A DNA stretch of 64,000 nucleotides from Bacteroidota bacterium (GTDB lineage: Bacteria; Bacteroidota; Bacteroidia; Chitinophagales; Chitinophagaceae): NCBI GenBank assembly GCA_013286305.1, contig JABDFW010000003.1, forward strand, positions 30,287-94,286, in the 5' to 3' direction. A program made the position numbers and the translations under genes. Each line of letters opens with the position of its first letter. The stretch's first letter is position 1. Positions 1 through 64,000 of the stretch are shown here, one piece after another. The notes beneath the pieces are model-generated. The model was not told the DNA's origin. It searched no databases and saw only the letters and a list, made by a program, of their open reading frames with translations.

Positions 1-1300
1 GGCTATCGCTTGCAGCGAAATAAATGCCTTTGGCAGTATAATAATAGCTAACATATTGTTGATGATGATATCCAAAATCATCATAGGTCACCAAATCAAA
101 CGAGCTGGTAACTCCAGGGTAAATATCTTTTACTATCCTGGTGTTTCCGGCAGTTCCATCCGTTGTCCAAAGCTCGTTGCCATGCGTGCTATCTTTACCG
201 ATAAAAAAGGCTTCATTTTTCTTAAAAACATTATTTCCAGCCGTGAATAATGTTACAGGACCGTATGCGAATTGGTCAGAAGGAAGGTTGGGAAACGAGT
301 CAATTACAACGGTTCCATTCGGGGTTCCGTCCAACACGTCGAGTTCGGCATTATTCACGCCGATTATTTCTCCATTTAAAATCATGCATTTGTTTGATGC
401 CAAATTGGTAGAGTCTTGTATTGCAACTGTGCCGGCAACAGTTCCATCAGTACTCCATAAAGCTCTATAATCGGGGCTGGTGGGAGAGGCGGCCGTAAAA
501 TAATACGCATTGTTTAATTTAAAGTTCGATGAGTACATTGGGTTAGCCGGAAGTTGCACAGTGCCAGCGGCGGTGCCATCTGTAGCCCATGTTGCAATAA
601 TGCCGCTTAGCTCATGCGTGCTAAACAATATTTTATCGTTAATCGAATCTATGAAACCGAGCCCATAGCTTTCATAATAGTGCGGATCTGTAGAAGGGAT
701 GGCTTTAACAAGCATAGTGCCTGCTTCGGTGCCATCTGTTTTCCAGAGGCCGCCGCCATTTACCCCATCATCAGCAGCAAAAAATACTGTATTGTTTTTT
801 GCGAACGGGTAATCATAAGCGGGCAACCCCTTTGCAATAATTTTTACAATTTTGGTACCCGCATCAGTGCCGTCTGTTTCCCACAATTGATAGCTGCCAT
901 CTGCAGCAGATCCTTCTAAAAAGAGCAGATTGTTAGCAACAATTGCATTTCTGGGAAAGCCTGGTATTTTACTTGTTACCAGATAGGTACCAGCATCCGT
1001 GCCATCTGTTGCGTACACCCCTTGGCCTGCAGAGGAAGAGGCAAGAAAATATAGCTTGTCATTATAAACAGTAAAGAACGAAATTACTATGGTGAGGTTT
1101 GATCCAAACTGCTCAATCGGGCCGGTTCCATCGGTTGATCCTAATTTTTGACCGCTATTGTCTTCAAAAACAATCATTCTGTTTGTTAGTGTACAAATTT
1201 GGCTATTAAAGCTGCCGCCTATTTTGGTTACCTGCGCATTTGCGCAAACAGAAATTAAAATAGATACCAATAGGGCTGAATAGGGTAGAATGCGTTTCAT
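1..1300 (-). CDS. ELWxxDGT-repeat secreted protein, N-terminal part, runs off the left window edge
   Basis: Open minus-strand frame starting at ATG 1300 with signal peptide MKRILPYSALLVSILISVCANAQ. Repeated motifs LWETDGTDAGT, LWKTDGTEAGT, LWSTDGTVAGT, ELWTTDGTAGNT. Absent from the ORF track because no stop lies in the window. Confidence 0.85.
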   Translation of the reverse strand, partial: MKRILPYSALLVSILISVCANAQVTKIGGSFNSQICTLTNRMIVFEDNSGQKLGSTDGTGPIEQFGSNLTIVISFFTVYNDKLYFLASSSAGQGVYATDGTDAGTYLVTSKIPGFPRNAIVANNLLFLEGSAADGSYQLWETDGTDAGTKIVKIIAKGLPAYDYPFAKNNTVFFAADDGVNGGGLWKTDGTEAGTMLVKAIPSTDPHYYESYGLGFIDSINDKILFSTHELSGIIATWATDGTAAGTVQLPANPMYSSNFKLNNAYYFTAASPTSPDYRALWSTDGTVAGTVAIQDSTNLASNKCMILNGEIIGVNNAELDVLDGTPNGTVVIDSFPNLPSDQFAYGPVTLFTAGNNVFKKNEAFFIGKDSTHGNELWTTDGTAGNTRIVKDIYPGVTSSFDLVTYDDFGYHHQQYVSYYYTAKGIYFAASDS

Positions 1301-1498
1301 CGTTGCAGTACTTAGGTGGTTAACAATTCAGGTCGCTTAAATCAAAGTGAAATTACATTCAATTTAGATATGCATACTATTTTCTTCATTTTAAATTAAT
1401 AAGATATAATATTCTAACGTTCCACCAAAGTTTTCCACTTCTTGTCTCCAGCCTGTAGTACAACCTTCTTTCCGTTATCTTTGCGGCAAATTCCACTG

Positions 1499-2779
1499 AT
1501 GGTAAGAGATACTTTGGTTTTTGACCTTATAGCAAAAGAACTGGAACGCCAGCGCCACGGCATTGAGTTGATAGCTTCGGAAAACTTTACCAGCCTGCAG
1601 GTGATGCAGGCCATGGGCAATGTAATGACCAACAAATACGCTGAAGGCTACCCCGGCAGGCGTTATTACGGAGGTTGCGAAATAGTTGACCAAAGCGAGC
1701 AATTAGCGATAGACCGCTTAAAGCAGATATTTAACTTAGAATATGCTAACGTTCAGCCACACAGCGGCGCGCAGGCAAATGCAGCAGTGGCCTTAGCGCT
1801 TTTACACCCCGGCGATACAATTTTAGGGTTAGACCTTAGCATGGGCGGCCACTTAACACATGGCAGCCCTGTTAATTACAGCGGCAAATTGTATAATGCG
1901 CAGTTCTACGGGGTAAAGAAAGAGGATGGCCGCGTGGATTATGATATGATGGAGGCCAAGGCCCGCGAGGTAAAACCTAAAATGATCATTTGCGGAGCAA
2001 GCGCTTACAGCCGCGACTGGGATTACGAACGTATAAGAAAGATTGCCGATGAAGTGGGTGCTTTAATTATGGCGGATATTGCCCATCCCGCAGGCTTGAT
2101 TGCCAAGGGTTTATTGAACGACCCGTTTGACCACTGCCATATCGTTACTTCAACCACGCATAAAACGCTTCGCGGGCCAAGAGGCGGTATCATCATGGTC
2201 CGTAAGGACTTTGAAAACCCTTTTGGTATAAAAGATAATAAGGGCAACACACAGCCGATAAGCAAACTGCTTGACCTGGCGGTTTTCCCGGGCATACAGG
2301 GTGGCCCGCTGGAGCATATTATTGCTGCAAAGGCAATTTCGTTTGGCGAGATACTCACTGATGAATATACTGCCTATGCCAAACAGGTAATTATAAATGC
2401 ACAGGCCATGGCAAACGCCTTTATTGAAAAGGGCTACCAGATCGTGAGCGGCGGTACCGATAACCATTTATTGCTTATTGACCTGCGCAACAAAAACATC
2501 AGCGGTAAAAAGGCAGAACAGGTTTTGGTGCAGGCCGATATTACCGCCAATAAAAACATGGTGCCTTTTGATGATAAAAGCGCTTTTGTTACCAGCGGCA
2601 TCCGTTTTGGGGTGCCTGCCATTACTACCCGCGGCATGGTTGAAGAACACATGCAGTTTGTGGTAAACTCGGTAGACAAAGTGCTGATGCATGCCGATGA
2701 TGCAGTCATCATAGCCGGCGTAAAAGGCGAAGTAAACGAGTTTATGAAGCAGTTTAAACTGTACCCGGAATTGGGATGA
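1499..2779 (+). CDS. glyA: Serine hydroxymethyltransferase
   Basis: [38 protein letters not shown]; internal ATG at 1499 gives the standard N-terminus [11 protein letters not shown]. Confidence 0.97.
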
Positions 2780-2852
2780 CCTCACCCCCTGCCCCCTCTC
2801 CGCAGGCGGAGAGGGGAGAAGTACGATGTGTTTTTCAAGCATACCTATTTTT

Positions 2853-2899
2853 AAACTCCAAAACTGTCAGACGGGGACCGTCAGACAGTTTTGGAGTTT
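2853..2899. terminator. Hairpin between convergent glyA and metallophosphoesterase genes, overlapping the 3' end of the latter
   Basis: Inverted repeat aaactccaaaactgtc...gacagttttggagttt (16-bp perfect arms). Confidence 0.55.
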
Positions 2900-3714
2900 A
2901 CTTTTGTATTTGTTGCCGCATCCATTTGATAGGTGAGTATGTCGCCGCTTTTTAATACTTCTACGATCCGGTATCCCCTATACTCCGTTCCCCAATTGCC
3001 TGCAATGTGTGAGTCCCAGAAATAGCATTTGCCTTCGTTTTCTTTTACATTGTCCAGGTTATGGTCGTGGCCATGAAATATGGCCTTTAAATTCGGCTGC
3101 TGGTTAAAGAGGGCTATTATTTCAGGGCAATCAATACCGCCGCCAATGGCTTTGAATGGCGCAATATGCATGAAAACCATTACGTGCTTTTTGCTTTTGT
3201 ATTTATCAAATTGCTGCTTTGCCCAATTAACATCCGCGCATATATAATCTCCTTTTTCGTTGGCCGTATCAAGAATAATAAAAGCTGTACCGCCTTTATC
3301 AATTGTATAATTCAAAAGCATGCCCCATGTTTTTTCCCAAGCGGCGCCGTCAATCATGTCGTGGTTGCCGTGGGAAACATAATAAGGCATCTTCAATCCA
3401 TCCCATTTCTTTTTAACGATGGGGAGAAATGAGGGGTCATTATGAAACAGGTCGCCGTTTACCATGGTGAATTCCACTCCTCTGCCTTCTTTTTCTTTAT
3501 TAAGCCATTCTATCATTTTATCATGCCGAAATTCGTAGTCTGTTTCCGGCTGGCCGTAATGGCCATCTGATGCTATGGCAAACCGCAACAATACATCATT
3601 TACTGGGGGCATTGCAAATGAGGCCGGTGCAAACGCCTGCAAGGTGCTGCCCGCACCAATAACGATTACCCCTTTAAGGGTTAATTTCAAAAAATCCCTT
3701 CTTGACAGGGCCAT
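2881..3714 (-). CDS. Tat-exported metallophosphoesterase
   Basis: SRRDFLKLTLKG Tat signal; ASDGHYG, NGDLFHND, SHGNHD, FHGHDHN metallophosphoesterase motifs. Confidence 0.85.
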   Translation of the reverse strand: MALSRRDFLKLTLKGVIVIGAGSTLQAFAPASFAMPPVNDVLLRFAIASDGHYGQPETDYEFRHDKMIEWLNKEKEGRGVEFTMVNGDLFHNDPSFLPIVKKKWDGLKMPYYVSHGNHDMIDGAAWEKTWGMLLNYTIDKGGTAFIILDTANEKGDYICADVNWAKQQFDKYKSKKHVMVFMHIAPFKAIGGGIDCPEIIALFNQQPNLKAIFHGHDHNLDNVKENEGKCYFWDSHIAGNWGTEYRGYRIVEVLKSGDILTYQMDAATNTKVNSKTV

Positions 3715-4598
3715 AATACTTTATTTGAATGCTAAATAAAAGTATTTATTTAACCTGGATGTTACGCAGAAATTTGCCTCTCTCTATCCGCCGCGGCGCA
3801 CTCTGCCATAGAGAGGGACTTTGCGAAGAACCCTTCTTATTTATGCGAAGCACCTTATGCAAAAATAATCTTACACTTATACACCAATGACATCGTTTTT
3901 GTAAGATTATTTGTCTGAACCACGATTTGGGTGGATTTATAAGATCATGAGGATTGGATAGCATTCAAAATTCCTTGCTTTCAACCTTCAATTTCTTTTG
4001 TGCATAAAATTGCTTTTGAAAACACCAGCAAAGGCGAAAAAAATTAAACTTGCATTTTACCACAATAACCCTTCAGTTATGGCAATAACAAGCCAGGTAC
4101 GCGGGTACGTTACAAAATGTTACGCATAAGCGCTATTTTTTCAACAGGAATTAGAGCAAAGTACCCAATCAATCTTCTCGTTTCCTTCAATGTTCAAAAT
4201 TCCTTGCCTTCAAACTTGAGTTTCTTTTTGCGTACACTTGCTGTTGAAAACATCAGCAAAGGCAATTCTTCTTTTTACCACTTAACTTTCCTCCAATCAA
4301 ATCATCATCCGTACAACTTTACGCCAATGGCAACGTTTTTGTACGGATATATTTTTGAATGTAATATGTTATTGATAAAAAAATTCCAAAAATTAAAGTC
4401 CAAATTCCAAAAAGAAAACTCTTTATTCATAGCCACTCATGTATGAGCAATTTACTAAAAATAGCCGAAAATTCCAAAATTATTTTGACTGTTTTGGATT
4501 GATTTTTATGCAATATTTTTCACTGTCAATGTGATCTTTTCTCAAATATTCAATTTTGTATAAGCCTAAAAATTTGCCGGTGAAAACACCGGCAAAGG

Positions 4599-4738
4599 CG
4601 AGAAAGGCAATGTCGTTTACTCAAGATTTTATTTATAAAATTTTTGATTATTGAACCCCATCTGGGTTCTATGTCATTTTATATTCTTGTCCCCGAATTT
4701 CATTCGGGGCTATTCAAATTCAACCCTTGCAGGGTTAG
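4599..4738. repeat. Dispersed multi-hairpin intergenic element, copy A
   Basis: Hairpins gaaccccatctgggttc, ccccgaatttcattcgggg, aacccttgcagggtt with linker gctattcaaatt; shared with 13171-13320 and 8460-8641. Confidence 0.7.
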
Positions 4739-4853
4739 AAGAAATGGGTTTGACTAAACGGGTTTTTATCCTGGGTTACAGGTAAAATCGCTTCATGAAC
4801 CCACGTAAACACCGGCAAAGGCGAAAAAAGACGAAGCGCTTTTTTGTATTATT

Positions 4854-5870
4854 TCACTTAAGCATCGTGTGGTTTTTTGCCGCCTTGTACACTTCTTTGA
4901 TAGCGGCTATAACGGTTGCAGGGTCTTCAAGATGAATATTGTGGCCGCTATTTTTATCAATAATATGTTTGCTGTTGGTGGAAAGATGTGCCAGTTCTTC
5001 CTGCTGGGCTAACCTTTCATTTTCCAGTTCAGCGGAATCAGCCCGGCCGTCGTAACCGCCGCTACCGCGTGTAAGCACAATTAACGGAATATCGCCAAGC
5101 ATATATGCTGTCTCGCCTTTGTGCACATACATATCCTGCACATCCTCCGGCGACCATGTCATTTCGTTATTTACCGTTTTTTGAAACACAAATTGGTTTT
5201 GCGCCCATACCTGCATTTTTTGCACATTTGCCGGCAATTTGTCAAGCGGATATTCAATGCTTGTATCAACCATCCCCGGCTGGCCCGCATTGTTGGTAAT
5301 GGCGGTGTCGTTATTGCCACCTGTTTGCGGGGCGGGCGCCGTTTGCCCTTTTGCAAATTCGCGGATACGTGCGGGCTTATCCCCCATAATAATACGCGCA
5401 TTTTCGTTCAATGCTTCAACCAGCACCATACCCACTACCTCTTTTGGATAAAACCTTGCAAAAGCCCGTACCAAAAAGCCGCCAAAGGATTGCCCCACCA
5501 ATATATAAGGCCCGTTGATACCCGCATTACGCAGGGCGGTATGCAGTTCCATCGTTATCTGCCTGCTTGTTCTTGGTACGGGGCCAGGTTCGCTCCAGGC
5601 AAACCCTGCCCTATCGTAGGTTACTGCGGTAGTGAATTTTGCCACCTGTGGCTGAACAAGGCTCCAGATAAAGGAAAAATCACCACTGCCGCTCTCCATA
5701 ATAACGGCAGGACCGCCTTTACCCATTTGATAAACGTGCAGCAAATGGCCACCCGCATCCACCAACTTGCCAGGAGGCGGAAAGCTTTGTTTTTGCTGGC
5801 TGCAAACCGAGCGGGCTGAAAATGCAGCAATCAACAACACCAATGCAGCAGTACTGATTTTGTTATACAT
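4854..5870 (-). CDS. Alpha/beta hydrolase
   Basis: Signal peptide, VTYDRAGFAWSEPGP, LVGQSFGGFLVRAFA nucleophile elbow, C-terminal GHNIHLEDP. Confidence 0.85.
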   Translation of the reverse strand: MYNKISTAALVLLIAAFSARSVCSQQKQSFPPPGKLVDAGGHLLHVYQMGKGGPAVIMESGSGDFSFIWSLVQPQVAKFTTAVTYDRAGFAWSEPGPVPRTSRQITMELHTALRNAGINGPYILVGQSFGGFLVRAFARFYPKEVVGMVLVEALNENARIIMGDKPARIREFAKGQTAPAPQTGGNNDTAITNNAGQPGMVDTSIEYPLDKLPANVQKMQVWAQNQFVFQKTVNNEMTWSPEDVQDMYVHKGETAYMLGDIPLIVLTRGSGGYDGRADSAELENERLAQQEELAHLSTNSKHIIDKNSGHNIHLEDPATVIAAIKEVYKAAKNHTMLK

Positions 5871-6119
5871 GTGTTTTTAAGATTGTTAGTAATACTTGCA
5901 AAGCAGTAAAATAGTTACATTAAAGCCATGGCTTTTTTGCCCAAGCCATAAAATAATAGCCTCTAACAAGCAAATGGATGGTTGAAGTTGAGATTTTTTG
6001 GGGTTGGACGAAATTTATATTTGCATTTTCCCAAACGATACGCTGTTTCGCATTTTGGCAGTGTAATACTATTTTCGCAATTTTCATCCCATGAAAAAAG
6101 CTATCTTCATTTTTGTACT

Positions 6120-6154
6120 AACGGATGACATCTTTTGGAAAGATGTCATCCGTT
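6120..6154. repeat. Perfect inverted repeat upstream of penicillin acylase-like gene
   Basis: aacggatgacatcttt-tgg-aaagatgtcatccgtt, 16-bp perfect arms and 3-nt loop. Confidence 0.7.
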
Positions 6155-6190
6155 ACGCACGCCATTTGTGATGATCTGTAAAAACCATCC

Positions 6191-8374
6191 ATGAGAAAAC
6201 TTGTCTTCTTTTTGTTACTTCCTTTCCAGCTTTTTGCACAGCATTTAAGCAAAGAGGCGCTGCAGCGCTGCGAGGCTGAAGCAAAGCAGGTAACTATTAT
6301 TCGCGATAACTGGGGCATACCGCATATTTATGGCAAAACGGATGCGGATGCCGTTTTTGGTTTATTGTATGCACAGTGCGAGGATGATTTTAACCGCGTG
6401 GAAATGAACTATATCGAAAAGTTAGGCAGGCTGGCCGAAGTGAATGGTGAGAAAGATATATATAATGACCTTTTGACAAAAATGGTGCTTGACTCAGCCG
6501 GGGCCGTGAATGACTATAACAATGCCCCCACATGGCTTAAAAAACTGTGCAACGCTTTCGCGGACGGTATTAATTTTTACCTGTACAAACATCCCGGTAC
6601 CAAACCTGCGCTTTTGCAGCATTTTGAACCCTGGTACCCCTTATTGTGGACGGACGGCAGCATTGGCGCTATAAGTACTTCGGGTATTACCGATGCGGAT
6701 CTTAGAAACCTGTATAGCGGCGACAATGCCTCTGTTGCTGTTAGAGAAAAAAAATATAATGATGAAGACCTTACGGGTTCAAATGGGTTTGCCTTTTCGC
6801 CTTCGATAACGGCAGGTGGCAATGCTATTTTATACATTAACCCGCATGTTACTTTTTATTTCAGACCGGAGGTACACATGGTTAGCGAAGAAGGGCTTAA
6901 TACCTATGGTGCTGTTACATGGGGGCAGTTTTTTGTGTACCAGGGTTTTAATGAGCACTGCGGATGGATGCATACCAGCAGCTCTGTAGATGTATCGGAT
7001 GCATACATTGAAAAAATGTCGCAGCAAAATAACCATTGGGTATATGAATATGAACACCAGCAAAAACCAGTTGTTGAAAAAAATATTACTTTCAGGTACA
7101 AACAAGGCAATGCGCTGCAAACAAAAACCATACATGCATTATTTACGCTGCACGGCCCTGTAATGGCCAAGCGCAACGGGCAATGGCTATCGGTACAATC
7201 GTACAACAGGAGCATGAATGGTTTGATGCAAAGCTGGCTGCGTACAAAGGCCACCAGTTTTGCAGCATTTAAAAAAGTGCTTGATCTGCGGGGCAATACG
7301 AGCAACAACACGGTTTATGCCGATGCGGAAGGAAACATTGCTTACTGGCACGGCAATTTTGTACCTGTGCGCGATGCCAAATACAACTATAACAAGCCGG
7401 TTGACGGCAGTATTGCTGCAACCAACTGGAAGGGCATTCATACTATTGACGAGATCGTTCATATATATAATCCCAAAAATGGATGGTTGCAAAATTGTAA
7501 TTCAACACCGTTTACCGTTGCAGGAAGCGAAAGCCCTAAGAAGGAAAATTATCCCGCCTATATGGCGCCGGATGGGGAAAATTTCCGGGGGATAAATGCG
7601 GTAAAAGTATTAGCGGAAGAGAAACACTACACGCTGGATAAAGTGATAGCCGCGGGTTATAACCAGCACCTCGCTTTTTTTGAAAAGATGGTACCCACCC
7701 TAATAAAAGCTTACGATGCGCTGCCCGCGAATGACACTTTAAGGATTGCATTAGAACAGCCGGTGAATGTTATGAGGGACTGGGATCTTAACTCATCCGA
7801 AACATCTGTTGCCACCACGCTGGGTGTTGAGTGGGGTACAAAGCTGGTGCCTAAGATTATGCGTAACCCGGACAATGACGCGGAAGAAGACGAGGTGCAG
7901 AAAACCAATCGTTTTGTAAATGCTGCCGCCCCCTCCGATCTTTTATTGCCTTTTTTGGCGACGGTTAAAGAACTTACCGCAAAATGGGGCACATGGCAGG
8001 TGGCGTGGGGCAGCATCAACCGTTTTCAACGGCTGAATGATAATATCCAACCAAAGTATGACGATGCGCAGCCAAGCATACCCGTAGGCTTCACTTCTTC
8101 ACAATGGGGGCAGATACCTTCTTACGCGTCGAGTTATTTTCCCGGTACCGTCAAACGTTACGGCGTTAAGGGTAACAGTTTTATTTGCGCGGTGGAGTTT
8201 GGCAAAAAGATAAAAGCAAAGTCTTTATTAGCCGGTGGCGAAAGTGGCGATGTATCGTCCCCGCACTTTACCGACCAGGCATTAATGTACACCAAGGGTG
8301 AGTTTAAGGATGTGTTGTTTTATAAAGAAGATGTGCTGAAGCATGCTGAAAAAACGTACCACCCGGGAGAATAG
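6191..8374 (+). CDS. Penicillin acylase family protein (Ntn hydrolase, acyl-homoserine-lactone acylase-like)
   Basis: TIIRDNWGIPHIYG N-terminus; internal GSNGFAFSPSITAGGNAILYINPH with catalytic Ser of the beta chain; C-terminal GGESGDVSSPHFTDQ. Confidence 0.9.
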   Translation: MRKLVFFLLLPFQLFAQHLSKEALQRCEAEAKQVTIIRDNWGIPHIYGKTDADAVFGLLYAQCEDDFNRVEMNYIEKLGRLAEVNGEKDIYNDLLTKMVLDSAGAVNDYNNAPTWLKKLCNAFADGINFYLYKHPGTKPALLQHFEPWYPLLWTDGSIGAISTSGITDADLRNLYSGDNASVAVREKKYNDEDLTGSNGFAFSPSITAGGNAILYINPHVTFYFRPEVHMVSEEGLNTYGAVTWGQFFVYQGFNEHCGWMHTSSSVDVSDAYIEKMSQQNNHWVYEYEHQQKPVVEKNITFRYKQGNALQTKTIHALFTLHGPVMAKRNGQWLSVQSYNRSMNGLMQSWLRTKATSFAAFKKVLDLRGNTSNNTVYADAEGNIAYWHGNFVPVRDAKYNYNKPVDGSIAATNWKGIHTIDEIVHIYNPKNGWLQNCNSTPFTVAGSESPKKENYPAYMAPDGENFRGINAVKVLAEEKHYTLDKVIAAGYNQHLAFFEKMVPTLIKAYDALPANDTLRIALEQPVNVMRDWDLNSSETSVATTLGVEWGTKLVPKIMRNPDNDAEEDEVQKTNRFVNAAAPSDLLLPFLATVKELTAKWGTWQVAWGSINRFQRLNDNIQPKYDDAQPSIPVGFTSSQWGQIPSYASSYFPGTVKRYGVKGNSFICAVEFGKKIKAKSLLAGGESGDVSSPHFTDQALMYTKGEFKDVLFYKEDVLKHAEKTYHPGE

Positions 8375-8459
8375 CGCCGATTGCAGATTGTTTTACAATT
8401 TATAGTTTGCCCTAATGGGTCACTTTGTGATGGTTTGTAGTTGAGCCAATCCGGAAAGG

Positions 8460-8641
8460 ATTGAATTTTAATAGCCCCGTATGAAATACGGGGTAAATAA
8501 TCAAGAGGCGAAATAAACCCTGACGGGGTTTAATATTTTGTGATAATATTATTTATTGAACCCTGTCAGGGTTCAAAGAAATTATCGTTCTAACACCCGC
8601 GTTTTACGCGGGGCTATTCAAATTGATCCCCTTCAGGGATA
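8460..8641. repeat. Dispersed multi-hairpin element, two copies in opposite orientation
   Basis: atagccccgtatgaaatacgggg...aaaccctgacggggttt followed by gaaccctgtcagggttc...acccgcgttttacgcggggctattcaaattgatccccttcaggga. Confidence 0.65.
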
Positions 8642-8765
8642 AAGAATCATAATTTATTTTTTCTTTGCTTATCCCGAACTCAAGTTAATATATTAAAGGT
8701 GCCCTGCAAATTACAGGACAGTAAAAATAAATACAGGTGCGGTTTTTAATAACGGATCAACCTTT

Positions 8766-9299
8766 TTACCTCAACACATTCGCTTTGTATTGGTTGAAAT
8801 AAACAACTTTACCATCTTTCACTTTCCAGTTTTCCTGCATTAGTATGCTGTCGGGCTTGCCTTGTTTGGGATAATGCCTTTCCATAGCCCAAATGCTTAC
8901 CCAATCTTCATCCTTATCATTCATGTGTACGCTTTCCCAGCGGCTAATGTCAAAGCGCAGCGAGTCCAATCCCTTCATTTCATTTCTTACATAAGACAGC
9001 AGGGTATCAATACTGCCATGATAACGGTTGCCCTCGGCATTATCGTAGGTAACGGTATCAGCATAGTAAGCTTTCATCCCATCAATTTTATTATCGGCAA
9101 AAAGCTTCCAAACCGTTAATACTTTTTGTGCAATTTCGGGGTGAGAAGGTGATGTGATGTCGGATGAATAAGTTGCCTTATACGGATAAGTAAGTGTATC
9201 TGCGGCGGCGGTACTTGCTCCTGTTGCTGTACTGTCCTGTTTTGTGTTGCACGATATAAGTACCACTCCGATTAATAGGAAAAGTAATAATTTTTTCAT
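8766..9299 (-). CDS. Lipoprotein with NTF2/SnoaL-like domain
   Basis: Lipobox LISC; KVLTVWKLFADNKIDGMKAYYADTVTYDN, C-terminal QENWKVKDGKVVYFNQY. Confidence 0.65.
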   Translation of the reverse strand: MKKLLLFLLIGVVLISCNTKQDSTATGASTAAADTLTYPYKATYSSDITSPSHPEIAQKVLTVWKLFADNKIDGMKAYYADTVTYDNAEGNRYHGSIDTLLSYVRNEMKGLDSLRFDISRWESVHMNDKDEDWVSIWAMERHYPKQGKPDSILMQENWKVKDGKVVYFNQYKANVLR

Positions 9300-9755
9300 G
9301 TTTTGGTTTTTTGATTGAGATGTGTAATTTAATCATTTATACCTTCCCCGGCCTCTATTGTGGTACTTCAATTCCCGCTTTTAATTGATATTCGTAAATA
9401 GGGTTTGCTTTCGCATCGGTATATGATGAACATTTGTACCGGCTACTGAATGACAGTTGCATTTATTAAAGGGGACGTTGGTTGTAAAATATTTTTTTTG
9501 GGGGTGTGCCTGTTGTGGTTTTATAGCTAACGATGACATATTTTATAGCTGACCATGTTACCATTTTTTGCGAGACATTGAAAAATTACCAGGCGAACCT
9601 TTGCTATAAAAACGTACGTTCAGTGTTCGCATTTGATACAGTTTTAGATTACTCCCTGCTGCAACAATTTATTAATCAATATCTTGAAATGTTGGCATAA
9701 CATTTTAGCTATATTGTAGTTTCCTCAATTTCGGGCTGATTATAACTGCAATACT

Positions 9756-12215
9756 ATGATCAAAAACTATTTAACTATTGCGTTCCGCAACTTTTGGCGG
9801 CACAAGCTATTTACATTGATAAATATTACCGGCTTATCAGTCGGCATCAGTGCTACCTTAGTCATCTATCTTATTGTGCATTACGATTTTACGTTTGACA
9901 AGTTCCATAAGGACAGTGACCGTATTTACCGGGTAGTAAGCAACTTTTCGTTCCAGGGCCGGCCCGGTTATAACAGAGGTGTTTCGGGCATTGTGCCACC
10001 GTCTATACGTAGCAAAGTAACCGGGGTGGAATTGACAGCCCCTGTTTATACACTATCGCCGGATGTATTTATTCCGTCTAAAAAAGGCGTTCCCACGAAG
10101 TTCAAGGCGCAGGACAGAATTGCTTTTACCGATCCTCAATACTTTAAAATATTTAATTATACCTGGCTTGCCGGTTCGCCATCAACCTCGTTAGCTGAGC
10201 CCAACCAGGTGGTTTTAACTTCAGAACGGGCAAAGCTTTATTTTCCATCATTGCCTTATAGCCAAATACTTGGCAAAATAGTTACGTACGATACATTGCA
10301 GGCAACAGTAACCGGTATAGTGCAAACCTTCACTCAAAATTCCGACCTTACTTTCCGCGATTTTATCTCCTTCAGCACTGTAAATGCACATAAAAACCTG
10401 GCAGATATGGCCGGGTTAACAGACTGGGGTGGTACCAGCTCTTCGTCGGTAGTGTTTATCAAGCTGCTACCGGGCATACAGCCTGCCAATATTGAAAAAC
10501 AACTGAATAACATTCTTAAAAAAGAAAACCCGCCATCGCCGGATGACAAGGGAAGCTCACGGTCATTCTCTTTACAGGCGCTGGAAGATGTTCATTTTAA
10601 CAGCGACTATGGGGTATTTGATTTTAGCGATTCAGCCAGCAAAAACACACTATATGGCTTGATGATAATAGCCGCGTTTTTACTAGTGCTGGCATGCATA
10701 AATTTTATTAACCTAACCACTGCCCAGGCAACGCAACGCGCTAAAGAAATTGGCATACGTAAAACCATGGGCAGCAGCAGATGGCAATTAGTAATACAAT
10801 TTTTGAGCGAAACTTTTTTTATTACATTATTTGCCGTCATTATTTCGATAGCGCTAACTCCGCTTATCTTAAAGCTTTTTGCAGATTTTATTCCTGCAGG
10901 TGTAAAGGCTGACTTTATTCACCAGCCGGATATTCTCCTCTTCCTGGTTATATTAACGCTGGCGGTCAGTTTTTTATCCGGCTTTTATCCCGCTGTTATG
11001 TTATCGGGTTATAAACCGGTGCTGGTGCTTAAAAACCAGGCGCAAAACAACAGCAGTAAAACAAGAAATGCGTGGCTGCGCAAATCGCTTACGGTTTCGC
11101 AATTTGTAATTGCGCAATTTTTAATAATGGCAACTATATTGGTAAGCAAACAAATTTACTATGCCCTGCATAAAGACCTTGGTTTTAAAAAGGATGCCAT
11201 TATAGTTATAAACGCCCCTTTTAGAAAAAGCAACCCGGTAATAAACTTTGTTTTGTTGAATAAACTGCGTGCCATGCCACAGGTTGAGTTGGCTGGTATT
11301 GGTGCAGATGCACCTTCGTCAGGTGGCACAAATACCACCTCGGGTATTTATATGAATGGAAAAAGCGAGATAAAAACTGAAGTTGAGTTAAAGTTTGGCG
11401 ACACAAACTATATACCTATCTACCAAATTAAACTGCTTGCAGGCCGAAACATCGTTCCATCAGATACGATGAAAGCCGCGTTGATAAATAATGCTTATGC
11501 CAAAGTGCTTGGTTTTAAAAACCCGGACGATGCCCTGGGCAAATCTTTTAAACTGAATGGCAAGCCAATGGTTATTGCAGGAGTAATGGGCGATTTTGCT
11601 GAAAGGTCTCTGCATTCTGCCATTAATCCTCTTGCCTTGCAGTATGGCCAGTCGAAATTTGAAACCCGCGTTTTACATGTTGCACTAAAACCTGAAACCG
11701 CAGGCGGCCACGAATGGAAAACGGCTATTGCAGGTATGGAGAAAGCATGGAAAGAAGCGTACCCCGATGATGATTTTGGCTACTATTTTTACGACGAAAA
11801 CATTGCCCGTTTTTATGACGACGAGCGTAACACCGCTACGCTGCTAACCTGGGCCACCGGGCTATCTATATTGATCAGTTGCCTGGGTTTGCTGGGGCTG
11901 GCGATCTATACCACTAACCAGCGCACTAAGGAAATTGGGGTACGCAAAGTATTGGGTGCTACCGTTACACAAATTGTAGCGTTGTTGTCAAGCGAGCTGG
12001 TTATGCTAATACTGCTGGCCTTTGCCATTGTAACACCACTGTCGTGGTGGGCTATGCACAGATGGATGGAGGGCTTTGCTGACCGCACAACCATTAGCTG
12101 GTGGATATTTGCCGGAAGCGGTACGGCCATGCTGCTGGTTGCTATTCTTACTTCAAGTTTTCAAACGATAAAAGCTGCAATTGCTAAACCGGTTGACAGT
12201 TTACGCAGCGAATAG
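9756..12215 (+). CDS. ABC transporter permease, MacB/FtsX type
   Basis: MIKNYLTIAFRNFWRHKLFTLINITGLSVG; two FtsX-like domains with RAKEIGIRKTMGSSR and RTKEIGVRKVLGAT. Confidence 0.95.
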   Translation: MIKNYLTIAFRNFWRHKLFTLINITGLSVGISATLVIYLIVHYDFTFDKFHKDSDRIYRVVSNFSFQGRPGYNRGVSGIVPPSIRSKVTGVELTAPVYTLSPDVFIPSKKGVPTKFKAQDRIAFTDPQYFKIFNYTWLAGSPSTSLAEPNQVVLTSERAKLYFPSLPYSQILGKIVTYDTLQATVTGIVQTFTQNSDLTFRDFISFSTVNAHKNLADMAGLTDWGGTSSSSVVFIKLLPGIQPANIEKQLNNILKKENPPSPDDKGSSRSFSLQALEDVHFNSDYGVFDFSDSASKNTLYGLMIIAAFLLVLACINFINLTTAQATQRAKEIGIRKTMGSSRWQLVIQFLSETFFITLFAVIISIALTPLILKLFADFIPAGVKADFIHQPDILLFLVILTLAVSFLSGFYPAVMLSGYKPVLVLKNQAQNNSSKTRNAWLRKSLTVSQFVIAQFLIMATILVSKQIYYALHKDLGFKKDAIIVINAPFRKSNPVINFVLLNKLRAMPQVELAGIGADAPSSGGTNTTSGIYMNGKSEIKTEVELKFGDTNYIPIYQIKLLAGRNIVPSDTMKAALINNAYAKVLGFKNPDDALGKSFKLNGKPMVIAGVMGDFAERSLHSAINPLALQYGQSKFETRVLHVALKPETAGGHEWKTAIAGMEKAWKEAYPDDDFGYYFYDENIARFYDDERNTATLLTWATGLSILISCLGLLGLAIYTTNQRTKEIGVRKVLGATVTQIVALLSSELVMLILLAFAIVTPLSWWAMHRWMEGFADRTTISWWIFAGSGTAMLLVAILTSSFQTIKAAIAKPVDSLRSE

Positions 12216-12335
12216 CAGCAGGCCTTTGCAATTATTTATCCGAACATTGACCAAGCTTTTTACTGCAATGAGGTAACATCCTATTCACAGATGGGGTTAC
12301 CTCATTTTGATTTATGGTTTATAATATGGCGCTTG

Positions 12336-13097
12336 CTAAACTAATTCTGTAATACTTCCCTTAAGTATAAACCCACAAATTTTGAACCCGGCTTTTAACA
12401 ATGTTGCCTTTGATGCCCGGTTATGGATATTGCACCTCGCGGCAGGTACTCTTCCCATTGAGTATATTTCTTTCTTTAATTCCTGGATGATCAGGCTGCC
12501 AAACCCTTTTTGCCTGTATGCCTCCTTTACTTCCATATAAATATCTGCATACGGCATATTGTAATTAAGCATGAAGCCACCGCTTGCCACAACGGCCCCG
12601 TTTTGTTCTATAACATAGCCGCCCACATCCTGTTCAGATTCCTGTTCCCCGGGATGTTTAAGAAAGCTAATGCCGGGAATATTGAAATGCGTTTGGTAAT
12701 GATCTTCAAACAATATTGCTTCGGCCTGTATATCGCGCGAATATTCAAAAAGCATAGTTGACAGAAGCAGGTCGTTACTTTGGCATTCGATTACAGAGGC
12801 GCCTGAGGTGTTATAAAACTCACGAAAAACAGCGCTTGAAAAATTTCTGAATTGCGGGATCACATAAAATTCAAAAATAGTATCTCTGTCTTCCCGTTTG
12901 TTTGTGCCCCATACTGCTCCGTAACCGATTTTTGCATTGCCCGAAGTAAATAAATAAACATCTGCCCAGCCATAGTCGTGGCATTTATTATAGATAAATT
13001 GGAAATTATTTTCTTTAAGAAATAAAATACGGAAAGCCCTTATTTCGTCAAGGTTTGTTTTTACTACTTTTAATGCTATGGATAAATTTGGATGCAT
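12336..13097 (-). CDS. GNAT family N-acetyltransferase
   Basis: YIMEVKEAYRQKGFGSLIIQELKKEI region and ARCNIHNRASKATLLKAGF. Confidence 0.8.
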   Translation of the reverse strand: MHPNLSIALKVVKTNLDEIRAFRILFLKENNFQFIYNKCHDYGWADVYLFTSGNAKIGYGAVWGTNKREDRDTIFEFYVIPQFRNFSSAVFREFYNTSGASVIECQSNDLLLSTMLFEYSRDIQAEAILFEDHYQTHFNIPGISFLKHPGEQESEQDVGGYVIEQNGAVVASGGFMLNYNMPYADIYMEVKEAYRQKGFGSLIIQELKKEIYSMGRVPAARCNIHNRASKATLLKAGFKICGFILKGSITELV

Positions 13098-13170
13098 ACA
13101 GCTTATTAAAGATAATAAATTGATATGTGATTAGCGGGCATCAAAAAAAACAATGCAGAGGATATTTCAT

Positions 13171-13320
13171 CAATGTCGTTGACGAGATTTATTTATAAAT
13201 GACGAGCTCTATTGAACCCCGTTAGGGTTCTACAATATGCTAAATTCCTATCTCCCCGAATTTCATTCGGGGCTATTCAAACCTGTCTGCCGACAGGTAG
13301 ATTAAACCCCTTTGGGGTTA
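13171..13320. repeat. Dispersed multi-hairpin intergenic element, copy B
   Basis: Flank aatgtcgtt...atttataaa plus gaaccccgttagggttc, ccccgaatttcattcggggctattcaaa, aaacccctttggggtt; homologous to copy A. Confidence 0.7.
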
Positions 13321-13495
13321 TTAGCTATGCAATATTGAACACTTTATCAATTCTTGCAACCCCAGAGAGTTGCATCTGCCTCTCTTAAGTTTTACCGTTT
13401 TTATGAAAGGCTGGTATTTGTGTTTGAAAAGTAAGCCAATTATATAAAGCAATATATCTTCATTTAATGTAATTTTCCTGCATACAAAACTGAAG

Positions 13496-14680
13496 ATGGA
13501 TACTTGCCAGCTAAAAATATTCAATGGTAAAATATTAACGCCCACGCAAATAATACCTGCAGGCACTTTATTGGTAAACAATGGAATAATTGAAGCAGTA
13601 AGTGATACCAATATTGACACTGTGGCAACAGTTGAAATTGATGCAAAAGGCCAGTATGTATCACCCGGATTTATTGACCTTCATGTACATGGCGGCGGCG
13701 GCCATGATTTTATGGATAACACCATGGAGGCGTTTTTGGGCGTTGCTAAAATGCATGCCCGGCATGGCACTACTGCCATGTACCCTACCACTTTAAGTTG
13801 CGAAAAGGAAGACCTTATTGAAACGCTTAACGTATATGAACAAGCCTGCAAAATAAATAAGGATGGCGCGCAATTTTTAGGCTTGCATATTGAAGGCCCC
13901 TACTTTTCCCCCAACCAGGCGGGTGCACAAGACCCGCGTTATATCAGGGGTTTTGATGAAGCTGAATACATGGGTTTAGTATCAAGATACCCGGGCATAA
14001 AACGATGGAGCGCCGCACCTGAACTTGAGGGTGCGGTTGCATTTGGCCAATACATGCTATCAAAAAATGTATTGCCCGCTATTGCACACAGTGATGCTGT
14101 TTATGAAGAAGTGATGGAGGCTTTTGAAAATGGGTTTACCCATGTTACGCATTTTTATTCATGCACATCCGGTGTTACACGCCGCAATGCAAAAAGATAC
14201 GCAGGTATTATTGAAACGGCTTACCTTATTGATGATATGACAGTAGAAATTATAGCGGATGGCATGCATTTACCTGCGGCTTTATTAAAGCTGATCTATA
14301 AAATTAAAGGCGCTGATAAAACCGCCCTTATTACGGACGCTATGCGGGCCGCCGGGATGCCGGAGGGTGAAAGTATTTTAGGAAGTAAAAAAAATGGATT
14401 AAAAGTAATTGTAGAAGAAGGCGTGGCAAAACTTACTGACAGAAGCGCTTTTGCCGGCAGTGTTGCAACAGCCGATGAATTAGTTCGCAATATGATAACG
14501 CTTGCTGATGTTTCCCTGAATGATGCTGTTAAAATGATGACGGCAACGCCCGCAAGTATTATGAAAGTAAAAGATAAAGGCGCATTGGAAAAAGGCAAAG
14601 ATGCGGACATCGTTATTTTTGATGAGACGATAAACATACAAACAACGATCATTAAAGGCAAAATTGTTTACAGCGCGTAA
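13496..14680 (+). CDS. nagA: N-acetylglucosamine-6-phosphate deacetylase
   Basis: PGFIDLHVHGGGGHDFMD, GLHIEGPYFSPNQAGAQDP, IADGMHLP, ITDAMRAAGMPEG. Confidence 0.95.
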   Translation: MDTCQLKIFNGKILTPTQIIPAGTLLVNNGIIEAVSDTNIDTVATVEIDAKGQYVSPGFIDLHVHGGGGHDFMDNTMEAFLGVAKMHARHGTTAMYPTTLSCEKEDLIETLNVYEQACKINKDGAQFLGLHIEGPYFSPNQAGAQDPRYIRGFDEAEYMGLVSRYPGIKRWSAAPELEGAVAFGQYMLSKNVLPAIAHSDAVYEEVMEAFENGFTHVTHFYSCTSGVTRRNAKRYAGIIETAYLIDDMTVEIIADGMHLPAALLKLIYKIKGADKTALITDAMRAAGMPEGESILGSKKNGLKVIVEEGVAKLTDRSAFAGSVATADELVRNMITLADVSLNDAVKMMTATPASIMKVKDKGALEKGKDADIVIFDETINIQTTIIKGKIVYSA

Positions 14681-14693
14681 AAAGTTATTGGCA

Positions 14694-15461
14694 ATGAAGG
14701 AATGGAAGAAAGATAATCTTACCATAAGGCAATATAACAACAGGGCATTGATGGGTGCAGATGCCGCACGCATGGCCGGCGAAACGATAAAGCAATTGCT
14801 GGATACAAAAGAATTTGTGAATATCATTTTTGCCGCAGCACCATCGCAGAATGAATTTTTATCCGAATTGGCTAATGTAAAAGATATTGCATGGGGGCGC
14901 ATTAATGCTTTTCATATGGATGAATACATTGGCTTGCCTGCCGGGGCGCCACAAACATTCAGGCACTATTTGAATGAGCATATTTTCAGTAAAATACAGT
15001 TGCACAACGTGCATTACATAAACGGCAACGCCATGGATATTGCGGCTGAATGCAGCAGGTACACTGATCTATTGAAAGCCTATCCGGCAAATGTTGTATG
15101 CATGGGTATTGGGGAAAACGGGCATATTGCTTTTAATGACCCGCATGTTGCTGATTTTGAAGACAGCCATCTTGTAAAGGTTGTTGAGCTTGACGCTGCG
15201 TCCCGCCAGCAGCAGGTAAATGACGGTTGTTTTAAAACAATTAATGATGTGCCTGTAAGTGCCATCACACTAACTATTCCTGCTCTTACTAATACCAAAC
15301 ATATTTTCTGCATGGTACCGGGGCCGAAAAAAGCCACAGCTATATATAATACATTGCATAAAAATATTGAACCACAATATCCATCCGCCATTCTTAGAAA
15401 ACACACCGGTGCAATATTATTTATTGATGACGATAGTGCATCTCTGTTAGGCGCCAAATAA
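14694..15461 (+). CDS. nagB: Glucosamine-6-phosphate deaminase
   Basis: AFHMDEYIGL, MGIGENGHIAFNDP; immediately downstream of nagA. Confidence 0.9.
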   Translation: MKEWKKDNLTIRQYNNRALMGADAARMAGETIKQLLDTKEFVNIIFAAAPSQNEFLSELANVKDIAWGRINAFHMDEYIGLPAGAPQTFRHYLNEHIFSKIQLHNVHYINGNAMDIAAECSRYTDLLKAYPANVVCMGIGENGHIAFNDPHVADFEDSHLVKVVELDAASRQQQVNDGCFKTINDVPVSAITLTIPALTNTKHIFCMVPGPKKATAIYNTLHKNIEPQYPSAILRKHTGAILFIDDDSASLLGAK

Positions 15462-17021
15462 ATGAGTATGAAAAAAATATTATTTCTTCTCACCATTTCT
15501 TGCCTGCTGACATTTGCCAGCAACAGTCAAAACACTTCACTGCAAAAGGGCAATAGTTTTGCAGTACGGGGTTTTCACCTTGACCTGAGAATACAGGTAA
15601 TGACGATGAGTGCGCTTAGAAGTTTTGCCCTTCAATTAAAAGGATATGGGTTTAATACACTTATTATGGAGTGGGAAGGAACTTATCCTTTTGAAAAACA
15701 TCCGCTCATTCCCAACAGGTATGCCTATACCAAAAAAGAAATAACATCTTTTATTAAATACTGCGACAGCCTGGGTATTGATGTAATACCATTACAACAG
15801 AGTTTTGGCCATGTTGAATATATTTTACGCCATTACAGGTATAAAGATCTAAGGGAAGACCAGCAAGACTACTCGCAGGTTTGCCCGCTGGAAGAAGACA
15901 AAGACAGGGCGTTATTCACAGACCTTTATACAGAGCTGGCATCTACCCATACTTCAAAATATATTCATATTGGCGGCGATGAAACTTATTTGCTTGGGCA
16001 CTGCGAAAAGTGCAGCCGCAAAGCAGCTTTAGAGGGTAAATCAAAACTGTATATTGATTATATAAGGATGTTGTGTGATATAGTGATAAAGCTGGGCAAG
16101 CGCCCAATACTATGGGCAGATATTGCCCTTAAATATCCCGAGGCAATAAAACTGCTTCCCAAAGAAACCATTTTCATTGACTGGAATTATGGGTGGGATT
16201 TGAACCGGTTTGGGGAGCATCAAAAATTGATAGAAAGCGGCTATGAAATTTGGGGGGCACCATCAATAAGAAGCCACCCCGATAATTATTTTTTAACAGA
16301 ATGGGGAAAGCATTTTAAGAACATCCGGGATTTTGTACCGCAGGGAAGAAATGCAGGCTATAAAGGTATGATCATGACCTCCTGGAGTACTTCAGGGCAG
16401 TATTCTAAAGTGAATGAATCGGAAACAGAGATTATTGACCTGTATGCTATACGGCATGTATATCCGATCTCAGGGTTCAATATTTTGATCAACGCTTTTG
16501 CCGAAAGCTTAAAAACAAATGAGCCATTGAATATTCCGCAGTATGTGGAGAAATATTGTTATAACAGGTTTGGGTTCTCAAAAGAGCAATCTGCAAAATT
16601 TTGGCAAGCCATAATCTGCACCCCTTACGAAATAAACCAGGGAACGGTCTTGTCTCCGCAACAAATGTCCATAAACGATGTTAGGGATAGCACGCGGCAG
16701 GCAGCCTTGGCCTTAGGCAAACTTATTCCGGCAAAAAATATAGCTGAATTTGAACAATTCAGGTTGATGACAGACATCAGGTTGCAATACTTAAACTACG
16801 AAGCCATTTACAAATTTGCTAATGAGGAAAGCTTTTCCAAAAAAGATCTTCCCGAAGTATTGGACAAATTAAATGGATTGCTGGAGAATGGGAAAAAATT
16901 AGATGCCCGCTTTATAGCGCTTAATAAAGGCATACTGCAGCCAGGCGAATTGAGAGAGGAAAATGATTTACGCTCCGCTAAAATCAAATTGCTTTACAAC
17001 CGGTTAGCCAATGTGAAATAG
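15462..17021 (+). CDS. Secreted GH20-like beta-N-acetylhexosaminidase
   Basis: Signal peptide; YIHIGGDETYLLGHCEKC active-site motif; adjacent to nagA/nagB. Confidence 0.8.
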   Translation: MSMKKILFLLTISCLLTFASNSQNTSLQKGNSFAVRGFHLDLRIQVMTMSALRSFALQLKGYGFNTLIMEWEGTYPFEKHPLIPNRYAYTKKEITSFIKYCDSLGIDVIPLQQSFGHVEYILRHYRYKDLREDQQDYSQVCPLEEDKDRALFTDLYTELASTHTSKYIHIGGDETYLLGHCEKCSRKAALEGKSKLYIDYIRMLCDIVIKLGKRPILWADIALKYPEAIKLLPKETIFIDWNYGWDLNRFGEHQKLIESGYEIWGAPSIRSHPDNYFLTEWGKHFKNIRDFVPQGRNAGYKGMIMTSWSTSGQYSKVNESETEIIDLYAIRHVYPISGFNILINAFAESLKTNEPLNIPQYVEKYCYNRFGFSKEQSAKFWQAIICTPYEINQGTVLSPQQMSINDVRDSTRQAALALGKLIPAKNIAEFEQFRLMTDIRLQYLNYEAIYKFANEESFSKKDLPEVLDKLNGLLENGKKLDARFIALNKGILQPGELREENDLRSAKIKLLYNRLANVK

Positions 17022-17047
17022 GGAAAGGAACAACCACAACCCGCATC

Positions 17048-17401
17048 TCACATCTTCCTCATATATAGCGATTGCCGTGCCCGTCCAGCAATAGCAGAAA
17101 CTGAATCAAATAACTCTTTGTTCTTATCAGGGTGGGACTCGTAGTAATTAAAGCTTTTATAAAAATCGTCTTTGCTTATCTTATAAATAGCAAATACCTG
17201 CTGATATAATACGGGTGAGTTCTTCCGTAGCGCCGCGGTGTCTTTAGGGTATTTGGTAGAAGCAAATTGATCCGCGCTTATAACATCAAACAGAATAAAT
17301 TTCATCCGGTTTATTGGAATAATATCTGAAGGGATATCGTCAGATGAACAGGCTGCAAATAAAAAAATAAATATAGCAAAAGGCAAAAAATGCTTCGTCA
17401 T
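17048..17401 (-). CDS. DUF4296-type lipoprotein
   Basis: Lipobox FAACSS; DDFYKSFNYYESHPDKNKELFDSV; 4-nt overlap with upstream gene. Confidence 0.75.
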   Translation of the reverse strand: MTKHFLPFAIFIFLFAACSSDDIPSDIIPINRMKFILFDVISADQFASTKYPKDTAALRKNSPVLYQQVFAIYKISKDDFYKSFNYYESHPDKNKELFDSVSAIAGRARQSLYMRKM

Positions 17402-18321
17402 CGCAACTGTGATTTATAATTATTGCTGTTTGATATATCAACCTGCGATAAAATATCTGATGCCCTTGCTCTTGTCATCGGGTCGGCATTTTTAAAAATA
17501 CCTATAAATTCCTGCGCCCTGTTTTGTATAAAAAACTGTACTATCATGCTGCCGGCGTTTTCCTGGTTAAGCGTTTGTAATTTTGTTATAGCATCAAGGG
17601 CGCTAACCCTTGCGGTATTATCACTGGTGTACATGCTGTCAAGTGCTGAGCGGTAGTATTCGTACAATATATCGTGCATAACATTAAACCGCGTATTGTT
17701 AATATTTTCAGCAAGCCAGTAACGGTTACGCACCCCATCAAATGAACGCCACCCATTTATTTCACGCGCCTCGGGGGCATTATTTACAATGTTCTGCGCC
17801 TTTGTAAAGTAATTGGCTCCGCCTTTTATAGAAAAAGAATCGTAATCAAGCCCGAGGATCATATATACATAATAGGCAAATGTTGCCGTTAGGTTAGCAG
17901 CTACCGCATCAGTACCCTGTACCTGGTTCTCATTAAAATCAACCGGCTGAAATTCGATATATTTAAAAGTAAAATCTGCATCCTGAAAATTGATAAGCGG
18001 TGATTGATAAGCTGAATTAAATACCGGCCTAGCAGCCTGTACCGTAAGTGTAGCCTGATAGACGTTATCTTCCACCACGCTTGCGATGTTCACTAAAAAA
18101 TTGCACTGAATTTTTTCCGTTGGCTTGTAAGCATCATTTGTCCATTTGCGGTTATTCAGCAGGTTGGTAAGCTGTGTTTGCAGCGTATTGAAAATATTTT
18201 TATTCACGCTGCTGTTTACCCGCTGGGCAAGTACAGTAACCTTTGCCTGTAACTCCTGTGCCTGCAGTGTACCCACCGCAATTATTACAAACAGGCAGCA
18301 AAAAATAGTACGTTTAAGCAT
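17398..18321 (-). CDS. DUF4835 (PorD-like) secreted protein
   Basis: QELQAKVTVLAQRVNSSVNKNIFNTLQTQLTNLLNNRKWTND; conserved position next to coaBC. Confidence 0.85.
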   Translation of the reverse strand: MLKRTIFCCLFVIIAVGTLQAQELQAKVTVLAQRVNSSVNKNIFNTLQTQLTNLLNNRKWTNDAYKPTEKIQCNFLVNIASVVEDNVYQATLTVQAARPVFNSAYQSPLINFQDADFTFKYIEFQPVDFNENQVQGTDAVAANLTATFAYYVYMILGLDYDSFSIKGGANYFTKAQNIVNNAPEAREINGWRSFDGVRNRYWLAENINNTRFNVMHDILYEYYRSALDSMYTSDNTARVSALDAITKLQTLNQENAGSMIVQFFIQNRAQEFIGIFKNADPMTRARASDILSQVDISNSNNYKSQLR

Positions 18322-19510
18322 GTAATGATTTAATAATGAAGTTTACAATTTCATCCGCTATCTTTTGTTTTGATTCAAGCCCCGTTTCTATAATCCTGCC
18401 ATCCTTGTGAAAAATGGTTATTTTATTGGTATCATATCCAAACCCCGCACCCGCATTACGAAGGGAATTAAGGATGATGATATCAGCATTCTTATTTTCC
18501 ATTTTTTTAAGGGCGTTCTCTTTTTCATTATTGGTTTCAAGGGCAAACCCTACCAATAGCTGTCCGTCTTTTTTAATCCCTCCAAGGCTCTTTAATATAT
18601 CTTTCGTCTTTATCAAATGTAAATCCAGTTCTTCTGAATTCTTTTTTATTTTTTCTTCAGCAACAACAGCAGCTTTATAGTCGGCAACAGCTGCGGAAAG
18701 TACCGCTATATTCATTTGCCCAAATATTGACATACATGCGTCTGCCATTTCCTGCGCCGTTTGCACATGCGTTACCTGTATGCCTGCAAAAGAACTTTCT
18801 AAATTCACGGGGCCAGTTACCAGGTGCACTTCCGCCCCTTTTGTATAAAATGCTTCCGCAAGCGAAAACCCCATTTTTCCTGAGGAGCGGTTACCCATAA
18901 AACGAACTGGGTCTATTGGTTCGTATGTTGGCCCCGCAGTTACCAGCACTTTTTTCTCGGCCAATTCAGACGTCCGAAAAATATTTTCTTTAAGAAAAGC
19001 AATGATCGTTTCCGGCTCGGCCATTCGCCCTTCTCCAATAAGGCCGCTGGCAAGGTCGCCCTTTTCAACAGGGATTATTTTATTTCCAAATTGTTTCAGC
19101 AGATCAATATTCCTTTTTGTCGAGGGGTGCAGCCACATATCCTCATCCATTGCAGGCGAAACCACCACAGGGCAGGTTGCAGAAAGATATACCGCAAGAA
19201 GCAAATTATCGCACTGGCCGTTTGCCATTTTTGCCAGTGTATTACAGCTTAAAGGCGCTATTACCATTACATCGGCCCAGCGCCCAAGCATTACGTGGTT
19301 AGCCCAGGTATCTTCTTCAAACATCTCCGTTAAAACCTTATACTTTGTAAGCGTGGCCAAAACAAGCGGCGACACAAAGCTTTTAGCCGCGGGCGTTAAA
19401 ACTACCCTTACTTCCGCTCCTGCCTTAACGAGCAGCCTTACCAGTAATATGGCTTTGTATGCCGCAATACTGCCTGTAATACCCAATAATATTTTTTTCC
19501 CTTCAAGCAT
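18314..19510 (-). CDS. coaBC: Bifunctional phosphopantothenoylcysteine decarboxylase / phosphopantothenate-cysteine ligase
   Basis: KILLGITGSIAAYKA; GPTYEPIDPVRFMGNRSSGKMG; AVADYKA. Confidence 0.97.
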   Translation of the reverse strand: MLEGKKILLGITGSIAAYKAILLVRLLVKAGAEVRVVLTPAAKSFVSPLVLATLTKYKVLTEMFEEDTWANHVMLGRWADVMVIAPLSCNTLAKMANGQCDNLLLAVYLSATCPVVVSPAMDEDMWLHPSTKRNIDLLKQFGNKIIPVEKGDLASGLIGEGRMAEPETIIAFLKENIFRTSELAEKKVLVTAGPTYEPIDPVRFMGNRSSGKMGFSLAEAFYTKGAEVHLVTGPVNLESSFAGIQVTHVQTAQEMADACMSIFGQMNIAVLSAAVADYKAAVVAEEKIKKNSEELDLHLIKTKDILKSLGGIKKDGQLLVGFALETNNEKENALKKMENKNADIIILNSLRNAGAGFGYDTNKITIFHKDGRIIETGLESKQKIADEIVNFIIKSLHA

Positions 19511-19631
19511 TCAAACTGAGTTATTTAATAAGGCCTATACCCCTATAAAAGAACAATGCAACAACTAAAATAATAAAAAACGACGGTGCAAAGCACCGCC
19601 GTTCAGCAAATAATGTGTAAATAACAGTATA

Positions 19632-19976
19632 TTATCTGAAAAGATCGTTATCTGTGTTGGTACGGTGGTATATTTTGCCTTCCATAAATTCCTGGGTTGC
19701 AAGAATAGCAGGGTTGGGCATTTTTTCGTAAGCCTTTGAAATTTCTATCTGTTCTTTATTTTCATGAATTTCTTCCAGGCTATCGGTATGGGTAGCAAAT
19801 TCTTCCAGCTTATTATGCAATTCTTCTTTGAGTGCAATATTTATCTGGTTTGCCCTTTTTGCAATTATAGCAATAGAGTGATACAAATTCCCGGTTTTGT
19901 CTTTAATGGCCACCAGGCTCTTGGTTTCCACCACACTGGCGGTATTAGCGCTTACTTGCCGTCTTAGCTTGCTCAT
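19632..19976 (-). CDS. rpoZ: RNA polymerase omega subunit (RpoZ/Rpb6-like)
   Basis: GNLYHSIAIIAKRANQINIALKEEL; located between bamD-like and coaBC genes. Confidence 0.8.
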   Translation of the reverse strand: MSKLRRQVSANTASVVETKSLVAIKDKTGNLYHSIAIIAKRANQINIALKEELHNKLEEFATHTDSLEEIHENKEQIEISKAYEKMPNPAILATQEFMEGKIYHRTNTDNDLFR

Positions 19977-20775
19977 CTTTAATTTTATTTATATTGTTTT
20001 GAGATTGTGTTTTAAAATCAAGCACATCCGCCTTCAACTTACTATCAGGAAAACGGTCGGCAAAATCGCTACATTCAGTTATTACTTTTTGATAACGTTC
20101 TTCCTGCCTTATCGGAAGGCTTAGCTGGGCGTATCTAAAGTAAGACCTTATGACATCAAGCTTATATTCATCACTTTTTTCTGAATCAGGAAAATCTTCC
20201 ATCAGTGTTGTGTAGGCAGTAGCCGCAGCCTTATAATAAGGATAGCCAATATCAAAATAAAGCTGGGCGCTTTTAAATTCCTTAAGTTCCAGTTTCTTGC
20301 GGCATATATCCATAATATTTGTGGCTTCCTTTACCCTGGGGGATTCAGAATGCGTATTAATATAAGCCTGCATTAAGGAAATGGTTTTTTGGGTATTGGT
20401 TTGATCAAGATCTACTTTGGGCGATTGTTTGTAAAAACAAAAAGCCCTCATGTACTGAGCTTCATCCTCTTTAGGGCTGTTTGGAAAACTTTCCGTAAAG
20501 GTTTTAAAAAGATTCTCCGCATTCAGGTAATCTTTTGAATAAAAAGCACACGTAGCATACTTAAAATACATATCCTCAAAACGGGGATCGCCTTTAAAAT
20601 AGGGGAATATATCATCATAGATCTGCTGGGCCTTATCATACTTTTTTTGGGTATAATATCGCTCAGCCATTTTTGCCTTATATTCATTATCCTTGCTCTT
20701 CATGGCTTTATTGAACTCCGAATTACATGAAGAAAGGACAAAAGCCGCAATAAGAATCTTTATAACACTTTTCAT
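19945..20775 (-). CDS. bamD: Outer membrane assembly lipoprotein BamD
   Basis: Lipobox LSSCNSEF; TPR-like YYTQKKYDKAQQIYDDIFPYF; start at internal Met 20775. Confidence 0.85.
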   Translation of the reverse strand: MKSVIKILIAAFVLSSCNSEFNKAMKSKDNEYKAKMAERYYTQKKYDKAQQIYDDIFPYFKGDPRFEDMYFKYATCAFYSKDYLNAENLFKTFTESFPNSPKEDEAQYMRAFCFYKQSPKVDLDQTNTQKTISLMQAYINTHSESPRVKEATNIMDICRKKLELKEFKSAQLYFDIGYPYYKAAATAYTTLMEDFPDSEKSDEYKLDVIRSYFRYAQLSLPIRQEERYQKVITECSDFADRFPDSKLKADVLDFKTQSQNNINKIKDEQAKTASKR

Positions 20776-20997
20776 AAAGTTTGCAAAGTTATGTTTTTGG
20801 AGCAAATTATGCATTGAAAAAATGTAATTTGCTGTTAACCAGTTAATAAAAACACAAAACAGGGCAAAAACCGGCTTATACAAACAAACGGGCCTGGTTA
20901 TTTAACAGTTTTAACAGGGCCGTCTTAAACAATTTAAACCGCTTATTGTCATACTGATGCTATGATTAATCTATTTTTGCCTTCTTAAAAATTCAGG

Positions 20998-21636
20998 ATG
21001 AAAAAATTATATGTGCTTTTAGCGTTGGTTATTTCTACGACAGGAATGATTGCCAAAGCCCAAAATGATCCCGCTGCTAAGAAAGTTTTGGATAATGTTA
21101 GTGCAAAGCTTAAAACGTTTAAAGGCATTACAGCTAATTTTTCCTATACCACCAAAGACAAGAAAAATATTCAGCGCGGTTCAGTGCAGGGAGTAATAAA
21201 TATTAAAGGGCAAAAGTATTTTATAAAACAGGGGACAACGGAAATTTATTCAGACGGAACAAAGTCGTGGAATTATAATGGTGAAAGCAATGAGGTAACC
21301 GAAGCAGATATAGATGAAGATGACAGCAAAACCCTTACCCCCCAAAAACTGCTTTCAGATTTTTATGATAAGGATTTTACCTATAAATTAGTTTCTTCAG
21401 ACGGGAATTATAACGAGATAGAGATGGAGCCTACTGATAAAAGAAAGAATTTTAAACAGGTTACGGTATATGTTGACAAAACCAAGATGCTGATAACCAG
21501 GGCAAAAGTGACAGACAAAAGCGATAATATTATTGAATTTTCGCTTACCAAAATAAATACCGGCGCAGATATCCCTGACTCGAAGTTTATTTTTGACAAG
21601 AGCAAACACCCGGGCGTTGAAGTTGTATCGCAGTAA
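20998..21636 (+). CDS. lolA: Outer-membrane lipoprotein carrier protein LolA
   Basis: Signal peptide; FKGITANFSYTTKDKKNIQRGSVQGVINIKGQKYFI. Confidence 0.85.
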   Translation: MKKLYVLLALVISTTGMIAKAQNDPAAKKVLDNVSAKLKTFKGITANFSYTTKDKKNIQRGSVQGVINIKGQKYFIKQGTTEIYSDGTKSWNYNGESNEVTEADIDEDDSKTLTPQKLLSDFYDKDFTYKLVSSDGNYNEIEMEPTDKRKNFKQVTVYVDKTKMLITRAKVTDKSDNIIEFSLTKINTGADIPDSKFIFDKSKHPGVEVVSQ

Positions 21637-21690
21637 ATAAAATACGAAGTACGATTTACGAAGTACGAAGTGGCGTTATACCCAAAGTGC

Positions 21691-22869
21691 CTAAAACCGG
21701 ATCAATACTTTTCCTTTCTTATCTTTTTTCGTGGTTATCCAGCCGGGCCATTGCTTTACAATTTCCAGCGCTTTGGCATCACTTACCTTATCCAGTGATT
21801 TGGTAACCTTCAGGTCACGGGCAATACCGCTGTCATCTATTGTAAATTCTATCTCTACATTGCCAAAGCCTATTATTTTGGCTGTTGCTGTAGTGTCAAC
21901 CGCCTTATGTGTTTTTCTAAAAACATAATCATTGAATGACTCCCAACCGCCCTGGGGCAGTAAAGTTGTATCAGCGGCTGCCTTCTTAAATGACATTTTG
22001 CTTCGTAAATCGGTAATAGTAACCTCGGGAGGGGTTGGCGAAGGACTTAAGACAATATTCAACTTAATGCTATCCGTTGGTATTTTGTTACTATTAAATG
22101 CAGGGCCGGGTAATGCATTATTATTATAAGGTGAGGCATTTTTATACACATTGGCATTATTAGCAGTTGCGTTATTGGATACGAGTTCTTGTGTAACTAT
22201 GGGCTTCTGTACTTTATCAGCATTTGCCTGTTTTGCCTGATTAATAAAGCCTGCAGATGCCATATTTAATTTAATCGAATCGTTCATTTTAGCAACTCCA
22301 GCAGAGTCTCCAATAAATTTTTCATACCCAGGAGTTAACTGCGGCTTTGATATCGGGCTTGGCGGCGCCGCTTCTTCTTTATGCCTGGCGATCGTCATTT
22401 TATTTTCAGCACGTTTTTCGTTTTTTGCCAATGGCTGAATTACAGTTTTTTCATTTTTAGCAATTAAAGAGTCGGTTGCCGGAGCCGGTGTATTAGCTGC
22501 CGGTTTTTGCTGGGCAACCATCAATTTTTTACTATTACCTCCGGTATTCAACCCATACCAGCCTGCAATGCCTGCAGCTGCCACTATCAAAATTATTATA
22601 GCCACTTTCCACCAGTAATTTGCTTTAACCGGCATTGCAATTACCCTGGCTTGTTGTTTTTCGGCCTGTAAAGCTGCGGCAATTTCGTCCAGATGCTCAT
22701 ACGTCTTTGTAAATGCAGCAGCCCGGTAGCCTTCAATAGCATCGGCCAGAAAAGGGTCCTGCAAAGCAGCCCGCTCCAATTCATGCATTTCTTTGGCATT
22801 CATCCTCCCCTGCAGGTATTTTTCAATATCCGCAGCCGAATAATGCGTATATATATTTTGTTCAGCCAT
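21691..22869 (-). CDS. Membrane anti-sigma/TonB-C-like protein
   Basis: N-terminal YSAADIEKYLQGRMNAKEMHELERAALQDPFLADAIEG, one TM segment, C-terminal FGNVEIEFTIDDSGIARDLKVTKSL TonB-C-like; overlaps upstream sigma-factor gene. Confidence 0.75.
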   Translation of the reverse strand: MAEQNIYTHYSAADIEKYLQGRMNAKEMHELERAALQDPFLADAIEGYRAAAFTKTYEHLDEIAAALQAEKQQARVIAMPVKANYWWKVAIIILIVAAAGIAGWYGLNTGGNSKKLMVAQQKPAANTPAPATDSLIAKNEKTVIQPLAKNEKRAENKMTIARHKEEAAPPSPISKPQLTPGYEKFIGDSAGVAKMNDSIKLNMASAGFINQAKQANADKVQKPIVTQELVSNNATANNANVYKNASPYNNNALPGPAFNSNKIPTDSIKLNIVLSPSPTPPEVTITDLRSKMSFKKAAADTTLLPQGGWESFNDYVFRKTHKAVDTTATAKIIGFGNVEIEFTIDDSGIARDLKVTKSLDKVSDAKALEIVKQWPGWITTKKDKKGKVLIRF

Positions 22870-23431
22870 TTTTTTCCATACAGGTTTTTAAATTCCGCCG
22901 CCCGTTCTGTATCATGCTTCTCACTTTATTCCATTCAAACCCTGTTTGTTCTACAATTTCGTTATAGCATTTGTTTTGCAGGTAAAACAGGCTGATAACC
23001 TGCTTTTGCTCGTTCTGTAAAAGTTCAAGGCATTTTTCCAATTTTTTAAAATCCTCTTCCCGCTCCAAAACACTGTCCAGATGCGAAAAGTCCTCCGATT
23101 GCATAACCTCTGCCTGAAATTCTACAATAAACATGCTTTTTGCCGCCCGCAGTTGCATAAGGCAATGATTTTTGGTAACAACGTATAGCCAGCTTTTAAA
23201 ATTATCCACCTGGTGTACATGCAGTTTGTTCAACAATTCCTGGTAAATATTCATTACAGCATCTTTCGCTGCCTCTGCATCTTTTAAATATTTAAGACAG
23301 GTACCATAAACAATATCTGTATGGCGCAGGTACAGGCGTGCAAGCACATCCTGGCTGCCGCTTTTTTTAAAAGCCAGCAACAATTCCTCATCCGTTTGAG
23401 GCACAGGTTCAATATGTTTTAACAGTGCCAA
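22862..23431 (-). CDS. ECF-type RNA polymerase sigma factor
   Basis: Sigma-70 region 2 and 4 layout (AKDAVMNIYQELLNKL; LQNEQKQVISLFYLQNKCYNEI). Confidence 0.85.
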   Translation of the reverse strand: MALLKHIEPVPQTDEELLLAFKKSGSQDVLARLYLRHTDIVYGTCLKYLKDAEAAKDAVMNIYQELLNKLHVHQVDNFKSWLYVVTKNHCLMQLRAAKSMFIVEFQAEVMQSEDFSHLDSVLEREEDFKKLEKCLELLQNEQKQVISLFYLQNKCYNEIVEQTGFEWNKVRSMIQNGRRNLKTCMEKNG

Positions 23432-23702
23432 TATGCCGGTTGTTTTAGTAAAAAGATGAGAAGGGGATTGATCTCTGCTTACTTAGTTATACACCTTCCG
23501 GTTATCAGCCAGTGCCTTGATCCGTTGTTCCGACAACAAAATAAGAAATTTTTTCTTCCCCGTTATGTAAAAACTTTCATCCCGGCATCTGTTATTAGAA
23601 AGCCGGGTAAAAGCCGGTAAAGAAAGTAGAAGACAAGTAAGCAAAAAGTTAAACCATGTAAAAGGCCACAATTAATACACCACTCTTATCAAATCAATGC
23701 TT

Positions 23703-24779
23703 ATGAAAAAGGAATTATATGTTCACATCCCTACACCCTGCCACGAAGACTGGCAGCAAATGACGCCGGTTGACAAAGGCCGGTTTTGCGAAAGCTGCAC
23801 CAAACAAGTGGTTGATTTTAGTGTCATGACCGACCAGGAGATATTAAACCATTTATCAAAAGCAAGTGGCAAGCTATGTGGCCGTTTTGCCAATGACCAA
23901 TTACAAAGACCGCTGCAACCATTAAAGGAAGAAAAGAAAAAATTCTGGTGGATAGCTGCTATGATGCCATTGCTAATGCTGTTTGAGAAAAGCAGGGCAC
24001 AGAAGAATAATGTAACACAGGGCGCTCCGGCAATTACTATCAAAACACCCCGAACTGAAATAATGGGGAAAATGCAGCTACCTGAAAAGCAAATCAAGGT
24101 AGTTGGGGATACTATTATAAGCCCCGACATTGAAAATAAAATATTAGTTAATGGTAAAGTTATCCAGGAAAATGGGGATCCTTTACCTTATGCAACTGTG
24201 AGTGCAGTAAATATATCAGCATCTACTATAGCGGATTCATTGGGGAATTTTGAGCTTTATATACGACCTTTTGCTAATGAAGTAACTATTCAGGCGCTTG
24301 AGTTAGGATACCAAACAGCTGCAGTAACTATTGACACTCACAATATTCAACCTTTGAATTTAGTACTAAAACAGACGACGTTTCAATTAGACCCAATTGT
24401 TGTTACTGGTTATGGAATAACAAAAGGAAAAGTTGAATTAAGGTGCTCAACAGCAGAAATAACAAGAACTACAACTCTTGTCAACAAGATTGATACCCTC
24501 ATCCGCAAAATATTTCATGCCGAACCATTCAAAGTATATCCGAATCCGGCAGCAAAAGGCAGTAACGTAAAAATTGATATTAAAAATGAAGGCGTTTACT
24601 CCATCCAGCTTTTTGATAATAATGGCAAGCTTTTACAGGTAAATGAATTTGAGGCGGCGAAGGGTGCAACACAAACAAGTGTTACCATCCCATCATCATT
24701 GGCTGCGGGCATGTATTATATAAGATTGATTGATGATAAAACTAAAAAACAATACACGGATAAGATAGTGGTGATGTAA
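23703..24779 (+). CDS. N-terminal Cys-motif / TM / CarboxypepD_reg-like / T9SS C-terminal domain protein, paralog 1
   Basis: PCHEDWQQMTPVDKGRFCESC..LCGRF; TM WWIAAMMPLLMLF; beta-sandwich VNGKVIQENGDPLPYATV; C-terminal FKVYPNPAAKG...GMYYIRLIDDKTKKQYTDKIVVM. Confidence 0.75.
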   Translation: MKKELYVHIPTPCHEDWQQMTPVDKGRFCESCTKQVVDFSVMTDQEILNHLSKASGKLCGRFANDQLQRPLQPLKEEKKKFWWIAAMMPLLMLFEKSRAQKNNVTQGAPAITIKTPRTEIMGKMQLPEKQIKVVGDTIISPDIENKILVNGKVIQENGDPLPYATVSAVNISASTIADSLGNFELYIRPFANEVTIQALELGYQTAAVTIDTHNIQPLNLVLKQTTFQLDPIVVTGYGITKGKVELRCSTAEITRTTTLVNKIDTLIRKIFHAEPFKVYPNPAAKGSNVKIDIKNEGVYSIQLFDNNGKLLQVNEFEAAKGATQTSVTIPSSLAAGMYYIRLIDDKTKKQYTDKIVVM

Positions 24780-24844
24780 AATAAATTTTTGAAGGAGTTA
24801 TGTAAAAACTTTAGTTGCTGCATCTGTATATCAAATCAACGCTT

Positions 24845-25885
24845 ATGAAAAAGGAATTATACGTTCATATTCCCACACCCTGCCACGAAGACTGGCAGCA
24901 AATGACGCCCGTGGACAAAGGCCGGTTTTGCGAAAGCTGTGCCAAACAGGTTGTTGATTTTAGCCTGATGACCGACCAGGAGATATTAAACCATTTATCA
25001 AAAGCAAGTGGCAAGCTGTGTGGCCGTTTTGCCAATGACCAGCTACAAAGGCCGTTGCAACCTTTAAAAGAAGAAAAGAAAAAATTCTGGTGGATAGCTG
25101 CTATGATGCCATTGCTAATGCTGTTTGAGAAAGCGGGAGCACAGAAGAATAATGTAACACAGGGCGCTCCGGCAATTACTATCAAAACACCCCGAACTGA
25201 AATAATGGGGAAAATGCGAGTAAAGGACATATCAGTTGTTGATCAAAGTGATCTTAAACAAAGGTCAATCACAGGTAAGATAACCGATAAAGATGGAAAG
25301 TCCATCCCATTTGCAAACATTATGATTGGAGAAACGCACATAGGTGCAAAGGCAGATACAGCGGGTGCTTTTCAACTCATGATCCCTGAACAAAGCGACA
25401 GCACATTTATAAACATAAGCGCTATTGGATACACAAACAAAAAAGTTTACTTAGATAAAAATGTTTCTGATTACATTATAAACTTAGAAGAATCTGTAAA
25501 TACACTTAACCCTGTGACGGTAATTTCAGATGGGATGTGTAAATTAACTGGCACTTTAGGTGGCATAATGTATTGCACTCGAATTATAGTAACTAAGCGA
25601 GATACCGTTCGAAAAGTTTTTAATCTTCAACCTTTCAAAGTATATCCAAACCCCGCAGCAAGCGGCAGCGCCATAAATATTGATATTAAAAATGAAGGCG
25701 TTTACTCTATCCAGCTTTTTGATAATAATGGCAAGCTATTGCAGGTAAATGAATTTGAAGCAACGAAGAGTGCAACACAAACAAGTGTTACCATCCCATC
25801 ATCATTGGCTGCGGGAATGTATTATATAAGATTGGTTGATGATAAAACCAAAAAACAATACACTGATAAGATAGTGGTGCTATAA
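24845..25885 (+). CDS. N-terminal Cys-motif / TM / CarboxypepD_reg-like / T9SS C-terminal domain protein, paralog 2
   Basis: Near-identical N- and C-terminal regions to 23703-24779 with divergent middle (ITGKITDKDGKSIPFANIMIGE). Confidence 0.75.
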   Translation: MKKELYVHIPTPCHEDWQQMTPVDKGRFCESCAKQVVDFSLMTDQEILNHLSKASGKLCGRFANDQLQRPLQPLKEEKKKFWWIAAMMPLLMLFEKAGAQKNNVTQGAPAITIKTPRTEIMGKMRVKDISVVDQSDLKQRSITGKITDKDGKSIPFANIMIGETHIGAKADTAGAFQLMIPEQSDSTFINISAIGYTNKKVYLDKNVSDYIINLEESVNTLNPVTVISDGMCKLTGTLGGIMYCTRIIVTKRDTVRKVFNLQPFKVYPNPAASGSAINIDIKNEGVYSIQLFDNNGKLLQVNEFEATKSATQTSVTIPSSLAAGMYYIRLVDDKTKKQYTDKIVVL

Positions 25886-25910
25886 AATAAATTGTAATAA
25901 TAGTTCTTTC

Positions 25911-26038
25911 CTTTTGTGCGGTTGGAAGCCACTTTAACCCTGAACCCCATAGTTAATTTTCATGCCAATGTGTGCCGGGTATTTGAAGGATGATTGGGCA
26001 GATTGTTTATTGAATCACTGCTTCCGGCCGCACAAAAA
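25911..26038. repeat. Long-range inverted repeat
   Basis: cttttgtgcggttggaagc (25911-25929) pairs with gcttccggccgcacaaaag (26020-26038); 17 Watson-Crick plus 2 G.T pairs. Confidence 0.6.
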
Positions 26039-26050
26039 GGAAAACGATGC

Positions 26051-26953
26051 CTACTTTTTAAACGCTGGATGAAACTGGTTCAGCGTGGCTCTGAGATAAT
26101 CCCTGTCAAGGTGCGTGTAGATCTCGGTGGTGGTAATACTTTCATGCCCAAGCATTTCCTGTACCGCCCTGAGGTCTGCGCCGCCTTCTACCAAATGCGT
26201 TGCAAACGAATGTCGAAAGGTATGCGGTGAAATATTTTTATTGATCCCCGCTTTTTTTGCCAGGGCTTTTATAATGTAAAAGATCATAATGCGGCTAAGC
26301 CCCCTGCCAAACTTGCTGAGAAAAAGAATATCCTCAAACCCCTTCTGTATAGAAGCGTGTACACGAATGGAATCTTTATAAATATTTATATACTTTATGG
26401 CATCGGTTCCTATGGGCACCAGCCTTTCTTTATCGCCCTTACCAATTACCCTTATAAAACCTACATCAAGGTACAGGCAACTGATCCTTAGGTTTATAAC
26501 CTCGCTTACACGCAAACCACAACTGTACATCGTTTCGAGGATTGCTTTATTGCGGCCTCCATCGGGTTTGCTCAAGTCTATTTGTGCAATAATATTTTCA
26601 ATTTCTTCAAAGCTTAAAAAGTCCGGTAATGCCCTCTTAAGCTTTGGCGTGTCCAGCAGGGTGCTGGGGTCTGCTGTAATAATATTTTCTATCAGGCAAT
26701 ATTTATAGAAACTTCTTATGCCCGAAATAATACGCGCCTGGGAGGTCGCCGTCATACCCAGCTCCCCTATCCATATAATAAATTTTTGAAGCTCGTTCAA
26801 TTCAATATCGCCGGGTGTTTTCATAGTACCGCTCGCCAGCAGGTATTCTGTAAGCTTATCAACATCCCGCAAATAGGCCTCCACTGAATTATCGCTCAGC
26901 GAGCGCTCCAGTTGAAGATAAGCCTTAAATCCTTTTTTATAAGCATCCCACAT
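26051..26953 (-). CDS. xerD: Tyrosine recombinase XerD
   Basis: ETMYSCGLRVSEVINL, SPHTFRHSFATHLVEGGADLRAVQEMLGH, TTEIYTHLD. Confidence 0.9.
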   Translation of the reverse strand: MWDAYKKGFKAYLQLERSLSDNSVEAYLRDVDKLTEYLLASGTMKTPGDIELNELQKFIIWIGELGMTATSQARIISGIRSFYKYCLIENIITADPSTLLDTPKLKRALPDFLSFEEIENIIAQIDLSKPDGGRNKAILETMYSCGLRVSEVINLRISCLYLDVGFIRVIGKGDKERLVPIGTDAIKYINIYKDSIRVHASIQKGFEDILFLSKFGRGLSRIMIFYIIKALAKKAGINKNISPHTFRHSFATHLVEGGADLRAVQEMLGHESITTTEIYTHLDRDYLRATLNQFHPAFKK

Positions 26954-27054
26954 AAGAAAGTTTACAGTTGACAGTTTATAGTTTGTGCGGAGGATTGAGC
27001 TCCCGTCGATCAATCATCCGGGCGGACAGATTTTCAGGATTGTTAAGATTTACG

Positions 27055-27087
27055 AGACCTATAAGGTTTTAAAAACCTTATAGGTCT
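27055..27087. repeat. Palindromic intergenic repeat
   Basis: agacctataaggtttt-a-aaaaccttataggtct, 16-bp perfect arms, nested in outer arms ttttcaggataatcaag / cttgattatcctgaaaa. Confidence 0.7.
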
Positions 27088-27248
27088 TTGGTGTATTAGG
27101 TTTTCAGGATAATCAAGAACGAAAAGGGATTTTTTATCTGTTTTCATCTTGATTATCCTGAAAATCTGTGTTCAATCATCCCTGCAACCGCAATTTCTCT
27201 TATTTTCGTTAATTGTGTAATTTTAAATCGTTCTACTACCCCTTATTC

Positions 27249-27752
27249 ATGGAAAGAGTAAACCTGCGGTCATTCAAACAAAAGTCAAGGCACCATAAAA
27301 AGGCTTTCCGCCGCTTTTTGGGAAAGATAGAAAAGAACCCACCACGCGGGCTGCATAAAATGGCTGAAGAAATTGATAAAGAGGTATGGGCCGAAACTGA
27401 CTGCCTTAGCTGTGCCAATTGCTGCAAAACAATGACGCCCACTTTTACTGAAAAAGATATTAAACGAATATCACAACATCTTGAAATGACACCGGATGCA
27501 TTTAAAAGCAAATGGCTGCATTTTGAAAAGAAGGATAAGGATTGGGTAAATAATAAACAGCCGTGCCAGTTTCTTAACCTTAAAGACAATAAATGCTCCA
27601 TTTATATTGTGCGCCCTGAAAGCTGCGCCGGTTTTCCCCATCTTACCAAAAAGAAAATGGTGGATTATATTCATGTACACCAGCAGAATGTTGAATACTG
27701 CCCCGCAACGTATAAGATGGTGGAGAAGATGATGGCGTTGATAGAGATTTAG
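27249..27752 (+). CDS. YkgJ-family cysteine cluster protein
   Basis: TDCLSCANCCKTMTPTF...QPCQFLNLKDNKCSIYIVRPESCAGFP. Confidence 0.9.
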   Translation: MERVNLRSFKQKSRHHKKAFRRFLGKIEKNPPRGLHKMAEEIDKEVWAETDCLSCANCCKTMTPTFTEKDIKRISQHLEMTPDAFKSKWLHFEKKDKDWVNNKQPCQFLNLKDNKCSIYIVRPESCAGFPHLTKKKMVDYIHVHQQNVEYCPATYKMVEKMMALIEI

Positions 27753-27925
27753 TCCATGGCCCATAGTCCATGGTCCATAGCTAAAGGCAGCAGGTTTACG
27801 CTTCCTTTAACCATGCTCATTTGAATTTGCAAATTTCATTTATGATTTTCTGATTGATGTTGAACAGCATTATATCTGTCAACATTTCTTTCCCATGGAC
27901 TATGGACCATGGACTATGGACTGCT

Positions 27926-28282
27926 CTAAAAATACACATCCTCGATCAAAAAATATTCTATGGGTTCGCCGTAATTCATTGTTATGGCAAGTACATTAAA
28001 TTGTAAATATTTCCATTCGGGGTTCAGGTACTGGTATTCTTCCGCAGCATTTTTAAGGTTGTTCATTTTCTCCCTTCCAATACTTTCTTCGGGGTTACCA
28101 AACCGGTTTGATGTTCTTGTTTTGATCTCAAAAAAGTATAAAAATTTGTTTTTTGAGGCGATAATATCTACCTCCCACCGCTTAAAGCGCCAGTTGCGTT
28201 CAAGAATAGCATACCCGTTTTTTTGCAGGTAAATAGCGGCAAGTTCTTCGCCTTTGTCACCTGTTGTTTTATTGCTGGTCAT
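27926..28282 (-). CDS. YraN family (UPF0102) endonuclease-like protein
   Basis: GDKGEELAAIYLQKNGYAILERNWRFKRWEVDIIA...FFEIKTRTSNRFG. Confidence 0.9.
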   Translation of the reverse strand: MTSNKTTGDKGEELAAIYLQKNGYAILERNWRFKRWEVDIIASKNKFLYFFEIKTRTSNRFGNPEESIGREKMNNLKNAAEEYQYLNPEWKYLQFNVLAITMNYGEPIEYFLIEDVYF

Positions 28283-28304
28283 TATAGTATCTTGCGTGGG
28301 TTAA

Positions 28305-29528
28305 ATGATTGAAAAAATGAGTTTTGGGCAAGATAAAATTTTTAAGTTAAAAGGCAAAACTCAAAATTATGCCTGGGGCGGATATGATTTTATTCCGCGC
28401 TGGCTTGGCATAGAAAATAAGGAACATAAACCATACGCAGAATACTGGATGGGGGCGCATCCGTCCGCTTCCTCAGTTTTATTGAGCGATGACAAAGAAA
28501 TTATTCTGAACGATGCCATAAAACAAGATCCTGCCGGTTTAATTGGTGAAGAGGTATTTGAAACTTTTGGAGAGCTGCCCTATTTGTTTAAAATACTGGA
28601 TGTAAAAGATATGCTGTCCATACAGGTGCACCCGTCAAAAGCAGGGGCTATTGAGGGTTATGCGGCAGAAGAAGCGGCCGGAGTTCCATTAAACGCTACA
28701 CACCGTAATTACAAAGACAAAAACCATAAGCCTGAAGTTATGGTGGCGCTAAGCGAGTTTTGGTTGCTGCATGGCTTTTTGGAAAAAAGTGCATTACTTG
28801 AAGTTTTAAGAACCGTGCCCGAATTTGGAGGATTTGACGATATATTTAATGTAAGCGGTTACAAAGGCCTGTATCAATACGTGATGGAAATGCCGCAGGA
28901 TGAAGTGAATGAACTACTTGCCCCGCTGGTGCAAAGGGAGTTGGTTGCGAAGAGAAGCAATGAGTTATCCAAACATCAACCGGGTTGGTGGGTAAGTAAA
29001 TCGTTTGAAGGAAAAGATGAAATTAGTGAGATTGACAAGGGCGTCTTTTCTATTTATTTCTTCAATATTGTAAAAGTGTCGCCGGGTGAGGCTATTTTCC
29101 AGGGCTCAGGCATTCCGCATGCATATCTTGAAGGCCAAAACGTAGAACTGATGGCCAACAGCGATAATGTATTGCGCGGCGGCCTTACTTCAAAGCATGT
29201 TGATGTACAGCAATTGCTGAAACATACCATTTTTGAGGAAACAAAAGTTAAGATTTTAAGGGGAGATAGACATGAACTGGGGGAAGTGGTATATGAATGC
29301 CTTGTTCCAGATTTTGGCATAAGCAAAATAGCGTTGTTGGCAGGGCAAAGTATTCAATCGCAGGCCTCTTCTATGGAGATCATTGTGGTTATTGAAGGCA
29401 GCCTGCAGGTTTCCGGCACCAATACCATTAACGCCCTTAAGGGAGAGGCAGTAGCCATACTGGCGGGTGAAAAATATACTATTACTACTTCTTTAGATGT
29501 ATTGGCGTACAAAGCGTTTGTACCATAG
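28305..29528 (+). CDS. manA: Mannose-6-phosphate isomerase, class I
   Basis: LKGKTQNYAWGG, AEYWMGAHPSASS, LSIQVHPSKA, KPEVMVALSEF. Confidence 0.93.
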   Translation: MIEKMSFGQDKIFKLKGKTQNYAWGGYDFIPRWLGIENKEHKPYAEYWMGAHPSASSVLLSDDKEIILNDAIKQDPAGLIGEEVFETFGELPYLFKILDVKDMLSIQVHPSKAGAIEGYAAEEAAGVPLNATHRNYKDKNHKPEVMVALSEFWLLHGFLEKSALLEVLRTVPEFGGFDDIFNVSGYKGLYQYVMEMPQDEVNELLAPLVQRELVAKRSNELSKHQPGWWVSKSFEGKDEISEIDKGVFSIYFFNIVKVSPGEAIFQGSGIPHAYLEGQNVELMANSDNVLRGGLTSKHVDVQQLLKHTIFEETKVKILRGDRHELGEVVYECLVPDFGISKIALLAGQSIQSQASSMEIIVVIEGSLQVSGTNTINALKGEAVAILAGEKYTITTSLDVLAYKAFVP

Positions 29529-29648
29529 AAAATTGTCATTAGCCCGAAGCTTCGGACAATGGTCATTTAGAAAAACCTTCAAGTTTTGTGAGGCCTTATA
29601 TTGGGCAAGTTGTTTTTAAAACCTACTTTTGCCAAAAGAAAACAAGAC

Positions 29649-30227
29649 ATGAAAATGAATAAAAAGGCCGCCATTTTTTATTTCCTGATGCTGGTAGCTG
29701 TTACCACATTAATAAAAATACTATGTGCACCTAATATAGAATTTAGTGGCTTTACCGCTGTAATGGCAGTTGCTTTATTTGCAGGTTTAACTTCATCCAG
29801 TGCAAAAAACGCTTTTTTACTGCCACTGATCGTACTTTTTATAAGCAATATAATATTAGAAGTGCTTTTCAGGCTGAATTTGTTTGTATTTCATGGTTTT
29901 TATAAATGGCAAATTCTTGAGTATTCGTTAATACTTGTTTTGGCCTTAATAGGCATGTTGCTGCGCAAATCGCGCACCGCCGGCGTATTTATTGCCGCCT
30001 TTGCCGGGCCAACTTTGTACTTTATTGTGTCTAACTTTTTTGTGTGGCTTATAAGCTGGCAAACATTAGGTTATACCCATGATATAAAAGGGCTTACAAC
30101 GTGTTACACGGCCGGTTTGCCTTTTTACAGGAACAGCATTATATCCACCGTTGTGTTTTTGCCGGTATTTATTATGGCTTACAATTGGATTGTAAAAGGC
30201 AAAGCCGCTCTTACGCTGGCTAAATAA
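29649..30227 (+). CDS. DUF6580-like integral membrane protein
   Basis: Multiple hydrophobic helices; FSGFTAVMAVALFAGL; start likely at 29649. Confidence 0.6.
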   Translation: MKMNKKAAIFYFLMLVAVTTLIKILCAPNIEFSGFTAVMAVALFAGLTSSSAKNAFLLPLIVLFISNIILEVLFRLNLFVFHGFYKWQILEYSLILVLALIGMLLRKSRTAGVFIAAFAGPTLYFIVSNFFVWLISWQTLGYTHDIKGLTTCYTAGLPFYRNSIISTVVFLPVFIMAYNWIVKGKAALTLAK

Positions 30228-30300
30228 TAATACTTAAATATATAAGGCAGCAAACCTGTTTAAAGTAAATCCCGGAATATCATACACCGGGATTTTTTTA

Positions 30301-30639
30301 TTAAAACTTTCCGAAAAAATTAGATATATCAAAATATATCTTTTTTATTGTGCCATCAGATGTTTTTATGGTAATTACATCGTAAGGTTTACTGTTGTTG
30401 TTCATAAGCGCCTGCCCCTGGCTTTCGCTGCCCGGATAATTATCCCTTATCCATTTATACTCAGCAGCTACGCCTGTTGTTTCGCTCTTACCCTGAATTA
30501 CTATCGCTTTTTCATAAGAAGACCCATCAGCATTTGGACTTGAAGGTGTTTGAATTGTGCTTTGAGAAGAGGCAGTGTGTTTTGAGGGCGAACAAGCAGC
30601 TATTGAAGCAATTAAAAAAATTAAAACCAGCTTTTTCAT
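30301..30639 (-). CDS. Small lipoprotein of unknown function
   Basis: MKKLVLIFLIASIAACSPSK lipobox. Confidence 0.65.
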   Translation of the reverse strand: MKKLVLIFLIASIAACSPSKHTASSQSTIQTPSSPNADGSSYEKAIVIQGKSETTGVAAEYKWIRDNYPGSESQGQALMNNNSKPYDVITIKTSDGTIKKIYFDISNFFGKF

Positions 30640-30708
30640 GATTTAAGGTTTTGGTGAACATACTAAAGATGCAGGAATATTATATTTTACACAAGCCGTC
30701 CTAAAGTT

Positions 30709-31191
30709 TTACAACAATTCATTTTTTTGAGCCTCGTAACCTTCATCAATCAATAAGTGCTTGCCATCAGCGGCTGTGGTTGCCAGTTCATCACAACGGT
30801 TATTAAAGGCATTCTCGTGGTGGCCTTTAACCCAAACAAATTTTATTTTGTAATCTTTTGCCAGCTTATAAAAGCGCGTCCACAGGTCTTTATTTTTTTT
30901 GCCCCCTTTAAAGTCGTTCCGTATCCAGCCATCAAGCCATTTTTTTTCAACGGAGTTTACAAGATACTGGCTGTCTGTGTAAATAGTAAGGGGGATATTT
31001 TTTTTGGTTAGAGATTCAATGGCAGCTATAACACCCATCAATTCCATCCGGTTATTGGTAGTTAAGCGGTAGCCCGCAGAAAGCTCTTTACGCTTGTCAC
31101 CCCACATTAATATAGCGCCATAACCACCCGGCCCCGGATTGCCGCGGCTTGATCCGTCTGTATAAATTATAAGCTGATGCCCTTGCTGCAT
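30709..31191 (-). CDS. rnhA: Ribonuclease HI
   Basis: IYTDGSSRGNPGPGGYGAIL, TNNRMELMGVIAAIE, YTDSQYLVNSV, VKGHHENAFNNRCDELA. Confidence 0.97.
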   Translation of the reverse strand: MQQGHQLIIYTDGSSRGNPGPGGYGAILMWGDKRKELSAGYRLTTNNRMELMGVIAAIESLTKKNIPLTIYTDSQYLVNSVEKKWLDGWIRNDFKGGKKNKDLWTRFYKLAKDYKIKFVWVKGHHENAFNNRCDELATTAADGKHLLIDEGYEAQKNELL

Positions 31192-31231
31192 AGATGTGTA
31201 CCTTTATTTCTCTTTCAATCTTCCTTAGGCT

Positions 31232-32020
31232 TTACGCCTCATACTCACCCCTCATGTACGTAACAGCGCTCCCGCTCATCAGCACGCGGCCACCTTTTAA
31301 TTCACAATCAAGGTAACCACGCCGTTTTGATACCTGAATTGCGGTAAGCGATGTTTTATTCAACTGTTCTGCCCAATAGGGAACTGTGCCAGTATGCGCC
31401 GAGCCAGTAACGGGGTCTTCATCTATACCGCTTTGCGGGGCAAAAAAGCGGGAAACAAAATCTGATTGGTCTCCTATGGAAGTAGCAATTATTCCTCTTG
31501 CGCCGATCTTAGCCAGCGCTTTAAAATCGGGGCTCAATTCTTCAACATCTTTTTGTGTGGACAGCACTACCATATAATCAAAAGATGTTTTATATACTTT
31601 GGCGTCGGTAATGCCTAAGGCTTCCAATAAACCGGCAGGAACTTCCTCAACAGTCTTGGGCGGGTCTGCAGGAAAATCGAGCGTATAAACCCCTTTTTCT
31701 TTGCAGGTAACTTTAAGCAAACCGCTTAATGATTCAAACAATAATTCATCAGCAGTATAGCCAAGCTCCGTATAAAATATGTGGGCGCTGGCCAATGTTG
31801 CGTGGCCGCAAAGCTTTACTTCAACCGTTGGGGTAAACCAGCGGATCCTATAATGGCTGCCCTCTTTCACAAAAAATACCGTTTCAGCTAAATTGTTTTC
31901 CACTGCAAGGTTTTGCATCAGCACATCGGGCAACCATTCCTCCAGGGGGCAAACAGCCGCGGGGTTACCACCAAATAATTTATCAGTAAATGCATCAACT
32001 ACATATATTGGTAATTTCAT
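31232..32020 (-). CDS. PhzF family protein
   Basis: VVDAFTDKLFGGNPAAVCPLE, RWFTPTVEVKLCGHATLASAH, DEDPVTGSAHTGTVPYWA. Confidence 0.93.
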   Translation of the reverse strand: MKLPIYVVDAFTDKLFGGNPAAVCPLEEWLPDVLMQNLAVENNLAETVFFVKEGSHYRIRWFTPTVEVKLCGHATLASAHIFYTELGYTADELLFESLSGLLKVTCKEKGVYTLDFPADPPKTVEEVPAGLLEALGITDAKVYKTSFDYMVVLSTQKDVEELSPDFKALAKIGARGIIATSIGDQSDFVSRFFAPQSGIDEDPVTGSAHTGTVPYWAEQLNKTSLTAIQVSKRRGYLDCELKGGRVLMSGSAVTYMRGEYEA

Positions 32021-32084
32021 AAAGCACTATTATCTTAAAGAGTTGTATTCAAAAAAATGATTTGTGTAAAATATTACTTCGCAG

Positions 32085-32540
32085 CTAATCTAAACTCACA
32101 TTTTCAGTAGTTATGTCCCAGTGCGATATCAATAATTCAAAGCGGTGCTGCTCCTCTTTGGCCAGTTTATCAAGGTCAGGATATAACTGAGCTTTATAAG
32201 ACGTGGTAAGGTTTTCATCATATGCCAATGCCGCTGTTCTAAAAACAAGCGTAACCCGAAAATCCCAGCGCGTATCTTCACCGCTGTGTAACCTTGGTTT
32301 CTCAGCAGTAACGCTTATAATATCGCCTTTCTCTATCGCTTTTTTTAACAGGGGATAATGATTCTTTTTCCACAAACTAATAAACTCATCTGCAAAGCCC
32401 CATTTTACCTTGTAATAACCTTCAACGGTAAAATAATTTTTCGAAGCATCTGCATTGTTTTGGGCAAAACTGTGGTTAAACACAGCGATAAGTGTTATTA
32501 CAATAAATATCGCGATAAATTTTTTTGTTAGCGTGGCCAT
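32085..32540 (-). CDS. Secreted protein of unknown function
   Basis: Signal peptide AVFNHSFAQN; intact ORF. Confidence 0.55.
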   Translation of the reverse strand: MATLTKKFIAIFIVITLIAVFNHSFAQNNADASKNYFTVEGYYKVKWGFADEFISLWKKNHYPLLKKAIEKGDIISVTAEKPRLHSGEDTRWDFRVTLVFRTAALAYDENLTTSYKAQLYPDLDKLAKEEQHRFELLISHWDITTENVSLD

Positions 32541-32626
32541 ATAATAATTTTAAGGTTTCTGCAATGTACGCTTTAGCGCTTTACTCACTTTACGCTTAAA
32601 CATTTTCTCCGTAAAACGAAAGCAGG

Positions 32627-33163
32627 CTATTCATCTAATTCCTTTAGAAACGATAATCCCACATCCCACTCACCAAAACCCGCAGCAACATTTATGTGCC
32701 CGGCATTGCCAATATTTATTAACTCACTTCCCCAGCAATTGGCAAAATAAGCAGCACGTTCCAAAGTAACATAAAAGTCATCATCGCTGGTAACTGTGAT
32801 AGACCTAAATGGCAGTTTATGCAGGCACATGGGTTTAAAGCCCGTGGTGCCTTGTGGGTAAGATGCTGCTTCGGTATCGCTGGGGCCAACCAATAATGCG
32901 CCTTTTATCGTCCTGTTATATTTTTTTGCCCATGCTGCAACAGTCGTATTCGCAAGGCTGTGCGCCACAAGTATAACTTTGCTTAGGTCATGCTGCATCA
33001 CAGCCGCATCAATGTTAGCAATCCATTCATCACAAACGGGCGCATCCCAACTGCTTTGCTTTACACGAATAAAACCAAACCGCCGTTGCCATATTGTTTG
33101 CCAATGCCCTTCACCTGAATTGCCAAGCCCGGGTAGTATAAGAATGGTCGAATTAAATTGCAT
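32627..33163 (-). CDS. RBBP9/YdeN-type alpha/beta hydrolase
   Basis: ILPGLGNSGEGHWQTIWQ, VILVAHSLANTTVAAWA, NIGNAGHINVAAGFGEW. Confidence 0.9.
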   Translation of the reverse strand: MQFNSTILILPGLGNSGEGHWQTIWQRRFGFIRVKQSSWDAPVCDEWIANIDAAVMQHDLSKVILVAHSLANTTVAAWAKKYNRTIKGALLVGPSDTEAASYPQGTTGFKPMCLHKLPFRSITVTSDDDFYVTLERAAYFANCWGSELINIGNAGHINVAAGFGEWDVGLSFLKELDE

Positions 33164-33354
33164 ATATCCAAAACGATTTAGGCGGCAATATAATAAGTAA
33201 CATGGTAAAATGTACATCTACTTATACAGGCCGCAATATAGTATATCTACTCACTTATACCTTTCATCTATTCAACTGAATGCAATATGGGCACAGGTAT
33301 TAGTTTGCAGGCGTTGCAGCTTATATTTACCTTTAATCCTGCAACTATAATACA

Positions 33355-34362
33355 TTGCATATAAAATCAAAATATTTCATTCCGGGTATCCACATACTTA
33401 TTTGGGGGTCGCTCTTTGCCATAACCACCATTGCCTTTAGCGGCGTAAAGTTAAATACCGGCTTGCCACACAATTTTTTCCTGGTTACCAACATATACCA
33501 CGTACTGCTGTTCTATTTCAACGTATATTTTCTTTATCCAAAGCTTGTTACAAGAAAAAGATGGTGGCTGTACCCGCCTGTAATAGCAGGCATTATAGCC
33601 TTATCCTATTTTGCAAAGATCTATCTCATTCGGCTAATTGACCCTTCGTTCACACTATCTAATCTTAACAGGCGAATTATATTTTTTCCACCGGTAGCTT
33701 TTATAGTTGCAGGTATTATTTTCCGGGTGATTACCGGCAGGATACATTTTGAAAAATTACAAAAAGAACAACAGGCTGAACGCCTTGCCACAGAGTTGAA
33801 ATTCTTGCGGTCGCAGGTAAGCCCTCATTTTCTTTTTAACATGATGACCAATATGGTTTCGTTAGCAAGAAAAAAATCAGACCTGCTTGAGCCCTCACTT
33901 ATAAAATTATCTGATCTTTTAAGGTATATGCTTTATGAATCAGGCGATGAAAAATTTACTATCGGCAAAGAGATCGCATATCTTAAAAATTATATTGAGC
34001 TGCAACAACTTCGCTTTGGAGAAGATGTGGAAATACAATTGCATATAGAAGATGAGAGCCCTGATTGCAATATAGAGCCTATGTTGCTGATACCTTTTGT
34101 GGAAAATGCGTTTAAACATGGCATTGGTATGGTAGAGCATCCTTTTATAAAGATATTTATAACAGTAAAAGAACAACAACTTCTTTTCAGTGTTACTAAT
34201 ACTTATAATAAAAACAATCTTTCCAAGGATAAGAATTCAGGCATAGGTTTAGAGAATGTAAAAAACAGGCTGCAATTGTTATATCCGGGAAAATACACAT
34301 TATCAATAAATGATGAGAACAATATTTATAGTGCTGAATTAAAACTTAACCTGGCATGTTGA
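33355..34362 (+). CDS. LytS-type sensor histidine kinase
   Basis: LKFLRSQVSPHFLFNMMTNMVSLARKKSDLLEPSLIKLSDLLRYMLYE; TTG start; overlaps next gene. Confidence 0.9.
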   Translation: MHIKSKYFIPGIHILIWGSLFAITTIAFSGVKLNTGLPHNFFLVTNIYHVLLFYFNVYFLYPKLVTRKRWWLYPPVIAGIIALSYFAKIYLIRLIDPSFTLSNLNRRIIFFPPVAFIVAGIIFRVITGRIHFEKLQKEQQAERLATELKFLRSQVSPHFLFNMMTNMVSLARKKSDLLEPSLIKLSDLLRYMLYESGDEKFTIGKEIAYLKNYIELQQLRFGEDVEIQLHIEDESPDCNIEPMLLIPFVENAFKHGIGMVEHPFIKIFITVKEQQLLFSVTNTYNKNNLSKDKNSGIGLENVKNRLQLLYPGKYTLSINDENNIYSAELKLNLAC

Positions 34363-35057
34363 ACTGTATTGCTGTAGATGACGAAAAACTGGTGCTGGAT
34401 CTTTTGGTTGATAATATTCAAAAGGTACCTTTTCTCCATTTGACGGCAAGGTGCAAAAATGCTATGGAAGCGGCTGATATTTTACACAAAGAAAAAATCG
34501 ACCTCATTTTTCTTGATATTCAAATGCCGGGATTGAACGGATTACAATTCCTTCAATCGCTGCAAAATGCCCCCATGGTTGTTTTTGTGACTGCCTATAA
34601 GCAATATGCGTTTGATGCCTTTAATTTAAACGTGATTGACTATTTATTAAAGCCTGTTAGCTTTGAACGTTTTTTAAAAGCCTGCAATAAAGCAAATGAG
34701 CTATTCAATCTTCAACATAGCAGCGCAAACAAAGAAGATAAACCTGCCTACTTTTTTGTTTATGTTGAATACAATCTCGTAAAAGTATCTATACCTGACA
34801 TCTTGTATATAGAGGGCATGAAAGATTACATCAAAATATTTCTTACTACTTCTTCACGGCCGGTAATTACAAAAATGAGCATGAAGGCGATTGAAGAAAA
34901 ATTATTACCATATCGCTTTGTCCGCATACATAAATCCTACATCGCCTCAGGCGACAAAATAACGGCTATTAAACGTGACCTAATAGCAATAGGCAATACA
35001 GAATTGCCGCTGAGTGAAAACTATAAGGCAAATGTTGAAAAGATACTCTCGCTTTGA
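34356..35057 (+). CDS. LytTR response regulator
   Basis: CIAVDDEKL, LIFLDIQMPGLNGLQFL, LytTR tail IHKSYIAS. Confidence 0.93.
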   Translation: MLNCIAVDDEKLVLDLLVDNIQKVPFLHLTARCKNAMEAADILHKEKIDLIFLDIQMPGLNGLQFLQSLQNAPMVVFVTAYKQYAFDAFNLNVIDYLLKPVSFERFLKACNKANELFNLQHSSANKEDKPAYFFVYVEYNLVKVSIPDILYIEGMKDYIKIFLTTSSRPVITKMSMKAIEEKLLPYRFVRIHKSYIASGDKITAIKRDLIAIGNTELPLSENYKANVEKILSL

Positions 35058-35183
35058 TCTTCACATTTCTACGTTAAGTCTACTCATACTGTTTCATACT
35101 ATACTCATGCCATTCATCTTCTTCAAAGTAAAATAGTTTTGGTTATTGGCTTGTTAGGAAAGCCGTGACCTAAAATAAATTTT

Positions 35184-35879
35184 ATGAAAGCAGTAAATGA
35201 AACACAGGCATCTTACCGGGGCCCTTCAACAGGCATCGTCGCATTAGTATCTGTTTCGCTTTTTGTGGCGAGCCTTATTATATCAACTATCATGACAGCA
35301 GGCACCCCGTTCCCTACTTTATTTTCCTCTCTTGAAGAAGTGCATAATTATTTCCTGCATTTTGCGGGCGTTGTACAATTTAATACCATGCTTCAATTTG
35401 GTTCGGCCATTCCGCTGGGCATATTTACCGCATCTATAACAAATAAACTGCAATTCCACGGCGCAAGGGTCGCCGGAGTAAACATTGCCACGTTTGGCGG
35501 TTATACGGCGGCTATTTTTATTGCAATATCGGCGCTTGCAGGCTGGGTGCTTGTACAACCGGGCGTTGCAGATGACCTTGCTGTGATGCGCAGCCTTCAG
35601 TTGTTTGAATTTATTACAGGCGGTGTAGCGCATGTGGTCGCTTTAGGTTTATTGCTTGCAGGCGTATCAATACCTGCGCTTTTTATGAAATTAATACCAA
35701 AATGGATGGTATGGCTGGGTTTGATAACCGCTGTATTTGCTGAGCTCGCTACATTCAGCATGTTTTTTCCAAAGCTTTTTTTATTTATCCCTTTAGGGCG
35801 TTTCCCCGCATTTGTTTGGATGGTAGCTGTTGGTTTTGCCATGCCTAAAAAAAGAAAGGATGATGGCATGCCTGCTTAA
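35184..35879 (+). CDS. Multi-pass membrane protein of unknown function (DUF4386-like)
   Basis: Hydrophobic helices throughout; intact ORF. Confidence 0.55.
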   Translation: MKAVNETQASYRGPSTGIVALVSVSLFVASLIISTIMTAGTPFPTLFSSLEEVHNYFLHFAGVVQFNTMLQFGSAIPLGIFTASITNKLQFHGARVAGVNIATFGGYTAAIFIAISALAGWVLVQPGVADDLAVMRSLQLFEFITGGVAHVVALGLLLAGVSIPALFMKLIPKWMVWLGLITAVFAELATFSMFFPKLFLFIPLGRFPAFVWMVAVGFAMPKKRKDDGMPA

Positions 35880-36089
35880 CCAAAATTATTTTTCATTAAA
35901 TACCCTGTTGGATTCAGCAGGGTATTTTTATTTTCAGCACCTTTTATTTAGCAGGATATTATAACAGTTCATATTTCAAATCACCGCAAATACCCTGTAC
36001 ATCTATTCAAACTACTCTTTAGTATATTCTGCACACACATGCCTATACAGCTAAAATACTTTTGTGTTGCATATAAAAATAAAAACATT

Positions 36090-38327
36090 ATGAAACTACT
36101 TAAGCTACCCGATATTTTGTTCATCCTGCTATTGCTATTAGGCGTTAGCAGCATAAAAGCCCAAACCCTGATAAGGGGAAAAGTTACCAATACAAAAAAA
36201 GAGCCTTTAAGCGATGCAAGTATTATTTTAAAGAATACTCCGACTGGCATAAACACAGATAGTGCAGGAGGTTTTTCATTACCGATCTCAGTGAAGGGAA
36301 AACAGGTTTTAAGAATATCATCAGTAGGTTATATCACTAAAGAAATAGATATCAACCCACAAGACTCAGTTTTATACGTTGATATTGTTTTAAAAGAAGA
36401 GGGCAAGATGCTTGGCGAGGTAGTAGTAAGTGCGGGCAGTTTTGAAGCGACTGATAAAGCAAAAGGCGCATCCCTAACACCGATGGATGCTGTTACAGTT
36501 GCAGGTAACGGCGGGGATATAGCAAACGCGTTACGTTCCCTGCCCGGTGCCCAACAAATAGGGGAACAGGAAGGCTTATTTGTGAGAGGCGGAACCAGTG
36601 CAGAAACAAAACAATTTATTGATGGTGCATTATTACCAAACCCTAACTATGCAAGTGTACCGGGTGTGCCGCAACCTGCGAGGGTCAATCCTTTTTTATT
36701 TAAGGGCATTTTGTTTAGCACAGGCGGTTATTCAGCAATATATGGAGACGCGCTGAGCAGCGCTTTGATACTTGAAAGTGTTGACCTGCCTGATAAATCT
36801 TCTGCCAGCCTGCATATATTCCCCCAGGATGTTGGGGCAGGTTTGCAGGAGCTGGATAGCAAAAAGAAGAGCAGCTATGGCGTTGATGTGCATTATGGCA
36901 ACCTGCAGTTTTACAACAGCCTTGTGCCGCAAAAACCCCGCTTTTTTCACGGGCCGGAATATTTAGAAAGTGACGCCAATTTTCGTATTAAAACAAGTAA
37001 AACCGGCATGCTTAAATTTTATACCAATTATGGATACAATAATACCGGCATGCGCAACCCCGATATTGACAGCACAAATCTTTTATCTTCTTTCCAAACA
37101 AAAGATCAAAATATATACGCCAATCTTTCATACCGTGACTATTTAAGTGCCCACTGGAAAATTGACGCCGTTGTTGCGTACAATTACGATAAAAACACGA
37201 TAACAAATAAATTAGAAAACCAGCAATTTCAACAGGTATTTATTCCGGCTTACCCGTATAACGAAAAGAACAGCATCATTAACACTGAATCAAATTTTGC
37301 GCAGGTAAGGGCAGTTATAACAAGAACATTTGCACACAACCAGGCAATTCGTTTTGGCGCGGAAAATTTTTACACCAATACTAATTATACGTATAACGAC
37401 ACCACAACAACCCTTACCGGTAATACAACTGCGGCATTCGCAGAAGGTGATGTTTACCTTACCAAAAACATCGCTGCCAAAATTGGCGTGAGGGCAGAAC
37501 ATTCATCATTGCTGGATAAAACAGTATTGGCCCCGCGAATTAGTGTAGCATACAGGTTTGCCGATGGCGGCCAGATAAATGCGGCATACGGTGTATTTTA
37601 TCAGCAGCCTGATATAACTTACCTGGTACAAAATGGCACCCCGGGATTTGCACAGGCAACTCATTATATTATTAACTATCAAAAGAAGGCCAATAACCGC
37701 CTGTTAAGAATAGAGGCCTATTATAAACAATACAATAGCCTTGTTACAACTAACCCGGCAGTTAACGATAATGGCAAAGGTTATGCAAGAGGTGTAGAAT
37801 TATTTTTTCGTGATAAAAGAACTTTTAAAGACCTCGACTACTGGATAACCTATACTTATCTTGATACAAAACGGATGTACCTTGATTATCCTTCAGAAAT
37901 ACATCCTGATTTTTCCACCCCGCACACTGTTTGGGTTGTAGCGAAAAAGTTTTTTCCAAACATCAATTTGAGTGCAAACATGTCGTACTCATTGGCAACA
38001 GGCAGGCCTTATTACGACATGCAAACAGGTATTAATGGCAAAACCTTTATTTCAGACCATGGCACTACAAATATGTATAACGACATGAACCTGAGTTTTG
38101 CTTATTTATTTACCATGTTTAAAAAATGGAAGGAAAAAGATTTTTCAGGTATTGGGTTTGGTATGAATAACGTGTTTGGAACAAAACAGGTTTTTGGATA
38201 TAACTATAGCTATAATGGCCTTAATAAAGTGCCCGTTGTTCCGCCCGCAACACGTAGCTATTATATAGGCTTGTTCATGACATTTGGCATTGACCGGCGA
38301 GATGATTTTATCAACAACAACCTGTAA
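36090..38327 (+). CDS. TonB-dependent receptor with CarboxypepD_reg-like N-terminal domain
   Basis: LIRGKVTNTKKEPLSDASIILKNTPTGINTDSAGGFSL, plug region LRSLPGAQQIGEQEGLFVRGG, beta-barrel. Confidence 0.9.
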   Translation: MKLLKLPDILFILLLLLGVSSIKAQTLIRGKVTNTKKEPLSDASIILKNTPTGINTDSAGGFSLPISVKGKQVLRISSVGYITKEIDINPQDSVLYVDIVLKEEGKMLGEVVVSAGSFEATDKAKGASLTPMDAVTVAGNGGDIANALRSLPGAQQIGEQEGLFVRGGTSAETKQFIDGALLPNPNYASVPGVPQPARVNPFLFKGILFSTGGYSAIYGDALSSALILESVDLPDKSSASLHIFPQDVGAGLQELDSKKKSSYGVDVHYGNLQFYNSLVPQKPRFFHGPEYLESDANFRIKTSKTGMLKFYTNYGYNNTGMRNPDIDSTNLLSSFQTKDQNIYANLSYRDYLSAHWKIDAVVAYNYDKNTITNKLENQQFQQVFIPAYPYNEKNSIINTESNFAQVRAVITRTFAHNQAIRFGAENFYTNTNYTYNDTTTTLTGNTTAAFAEGDVYLTKNIAAKIGVRAEHSSLLDKTVLAPRISVAYRFADGGQINAAYGVFYQQPDITYLVQNGTPGFAQATHYIINYQKKANNRLLRIEAYYKQYNSLVTTNPAVNDNGKGYARGVELFFRDKRTFKDLDYWITYTYLDTKRMYLDYPSEIHPDFSTPHTVWVVAKKFFPNINLSANMSYSLATGRPYYDMQTGINGKTFISDHGTTNMYNDMNLSFAYLFTMFKKWKEKDFSGIGFGMNNVFGTKQVFGYNYSYNGLNKVPVVPPATRSYYIGLFMTFGIDRRDDFINNNL

Positions 38328-38382
38328 GCTTAATACAAAACAGGGATTACAATAAATTTTTTAACAACAAAAAAAGATCACG

Positions 38383-39036
38383 ATGAAAAAAACGATCATT
38401 ATTTTAAGTGCCGTATTGCTTACCGGCGTTATCCTGCATGCGCAGGGCGACACACAAAAATTGCAGCAGGATGTTGCGAAACTTGATAATGCAACTTCTG
38501 TAAATGATTATCAGCAACTCGCGGCCGGCTTTGCCAGGATAGCTGAATCTGAAAAAACACAATGGCTGCCTTACTATTATGCGGCATTTTGTAATGCAAA
38601 AACAGGCTGGCTAAACGAGGATGATCCTGATAACATAGAGGGTTATGCAAACAAAGCAGAAGAGCAGATTAAAAAAGCGCTGTCGCTGCTTGACACTGCA
38701 ACCCAAAAAAAGGAGTTGTCTGAAGTGTATTGCGTTGTGAGCATGGTAAACAGGGCGAGGGTATTTATGAACCCCGCTACTTATGGAAGGCAATATGGCC
38801 CGCCTGCTTCTATGTACATACAACTCGCAAAAAAAGCAAATGCAAATAACCCCAGGGCTTTATACCTTGATGGCTGGGAAAAATTCAGCACTCCAAAAAT
38901 GTGGGGCGGCGATAAAAACAAAGCGAAAGAATTATTGCTTGCGGCACAACAAACATTAGCGGGCAATATTTCCGCAGGCATTGAACCTCATTGGGGAAAG
39001 AAGGAAGTGGATGACCTGCTTAAGCAGTTGAAGTAA
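38383..39036 (+). CDS. Secreted TPR-like protein of unknown function
   Basis: Signal peptide MKKTIIILSAVLLTGVILHAQG; helical repeat content; directly downstream of TonB-dependent receptor. Confidence 0.6.
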   Translation: MKKTIIILSAVLLTGVILHAQGDTQKLQQDVAKLDNATSVNDYQQLAAGFARIAESEKTQWLPYYYAAFCNAKTGWLNEDDPDNIEGYANKAEEQIKKALSLLDTATQKKELSEVYCVVSMVNRARVFMNPATYGRQYGPPASMYIQLAKKANANNPRALYLDGWEKFSTPKMWGGDKNKAKELLLAAQQTLAGNISAGIEPHWGKKEVDDLLKQLK

Positions 39037-39197
39037 ATAAAAATTAATTTGAAATAGAGCAACCCTATTACTTTATCGCCTCATCCCCTAACCCCTTCTC
39101 CTCGCGGAGAAGGGCCCGACGAGATTATGGAGAGGAGCACGTTTTGTTATGAAATCTAATTCGAATAAATTAATTATTAAACACTAAATTAAAAGTT

Positions 39198-39455
39198 ATG
39201 TCTTTTGTATTCATTATTTTAATGCGCATATTATTTGCGGCATGTATGGTATTTATTATTGGCTATGTGTTTGGCGGGTTTTCTAAAAAGCCCGTGCTTA
39301 CTACATTTGCAAGGGTGGCCTCTATATTGGTTATTGTATTGTTTATATCAACCAATATATTATTTTTTCGCTTTGGTGGCGGCTGGAGGCACGGAATGTA
39401 TAACAATAACCATTGGTGCGGCTATTACCAGAAAGATAGTACTATAGGCAGATAA
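39198..39455 (+). CDS. Small membrane protein
   Basis: Two hydrophobic segments; intact 85-aa ORF. Confidence 0.5.
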   Translation: MSFVFIILMRILFAACMVFIIGYVFGGFSKKPVLTTFARVASILVIVLFISTNILFFRFGGGWRHGMYNNNHWCGYYQKDSTIGR

Positions 39456-39524
39456 TTTGCAGGGCCATGGCATGGCATTGTTTAACAGGCCATGCCATGA
39501 TTTAATATAGGCCATGGCATGACC

Positions 39525-41135
39525 CTACACCTGGAAAACGCCGGTTTTAAATTCTTCTATATACGGGTTATGGTTTGCCGCTGCAATGCCTTCGCTTATT
39601 ACAATCCTTGTTTCAATTGGATCAATAATATCATCTACCCATAAACGCGCGGCGGCATAATAAGGGGTCGTTTGTTTTTCGTAACGTCCTTTTATTTTAT
39701 CAAGTAATTCCTTTTGCTCTTCGTCGCTAACTGTCCTGCCGGATGTTTGTATTTGCAGCAATGTTTTTGCAGCCTGCTCTCCTCCCATTACTGCAATTTT
39801 TGCGCATGGCCACGCATAAATAAAACGGGGGTCGTATGCTTTACCGCACATGGCATAATTGCCCGCACCAAAACTGTTGCCTGTAATAATAGTTATTTTA
39901 GGTACTACGGAATTTGCAACCGCATTTACCATTTTTGCGCCATCCTTTATAATACCGGCATGCTCGCTGCGGCTACCCACCATAAAACCGGTTACATCCT
40001 GCAAAAAAACCAGCGGTATTTTCTTTTGGTTGCAGTTAAGAATAAAACGTGCCGCTTTATCTGAGCTATCGTTATATAACACACCCCCCAACTGCATCTC
40101 GCCTTTTTTTGTTTTAACTACCAGGCGCTGGTTGGCAACAATGCCAACTGCCCAGCCATCAATACGGGCGTACCCGCAAACAACCGTTTTGCCATAGTCC
40201 TGCTTAAATTGCTGGAACGACCCGCCATCAACAATACATTCAATAATATCCAGCACATCGTATGTTTTTGCGTTGTTTACGGGCATGATGTTATACAATT
40301 CATGCGGGCTTTTTGCCGGTTCAACAGGCTGTACCCTGTCAAATCCTGCTTTGGCGGGATCTCCCAATTTGCCAATCAATTGTTTTATATGATCAAGGCA
40401 TTCCTGCTCAGTTTTAAATTTATAATCAGCGATGCCGCTTATCTCTGTATGTGTTACGGCACCACCAAGCGTTTCATTATCTATATCTTCCCCAATGGCT
40501 GCCTTAACGAGATATGGGCCTGCCAGGTAAATACTGCCGTTGCCTTCCACCATCAGCGTTTCATCACTCATAATGGGCAGGTATGCGCCCCCTGCAACGC
40601 ATGGGCCCATCACAGCGGCAATTTGTGTTATACCCATTGCGCTCATGCGTGCATTATTGCGAAAAATGCGGCCAAAATGTTCTTTGTCAGGAAATATCTC
40701 ATCCTGCATAGGAAGAAAAACGCCGGCACTGTCAACAAGATAAATGACAGGCAACCTGTTCTCCATAGCAATTTCCTGCATGCGAAGGTTCTTCTTACCA
40801 GTGATGGGAAACCACGCCCCTGCCTTTACTGTTTGATCGTTTGCCAGTATTACACACTGCCTGCCGCTAACATAGCCAACACCGGCAACAGTGCCGCCCG
40901 CAGGGCATCCGCCGTATTCTTCATACATTTCATATCCAGCAAATGCGCCTATTTCTATAAAAGGTTTATCGGTATCGCATAAATATTCGATACGCTGTCG
41001 TGGCGTGAGTTTGTTTTTTTCTGCCTGTTTGTCAATAGCCTTTTTACCGCCGCCAAGCCTTATTTTTTCAAACCGTTCCTGTTTTTCATACAGTAAGCCC
41101 TTCATCCATTCTGCATTGCCTGTTGAAGTGTTCAT
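39525..41135 (-). CDS. Acyl-CoA carboxylase carboxyltransferase subunit (methylcrotonyl-CoA carboxylase beta-like)
   Basis: RQRIEYLCD, CVILANDQTVKAGAW, VAGGAYLPIMSDE, FLQDVTGFMVG, GAGNYAMCGKAYDPRF. Confidence 0.93.
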   Translation of the reverse strand: MNTSTGNAEWMKGLLYEKQERFEKIRLGGGKKAIDKQAEKNKLTPRQRIEYLCDTDKPFIEIGAFAGYEMYEEYGGCPAGGTVAGVGYVSGRQCVILANDQTVKAGAWFPITGKKNLRMQEIAMENRLPVIYLVDSAGVFLPMQDEIFPDKEHFGRIFRNNARMSAMGITQIAAVMGPCVAGGAYLPIMSDETLMVEGNGSIYLAGPYLVKAAIGEDIDNETLGGAVTHTEISGIADYKFKTEQECLDHIKQLIGKLGDPAKAGFDRVQPVEPAKSPHELYNIMPVNNAKTYDVLDIIECIVDGGSFQQFKQDYGKTVVCGYARIDGWAVGIVANQRLVVKTKKGEMQLGGVLYNDSSDKAARFILNCNQKKIPLVFLQDVTGFMVGSRSEHAGIIKDGAKMVNAVANSVVPKITIITGNSFGAGNYAMCGKAYDPRFIYAWPCAKIAVMGGEQAAKTLLQIQTSGRTVSDEEQKELLDKIKGRYEKQTTPYYAAARLWVDDIIDPIETRIVISEGIAAANHNPYIEEFKTGVFQV

Positions 41136-41386
41136 AAGCGCAAATATCGTTGAAGGGCAAAGGTAAGGCAAAGGTTTGCAGTATTGCAACGGGCATATCT
41201 TCCTATTAGCAGGGCTATACTTTTTTTAGATATACGATATAAAACCAATCTTAAAGGCGGGAGGTGGAATAGTATGGGTATAATAGAAAAAAACTTTTGT
41301 GGCAGGTCTAACTTTTCAATAGAAATGCCTGAAATAAACCAGCCCGGCTCATGAGGGTTTACCATAACGGTTGTGGCTTTGCATCA

Positions 41387-41851
41387 TCAGCCAGTAACAT
41401 TTTGCGAAATAGCAGCCTTTGCATGCTTTGGCCTGAAAAGCCTGTCAAGGCTGTACTTGCCGCCGCCCCAAACTATAAATATCATAGCAAACAGGCAATA
41501 AGATATAGTGAAGCCCCCGTCAATATTAAAGTTTTCACCGAGGTTTGCTGTTACTGTCGCCATAAACATAGTAAAACAAATGAGTGAAGCTGCAATGCGC
41601 GTAAAAAGGCCGCCAAATAAAAAAATGCCGCCTGTAAATTCGGCACTTTTAGCGAGGAAAGCCATAAACAGCGGCATGGGATAATGCAAGTCGTCACCAA
41701 ACCATTTTATAAAAAACGCTCTTTCTTTGGGATGGAAAATAATATCTATTACTGAAGAGTAACTGGCTGCTATCATTTTGTAACCAAGCCAAAAGCGTAT
41801 GATGAGTAAAACAAGGTTCCAGGCAGTGGTTTTATCATATTGCAGTTTCAT
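41387..41851 (-). CDS. DoxX family membrane protein
   Basis: FLAKSAEFTGGIFLFGGLFTRIAASLICFTMFMAT; C-terminal YSLDRLF. Confidence 0.85.
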   Translation of the reverse strand: MKLQYDKTTAWNLVLLIIRFWLGYKMIAASYSSVIDIIFHPKERAFFIKWFGDDLHYPMPLFMAFLAKSAEFTGGIFLFGGLFTRIAASLICFTMFMATVTANLGENFNIDGGFTISYCLFAMIFIVWGGGKYSLDRLFRPKHAKAAISQNVTG

Positions 41852-42107
41852 GGTGCAGGGTTTTGTAAAGTTTGAAGTTTATTGACTACCCTTAAAGTTA
41901 TATGCTTTTTTTGCTGATGGCAGTATTTTATAATTTAAAGGGCAAACAATGATTACCGAAGCAGGAAAATGGGTTGCTGAAGAATTTAGGATACGACAGC
42001 TTTACATCTTTGGTTTTTCAAATATTTTTCAGGAAGGGGCTTAATTAAAAAATCCAGGTGCCTTACAGAGCACCTGGATTGACGAATTAATTAGTAACTA
42101 TTTATTG

Positions 42108-42548
42108 TTATTGGGGATGTACTGTTGTACTGTCGCCGGTGTACTTTGTCATCTTAAACTGCTCGTCAGCTATTTTAGCTTTTAAATCGTTTATGTCACT
42201 GTTTAGGTTATTGAGCCTGCGTGTTTCTTTCCTTGAACTCCTCGCATCTCCCCTGGCATCTGCTGCCTTGTTATCCGCCTGTCTTGCCAATTTCCTGTCG
42301 TCCGGGCTACCGGTTAAGTTTGATGCCGCTGCGCTGTTTTCATTTGCCGACTTCTGAGCCTGGGCCGCAGCATCCTGTTTGTTTTTTGTTTTTTGGTCAA
42401 CTTCATTCTGAAGCTTTCCTAATTTCAATTGGTGTTCGCTGATACTGGCTGCTAACGTGAGAGAATCAGTATTGGCCTTAGGTGTTTGGGCAAAAACTGC
42501 AATGCCAAACAGCATGCAGGCAGTTGCTAATAAGAATAATTTTTTCAT
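42108..42548 (-). CDS. Secreted coiled-coil-like protein of unknown function
   Basis: Signal peptide FGIAVFAQ; charged Ala/Lys-rich helix. Confidence 0.55.
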   Translation of the reverse strand: MKKLFLLATACMLFGIAVFAQTPKANTDSLTLAASISEHQLKLGKLQNEVDQKTKNKQDAAAQAQKSANENSAAASNLTGSPDDRKLARQADNKAADARGDARSSRKETRRLNNLNSDINDLKAKIADEQFKMTKYTGDSTTVHPQ

Positions 42549-42915
42549 ACAAAATTTTTAGGTGTAATTAATAAATTAATGATTGATGGCCATGCAAAGA
42601 ACAGGCATATAGAAACGTTAATTTGTCAAGTTAACAGCACCTTATTCAGTGGATGTAAATGAGTAACTAATGGATTGGCTATTTAGTACTTTGCGGAGAT
42701 TAAAGAAAAAAGAGAGAGTGAGATATCATTCACTTTTTTATCGTTCGATATTCTCTGAACATCAAAAACAAAGATAAGCTGTTTAAAGTTATAAAGGAGT
42801 TATATTAATTTAACAAATGGGAGCGGCCTGTAATTACCGTGGATACTGAGTTTGGTTTAAAGAGATGTTTTGAGGAATTGCTTAATTGCGTAGATAAAGC
42901 AACGGCATATGAATG

Positions 42916-43557
42916 TTAGTGTACCGGAGCATAGACCTCTTTGTTATGCGAAATGATCTTCCCTGACAATGCGTCTATATCTATCGTTTCCACTTTTCCG
43001 TAGGGCTCACCCAACCAATTTTTATACTCGCTTAGAATGTTGCTTGCCGACCAGATGTATATTTGTTTTAGATAATCCCACTGTAGTCCAATTTTAACGG
43101 GTTTGACACCCTTTTCTTTAAAATTGGTTAATGAAATTGACAGAGCAACAGTATCACTAATAAAATTACAACTGTCATTATTTAAGATGTACTTGGGGAC
43201 AAAATCTAAATTTAAGGGACGTGTTAAATTGAGTTTGCTATCAAATGAAATAGAAGTACTGTTACAGGGGCACCCATATTTCCTGATACAGAAATCGTAC
43301 CGAACACTCATATCCGTAAATTTTCCCTTTGTTCTCTTACGGTCAGTTAAAGCTTTCCATTTTGGCCTCCCAAATATATTTTTGTACCCGTAATAAGAAA
43401 GTGAATCATATCGATAATATTGTTCAAAAATTCGTTGACCCACTGTTGATTTCAAAATACTATCTGCTTTTTTTATGATATTAGCGGCATAATAATGTTG
43501 CCCAAAACATACTGACGCAATTAGGAAACTTGAAATTATCAATAAGTATCTAATCAT
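42916..43557 (-). CDS. Secreted protein of unknown function
   Basis: Signal peptide LIISSFLIASVCFGQ; intact ORF. Confidence 0.5.
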   Translation of the reverse strand: MIRYLLIISSFLIASVCFGQHYYAANIIKKADSILKSTVGQRIFEQYYRYDSLSYYGYKNIFGRPKWKALTDRKRTKGKFTDMSVRYDFCIRKYGCPCNSTSISFDSKLNLTRPLNLDFVPKYILNNDSCNFISDTVALSISLTNFKEKGVKPVKIGLQWDYLKQIYIWSASNILSEYKNWLGEPYGKVETIDIDALSGKIISHNKEVYAPVH

Positions 43558-43608
43558 CTTTAGGTATTCAATAAAGTAAAAGGTTAATTACACAACTTAG
43601 CACTTTCC

Positions 43609-45831
43609 CTACCCCCAACTCCACCCATCCTTACTCAATGGTAGCCTCACCGGCCTTTCACCTGCTGCGGCAAGTGCATTGCAGAGGGCAGGGGCTAAGG
43701 TAGGCAGGCTTGCTTCGCCAATGCCGCCGGGCTCTTCGGCGCTGGGTATGGTATATACTTCAATAGGCGGTATATCGGGCATGCGTGCTACCTGGTAGGT
43801 GTAAAAACCATCCTGGTCCACACGGCTGTTGGTAACGGTTATTTCGCTCATTAAAGCCTGTGAGAGGGCAAACACGGTACCGCCTTCCATTTGGTTCATC
43901 AGGCCATCAAGGTTTATAATAATGCCGCAGTCAATAGTGGAGACGATCTTTTTTATGGTAAACTTTTTAGCGCCGGTCATTTCAATTTCAACGGCATGCG
44001 CTGCATACGATCTTGCAAAACTAAAAAAGTGTGTGGCAACGCCTATGTAGTGATTCTTTTTGCGTGGTTCGTGGTAGCTAATTTTTTCAGCCGCGAGTTT
44101 CAAAGCATTGGCAACACGCTGCGGGTCAAGATGCAGTTTACTGCCCTCTGTTTCAAAGGCGGCCCTGCCTTCTAATAAAGAGAGGCGGTATTGCAGCGGG
44201 TCTTTATTAAGCTTGCGCGCTATTTCATCAATAAAACTCTCCACGGGAAAAACATTTACGCACAATTCCACCGCGCGCACCCAGCCACGGTTAAGGTTAA
44301 AATCAACATGCGTGTAGCCAGTATAAACATTCGGTATATCATACCAAAGGTCGCTGCCCGCGCCGCCAAGCATATCAGGCGGGCTCTTGGTGTCCGGGCC
44401 TTCTGTCATAACCTCGATGGAGGTTTGCACCTTGTGGTGCTGCCATGTTTGCAGCTTGCCATTATTATCCCAGCTTGCTTTCATCGCATGCAGGCTGGCG
44501 GGGCGATACACGTCGTTGCGCACATCATCCGTTCTGTCCCAAATCACTTTTACCGGTTTAGCTATTTGTTTGGAGATGCGTACGGCCTCCAGCGCAAAAT
44601 CAAAATGCAGCCTTCTTCCAAAACCGCCGCCGGATAGTGTAAGGTTTGTTTTTATTTGTTCGGGTTTCAAGCCAACTTCAGCAGATATGATTTGTACCGT
44701 CCAGTCAGGCAGTTGCAGGCCGCCCCACAACTCGCAAAACCCAGGCCTTACATCGGCAATAAAATTCATTGGCTCTATCGTGCCATGTGCAAGAAAGGGC
44801 TCAGCAAATACAAGTTCTAAAGTATTCGCAGCGGTATTGGTAACATCGCCTTTTTTATACACTTCTTTTACCGGTTTATCATTTGCTTTGGCAGCGAATG
44901 TTTTAAATAAGTCATCGGTAGATTGTTTGTTGTTTGCGCCCTCATCCCAGGTTATCTTTAATAGTTTTCTTGCCTTCATCGCGCTCCATATAGTAGTGGC
45001 AATTACTGCAACACCCGCATGCAGGTGCATAGGCACGCCAGAGCTTTCAAACGTTACTGTTTTAATAAACCCCGACACCTGTTTGCAGGCGGAATCATCC
45101 ACGCTTGTCAACTTGCCATCAAGCACAGGGCAGCGCTCAACGCTGGCAAATACCATACCCGGCACTTTTACATCAATGCCATATTTTGCACGGCCGGTAA
45201 GAATATCTTTTAAGTTTGTTTTTTTAGCCGGTTTGCCGATGATCTTAAAATCTTTTGGCTGTTTTAATACAACATCTTTTGGTATGGGCAATATGGCCGC
45301 ATCGCCCACCAGTGCACTATAAGGCAGGCGTGCTTTGGTAAGGGTATTTATAACAAAACCATTTTCGGTAATGCATTGCGCAGGCTGCACCTTCCATTTA
45401 TTGGCCGCCGCGGTTATCAGCATCAGTCTTGCAGCAGCGCCCACTCTGCGCAATTCTGTATAATCCGTCATTATACTTTGGCTGCCACCGGTATCATAAA
45501 TGCCGCCGCCATCCGGCTTATAGCCCGGTATCGGGTTTGTGCTGTAAGGCAATATTTCGGCGGTGACATTCTTCCAGTCTGCATCAAGCTCTTCCGCCAC
45601 TATCATGGGCAGGGCAGTATTAACGCCCTGGCCTATTTCCTGGCGGCCAACAAACACTGTTATCTTTCCGGTTTTGTCAATCTTTAAATAGGCGTTGGGC
45701 TGTAAAAAATCACCACTTTCTGATGGCGCGGCCATGCCCTTGCCAGGCAATAAAAAGCCAAGCACTAACCCTCCTCCTGCGAGGGAAGATATTTTAATAA
45801 AATTGCGGCGGTTTATAGAAGAGGTTTGCAT
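43609..45831 (-). CDS. Xanthine dehydrogenase family molybdopterin-binding subunit (isoquinoline 1-oxidoreductase beta-like)
   Basis: Tat-like NRRNFIKISSLAGGGLVLGF; VGRQEIGQGVNTALPMIVAEELDADW; LSGGGFGRRLHFDFALEA; GGIGEASLPTLAPALCNALAAA. Confidence 0.93.
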   Translation of the reverse strand: MQTSSINRRNFIKISSLAGGGLVLGFLLPGKGMAAPSESGDFLQPNAYLKIDKTGKITVFVGRQEIGQGVNTALPMIVAEELDADWKNVTAEILPYSTNPIPGYKPDGGGIYDTGGSQSIMTDYTELRRVGAAARLMLITAAANKWKVQPAQCITENGFVINTLTKARLPYSALVGDAAILPIPKDVVLKQPKDFKIIGKPAKKTNLKDILTGRAKYGIDVKVPGMVFASVERCPVLDGKLTSVDDSACKQVSGFIKTVTFESSGVPMHLHAGVAVIATTIWSAMKARKLLKITWDEGANNKQSTDDLFKTFAAKANDKPVKEVYKKGDVTNTAANTLELVFAEPFLAHGTIEPMNFIADVRPGFCELWGGLQLPDWTVQIISAEVGLKPEQIKTNLTLSGGGFGRRLHFDFALEAVRISKQIAKPVKVIWDRTDDVRNDVYRPASLHAMKASWDNNGKLQTWQHHKVQTSIEVMTEGPDTKSPPDMLGGAGSDLWYDIPNVYTGYTHVDFNLNRGWVRAVELCVNVFPVESFIDEIARKLNKDPLQYRLSLLEGRAAFETEGSKLHLDPQRVANALKLAAEKISYHEPRKKNHYIGVATHFFSFARSYAAHAVEIEMTGAKKFTIKKIVSTIDCGIIINLDGLMNQMEGGTVFALSQALMSEITVTNSRVDQDGFYTYQVARMPDIPPIEVYTIPSAEEPGGIGEASLPTLAPALCNALAAAGERPVRLPLSKDGWSWG

Positions 45832-45873
45832 TGTTTGAGTGTTTGAGCGTTTGAAAGTTTGAAAGGTCACGGG

Positions 45874-46341
45874 TTACCCTTTGGCTGTTTCTTCAATTAC
45901 CAGGTGAATGGCCTGTTTAATACGCTGGTAAGTGCCACAGCGGCAAAGGTTGCCGGCCATCATATTCTCAATTTGTTCATTCGTTGGTTTGGGGTGCGCC
46001 TTCAACAGCCCAACTACATTCATCATTTGCCCGCTTTGACAGTACCCACATTGCGGGACGCTCATTTTCTCCCATGCCTTTTGTACCGGGTGGCTGCCGT
46101 CTTCGCTCAACCCTTCAATGGTAGTGACCTTCGCATTACCGCATGTTTGTATTTGCACCTGGCAGCTTCGCACGGCCTGGTTATTCATCAGCACGGTGCA
46201 CGCGCCGCAACTGGCCACGCCACAACCGAATTTTGTGCCGGTTAAATTTAGTATATCGCGCAACACCCATAGCAGCGGCATATCTTCATCCACATCAACT
46301 GTATGTGGTTTGTTGTTAACGTTGAAAGAGTAAGAAGGCAT
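45874..46341 (-). CDS. (2Fe-2S)-binding subunit, isoquinoline 1-oxidoreductase alpha-like
   Basis: GTKFGCGVASCGACTVL and CGYCQSGQMMNVVGLL...NLCRCGTYQRIKQAI. Confidence 0.95.
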   Translation of the reverse strand: MPSYSFNVNNKPHTVDVDEDMPLLWVLRDILNLTGTKFGCGVASCGACTVLMNNQAVRSCQVQIQTCGNAKVTTIEGLSEDGSHPVQKAWEKMSVPQCGYCQSGQMMNVVGLLKAHPKPTNEQIENMMAGNLCRCGTYQRIKQAIHLVIEETAKG

Positions 46342-46403
46342 AAGGACAAATTAAGATGTTAGTAATGATTGTGTAAAGTACAAATGTTTTTTTGAATAGT
46401 CAA

Positions 46404-46487
46404 CCACATAGGCACAATAGGAAAGATAGGTTCACATAGATACACAAAAACTATGTGTTTCTTATATGCCCTATTGTGCCTATGTGG
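46404..46487. repeat. Long inverted repeat in divergent intergenic region
   Basis: ccacataggcacaatagg (46404-46421) with cctattgtgcctatgtgg (46470-46487), 18-bp perfect arms. Confidence 0.7.
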
Positions 46488-46576
46488 TGAAAAAAAATAA
46501 AATACCTTTCCGTAAGTTTTTAAGCACACCTGCGTCTCTATTTGGCAAAACCAGTTTAAATATTTAATTTTTCAGC

Positions 46577-47323
46577 ATGAAGACAGTATTAAAAAAGCAT
46601 CCCCTTGCTATCCGCTGGTTTCACTGGATAAATTTCCCTATTCTTGGGATCATGATATGGAGCGGGTTGCTAATATACTGGGCTTATTCAAAATATACGC
46701 TTAGCGTGGGTAATAGGCAATTATTTCATTTTTTTTCACCGGGGTTTTATAAAGCGCTTAAAGTTCCGCACAGGCTTGCGGAGGGTATGAGCTTTCATTT
46801 TGCTTTTATGTGGCTGTTTTTTGGTAATGGGCTGCTGTACGTTACCTACACTATTTTTTCCGGCGAATGGCGCTATTTATTGCCTAACAGAAAATCATTT
46901 AAGGAGGGCTGGCAGGTACTTTTGCACGACCTGCACATCCATAAATATGTACCGCCGCAGGATAAATACAATGCAGCACAGCGTATTGCATACACAGCAA
47001 TAATTGTTATGGGCTTTGGCTCAATCATTACCGGACTGGCCATTTATAAACCGGTTGAGTTTGGCTGGTGTACCTGGTTATGCGGCGGGTACGAATCTGC
47101 AAGGCTTATACATTTTATGCTGACCATTGGTTACTGTTTGTTTTTTGTTGTTCATATTGTACAGGTTATTATAACAGGGTGGAACAACTTTCAGTCCATT
47201 GTTACGGGTATTGAGATTTTTAAACCTATAACCCCGGAACCACAACCACAAATGCAAATAGAAACGCAGCCGGAGGAGGTGCAACCATCACCCATAGAAC
47301 CATTACCAAATGAAGAAGCATAG
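46577..47323 (+). CDS. Membrane cytochrome b561-type protein
   Basis: HPLAIRWFHWINFPILGIMIWSGLLIYW; His-containing TM helices (RLIHFMLTIGYCLFFVVHIVQVI). Confidence 0.85.
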   Translation: MKTVLKKHPLAIRWFHWINFPILGIMIWSGLLIYWAYSKYTLSVGNRQLFHFFSPGFYKALKVPHRLAEGMSFHFAFMWLFFGNGLLYVTYTIFSGEWRYLLPNRKSFKEGWQVLLHDLHIHKYVPPQDKYNAAQRIAYTAIIVMGFGSIITGLAIYKPVEFGWCTWLCGGYESARLIHFMLTIGYCLFFVVHIVQVIITGWNNFQSIVTGIEIFKPITPEPQPQMQIETQPEEVQPSPIEPLPNEEA

Positions 47324-48077
47324 TTATTTTGAACGTACAAAAACAGTAAGCGATTCTTCTTTCAGAAGAAGGATGATCTTTCCATTTGTGATTTTTGTTG
47401 TGTTGCTGGCAGGAGGCTTTTTTGCCTGGAAATGGCTTAATGACCAGCCGCAGGACCATATGATATTAAAGCCCCTGCGCAAAACGCTGGAGGCAAATGA
47501 AAAAGTATTTAAAGGCACGCTTGGCAAGAATAAAGAAAGTAAAACATACACTGTTGCTGATGCGGTTAAAAACGTAAAAGTAAATGGCCTTATCGGCATA
47601 CAGGATACCATTGATGCAAGTAAATGGCGGTTACAAGTTATACGCGGAGCCGGCGATACTTTAAAAATAAGCCTCGATGAGTTGAAACAATTACCTAAAA
47701 AAGATATCATCTTCGATTTTAAATGTATTGAAGGATGGAGCCAGGTAACGCACTGGGCGGGCGTTTCAATGCGCGACTTTATGGAACATTACCATCTCCA
47801 GGGTTTTGAGCAAATGCAATATGCCGGGCTGCAAACACCCAATAAAAAATATTATGTGGGTATCGATATGAAAAGCTTTTTGGAACCGCAAACTATTTTG
47901 TGTTACGAAATGAATGATGCACCGTTGCCTATGAAGCAGGGTTATCCTTTGCGATTGATCATACCTGTTAAATATGGAATAAAGCATTTAAAATGCATTG
48001 GCACTATGTTTTTCAGTAACAGCAAACCGCCGGATTATTGGGCAGAGCAGGGATATGATTACTATGCAGGATTTTAG
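47310..48077 (+). CDS. Membrane-anchored molybdopterin-dependent oxidoreductase (sulfite oxidase/YedY fold)
   Basis: FDFKCIEGWSQVTHWAGVSMRDFM; GYPLRLIIPVKYGIKHLKCIGTMFFSN; overlaps cytochrome b gene by 14 nt. Confidence 0.88.
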   Translation: MKKHSYFERTKTVSDSSFRRRMIFPFVIFVVLLAGGFFAWKWLNDQPQDHMILKPLRKTLEANEKVFKGTLGKNKESKTYTVADAVKNVKVNGLIGIQDTIDASKWRLQVIRGAGDTLKISLDELKQLPKKDIIFDFKCIEGWSQVTHWAGVSMRDFMEHYHLQGFEQMQYAGLQTPNKKYYVGIDMKSFLEPQTILCYEMNDAPLPMKQGYPLRLIIPVKYGIKHLKCIGTMFFSNSKPPDYWAEQGYDYYAGF

Positions 48078-48301
48078 AATGAACCCCATCCCCTAAAGGG
48101 GGGAGAAGCAAACCCCCATCCCCCGTCTGTACCAGCACGGGCGGGCCTAAGGGGGGAAGAAAAAGAAACGTGAAACGTGCGACGGCAAGCGAGGGTTGTA
48201 ATATTTCGGCTGAAATTAAAATGCCTGTTTAACTATATGAGATGCCTGCCTGCGCAGGCATGACGCCGAAGCAGTCTTACCTCCTGGCACTCAAAATTAT
48301 C

Positions 48302-49024
48302 TTATCTTTTTATCATCCTGTCTTTTACAATTTCTTTAATTACGGTATCATAAAAGTTTTGGCTAATGGTAACTTTTGCTCCATTGCTAAGCTTTATCTC
48401 ATTCCCTTCTATACTTTTTATTTTATTTACGTTTACGATATATGATTTATGCACTTTTAAAAAAATATCTTGAGGTAACTGTTCAATAATGCTTTTTATG
48501 GTTAGGTAAACGATCATTTTTCGTGCTTCAGTATGTAATACAATATAGTTAAGCATGGCTTCAATATATATTACTTCGCTGTATAAAACCTTCTCAATTT
48601 TTCCGTCACATTTTACAAAAAAATGATCATTGCTTATTTTATTGCCATTCGCGCTTTGGTTTTTCAACTCACAATAATCTTTCACCTTATTACATGCTTT
48701 CAAAAACCGCTCAAATGAAAAGGGTTTTACAAGATAATCCATCACATCCAGCTCAAAACCGGTAGTAGCATACTCCGCATAAGCGGTTGTCATTATTACC
48801 AAAGGCAATGAGGATGATGTTCTTAAAAATTCAATGCCATTTAATTTCGGCATATTAATATCAAGAAACATCAGGTCGATTGCTTGCTCGCTTAATATAA
48901 CGTTTGCCTTTAAGGGGTTCTCGGCGCTGCCGGCAAGTTCAAGAAAATCAATATCCTCAATATATTCCTGCAGCACTTTACGGGCAATAGGCTCATCATC
49001 AACTATTATACATTTCAATTTCAT
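48302..49024 (-). CDS. LytTR response regulator
   Basis: CIIVDDEPIARKVL, LMFLDINMPKLNGIEFL, DYLVKPFSFERFLKA, VHKSYIVNVNKI. Confidence 0.93.
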   Translation of the reverse strand: MKLKCIIVDDEPIARKVLQEYIEDIDFLELAGSAENPLKANVILSEQAIDLMFLDINMPKLNGIEFLRTSSSLPLVIMTTAYAEYATTGFELDVMDYLVKPFSFERFLKACNKVKDYCELKNQSANGNKISNDHFFVKCDGKIEKVLYSEVIYIEAMLNYIVLHTEARKMIVYLTIKSIIEQLPQDIFLKVHKSYIVNVNKIKSIEGNEIKLSNGAKVTISQNFYDTVIKEIVKDRMIKR

Positions 49025-50037
49025 TGTAGCTGAAGGTTTAAAATAACTTCATAGGTATCGTCTGTATTATTGATTTTTAGATCATGTTTTGCGGGATACA
49101 ATAACTCCAGCCTTCTTTTTACGTTTGATATGCCGATGCCCCCTTGCCCTATCTCCGTTCTAATATTGGCCTCTTTTGTATTAAAAGCCCTGAAATGCAG
49201 CTCGTTCCCGTACCGGGTAAATAGTATTTCTACCCGGTTGTCTCTTGTATCACTGTTGCTTACATATTTAAAAGCGTTTTCAACAAAAGCGATATATAAT
49301 AACGGCGCAAGTGTTATGCCCTTTATGTTTTCGTTTATATCCAGTTTAACTATAAGGCTTTCTTCTTTCCTTGCCTGTTGCAGTGCGACATAATTTTTTA
49401 AATAGGTTATTTCTTTTTCAATACTTATCTTTTCAACATTACATTCATATAGCTGGTACCTTAACATTTCAGAAAAGGTGAGCAGCATCTTTCTTGCCAC
49501 AGGATTTTTTTTATCAATATGGCCGTAAATAGAGTTTATAGAGTTGAAAAGAAAATGCGGGTTGAATTGCGCTTTAAGAAAATCAAGCTCATTTTTTGCT
49601 TTCTCTTTTTCAATAGTATCAATATATTTTTGAAAACGTATCTTATCAATGATGATGTTTGCTGCAACCAGGCAAACTACCCAAACAAATATGTTTATAA
49701 ATGAGTTTAAAAACAATTGTGAGAACGCAGGCTGCGGCTTATTAACGAGAAAGAAATGTTTGTTAAGATACATTGCCAGGGGCACACGCAGCATGGCTGC
49801 AGCCGCAATGCTGCCGAGTAATATTAAGCCAAACAGAACGTATTTTTTCCGGTAAAGAAATTTGGGGATGCTAAAATAAACCTGCAAATAATAAGTAGCA
49901 GCAATAAATACCAGGTAACAAAATTCAACTGTTATGGTTTTTGATATAGTAAGTGTGTGGTTTTGAAACAACACCACCCACAGAACATATAAGCCTGCCC
50001 ATAGCGCAACGTTCAATAACAATTTTTTCCTGGCCAT
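49021..50037 (-). CDS. LytS-type sensor histidine kinase
   Basis: LDFLKAQFNPHFLFNSINSIYGHIDKKNPVARKMLLTFSEMLRYQLYE; GGIGISNVKRRLELLYP. Confidence 0.92.
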   Translation of the reverse strand: MARKKLLLNVALWAGLYVLWVVLFQNHTLTISKTITVEFCYLVFIAATYYLQVYFSIPKFLYRKKYVLFGLILLGSIAAAAMLRVPLAMYLNKHFFLVNKPQPAFSQLFLNSFINIFVWVVCLVAANIIIDKIRFQKYIDTIEKEKAKNELDFLKAQFNPHFLFNSINSIYGHIDKKNPVARKMLLTFSEMLRYQLYECNVEKISIEKEITYLKNYVALQQARKEESLIVKLDINENIKGITLAPLLYIAFVENAFKYVSNSDTRDNRVEILFTRYGNELHFRAFNTKEANIRTEIGQGGIGISNVKRRLELLYPAKHDLKINNTDDTYEVILNLQLQ

Positions 50038-50250
50038 TATTATAAATCAGCGTTATTTATAAGTAAAAGTAAAGCGTAACTTACAGTATTGTAAAAGTTT
50101 TACATAAGGTATAACAATTACTTGATTATCCAAAAACGTAGTGCTTAATCAAGAAGTTGACACTGATGGTGTAATTGATTTACATGGCAGGCAGGGTTTG
50201 TTTTCTTTTGTGGCGCGATATAGTTATTTGTTCATCATAAATAAAAGAAA

Positions 50251-50742
50251 ATGAAAAAGTTAATAAATTGGTTTTTTAGCCCGCCTGTTAAAGGCCCGTC
50301 AAGCATTTTTATTCTGCGGCTTATGGCCGGCGGCGTGTTTTTATCTGAGGGGATACTGAAATTTGTTTATACAAACCAGGGTATTGGCAGGTTTACAAAA
50401 CTTGGCTTTCCTATGCCTGACATTACTGCCAACTTTGTAGCAACTGCCGAAATTGTTGGCGGCTTATTATTAATATTTGGCTTGCTTACACGGGTTGTTT
50501 CATTCTATTTTATTATTGAAATGATCGTTGCTATACTCAGCACTAAAATTTCGCTGTATATGGGCACAAGCCCGTTGCCTTTGCCGCCGGCGCCGCCAAA
50601 AGTTGGTTTTTGGGCCGTGATGCATGAAACCCGCTCAGATTATGCGCAGCTCTTGGTTTGCCTGTTTTTATTAATTGAGGGTGCCGGGCGCAGTTCGCTG
50701 GATAAGCTATTTAAAAGGAAAGATAGGTATAGCTTGCGGTAG
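50251..50742 (+). CDS. DoxX family protein
   Basis: FILRLMAGGVFLSEGILKFVY, FVATAEIVGGLLLIFGLLTRV, SSLDKLF. Confidence 0.85.
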   Translation: MKKLINWFFSPPVKGPSSIFILRLMAGGVFLSEGILKFVYTNQGIGRFTKLGFPMPDITANFVATAEIVGGLLLIFGLLTRVVSFYFIIEMIVAILSTKISLYMGTSPLPLPPAPPKVGFWAVMHETRSDYAQLLVCLFLLIEGAGRSSLDKLFKRKDRYSLR

Positions 50743-50810
50743 TTCTGGTGACGCTGCTGATTTTACCACATAAAAATTTTTTGAAAGGCTTACTTGTATC
50801 TTCGCGGCTG

Positions 50811-51737
50811 ATGAAGGCGCTTATTTATAAATCTACAGGTAGCTGGTATATTGCCAAAACGGAAGATGGCGGGGTGTTTAATACCCGCATAAAAGGTATT
50901 TTTAAGATTGATGGATTTACTTCTACCAACCCAATTGCGGTAGGTGATGAGGTGGAAATAGAAATTGAAGATATTGCTGAAAGGTCAGCTATTATTGACG
51001 AAATTCATGACCGCAAAAATTATATGGTGCGCACGTCGCCCCACCATAAAATGCACCATCATATCATTGCTTCCAACCTTGACCAGGCTGTACTTTTTGC
51101 AACATTAAAAGACCCCAAAACATCGCAGGGGTTTATTGACAGGTTTTTGGTTTCGGCGGAAGCATATCATATCCCCGCTATTATCGTATTTAATAAAAGT
51201 GATATATATAGAAAAAAGGAACTGGACAAATTTTCGGAGTTGAAATTAATATATGAAGATATAGGATACAGGGTGTTGCTGGCGAGTATGGAAAATGGTT
51301 CCGGTACTGATGAAATAAAAGCGGTGCTTTCAGATAAAGTTACCTTGCTTAGCGGCCACAGCGGGGTGGGCAAATCTACATTTATTAATACAGTATTTCC
51401 GGAACTTGGCCTTAAAACACAGGAAGTAAGCGGCTGGAGCGGCAAGGGTATGCATACCACCACTTTTGCTGAAATGTTCGACCTGCCGGGCGGCGGCAAA
51501 ATAATTGACACACCCGGTATAAGGGAATATGGGCTGGTGGATATTCCAAAACAGGAACTATCCCATTATTTTCCTGAGATGAGAAAAATATTGGGTAACT
51601 GCCAGTTCAATAATTGTTTGCATATTAATGAGCCGGGTTGTGCGGTAAAAGAAGCGGTAGAAAGAGGCGAAATTGCCGCGGAACGTTATGTAAGTTATTA
51701 TAACATTCTCGATTCAATCAATGAGAGCGATTATTAA
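50811..51737 (+). CDS. rsgA: Ribosome small subunit-dependent GTPase A
   Basis: SGHSGVGKSTFINTVFP, IIDTPGIREYGL, circularly permuted GTPase order, Cys/His zinc region CQFNNCLHINEPGC. Confidence 0.95.
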   Translation: MKALIYKSTGSWYIAKTEDGGVFNTRIKGIFKIDGFTSTNPIAVGDEVEIEIEDIAERSAIIDEIHDRKNYMVRTSPHHKMHHHIIASNLDQAVLFATLKDPKTSQGFIDRFLVSAEAYHIPAIIVFNKSDIYRKKELDKFSELKLIYEDIGYRVLLASMENGSGTDEIKAVLSDKVTLLSGHSGVGKSTFINTVFPELGLKTQEVSGWSGKGMHTTTFAEMFDLPGGGKIIDTPGIREYGLVDIPKQELSHYFPEMRKILGNCQFNNCLHINEPGCAVKEAVERGEIAAERYVSYYNILDSINESDY

Positions 51738-52015
51738 ACCGCCTTTTTAAGTTTTACAGCAAGTTTGTTGGCTGCCGGAAAATCTTTGTTGGTCTGCGGC
51801 ATTAAAGTAACACCATTGTAAATGCTGTACTGCAGCGTTAGCTGGTGGCCGCGGTACTTAAAATGCCATTCAATGTTGTCAGCCTCGTCAAACTTGTTTG
51901 TAAAACGTACGTGCCGGGTTTTACTTAGCTGGTTTGTAAGCAGGTAAAACTTTTGCAGGCTTCCGTTTTCATCAATAATCATACTCGCATTGGTGTTATG
52001 GTCATAAGGTTCCAT
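51734..52015 (-). CDS. Small protein of unknown function
   Basis: Intact ORF; 4-nt overlap of stop with rsgA stop region. Confidence 0.5.
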   Translation of the reverse strand: MEPYDHNTNASMIIDENGSLQKFYLLTNQLSKTRHVRFTNKFDEADNIEWHFKYRGHQLTLQYSIYNGVTLMPQTNKDFPAANKLAVKLKKAV

Positions 52016-52178
52016 ATAATACTCCCCCTAAATTTTTTTTGTCAATAAACTTTTGCTTTTTTCATCTTTAGCTGCCTGGGGGGTCGCCACTGAGTATTTT
52101 TCTCCACAAAATCAGTGCCATTAAAAGGGTTTTAGCTTCAGACGCACGAAATAGTTAAGAAAAATTTCAAAAACAAAA

Positions 52179-52253
52179 GGATAGTTCCTGCACGGGTTTG
52201 ATCATAGTTATAAATTAAGCAGTAAGTTTTGATTGTGGATGCGGGAACTATCC
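52179..52253. repeat. Inverted repeat in 260-bp intergenic region
   Basis: ggatagttcctgca (52179-52192) with tgcgggaactatcc (52240-52253), one mismatch. Confidence 0.5.
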
Positions 52254-52276
52254 GTGTAAAAAGACAACACCGTTTT

Positions 52277-52807
52277 TCATTTCGCTGCATTAAATTCTGA
52301 AAACCATGAAGAATATTTTACATAACTGTTTGCGATACGGTTAATTTCATCCCTGATCATGTCGGGAGATACCTCTTTTATTTTTTTAGCCGGTATGCCG
52401 GCATAAATACTTCCCGCTTCTACAACAGTGCCTTCCAGCACTACTGCGCCCGCCGCTATAATAGAATTTGTTTGCACTTCACACCGGTCCATTATAATAG
52501 AACCCATACCTATCAGTACATCATCATGTACCGTGCATCCATGCACTATAGCATTGTGTCCGATTGAAACATTATTGCCAATATTTGCAGGGTTTTTTAG
52601 GTAAGTACAATGTATAATAGCGCCATCCTGCACGTTTACTTTGTTGCCCATTTTAATATAGTGTACATCGCCCCTAACCACGGCATTAAACCATATGCTG
52701 CATTCGTCGCCCATTACCACGTCGCCCACTATGGTAGCGTTTTGGGCAATAAAACAATTTTTACCAAACTGCGGGGTTTTGCCCAAAAGAGGAAGTATGA
52801 TAGCCAT
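52277..52807 (-). CDS. Gamma carbonic anhydrase family (hexapeptide repeat) protein
   Basis: IVGDVVMGDECSIWFNAVVRGDVHYIKMGNKVNVQDGAIIH; NVSIGHNAIVHGCTV. Confidence 0.93.
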   Translation of the reverse strand: MAIILPLLGKTPQFGKNCFIAQNATIVGDVVMGDECSIWFNAVVRGDVHYIKMGNKVNVQDGAIIHCTYLKNPANIGNNVSIGHNAIVHGCTVHDDVLIGMGSIIMDRCEVQTNSIIAAGAVVLEGTVVEAGSIYAGIPAKKIKEVSPDMIRDEINRIANSYVKYSSWFSEFNAAK

Positions 52808-52928
52808 TCTGCGTTATTTATCATTAAAAATAGCCAGAATATTGCTAAGGCTGGTATCCTTTCGGGGATATATTGCGGGGTTACGGTAAAAACCTTACTT
52901 CGAATGTTTAAATTTGAATTTTTGAGTA

Positions 52929-54140
52929 ATGAAACCGGAAAAGATGCAGGGAATTTCAAACAGGCAGTTGTTTCTTAGCCACGTTGCCCAAACTTCGCCC
53001 GAACCCATCGGGCTGGAGATCATCAGGGCAGCGGGGATTTACCAGTATGATATTAATGGCAACGCATATCTTGATCTTATTTCCGGTTTCAGTGTGTGCA
53101 ATATCGGGCATAGCCACCCGGCAGTTGTGGAGGCTGTAAAAAAACAGGCCGAAGCGTATATGCACCTGATTGTGTATGGCGAATTTATAGAAACCCCGCA
53201 GGTAGCTTATGCTAAATTGCTGGTTGATAACTTGCCCGCCTCTTTAAATGCAGTATATTTTACAAACAGTGGCACCGAAGCAACGGAGGGTGCAATGAAA
53301 TTAGCAAAACGGGCTGCTAACCGTTCAAAGATCATTGCCTTTAACAAGGGGTATCATGGCAGTACCCAAGGGGCTTTAAGTTTAATGGGTGATGAATACT
53401 GGCGGAATGCTTTCAGGCCGTTGTTACCGGGCGTGCATCATTTTGATTATGGCAGTTGGGAAGCTGTTGATGCAATAGATGATAGAACTGCATGCATTAT
53501 TTTAGAAACAGTGCAGGCAGAAAGCGGTATAAATAAGCCGCCTGCAGGATGGTTAGAGGCGATAAGGCAAAAGTGCGATGAATGCGGGGCATTGATGATA
53601 TTGGATGAGATACAGGCAGGGTTTGGCAGAACAGGCTCGCTTTGGGCTTTTGAGCAATACGGAGTGGTACCGGATGTGCTTTTATTAGGCAAGGCGCTGG
53701 GAGGAGGGATGCCGCTTGGGGCTTTTATTGCAAACCATAGTTTGATGAATTTGTTGACACACGATCCTGTGCTGGGGCATATTACCACCTTTGGAGGCCA
53801 CCCGGTTAGCTGTGCTGCCGGTAAGGCGGCATTGGAGGTTTTATTAGAGGGAAATTATATAGCAAGTGTGAAGGCTAAAGAAGAAATAATTACACGCCAC
53901 CTGCAACACCCCGGGATTAAAAAGCTAAGAACTGCAGGCTTATGGGCATCCCTTGAATTTGAAGATATTGAAACGAATAAAAAAATAATACACAGGTGTA
54001 TTGAAAAAGGATTGATAACGGATTGGTTTTTGTTTGCGCCCGAATGTATGCGTATTGGGCCGCCGCTGATAATTAGCGAGGAGGAATTGGTGGAGGCTTG
54101 TGAGAGCGTGGTTGAGGTGGTAGAGGAGATTGCCAGTTAA
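52929..54140 (+). CDS. Class III aminotransferase
   Basis: NSGTEATEGAMKLAKRAANRSKIIAFNKGYHGST, LDEIQAGFGRTGSLWAFEQYGVVPDVLLLGKALGGGMPLGAF. Confidence 0.93.
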   Translation: MKPEKMQGISNRQLFLSHVAQTSPEPIGLEIIRAAGIYQYDINGNAYLDLISGFSVCNIGHSHPAVVEAVKKQAEAYMHLIVYGEFIETPQVAYAKLLVDNLPASLNAVYFTNSGTEATEGAMKLAKRAANRSKIIAFNKGYHGSTQGALSLMGDEYWRNAFRPLLPGVHHFDYGSWEAVDAIDDRTACIILETVQAESGINKPPAGWLEAIRQKCDECGALMILDEIQAGFGRTGSLWAFEQYGVVPDVLLLGKALGGGMPLGAFIANHSLMNLLTHDPVLGHITTFGGHPVSCAAGKAALEVLLEGNYIASVKAKEEIITRHLQHPGIKKLRTAGLWASLEFEDIETNKKIIHRCIEKGLITDWFLFAPECMRIGPPLIISEEELVEACESVVEVVEEIAS

Positions 54141-54181
54141 AATATATAATTCAAAAACATAGTTGCACTTATAATCGATTC

Positions 54182-54769
54182 TTAACCCAATCCCGGCACC
54201 AGCATCGGCACTTTTTTGATATAGCTTTTATACTCATCACCAAATTCCTTTACCAGTTTCCGTTCTTCAAAATATACTCCGACCCTTGTGTATAAAGTAA
54301 TGCAGATAGATGAAATGAGATTACTTAACGATGGCTTCCAAACGAAAAAGCACCATACAAAAAGCAGGGTGCCAAAATATAAAGGATGCCTTACATATTT
54401 GCGCAACCCTGTTAGCTCAAGCTGCTGGTTTTGCACCGGATAACTTTTGATAAAAACATTGATGCCGCTTAAATCAAGAAAATATTTTTTTATAGAAATT
54501 GCTATTACAATAATAGCCGGAATGGAAAGAATAATGGCTGCAGTTTTCTCTGCAACAGAATTATTCCATAATAAAATAGTGTTGATAGAGAAATGATACC
54601 ATAAAACCGCAATTAAACTTATGGTCGCAAAAAATGAATAAATGATGCGGTAAAAACGATAGCCGCTTTTCATCCTTGAGTGTACTAATTGTTTAAACCT
54701 GCCGCCTGCAAGTAAACTGTGCAGCAAACCAAAAAGCAGCCATGCAACTATTAAACCGATGTATTTCAT
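54182..54769 (-). CDS. Isoprenylcysteine methyltransferase/NnrU-like membrane protein
   Basis: Membrane helices; LRKYVRHPLYFGTLLFVW...EERKLVKEFGDEYKSYIKKVPMLVP. Confidence 0.8.
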   Translation of the reverse strand: MKYIGLIVAWLLFGLLHSLLAGGRFKQLVHSRMKSGYRFYRIIYSFFATISLIAVLWYHFSINTILLWNNSVAEKTAAIILSIPAIIVIAISIKKYFLDLSGINVFIKSYPVQNQQLELTGLRKYVRHPLYFGTLLFVWCFFVWKPSLSNLISSICITLYTRVGVYFEERKLVKEFGDEYKSYIKKVPMLVPGLG

Positions 54770-54795
54770 AGTAAAGTAAAAGTAAAATAATGTTT

Positions 54796-55752
54796 TTACT
54801 TTTTAGGTAAAGGGTTTTGTAAAGCATCCTTAAATTCATTCCATACCTCGCTTACAATTGTGGCTGCCGGCTGTATATTTTTTATTAAATAGGCTGATTG
54901 GCCAATTTCCAATTCACCTTCTCCAAGTTCCCCTTCGAACATGCCTTTTTTAGCCCTGCCCCTTCCCAGCAATTGTTTTAATTCTTCTTCTGTGGCGCCA
55001 CGCATTTCCGCTGCTTTTATTTCTTCAAAAAAATTATTTTTTAACAACCGTACAGGCATTATTTTTTTCATGCTTAACATGGTATCGCCCTCAACCGAGT
55101 GCACTACCGCTTCTTTAAAATTATGATGGGATGATGCTTCTTCACTGCATACAAAGCGGCTGCCCATTTGCACGCCTTCCGCGCCCAATACCATAGTTGC
55201 CAGCATTTGCCTGCCAGTAGCAATACCACCCGCCGCAATAACAGGGATTTTTACCGCTTCGCATACTGCCGGAACCAAAACCAGCGTGGTGGTTTCTTCC
55301 CTTCCGTTATGGCCGCCTGCTTCAAAGCCTTCTGCAACCACCGCATCGCAGCCCGCTTCTTCCGCCTTCTTTGCAAACCTGCTGCTGCTTACCACATGCA
55401 CAACAGTTATGCCTTTTTCTTTAAGTAAAGGGGTGAATGCTTTAGGATTGCCTGCAGAAGTAAAAACAACCTTTACCTCTTCTTCAATAATCACCTGCAT
55501 GTGCTTTTCCACGTCAGCATACATTAATGGAATATTCACGCCAAAAGGCTTATTTGTAGCTGCCCTGCATTTTTGAATATGATGGCGCAACACATCGGGG
55601 TACATGCTGCCGCTGCCAATTAAACCAAGTGCGCCGGCATTGCTTACCGCGCTGGCAAGCCGCCAACCGCTTGCCCACACCATGCCTGCCTGAATGATGG
55701 GATACTGTATATTAAAAAGTTGTGTGGTGCGGTTTGAAGAAGTTATGTTCAT
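54796..55752 (-). CDS. Nitronate monooxygenase / FabK-like flavoprotein
   Basis: YPIIQAGMVWASGWRLASAVSNAGALGLIGSG, AVVAEGFEAGGHNG, PVIAAGGIATGRQMLATMVLGAEGVQMGSRF. Confidence 0.93.
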   Translation of the reverse strand: MNITSSNRTTQLFNIQYPIIQAGMVWASGWRLASAVSNAGALGLIGSGSMYPDVLRHHIQKCRAATNKPFGVNIPLMYADVEKHMQVIIEEEVKVVFTSAGNPKAFTPLLKEKGITVVHVVSSSRFAKKAEEAGCDAVVAEGFEAGGHNGREETTTLVLVPAVCEAVKIPVIAAGGIATGRQMLATMVLGAEGVQMGSRFVCSEEASSHHNFKEAVVHSVEGDTMLSMKKIMPVRLLKNNFFEEIKAAEMRGATEEELKQLLGRGRAKKGMFEGELGEGELEIGQSAYLIKNIQPAATIVSEVWNEFKDALQNPLPKK

Positions 55753-55882
55753 GGTTAATAGTTCATGGTTCATAGCGGGAGAGATACCGTGAAATTATGA
55801 ACGATAGGAATAAAAGGAGAGAATATTTATAACGAGTTGCTTGACCCGTTAAAATGTATTTAAAATAGATACATAATTTATC

Positions 55883-56875
55883 CTATCCAAAATCAATCTC
55901 TGTATTATCACCAATATTTAAACTGCGGCTAAGGCCCTTTACGCTGGCGTCACTGCCGATAAGCGAATTATCAATAACCACTTCAAACAAGTTGGTATAG
56001 CTGCCTATAATGCTGTCGCGCACTATAGAATATTGAATATTTGTATTGGCGCCAATTGCCACATGCGGGCCAATTATTGCATTCTTTAATGTGCACCCTG
56101 CGCCAATACTAACAGGCGGAACAATAATAGAATTTTCTGATTGAAGGCTGGGATGTATCTCGCCGCCTATCTTTTTTAAAAGCGTAGCATTGCTCTCAAG
56201 TAAAGTTTCTTTTTTACCGCAATCGTACCAGTGTTTTACCCTGAACGATTTGAATTTGGCACCACGTTTTATCATACAGTCGAGCGCGTCTGTAAGGTTG
56301 TATTCTCCGTGGCTTTTAATATTTTGCGCAAATAAATGATGCAGGCATTCGTATAAAAAATTGGTTTCTTTTATTTTATACAGGCCTACCAATGCCATAT
56401 TGCTTTTGGGGATGGAAGGCTTTTCAACCAGGTGCTCAATAAAGCCTTCACTGTCAATTACGGCTACGCCAAAATTCCTGGGGTCGTCCACTTTTTTTAT
56501 ACCCAGCATGCTGTAAGGGCTGTCAATCACTTCAAGTACATCATATTCGCAAATGGTATCGCCCAAAACAACAAATACTTCATCTTCTCCAACAATATTT
56601 TTTGTTAGTTCAATGGCATGGCCTGTTCCCTGCCGCTCTGTTTGATTAACAAAATGGCAGGTAAGGTGCGGGTAGGTTTGTTTTACATACTCCTGTATTT
56701 TTTCGCCGAGATAGCCTACAATAAAAATAAATTCAGAAATGCCGGCACTGTGTAACTGGTCAACAATAAAACTGAGAATAGTTTTACCTGCAATGGGAAT
56801 TAATGCTTTGGGCTGGGTATAAGTATGCGGCCTTAACTTTGCCCCGGCGCCTGCTACAGGAATAATAGCTTTCAT
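55883..56875 (-). CDS. Sugar-1-phosphate nucleotidyltransferase with left-handed beta-helix
   Basis: MKAIIPVAGAGAKLRPHTYTQPKALIPIAGK; VVLGDTICEYD; C-terminal hexapeptide-like repeats. Confidence 0.92.
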   Translation of the reverse strand: MKAIIPVAGAGAKLRPHTYTQPKALIPIAGKTILSFIVDQLHSAGISEFIFIVGYLGEKIQEYVKQTYPHLTCHFVNQTERQGTGHAIELTKNIVGEDEVFVVLGDTICEYDVLEVIDSPYSMLGIKKVDDPRNFGVAVIDSEGFIEHLVEKPSIPKSNMALVGLYKIKETNFLYECLHHLFAQNIKSHGEYNLTDALDCMIKRGAKFKSFRVKHWYDCGKKETLLESNATLLKKIGGEIHPSLQSENSIIVPPVSIGAGCTLKNAIIGPHVAIGANTNIQYSIVRDSIIGSYTNLFEVVIDNSLIGSDASVKGLSRSLNIGDNTEIDFG

Positions 56876-57137
56876 TTGGAGGTTCTTTTTTTCATTGGCC
56901 TGTTGGTTAGTGTCAATTCTACACTTCAATGAGGTGGCGAAAATAGGGAAATACCTTGCAATTTAGTATTAAGAGATATTAAACATCATATTTATTTTTT
57001 AGATATACAAGAAGAGTTTTAACTAATGCAGCAAATGCAATACCAAAATGAATGAATAGAATAGATGATGTTTAATAATAATGTGTGCGCGGTTTTTGAG
57101 ATTTGCAGCTAAACGTAAAATATGGACAAGTTTAAAA

Positions 57138-57162
57138 TAAAAAAAGCTCATATAATGAGCTT
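57138..57162 (-). terminator. Rho-independent terminator-like hairpin 3' of tRNA 3' half
   Basis: Minus strand AAGCTCA-TTATA-TGAGCTT followed by a T run. Confidence 0.7.
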
Positions 57163-57164
57163 AG

Positions 57165-57221
57165 TGGAGAATACCGGATTCGAACCGGTGGCCTTCCCGC
57201 AAATACTTGCGGGACGCTCTA
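57165..57221 (-). pseudogene. tRNA-Ala-like 3' half with substituted anticodon arm
   Basis: Minus strand TAGAGCG-TCCCGCAAGTATTTGCGGGA-AGGCCACCGGTTCGAATCCGGTATTCTCCA; T-arm and 3' acceptor strand identical to the intact tRNA at 57492-57565. Confidence 0.8.
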
Positions 57222-57464
57222 TACTTTTCTGAGTAATGCCTCGATATATTTTCTGCTTTTCTTCTTCTTTATTTCCTGTTCTCGATTGAGAGCCTCAAGC
57301 CGGTTTGTAAACACTTCCGTATATTTTAGTTCCCAGTCATTCGCTTTTTTAGTTGATTTTGAACCTGAATTTTTGTGCCGATAAAGCCTGTCTATCAAAT
57401 TTGATGTTTGACCAATGTAGTGTTGATCTAATGCAGAAGAATATATTATGTAAACATAGAACAT
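57219..57464 (-). CDS. Single-domain GIY-YIG nuclease
   Basis: MFYVYIIYSSALDQHYIGQTSNLIDRLYRHKNSGSKSTKKANDWELKYTEVF; GIY-YIG core (YVYII..YIGQT) and UvrC-like Arg/His. The longer ORF start at 57533 lies inside the tRNA, so ATG 57464 is preferred. Confidence 0.88.
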   Translation of the reverse strand: MFYVYIIYSSALDQHYIGQTSNLIDRLYRHKNSGSKSTKKANDWELKYTEVFTNRLEALNREQEIKKKKSRKYIEALLRKV

Positions 57465-57489
57465 CCTAAAAAGCTCACTTTGTGAGCTT
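57465..57489 (-). terminator. Terminator-like hairpin between tRNA-Ala and GIY-YIG ORF
   Basis: Minus strand AAGCTCAC-AAA-GTGAGCTTTTT; duplicate of the hairpin at 57138-57162 with a different loop. Confidence 0.6.
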
Positions 57490-57491
57490 AG

Positions 57492-57565
<74 letters not shown>

Positions 57566-58098
57566 ATTATAAAACTGAACCTGTACCAGTTGCCTTCCCG
57601 AATGCTTATCGGGACGCTCTAGCCAACTGAGCTAATCCCCCATTATAAAACTGAACCTGTACCAGTTGCCTTCCCGAATGCTTATCGGGACGCTCTAGCC
57701 AACTGAGCTAATCCCCCATTATAAAACTGAACCTGTACCAGTTGCCTTCCCGAATGCTTATCGGGACGCTCTAGCCAACTGAGCTAATCCCCCATTATAA
57801 AACTGAACCTGTACCAGTTGCCTTCCCGAATGCTTATCGGGACGCTCTAGCCAACTGAGCTAATCCCCCATTATAAAACTGAACCTGTACCAGTTGCCTT
57901 CCCGAATGCTTATCGGGACGCTCTAGCCAACTGAGCTAATCCCCCATTATAAAACTGAACCTGTACCAGTTGCTTTCCCGAATCCTTATCGGGACGCTCT
58001 AGCCAATTGAGCTAATCCCCCATTATAAAACTGAACCTGTACCAGTTGCTTTCCCGAATGCTTATCGGGACGCTCTAGCCAACTGAATTAATTCCCCC
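57566..58098 (-). repeat. Seven-copy tandem array of 76-bp tRNA-Ala-derived units
   Basis: Units start at 57566, 57642, 57718, 57794, 57870, 57946, 58022 (period exactly 76). Copies 1-5 are identical by eye; copies 6 and 7 carry substitutions. Minus-strand unit: GGGGGATTAGCTCAGTTGGCTAGAGCG TCCCGATAAGCATTCGGGA AGGCAACTGGTACAGGTTCAGTTTTATAAT. Confidence 0.93.
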
Positions 58099-58108
58099 AG
58101 GCGGGGTG

Positions 58109-58139
58109 CAAAAATAGGGTGCTGAAAGGTCTCACCAAA
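58109..58139 (-). promoter_or_regulatory. Bacteroidota-type promoter reading into the tRNA-like array
   Basis: Minus strand TTTG (58139-58136), 19-nt spacer, TATTTTTG (58116-58109), matching -33 TTTG / -7 TAnnTTTG. Confidence 0.6.
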
Positions 58140-58176
58140 ATTTCATCTAAAAATAAATTCCATTCCATTACTTCTC

Positions 58177-58557
58177 TCAGCTAAACAAGTGCTTTACTGC
58201 TAAAAATACCCAAACAAGCAATAAGATCATAATACCGGCAATAACTGCTGCTATTATTTTAAGCTTGCGGGCATGCTTCGCGGCATTTATCATACTGTCG
58301 GCTTTTACCAGTGGTGGCAGCAGCCAAACTGAAACCTGTAACAATAACGGAACAATAACCAGGTCGTCAAGGTAACCGGCAACAGGAATGACATCGGGGA
58401 TAAGGTCTATTGGGCTAAGCAGGTACAATAATGAAAGTATTGCGGGCAGCTTCGCATAAAAAGGAGTACGCTTATCCCGCAGGGCATAATAAAGTATCAG
58501 TATCTCCGGTTTAAATACGCGTCTTGCCTTAGGGATTTTTACTGCTTTAATGTTCAT
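58177..58557 (-). CDS. YkvA/DUF1232 family membrane protein
   Basis: PFYAKLPAILSLLYLLSPIDLIPDVIPVAGYLDDLVIVPLLL. Confidence 0.93.
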   Translation of the reverse strand: MNIKAVKIPKARRVFKPEILILYYALRDKRTPFYAKLPAILSLLYLLSPIDLIPDVIPVAGYLDDLVIVPLLLQVSVWLLPPLVKADSMINAAKHARKLKIIAAVIAGIMILLLVWVFLAVKHLFS

Positions 58558-58663
58558 GCTTATATAACTCCAAAAAGAATACCTTATTTTATTAGCGGCT
58601 TATATTTTACTTCCTTCTGCTTACTTTTATAAATAGTTTTATTCCCCGTAACACCAATACTGC

Positions 58664-60442
58664 ATGAAAAAGGTTACGCTCATTGCTTTTTGCTTTATTA
58701 TAGGTTTGTATTCCATGCTATGTGCACAAACATTGCAAAATGTTTATGCGCGGCATACTATAAGCCTTAACGGGCAGTGGCAGGTTATTATTGATCCCTT
58801 CAATGCGGGTGCCGGCAACTGGAAACCTGTTTGGAAAGACCAGAGACCAACCGGGAAGAGTGATTTTTATGAGTACGCCTTTACAGATGCAGTTACCTTA
58901 AAAGTACCGGGCGACTGGAACTCGCAAAAGCCGGAACTTAAATATTACGAGAGTACTGTTTGGTATAAAAAAACATTTACCCTTAAACCCAAACCCGGCA
59001 AAAGGGTGTTTATATATTTTGGTGCAGTTAACTACCAATGCGATGTTTATTTTAATAACCAATTGGTGGGGAGCCATGAGGGAGGGTTTACGCCTTTCCA
59101 GTTTGAGGTAACCGGTAAATTAAGAGATACCAATTCAGTTATCATAAGGGTGAATAATCAAAGAAAACCGGATAATATACCCGCAATGAATTTTGATTGG
59201 TGGAACTATGGCGGCATCACACGGGATGTATCCATTATAGAAACACCTGAAAGCTATATACAGGATTACAACATACAGCTTGCAAAGAACAAATCAGATA
59301 TCATTGCCGGTTGGGTGCAGCTTAACGGTAGTGGCAATACAAGCCAGCCGATCTTAATAAAGATACCTGAGCTGCATGTAAGCTATGCTGCAGTTACAGA
59401 TGCCAATGGCAAAGCGTGGATACACATACCATCGTCACCTGTTTTATGGTCACCCGGTAACCCTAAACTATATGATGTTATTATTACCTTATCAACAGAT
59501 ACCGTTCATGACTTGATAGGGTTTAGAAATATTGAAGTAAAAGGCACCGAAATATTATTGAACGGCAAATCCGTATTTTTAAAAGGCATAAATATACATG
59601 AAGAAGTGCCTCAGGAGGCACGCAGGGCATGGAGTGAAGCAGATGCGGAAATGTTGCTGCATTGGGCAAAAGAGCTGGGCTGTAATTTTGTTCGGCTCAC
59701 CCATTATTCTCATAACGAACACATAGTACGCGTTGCCGACAAATTAGGCATCATGCTTTGGGAAGAGGTACCACTTTGGCAAAACATACAGTTCAGTAAT
59801 CCTGCCATTCTTAATAAGGCGGATACTATGCTTAAAGAAATGATCACACGCGATAAGAACCGTTGTTCTATTATATTGTGGAGCATGTCTAACGAAACCT
59901 CACCTTCTGTTTACCGCAACAGGACTATTACCGCGATGGCAGAATATGTACGCAGCATTGACAGTACAAGGCTTATCACTTCTGCCATTAACGATGCTCA
60001 TATTAAAGATAACACAGCTACCATTGATGATTCTTTATGTATTGTGCTGGATGTGATTGGTGTGAATGAATACCTCGGATGGTATGTACCCTGGAGCGCG
60101 AAGCCGGAAGAAATGGTTTGGAATAGCAGCTATAACAAGCCGTTGATCATGTCAGAATTTGGCGCTGAGTCGCTTTATGGCAATCATGGAAGCGCAGACA
60201 GCAACGGTTATTGGGCTGAAGAAAGAGAAGCACAGGTTTATAAAGATCAGATTGCCATGTTTAAAAATATCCCTTTTTTGCGGGGAACGTGCCCGTGGAT
60301 ATTAGCAGATTTTCGTTCAGAAACCAGGCTGCAACCTGTTTATCAGCAGGGATGGAACAGAAAGGGATTGTTAAGCGATAAAGGATTGAAAAAGAAAGCA
60401 TGGTACGTGATGCATCAATTTTACGAGGAGATGCCAGATTAA
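58664..60442 (+). CDS. Secreted glycoside hydrolase family 2 enzyme (beta-glucuronidase-like)
   Basis: Sugar-binding domain GDWNSQKPELKYYESTVWYKKTF; GINIHEEVPQEARRAWSEADAEMLLHWAKELGCNFVRLTHYSHNE; WSMSNETSPS; MSEFGAES. Confidence 0.93.
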   Translation: MKKVTLIAFCFIIGLYSMLCAQTLQNVYARHTISLNGQWQVIIDPFNAGAGNWKPVWKDQRPTGKSDFYEYAFTDAVTLKVPGDWNSQKPELKYYESTVWYKKTFTLKPKPGKRVFIYFGAVNYQCDVYFNNQLVGSHEGGFTPFQFEVTGKLRDTNSVIIRVNNQRKPDNIPAMNFDWWNYGGITRDVSIIETPESYIQDYNIQLAKNKSDIIAGWVQLNGSGNTSQPILIKIPELHVSYAAVTDANGKAWIHIPSSPVLWSPGNPKLYDVIITLSTDTVHDLIGFRNIEVKGTEILLNGKSVFLKGINIHEEVPQEARRAWSEADAEMLLHWAKELGCNFVRLTHYSHNEHIVRVADKLGIMLWEEVPLWQNIQFSNPAILNKADTMLKEMITRDKNRCSIILWSMSNETSPSVYRNRTITAMAEYVRSIDSTRLITSAINDAHIKDNTATIDDSLCIVLDVIGVNEYLGWYVPWSAKPEEMVWNSSYNKPLIMSEFGAESLYGNHGSADSNGYWAEEREAQVYKDQIAMFKNIPFLRGTCPWILADFRSETRLQPVYQQGWNRKGLLSDKGLKKKAWYVMHQFYEEMPD

Positions 60443-60459
60443 AGCAGTTTTATGAATTG

Positions 60460-60524
60460 CCCCATGCTTCAGCATGGGGTTAAATAAAAAATAACATCAC
60501 TCTGATGCCGGCTTTAGCCGGGCA
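60460..60524. repeat. Two-hairpin intergenic element
   Basis: ccccatgcttcagcatgggg (60460-60479) and tgccggctttagccgggca (60506-60524). Confidence 0.55.
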
Positions 60525-60611
60525 ATAAAGAACAAAGTTTTAAATAGTCTTTTAAACTAACTGGAATTATGCAAACTTTGCATTCTCTATTATAGAAAAG
60601 CATTTGATATT

Positions 60612-61055
60612 ATGGATGACAAAAGGCCTAAAAATATTTTTGTAAAGGGCAGTATTGCAGCATCGTTTATTGCTGAAAGCATTCAAAAGCACAGTGATAA
60701 AACCGGCATTGGCGCCCACAGTATCTTTCTTGGGCAGGTGCGGAGCGATATTATTGATAGCAAAAAAGTTTCAGCAATTGAATATACCTCGTATGAAGAG
60801 ATGGCTTTGCAAAAAATGCAGCAGATAAGAGAAGCCATCTTTCAAAAATACCCCCTTACCTGTATGCATGTATATCACAGCATCGGTACAGTGGCAGCAG
60901 GGGAAATCTGTTTATTTGTATTTACTTCGTCCGCACACCGCAAAGTGGCGATAGATGCATGCGAAGAAACAGTGGAGAGAATAAAAGCGGAATTGCCTGT
61001 ATGGGGTAAAGAAATACTGGAAGATGAAACTTATAAATGGAAAGAAAATAAATAA
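60612..61055 (+). CDS. moaE: Molybdopterin synthase catalytic subunit MoaE
   Basis: GAHSIFLGQVRSD, AIEYTSYEEMA, HSIGTVAAGEICLFVFTSSAHRKVAIDACEETVERIKAELPVWGKE. Confidence 0.95.
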   Translation: MDDKRPKNIFVKGSIAASFIAESIQKHSDKTGIGAHSIFLGQVRSDIIDSKKVSAIEYTSYEEMALQKMQQIREAIFQKYPLTCMHVYHSIGTVAAGEICLFVFTSSAHRKVAIDACEETVERIKAELPVWGKEILEDETYKWKENK

Positions 61056-61057
61056 TA

Positions 61058-61975
61058 ATGGTTGACATAACGCATAAAGTAAGCAGCCTTCGTAAAGCAA
61101 TAGCCACAGCGGTTTTAAAAGTGTCGAAACAGGAAACCATTGATGCGGTTAATAACAAAACGGTGCCCAAAGGGGATGTATTTGAGTTTTCACGCGCTGC
61201 GGGTTTGCTTGCTATTAAAAAAACAAGCGATGTAATTCCTGATTGCCATCCCTTGCCTGTTGAATATGCGGCGATAAAGCACAGTATTGATGGGCTGGCT
61301 ATTAATATATCTGTTGAAGTGCATACTATTTACCGCACCGGTGTTGAAGTGGAAGCAATGCACGGTGCCGCAATAACTGCATTGACCATATATGATATGC
61401 TTAAACCTATTGATAAAGGAATAGAAATATCAACCATAAAACTGGAAGGTAAGAAAGGCGGTAAATCTGATTTTGATAGCGGCGGCATGGATAACCTGCG
61501 TTGTGCTGTAGTGGTTTGTTCAGACAGCGTATCCGCTGGTGAAAAGCAGGATATTGCAGGTAAAGCAGTAATGTCAATATTAAAAAAACAACAATTAGAA
61601 ACTTCCTTTTACACTGTTATCCCGGATGAATTTACCGAAATACAAACTATAGCAAAGCAATTAAGTGATGATGGCTATAACCTGTTGGTATTTACAGGTG
61701 GCACAGGTTTGTCACCAAGAGATGTTACACCCGAAGCGGTAGAGCCAATGTTTGACCGGGAAATACCCGGCATTATGGAGGCAGCCCGAAACTATGGCCA
61801 GGAAAGAACACCTTATGCCATGCTTTCGCGCGGGGTAGCCGGTTTTATAAAAAATACTTTAGTGCTCACCCTGCCGGGGTCAACCCGCGGTGCAGAAGAA
61901 ACAATGAATGCTTTGTTCCCATACATCTTACATATTTTCCGTGTTGCGGAAGGCATGCGGCATACAAATGATTAA
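61058..61975 (+). CDS. moaCB: Bifunctional MoaC / MogA-MoaB molybdenum cofactor biosynthesis protein
   Basis: MoaC part VDITHKVSSLRKAIA, PDCHPLPVEYAAI, GVEVEAMHGAAITALTIYDMLK; MogA/MoaB part VVCSDSVSAGEKQDIAG, FTGGTGLSPRDVTPEAVEP. Confidence 0.95.
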   Translation: MVDITHKVSSLRKAIATAVLKVSKQETIDAVNNKTVPKGDVFEFSRAAGLLAIKKTSDVIPDCHPLPVEYAAIKHSIDGLAINISVEVHTIYRTGVEVEAMHGAAITALTIYDMLKPIDKGIEISTIKLEGKKGGKSDFDSGGMDNLRCAVVVCSDSVSAGEKQDIAGKAVMSILKKQQLETSFYTVIPDEFTEIQTIAKQLSDDGYNLLVFTGGTGLSPRDVTPEAVEPMFDREIPGIMEAARNYGQERTPYAMLSRGVAGFIKNTLVLTLPGSTRGAEETMNALFPYILHIFRVAEGMRHTND

Positions 61976-62121
61976 AATTCCGGGCTTACCTTTCTTTCAA
62001 AAATATTTTTATAATTAGCGGGCGATTTTGCAACTTCATCGTTAATGCAGTTTCGTTTGTCGAAATCATTTAGGCGTTTCGCAAACCGGTTATAGTTTAG
62101 AGCAACCTTAAATTTATAAAA

Positions 62122-63276
62122 ATGGAATTTGATAATGACCGTAGAATAACCCCCACCCGAAAAATTGAAATAGCCTGCTGGTTTTTTGTTGTATTATTAT
62201 ACCCTTCGGCAAATTGGCTTGCTGTTTTTTATAACAGCGGCATACTCATATTGCCGTCATTGATCCTTTTTAGCTTATTGGTTTTACCTGCTTATTGGTT
62301 TTATTCGGCGGTAGTGGTACCCGTGCTTCTTTTTAGGCAACGGTATATTTTCTTTGTTTTAATAAGCGCAGCAATTTATATAGTAGTATTAACTGTTTTA
62401 ACGGGCATTTATTCATTAATTGCGAGAGACGACCTGTCTCCAATGCAGCATGGCTATTTTTATCCTTCACCCACGGCAATAATCCGGGAAAGCTTGTGGG
62501 TACTGGTAAATATGACATTTGCTATAGGTATAGCTTTTTTGAAAAAAAGCCTGGATAATAAACTTATGATGGAAGATCTTAAAAGAGAAACCACCATACT
62601 GCGCCTGAAATATTTGCGTACACAGGTTAAACCGCATTTCCTGTTTAATACCCTAAATAGCGTTTATTCACTTAGCCTTCAGAAATCAGAAAAAACGCCG
62701 GAGGTAATTATAAAATTGGCCGATATAATGCGGTATTTAATTTATGCAAGCGATGAACAAAAGGTACCCCTTAGTAAGGAAATAGAATTTATTGAGAATT
62801 ATATTGAAATTGAAAAAGTACGGTTTAATGCAGACATAAGGTTTTCTGTTGAAGGCGATACGGACGGTGTAATGGTAGAGCCTTTTTTGTTTATTTCCTT
62901 CATTGAAAATGCTTTTAAACATGCGCTAAGCGATTCCTTTGCTCAGCCTTTCATTTATATAACCATAAAGGTGAAGGGAGATGAACTGGCTGTAACCGTT
63001 GTGAATAACACTGATATAGACCTGGAGACCCAGGCAAAAAGATTAAACGGGCGGCCAATTACCGGCAGCAAGGGTTTGTTGGAAATATTATATCCCGATT
63101 CTTATGCGCTTAATATTATTCAAACCGAAAAGCAGGACAGGAAGATAAGCGCTATTGGTATTAAAAATGCAAGGGAGCGGCTGGAAATTTTATACCCGGA
63201 TTCTCATACACTTGATGTAATTTTCAGTAATAATGTTTTTACCGTTGCATTATTAATAAAACTCGACCTGCAGTGA
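62122..63276 (+). CDS. LytS-type sensor histidine kinase with duplicated C-terminal segment
   Basis: LKYLRTQVKPHFLFNTLNSVYSLSLQKSEKTPEVIIKLADIMRYLIYA; LEILYPDS motif occurs twice. Confidence 0.9.
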   Translation: MEFDNDRRITPTRKIEIACWFFVVLLYPSANWLAVFYNSGILILPSLILFSLLVLPAYWFYSAVVVPVLLFRQRYIFFVLISAAIYIVVLTVLTGIYSLIARDDLSPMQHGYFYPSPTAIIRESLWVLVNMTFAIGIAFLKKSLDNKLMMEDLKRETTILRLKYLRTQVKPHFLFNTLNSVYSLSLQKSEKTPEVIIKLADIMRYLIYASDEQKVPLSKEIEFIENYIEIEKVRFNADIRFSVEGDTDGVMVEPFLFISFIENAFKHALSDSFAQPFIYITIKVKGDELAVTVVNNTDIDLETQAKRLNGRPITGSKGLLEILYPDSYALNIIQTEKQDRKISAIGIKNARERLEILYPDSHTLDVIFSNNVFTVALLIKLDLQ

Positions 63277-63980
63277 TAAAATGTATTATAGTTGAGGACG
63301 AAGTACTTGCACAGAATGTTATACAAGCCCACCTGGCAAAAATTGACACCTTTGAACTGGTAGCTATTTGTAATAATGCAATGGAAGCAGGGAATGTTTT
63401 AAATACCCGCGAGGTTGACCTGATCTTTCTTGATATTCAATTACCGGGAATGACGGGTTTAAATTTTCTGAGGGCATTGCCCGATCCGCCATTAGTTGTA
63501 CTGACGACTGCTTATGCGGAATATGCTTTGGAGAGCTATGAATTAAATGTAATAGATTATTTGCTGAAGCCTATATCGTTCGAGCGGTTTTACAAAACAG
63601 TGAATAAGATAATGGATGGCCGGTTGTTTGAGCAGGTTGTAAAAGACGAAGAAAATTTATTTAATGATCACATTTTTATAAAGTCGGGCGGCAAATTTTT
63701 TAAAGTGAATTTTTCTGAAATTATTTATATACAGAGTATGAAGGATTATCTTAAAATTCATACATCGCAATATAATCTTGTAACGCATCAAACCATGAAC
63801 GATATTGAAAAGGCTCTTCCTTCAAAGCAGTTTATGCGTGTCCACAAATCTTACATCATCGCCATTGCGCATATTAAAAGCATCTATGGAAATAGTATAG
63901 AAATTGATAAGGCAACCATACCGGTAGGCAATAATTACAAAATGAATGTGATGAGTTTAATAGGAAAAAAATCTCAATGA
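63273..63980 (+). CDS. LytTR response regulator
   Basis: CIIVEDEVLAQNVI, LIFLDIQLPGMTGLNFL, DYLLKPISFERFYK, VHKSYIIAI; 4-nt overlap with kinase gene. Confidence 0.93.
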   Translation: MIKCIIVEDEVLAQNVIQAHLAKIDTFELVAICNNAMEAGNVLNTREVDLIFLDIQLPGMTGLNFLRALPDPPLVVLTTAYAEYALESYELNVIDYLLKPISFERFYKTVNKIMDGRLFEQVVKDEENLFNDHIFIKSGGKFFKVNFSEIIYIQSMKDYLKIHTSQYNLVTHQTMNDIEKALPSKQFMRVHKSYIIAIAHIKSIYGNSIEIDKATIPVGNNYKMNVMSLIGKKSQ

Positions 63981-64000
63981 ATTGCTCCGCCCCTTAGAGT

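What the first reader, a model, noticed from the sequence alone, without database searches (positions are those of the whole stretch)
57566..58098. Seven-copy tandem array of 76-bp tRNA-Ala-derived units with a replaced anticodon arm
Seen directly: seven head-to-tail units of exactly 76 bp abut the 5' end of an intact tRNA-Ala(GGC) on the minus strand. The first 27 nt of each unit (GGGGGATTAGCTCAGTTGGCTAGAGCG) match the real tRNA. The anticodon arm CTTGCATGGCATGCAAG is replaced by a stronger hairpin, TCCCGA-TAAGCAT-TCGGGA. A T-arm-like ACTGG-TACAGGT-TCAGT is kept (5 bp, 7-nt loop), with one compensatory C:G to T:A change relative to ACCGG/CCGGT. The acceptor 3' strand is lost (TTTATAAT cannot pair with GGGGGAT). 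A period of 76 is not a multiple of 3, so this is not a coding repeat, and there are no variable spacers, so it is not CRISPR. Five identical copies suggest recent expansion or homogenisation. Inference: the array could make tRNA-like RNAs that are decoys or sponges for tRNA-processing or tRNA-cleaving enzymes, or it could be an amplified nuclease target. I know of no named system with this layout.
Basis: partly seen in the sequence, partly recalled or inferred. Interest (0 to 1): 0.9.

Follow-up and report, generated by a model that had tools for sequence, protein, structure and literature searches.

The report
Nuclease-linked arrays of broken tRNA genes
A bacterial tRNA gene is flanked by broken copies of itself, each with its anticodon arm swapped for a tight hairpin, beside a tiny cutting-enzyme gene; the same layout recurs at many different tRNA genes across Bacteroidota and looks like an undescribed kind of selfish DNA that lives on tRNA genes.

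Summary
The array is real: seven 76-bp units at 57566-58097, minus strand, next to an intact tRNA-Ala(GGC). It is one part of a recurrent locus with the form promoter - [5' half-tRNA + hairpin]n - intact tRNA - terminator - [GIY-YIG nuclease ORF - hairpin + 3' half-tRNA - terminator]m. The same MAG has it at tRNA-Lys, and hairpin-bearing copies at tRNA-Arg, Thr and Gly. Searching with the 82-aa nuclease alone, 61 of 80 relatives lie within 600 bp of an intact same-strand tRNA. Searching with DNA alone, 20 of 22 checked hairpin-tRNA genomes also carry the nuclease, against 121 of 373 others. 5' units keep the tRNA 5' half (97%) and lose the 3' half; 3' units do the reverse, so the anticodon arm is the centre of symmetry. 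The hairpin stem covaries, the nuclease is under purifying selection, and its lineages follow tRNA isotype better than host taxon. Units do not score or fold as tRNAs. Best reading: a chromosomal selfish element run by an Slx1-like GIY-YIG nuclease, in which breakage at the arm or hairpin and recombination amplify half-tRNA units; this mechanism is inferred. RNA decoy or sponge is not excluded, but nothing found favours it. No literature match found.

The parts
57566..58097 (-). Array of seven 76-bp 5' units: tRNA-Ala 5' half (27 nt) + hairpin in place of the anticodon arm + about 12 nt of variable loop/T-arm + spacer ending TTTTATAAT
57596..57614 (-). Hairpin TCCCGATAAGCATTCGGGA of unit 1; the same element recurs every 76 bp up to 58070 (one base changed in unit 6)
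58107..58116 (-). Promoter-like TATTTTTGCA (Bacteroidota -7 type TAnnTTTG), shared with the empty same-genus locus L139; lies upstream of the farthest unit, none inside the array
   Evidence: promoter type from general knowledge
57491..57565 (-). Intact tRNA-Ala(GGC)
57468..57489 (-). Terminator-like hairpin after the tRNA (AAGCTCACAAAGTGAGCTTTTT); the ORF start codon follows the T-run by 3 nt
57219..57464 (-). GIY-YIG nuclease ORF, 81 aa, catalytic residues intact; its stop codon lies in the D-arm remnant of the 3' unit
57165..57222 (-). 3' unit: about 8 nt of D-arm remnant + hairpin TCCCGCAAGTATTTGCGGGA (57195-57214) + complete tRNA-Ala 3' half
57141..57162 (-). Second terminator-like hairpin (distal), related to but diverged from the proximal one

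Best explanation
The array is the 5' part of a chromosomal selfish element that lives on tRNA genes and is run by a minimal GIY-YIG nuclease. Shown: the locus has the form promoter-(5' half+hairpin)n-tRNA-terminator-(ORF-hairpin-3' half-terminator)m, it recurs at many tRNA isotypes, and the units are mirror images about the anticodon arm. Inferred: the nuclease, Slx1-like in fold, nicks or cuts DNA at this arm, most likely the hairpin/cruciform itself (conserved TCCCG/CGGGA outer stem, covarying inner stem). Repair by recombination between the flanking half-tRNA repeats then copies [5' half-hairpin] units on one side and [ORF-hairpin-3' half-terminator] modules on the other. The one intact tRNA stays because the cell needs it. 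The 5' units are probably transcribed with the tRNA, but I infer no RNA function. The ORF, starting right after the tRNA terminator, would be expressed at low level by read-through.
For: Protein-only search: 61/80 nuclease relatives have an intact same-strand tRNA within 600 bp, upstream in most, and most have a partial copy of that tRNA on the other side of the ORF. DNA-only search: 41/395 class genomes have the pattern; 31 of these have the nuclease against 110/354 others, p 5e-8; among 22 checked hairpin-tRNA genomes 20 have it. Mirror symmetry: 23 loci with 5' units keep 97% of the 5' half while the 3' side falls to chance; 48 loci with 3' units keep 97% of the 3' half while the 5' side decays. 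Tandem amplification of the whole module: 10 copies of 457 bp (L232), 4 (L233, L234), 3 (L235). Where units differ, the one farthest from the tRNA is usually the most diverged. Nuclease: catalytic residues and basic C-terminus invariant or nearly so, dN/dS 0.02-0.43; best PDB folds UPF0213 and Slx1. Isotype on the nuclease tree: 21 changes against 43.5 shuffled; on 61 taxon-labelled rows 8 changes against 28 for host class/phylum. Hairpin stem 100% paired with 28 double changes against 8.5 in shuffles. Gain/loss within one genus and an empty same-genus locus. Precedent: phage GIY-YIG nuclease SegB cuts inside tRNA genes and its activity is needed for tandem amplification of tRNA+segB (PMC13096335).
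Against: No cleavage, mobility or expression was measured. Most hairpin-tRNA loci found by DNA alone have no nuclease ORF beside them (about 25 of 30), so it would have to act in trans or have been lost. The nuclease has no separate sequence-specificity domain, as classical homing endonucleases have. No match in phage, plasmid or viral collections, so horizontal spread is not shown. Isotype clustering could partly reflect vertical descent at one locus, and genomes in the co-occurrence test are not independent. A divergent nuclease clade (L232, L235, L236) has other hairpin sequences.
Confidence: 0.52

Rival explanations
1. RNA decoy or RNA antitoxin: the transcribed 5' units make half-tRNA/hairpin RNAs that bind or inhibit a tRNA-cutting enzyme, possibly the GIY-YIG protein itself, as in type III toxin-antitoxin systems (repeat array, terminator, nuclease gene).
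For: Array lies between a promoter-like motif and the tRNA and the nuclease gene follows the terminator; hairpin stem is conserved by covariation; the 5' half is 97% kept in units.
Against: Many nuclease loci show no 5' unit, while the 3' unit is far commoner. 3' units carry only the 3' half, so there is no common RNA product. Units do not fold or score as tRNA. The nuclease resembles DNA enzymes, not a type III toxin.
Confidence: 0.14
2. Cleavage-resistant scars: the nuclease cuts the normal anticodon arm and each hairpin is an altered, uncuttable arm, so only hairpin copies can accumulate next to the nuclease.
For: The arm is replaced almost exactly in most redundant copies; hairpin loops resemble the own anticodon loop more than chance (12 types, p 0.0014), as if derived from it; nuclease lineages track isotype.
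Against: The essential intact tRNA would be a permanent target. A mere resistant scar need not keep a conserved TCCCG/CGGGA stem with covariation.
Confidence: 0.14
3. REP/RAYT-like system: the hairpin is itself a dispersed mobile palindrome that inserts into tRNA loops, mobilised by the GIY-YIG nuclease.
For: Hairpins also sit in D- and T-loops. TCCCG hairpins are several times commoner than the reversed pattern in most of 12 genomes. Another GIY-YIG gene in this genome (L014) is flanked by other palindromes.
Against: In two nuclease-bearing genomes (G006, G009) there is no genome-wide excess. Many dispersed ones look like terminators. The arm is replaced, not interrupted.
Confidence: 0.1
4. 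Neutral tandem duplication of tRNA pieces, with random decay and no role for the nuclease.
For: Tandem arrays arise by slippage; the outermost units are decayed.
Against: Same arm replacement, same stem sequence and covariation at about 12 tRNA types; strong nuclease linkage.
Confidence: 0.08

Closest known systems
SegB, free-standing GIY-YIG homing endonuclease of T-even phages (PMC13096335)
   Same: GIY-YIG nuclease gene next to tRNA genes of many isotypes; tandem amplification of tRNA region plus nuclease; SegB is reported to cut inside tRNA genes
   Different: Here chromosomal and found in no phage or plasmid collection; about 81 aa, catalytic domain only; extra tRNA copies are halves with a hairpin in place of an arm; SegB amplifies full-length tRNA genes
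Integrative elements in tRNA genes (attL/attR tRNA fragments; PMC9897764)
   Different: Insert is about 330 bp with no integrase; partial copies carry a hairpin; both 5' and 3' halves are multiplied in tandem
REP/RAYT systems
   Same: Conserved hairpin associated with a small nuclease
   Different: Nuclease is GIY-YIG, not a Y1/HUH enzyme; hairpin sits in tRNA arms in tandem units; dispersal is not general
Type III toxin-antitoxin (ToxIN)
   Same: Probably transcribed tandem repeats, terminator, small nuclease gene
   Different: Repeats are tRNA halves, an intact tRNA intervenes, 3' units follow the ORF, nuclease fold differs, array absent from many loci
UPF0213 / Slx1 GIY-YIG proteins
   Same: Best sequence match (1zg2) and best fold matches (1zg2, 6sei) of the nuclease
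   Different: Those are not known to be tied to tRNA copies (general knowledge)

Membership tests
Free-standing homing endonuclease (SegB type) | Intact GIY-YIG catalytic core under selection | tested here: met
   Y6, Y17, R27, E63 invariant and G19 99%; dN/dS 0.02-0.43
Free-standing homing endonuclease (SegB type) | Gene sits beside its target gene, with gain/loss among relatives | tested here: met
   61/80 beside a tRNA; occupied, decaying and empty tRNA-Arg loci in one genus; that the tRNA is the target is inferred
Free-standing homing endonuclease (SegB type) | Separate DNA-binding/specificity region besides the catalytic domain | tested here: not met
   81-aa protein, single GIY-YIG domain
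Free-standing homing endonuclease (SegB type) | Site-specific cleavage and biased inheritance (homing) | not testable with these tools
   needs biochemistry and crosses
Integrated element at a tRNA att site | Integrase/recombinase gene in the element | tested here: not met
   Only a GIY-YIG ORF between the tRNA copies
Integrated element at a tRNA att site | Partial tRNA copy at the far end | tested here: met
REP/RAYT | Y1/HUH tyrosine nuclease | tested here: not met
   Pfam GIY-YIG
REP/RAYT | Hairpins dispersed in high copy in nuclease-bearing genomes | tested here: inconclusive
   Excess in most of 12 genomes, none in G006 and G009
Type III toxin-antitoxin | RNA repeat array 5' of a nuclease gene in all members | tested here: not met
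   Many loci lack 5' units
tRNA (functional) | Scores and folds as tRNA | tested here: not met
   Rfam hits only the intact genes; fold

The most novel reading that the evidence does not exclude
A new class of minimal mobile or selfish element, widespread in Bacteroidota and relatives, in which an 81-aa structure-recognising GIY-YIG nuclease uses a TCCCG-type hairpin placed in tRNA arms as its own site, and multiplies half-tRNA units and its own gene around an essential tRNA gene. It would be the GIY-YIG counterpart of REP/RAYT and of homing endonucleases, belonging to neither.
Probability: 0.35. Interest if true: 0.92.

Novelty: new variant of a known kind. Interest (0 to 1): 0.82.

Why it matters
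Partial tRNAs are usually put down to phage or ICE integration. Here a systematic, nuclease-linked source of half-tRNA copies sits in tRNA operons, and in two cases in rRNA-operon tRNA spacers, across a phylum. If the mechanism holds, it shows how a one-domain nuclease can parasitise an essential gene without killing the host. It would explain tandem GIY-YIG arrays, add a source of mis-annotated tRNAs, and give a testable chromosomal counterpart of SegB-driven amplification.

Tried and rejected
CRISPR (no variable spacers) and coding repeat (period 76): rejected from sequence. Functional extra tRNAs: rejected by Rfam and fold. Known RNA family: only sub-threshold chance hits besides the tRNA. 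Known defence family: one weak partial PADLOC hit, E 8e-4 over 29 aa, not pursued. Phage or plasmid cargo: no match. Empty-site test of insertion direction: the native 5' flank abuts the farthest unit, but which terminator is native stayed undecided, since proximal and distal copies both resemble the empty loci in Aquimarina. Outside-phylum pattern control failed because E. coli is not held; six other genomes from outside Bacteroidota gave one hit. DUF1232-side synteny search gave nothing useful. The covariation set was typed from tool output; it includes one duplicate row (counted once) and one T-arm hairpin. The table of loops and the list of 22 checked genomes were also compiled by hand.

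Full report
WHAT IS THERE. The tandem array is real: TRF gives period 76, 7.4 copies, 98% matches, no indels. Seven units abut the 5' end of tRNA-Ala(GGC) on the minus strand. Each unit is the tRNA 5' half (27 nt), a hairpin exactly where the anticodon arm should be, about 12 nt of variable loop and T-arm, and a short spacer. The five units nearest the tRNA are identical and the two farthest are diverged.

THE REST OF THE LOCUS. On the 3' side of the intact tRNA are a terminator-like hairpin, then with only 3 nt between T-run and ATG an 81-codon GIY-YIG ORF (Pfam E 7e-15), then a piece of tRNA-Ala whose anticodon arm is TCCCGCAAGTATTTGCGGGA and whose 3' half is complete, then a second terminator-like hairpin. 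A same-genus genome has promoter-like TATTTTTGCA, one tRNA-Ala and a terminator in this neighbourhood, with no array and no ORF. That native 5' flank now abuts the farthest, most decayed unit, so the array lies between promoter and tRNA and is probably co-transcribed. Most 5'-unit loci look alike: TAnnTTTG or another tRNA of the operon lies upstream of the first unit in most of the 23, and the motif occurs inside the array in only one.

RECURRENCE IN THE SAME GENOME. Contig C2 carries the same layout at tRNA-Lys(TTT): five units of about 73 bp with TCCCGATTTTATCGGGA, intact tRNA, terminator, GIY-YIG, hairpin + 3' half, and a truncated second GIY-YIG. Hairpin copies without adjacent nuclease occur at tRNA-Arg(ACG), with further hairpins in D- and T-loops, and at Thr(TGT), Gly(TCC) and Thr(GGT) in the cluster before tuf.

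RECURRENCE ELSEWHERE, TWO INDEPENDENT SEARCHES. (a) With the nuclease sequence only, 80 loci were retrieved, mostly Bacteroidota, with some Ignavibacteriota, Calditrichota, Cloacimonadota and Marinimicrobia. An intact same-strand tRNA lies within 600 bp in 61 of 80, upstream in most; about half of the 19 others are cut by contig ends. Isotypes in the 63 loci counting this genome's two: Ala 46, Asp 6, Arg 3, Gly 3, Lys 2, Val 2, Leu 1. (b) With the DNA pattern TAGAGC-N0-3-TCCCG-N4-12-CGGGA only, 41 of 395 class genomes match, with the reversed pattern rarely found. Many of the loci lie beside matching intact tRNAs (Arg, Ala, Val, Thr, Met, and Ile/Ala of rRNA operons). Of the 41 genomes 31 carry the nuclease, against 110 of 354 others; of 22 checked ones 20 do. 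These tests are not corrected for phylogeny.

GENERAL FORM. Promoter-(5' half+hairpin)n-intact tRNA-terminator-(ORF-hairpin-3' half-terminator)m. Extreme cases: three 5' units plus four ORF modules at tRNA-Asn (L233), ten tandem 457-bp ORF modules at tRNA-Met (L232), four at tRNA-Pro (L234), eight 5' units plus two 3' units at tRNA-Ala (L237); in L236 the ORF modules lie 5' of the tRNA. In 23 loci 5' units keep 97% of the 5' half, while identity to the 3' half falls 87, 49, 26, 19% per 8 nt. In 48 loci 3' units keep 97% of the 3' half, while identity to the 5' half falls 90, 62, 45, 33% per 6 nt. The anticodon arm is thus the centre of symmetry. In the Asp family the hairpin sits in the T-arm instead.

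THE HAIRPIN. In 35 distinct 18-nt hairpins every one of seven pairs forms in every sequence; 28 cells have both sides changed against 8.5 in shuffles, while the outer stem is nearly invariant in sequence. Loops resemble the own anticodon loop more than those of other isotypes (p 0.0014 over 12 types, hand-compiled table), so the hairpin may descend from the arm. A divergent nuclease clade carries other hairpins. TCCCG hairpins also exist elsewhere in these genomes, many apparently as terminators.

THE NUCLEASE. Catalytic residues and a basic C-terminus (KKKKSRKYIE) are nearly invariant and dN/dS is 0.02-0.43. The model is confident (pLDDT 90). The best structural matches are UPF0213 and the branched-DNA nuclease Slx1 (TM 0.67, rmsd 2.0), before I-TevI, though E-values are modest (0.003-0.006). 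Weak profile matches are to homing endonucleases. On the protein tree tRNA isotype needs 21 changes against 43.5 when shuffled; on 61 rows with host labels it needs 8 against 28 for host class or phylum. Presence is patchy within one genus, with occupied, decaying and empty loci. No phage, plasmid or viral-contig match.

INTERPRETATION. Shown: layout, recurrence, linkage, selection on the ORF, symmetry, stem covariation. Inferred: DNA breakage at the arm or hairpin by the nuclease, recombination between half-tRNA repeats, growth next to the intact tRNA (the farthest units are usually the most decayed). The nearest precedent is SegB, whose nuclease activity is needed for tandem amplification of a phage tRNA region and which cuts within tRNA genes (PMC13096335). 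This system works like it in outline, but it is not filed as a homing endonuclease: the protein has no specificity region besides its one domain, and homing is untested. RNA decoy or antitoxin readings remain possible. Nine paper queries found no description, but only open-access papers are held.

Noticed in passing
L014 (G000:C69:13700-15200): A different GIY-YIG gene of the same genome flanked by several copies of the palindrome TGCTGAATTTATTTCAGCA and relatives; suggests a wider link between GIY-YIG genes and palindromes in Bacteroidota.
   Followed up: partly
L167 (G000:C19:9500-14500), 1479-2920: tRNA-Arg(ACG) followed by four decayed copies with hairpins in D-, anticodon and T-loops; an ORF that looks like a DUF2807 protein (my reading, not searched) lies between the last two copies.
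   Followed up: partly
L168 (G000:C36:13500-18500), 2066-3130: Hairpin copies precede tRNA-Thr(TGT), Gly(TCC) and Thr(GGT) in the tRNA cluster upstream of tuf, with no nuclease nearby.
   Followed up: partly
L232 (G178:C9:905300-911300): Ten tandem 457-bp modules, nearly identical, each holding a GIY-YIG ORF and a tRNA-Met 3' part.
   Followed up: partly
L192, L199: Hairpin-bearing tRNA-Ala copies inside 16S-23S spacers, between tRNA-Ile and tRNA-Ala(TGC).
   Followed up: no
window 27750-27921: Two short 14-bp tandem repeats that look like near reverse complements (TAGTCCATGGCCCA / CCATGGACTATGGA).
   Followed up: no
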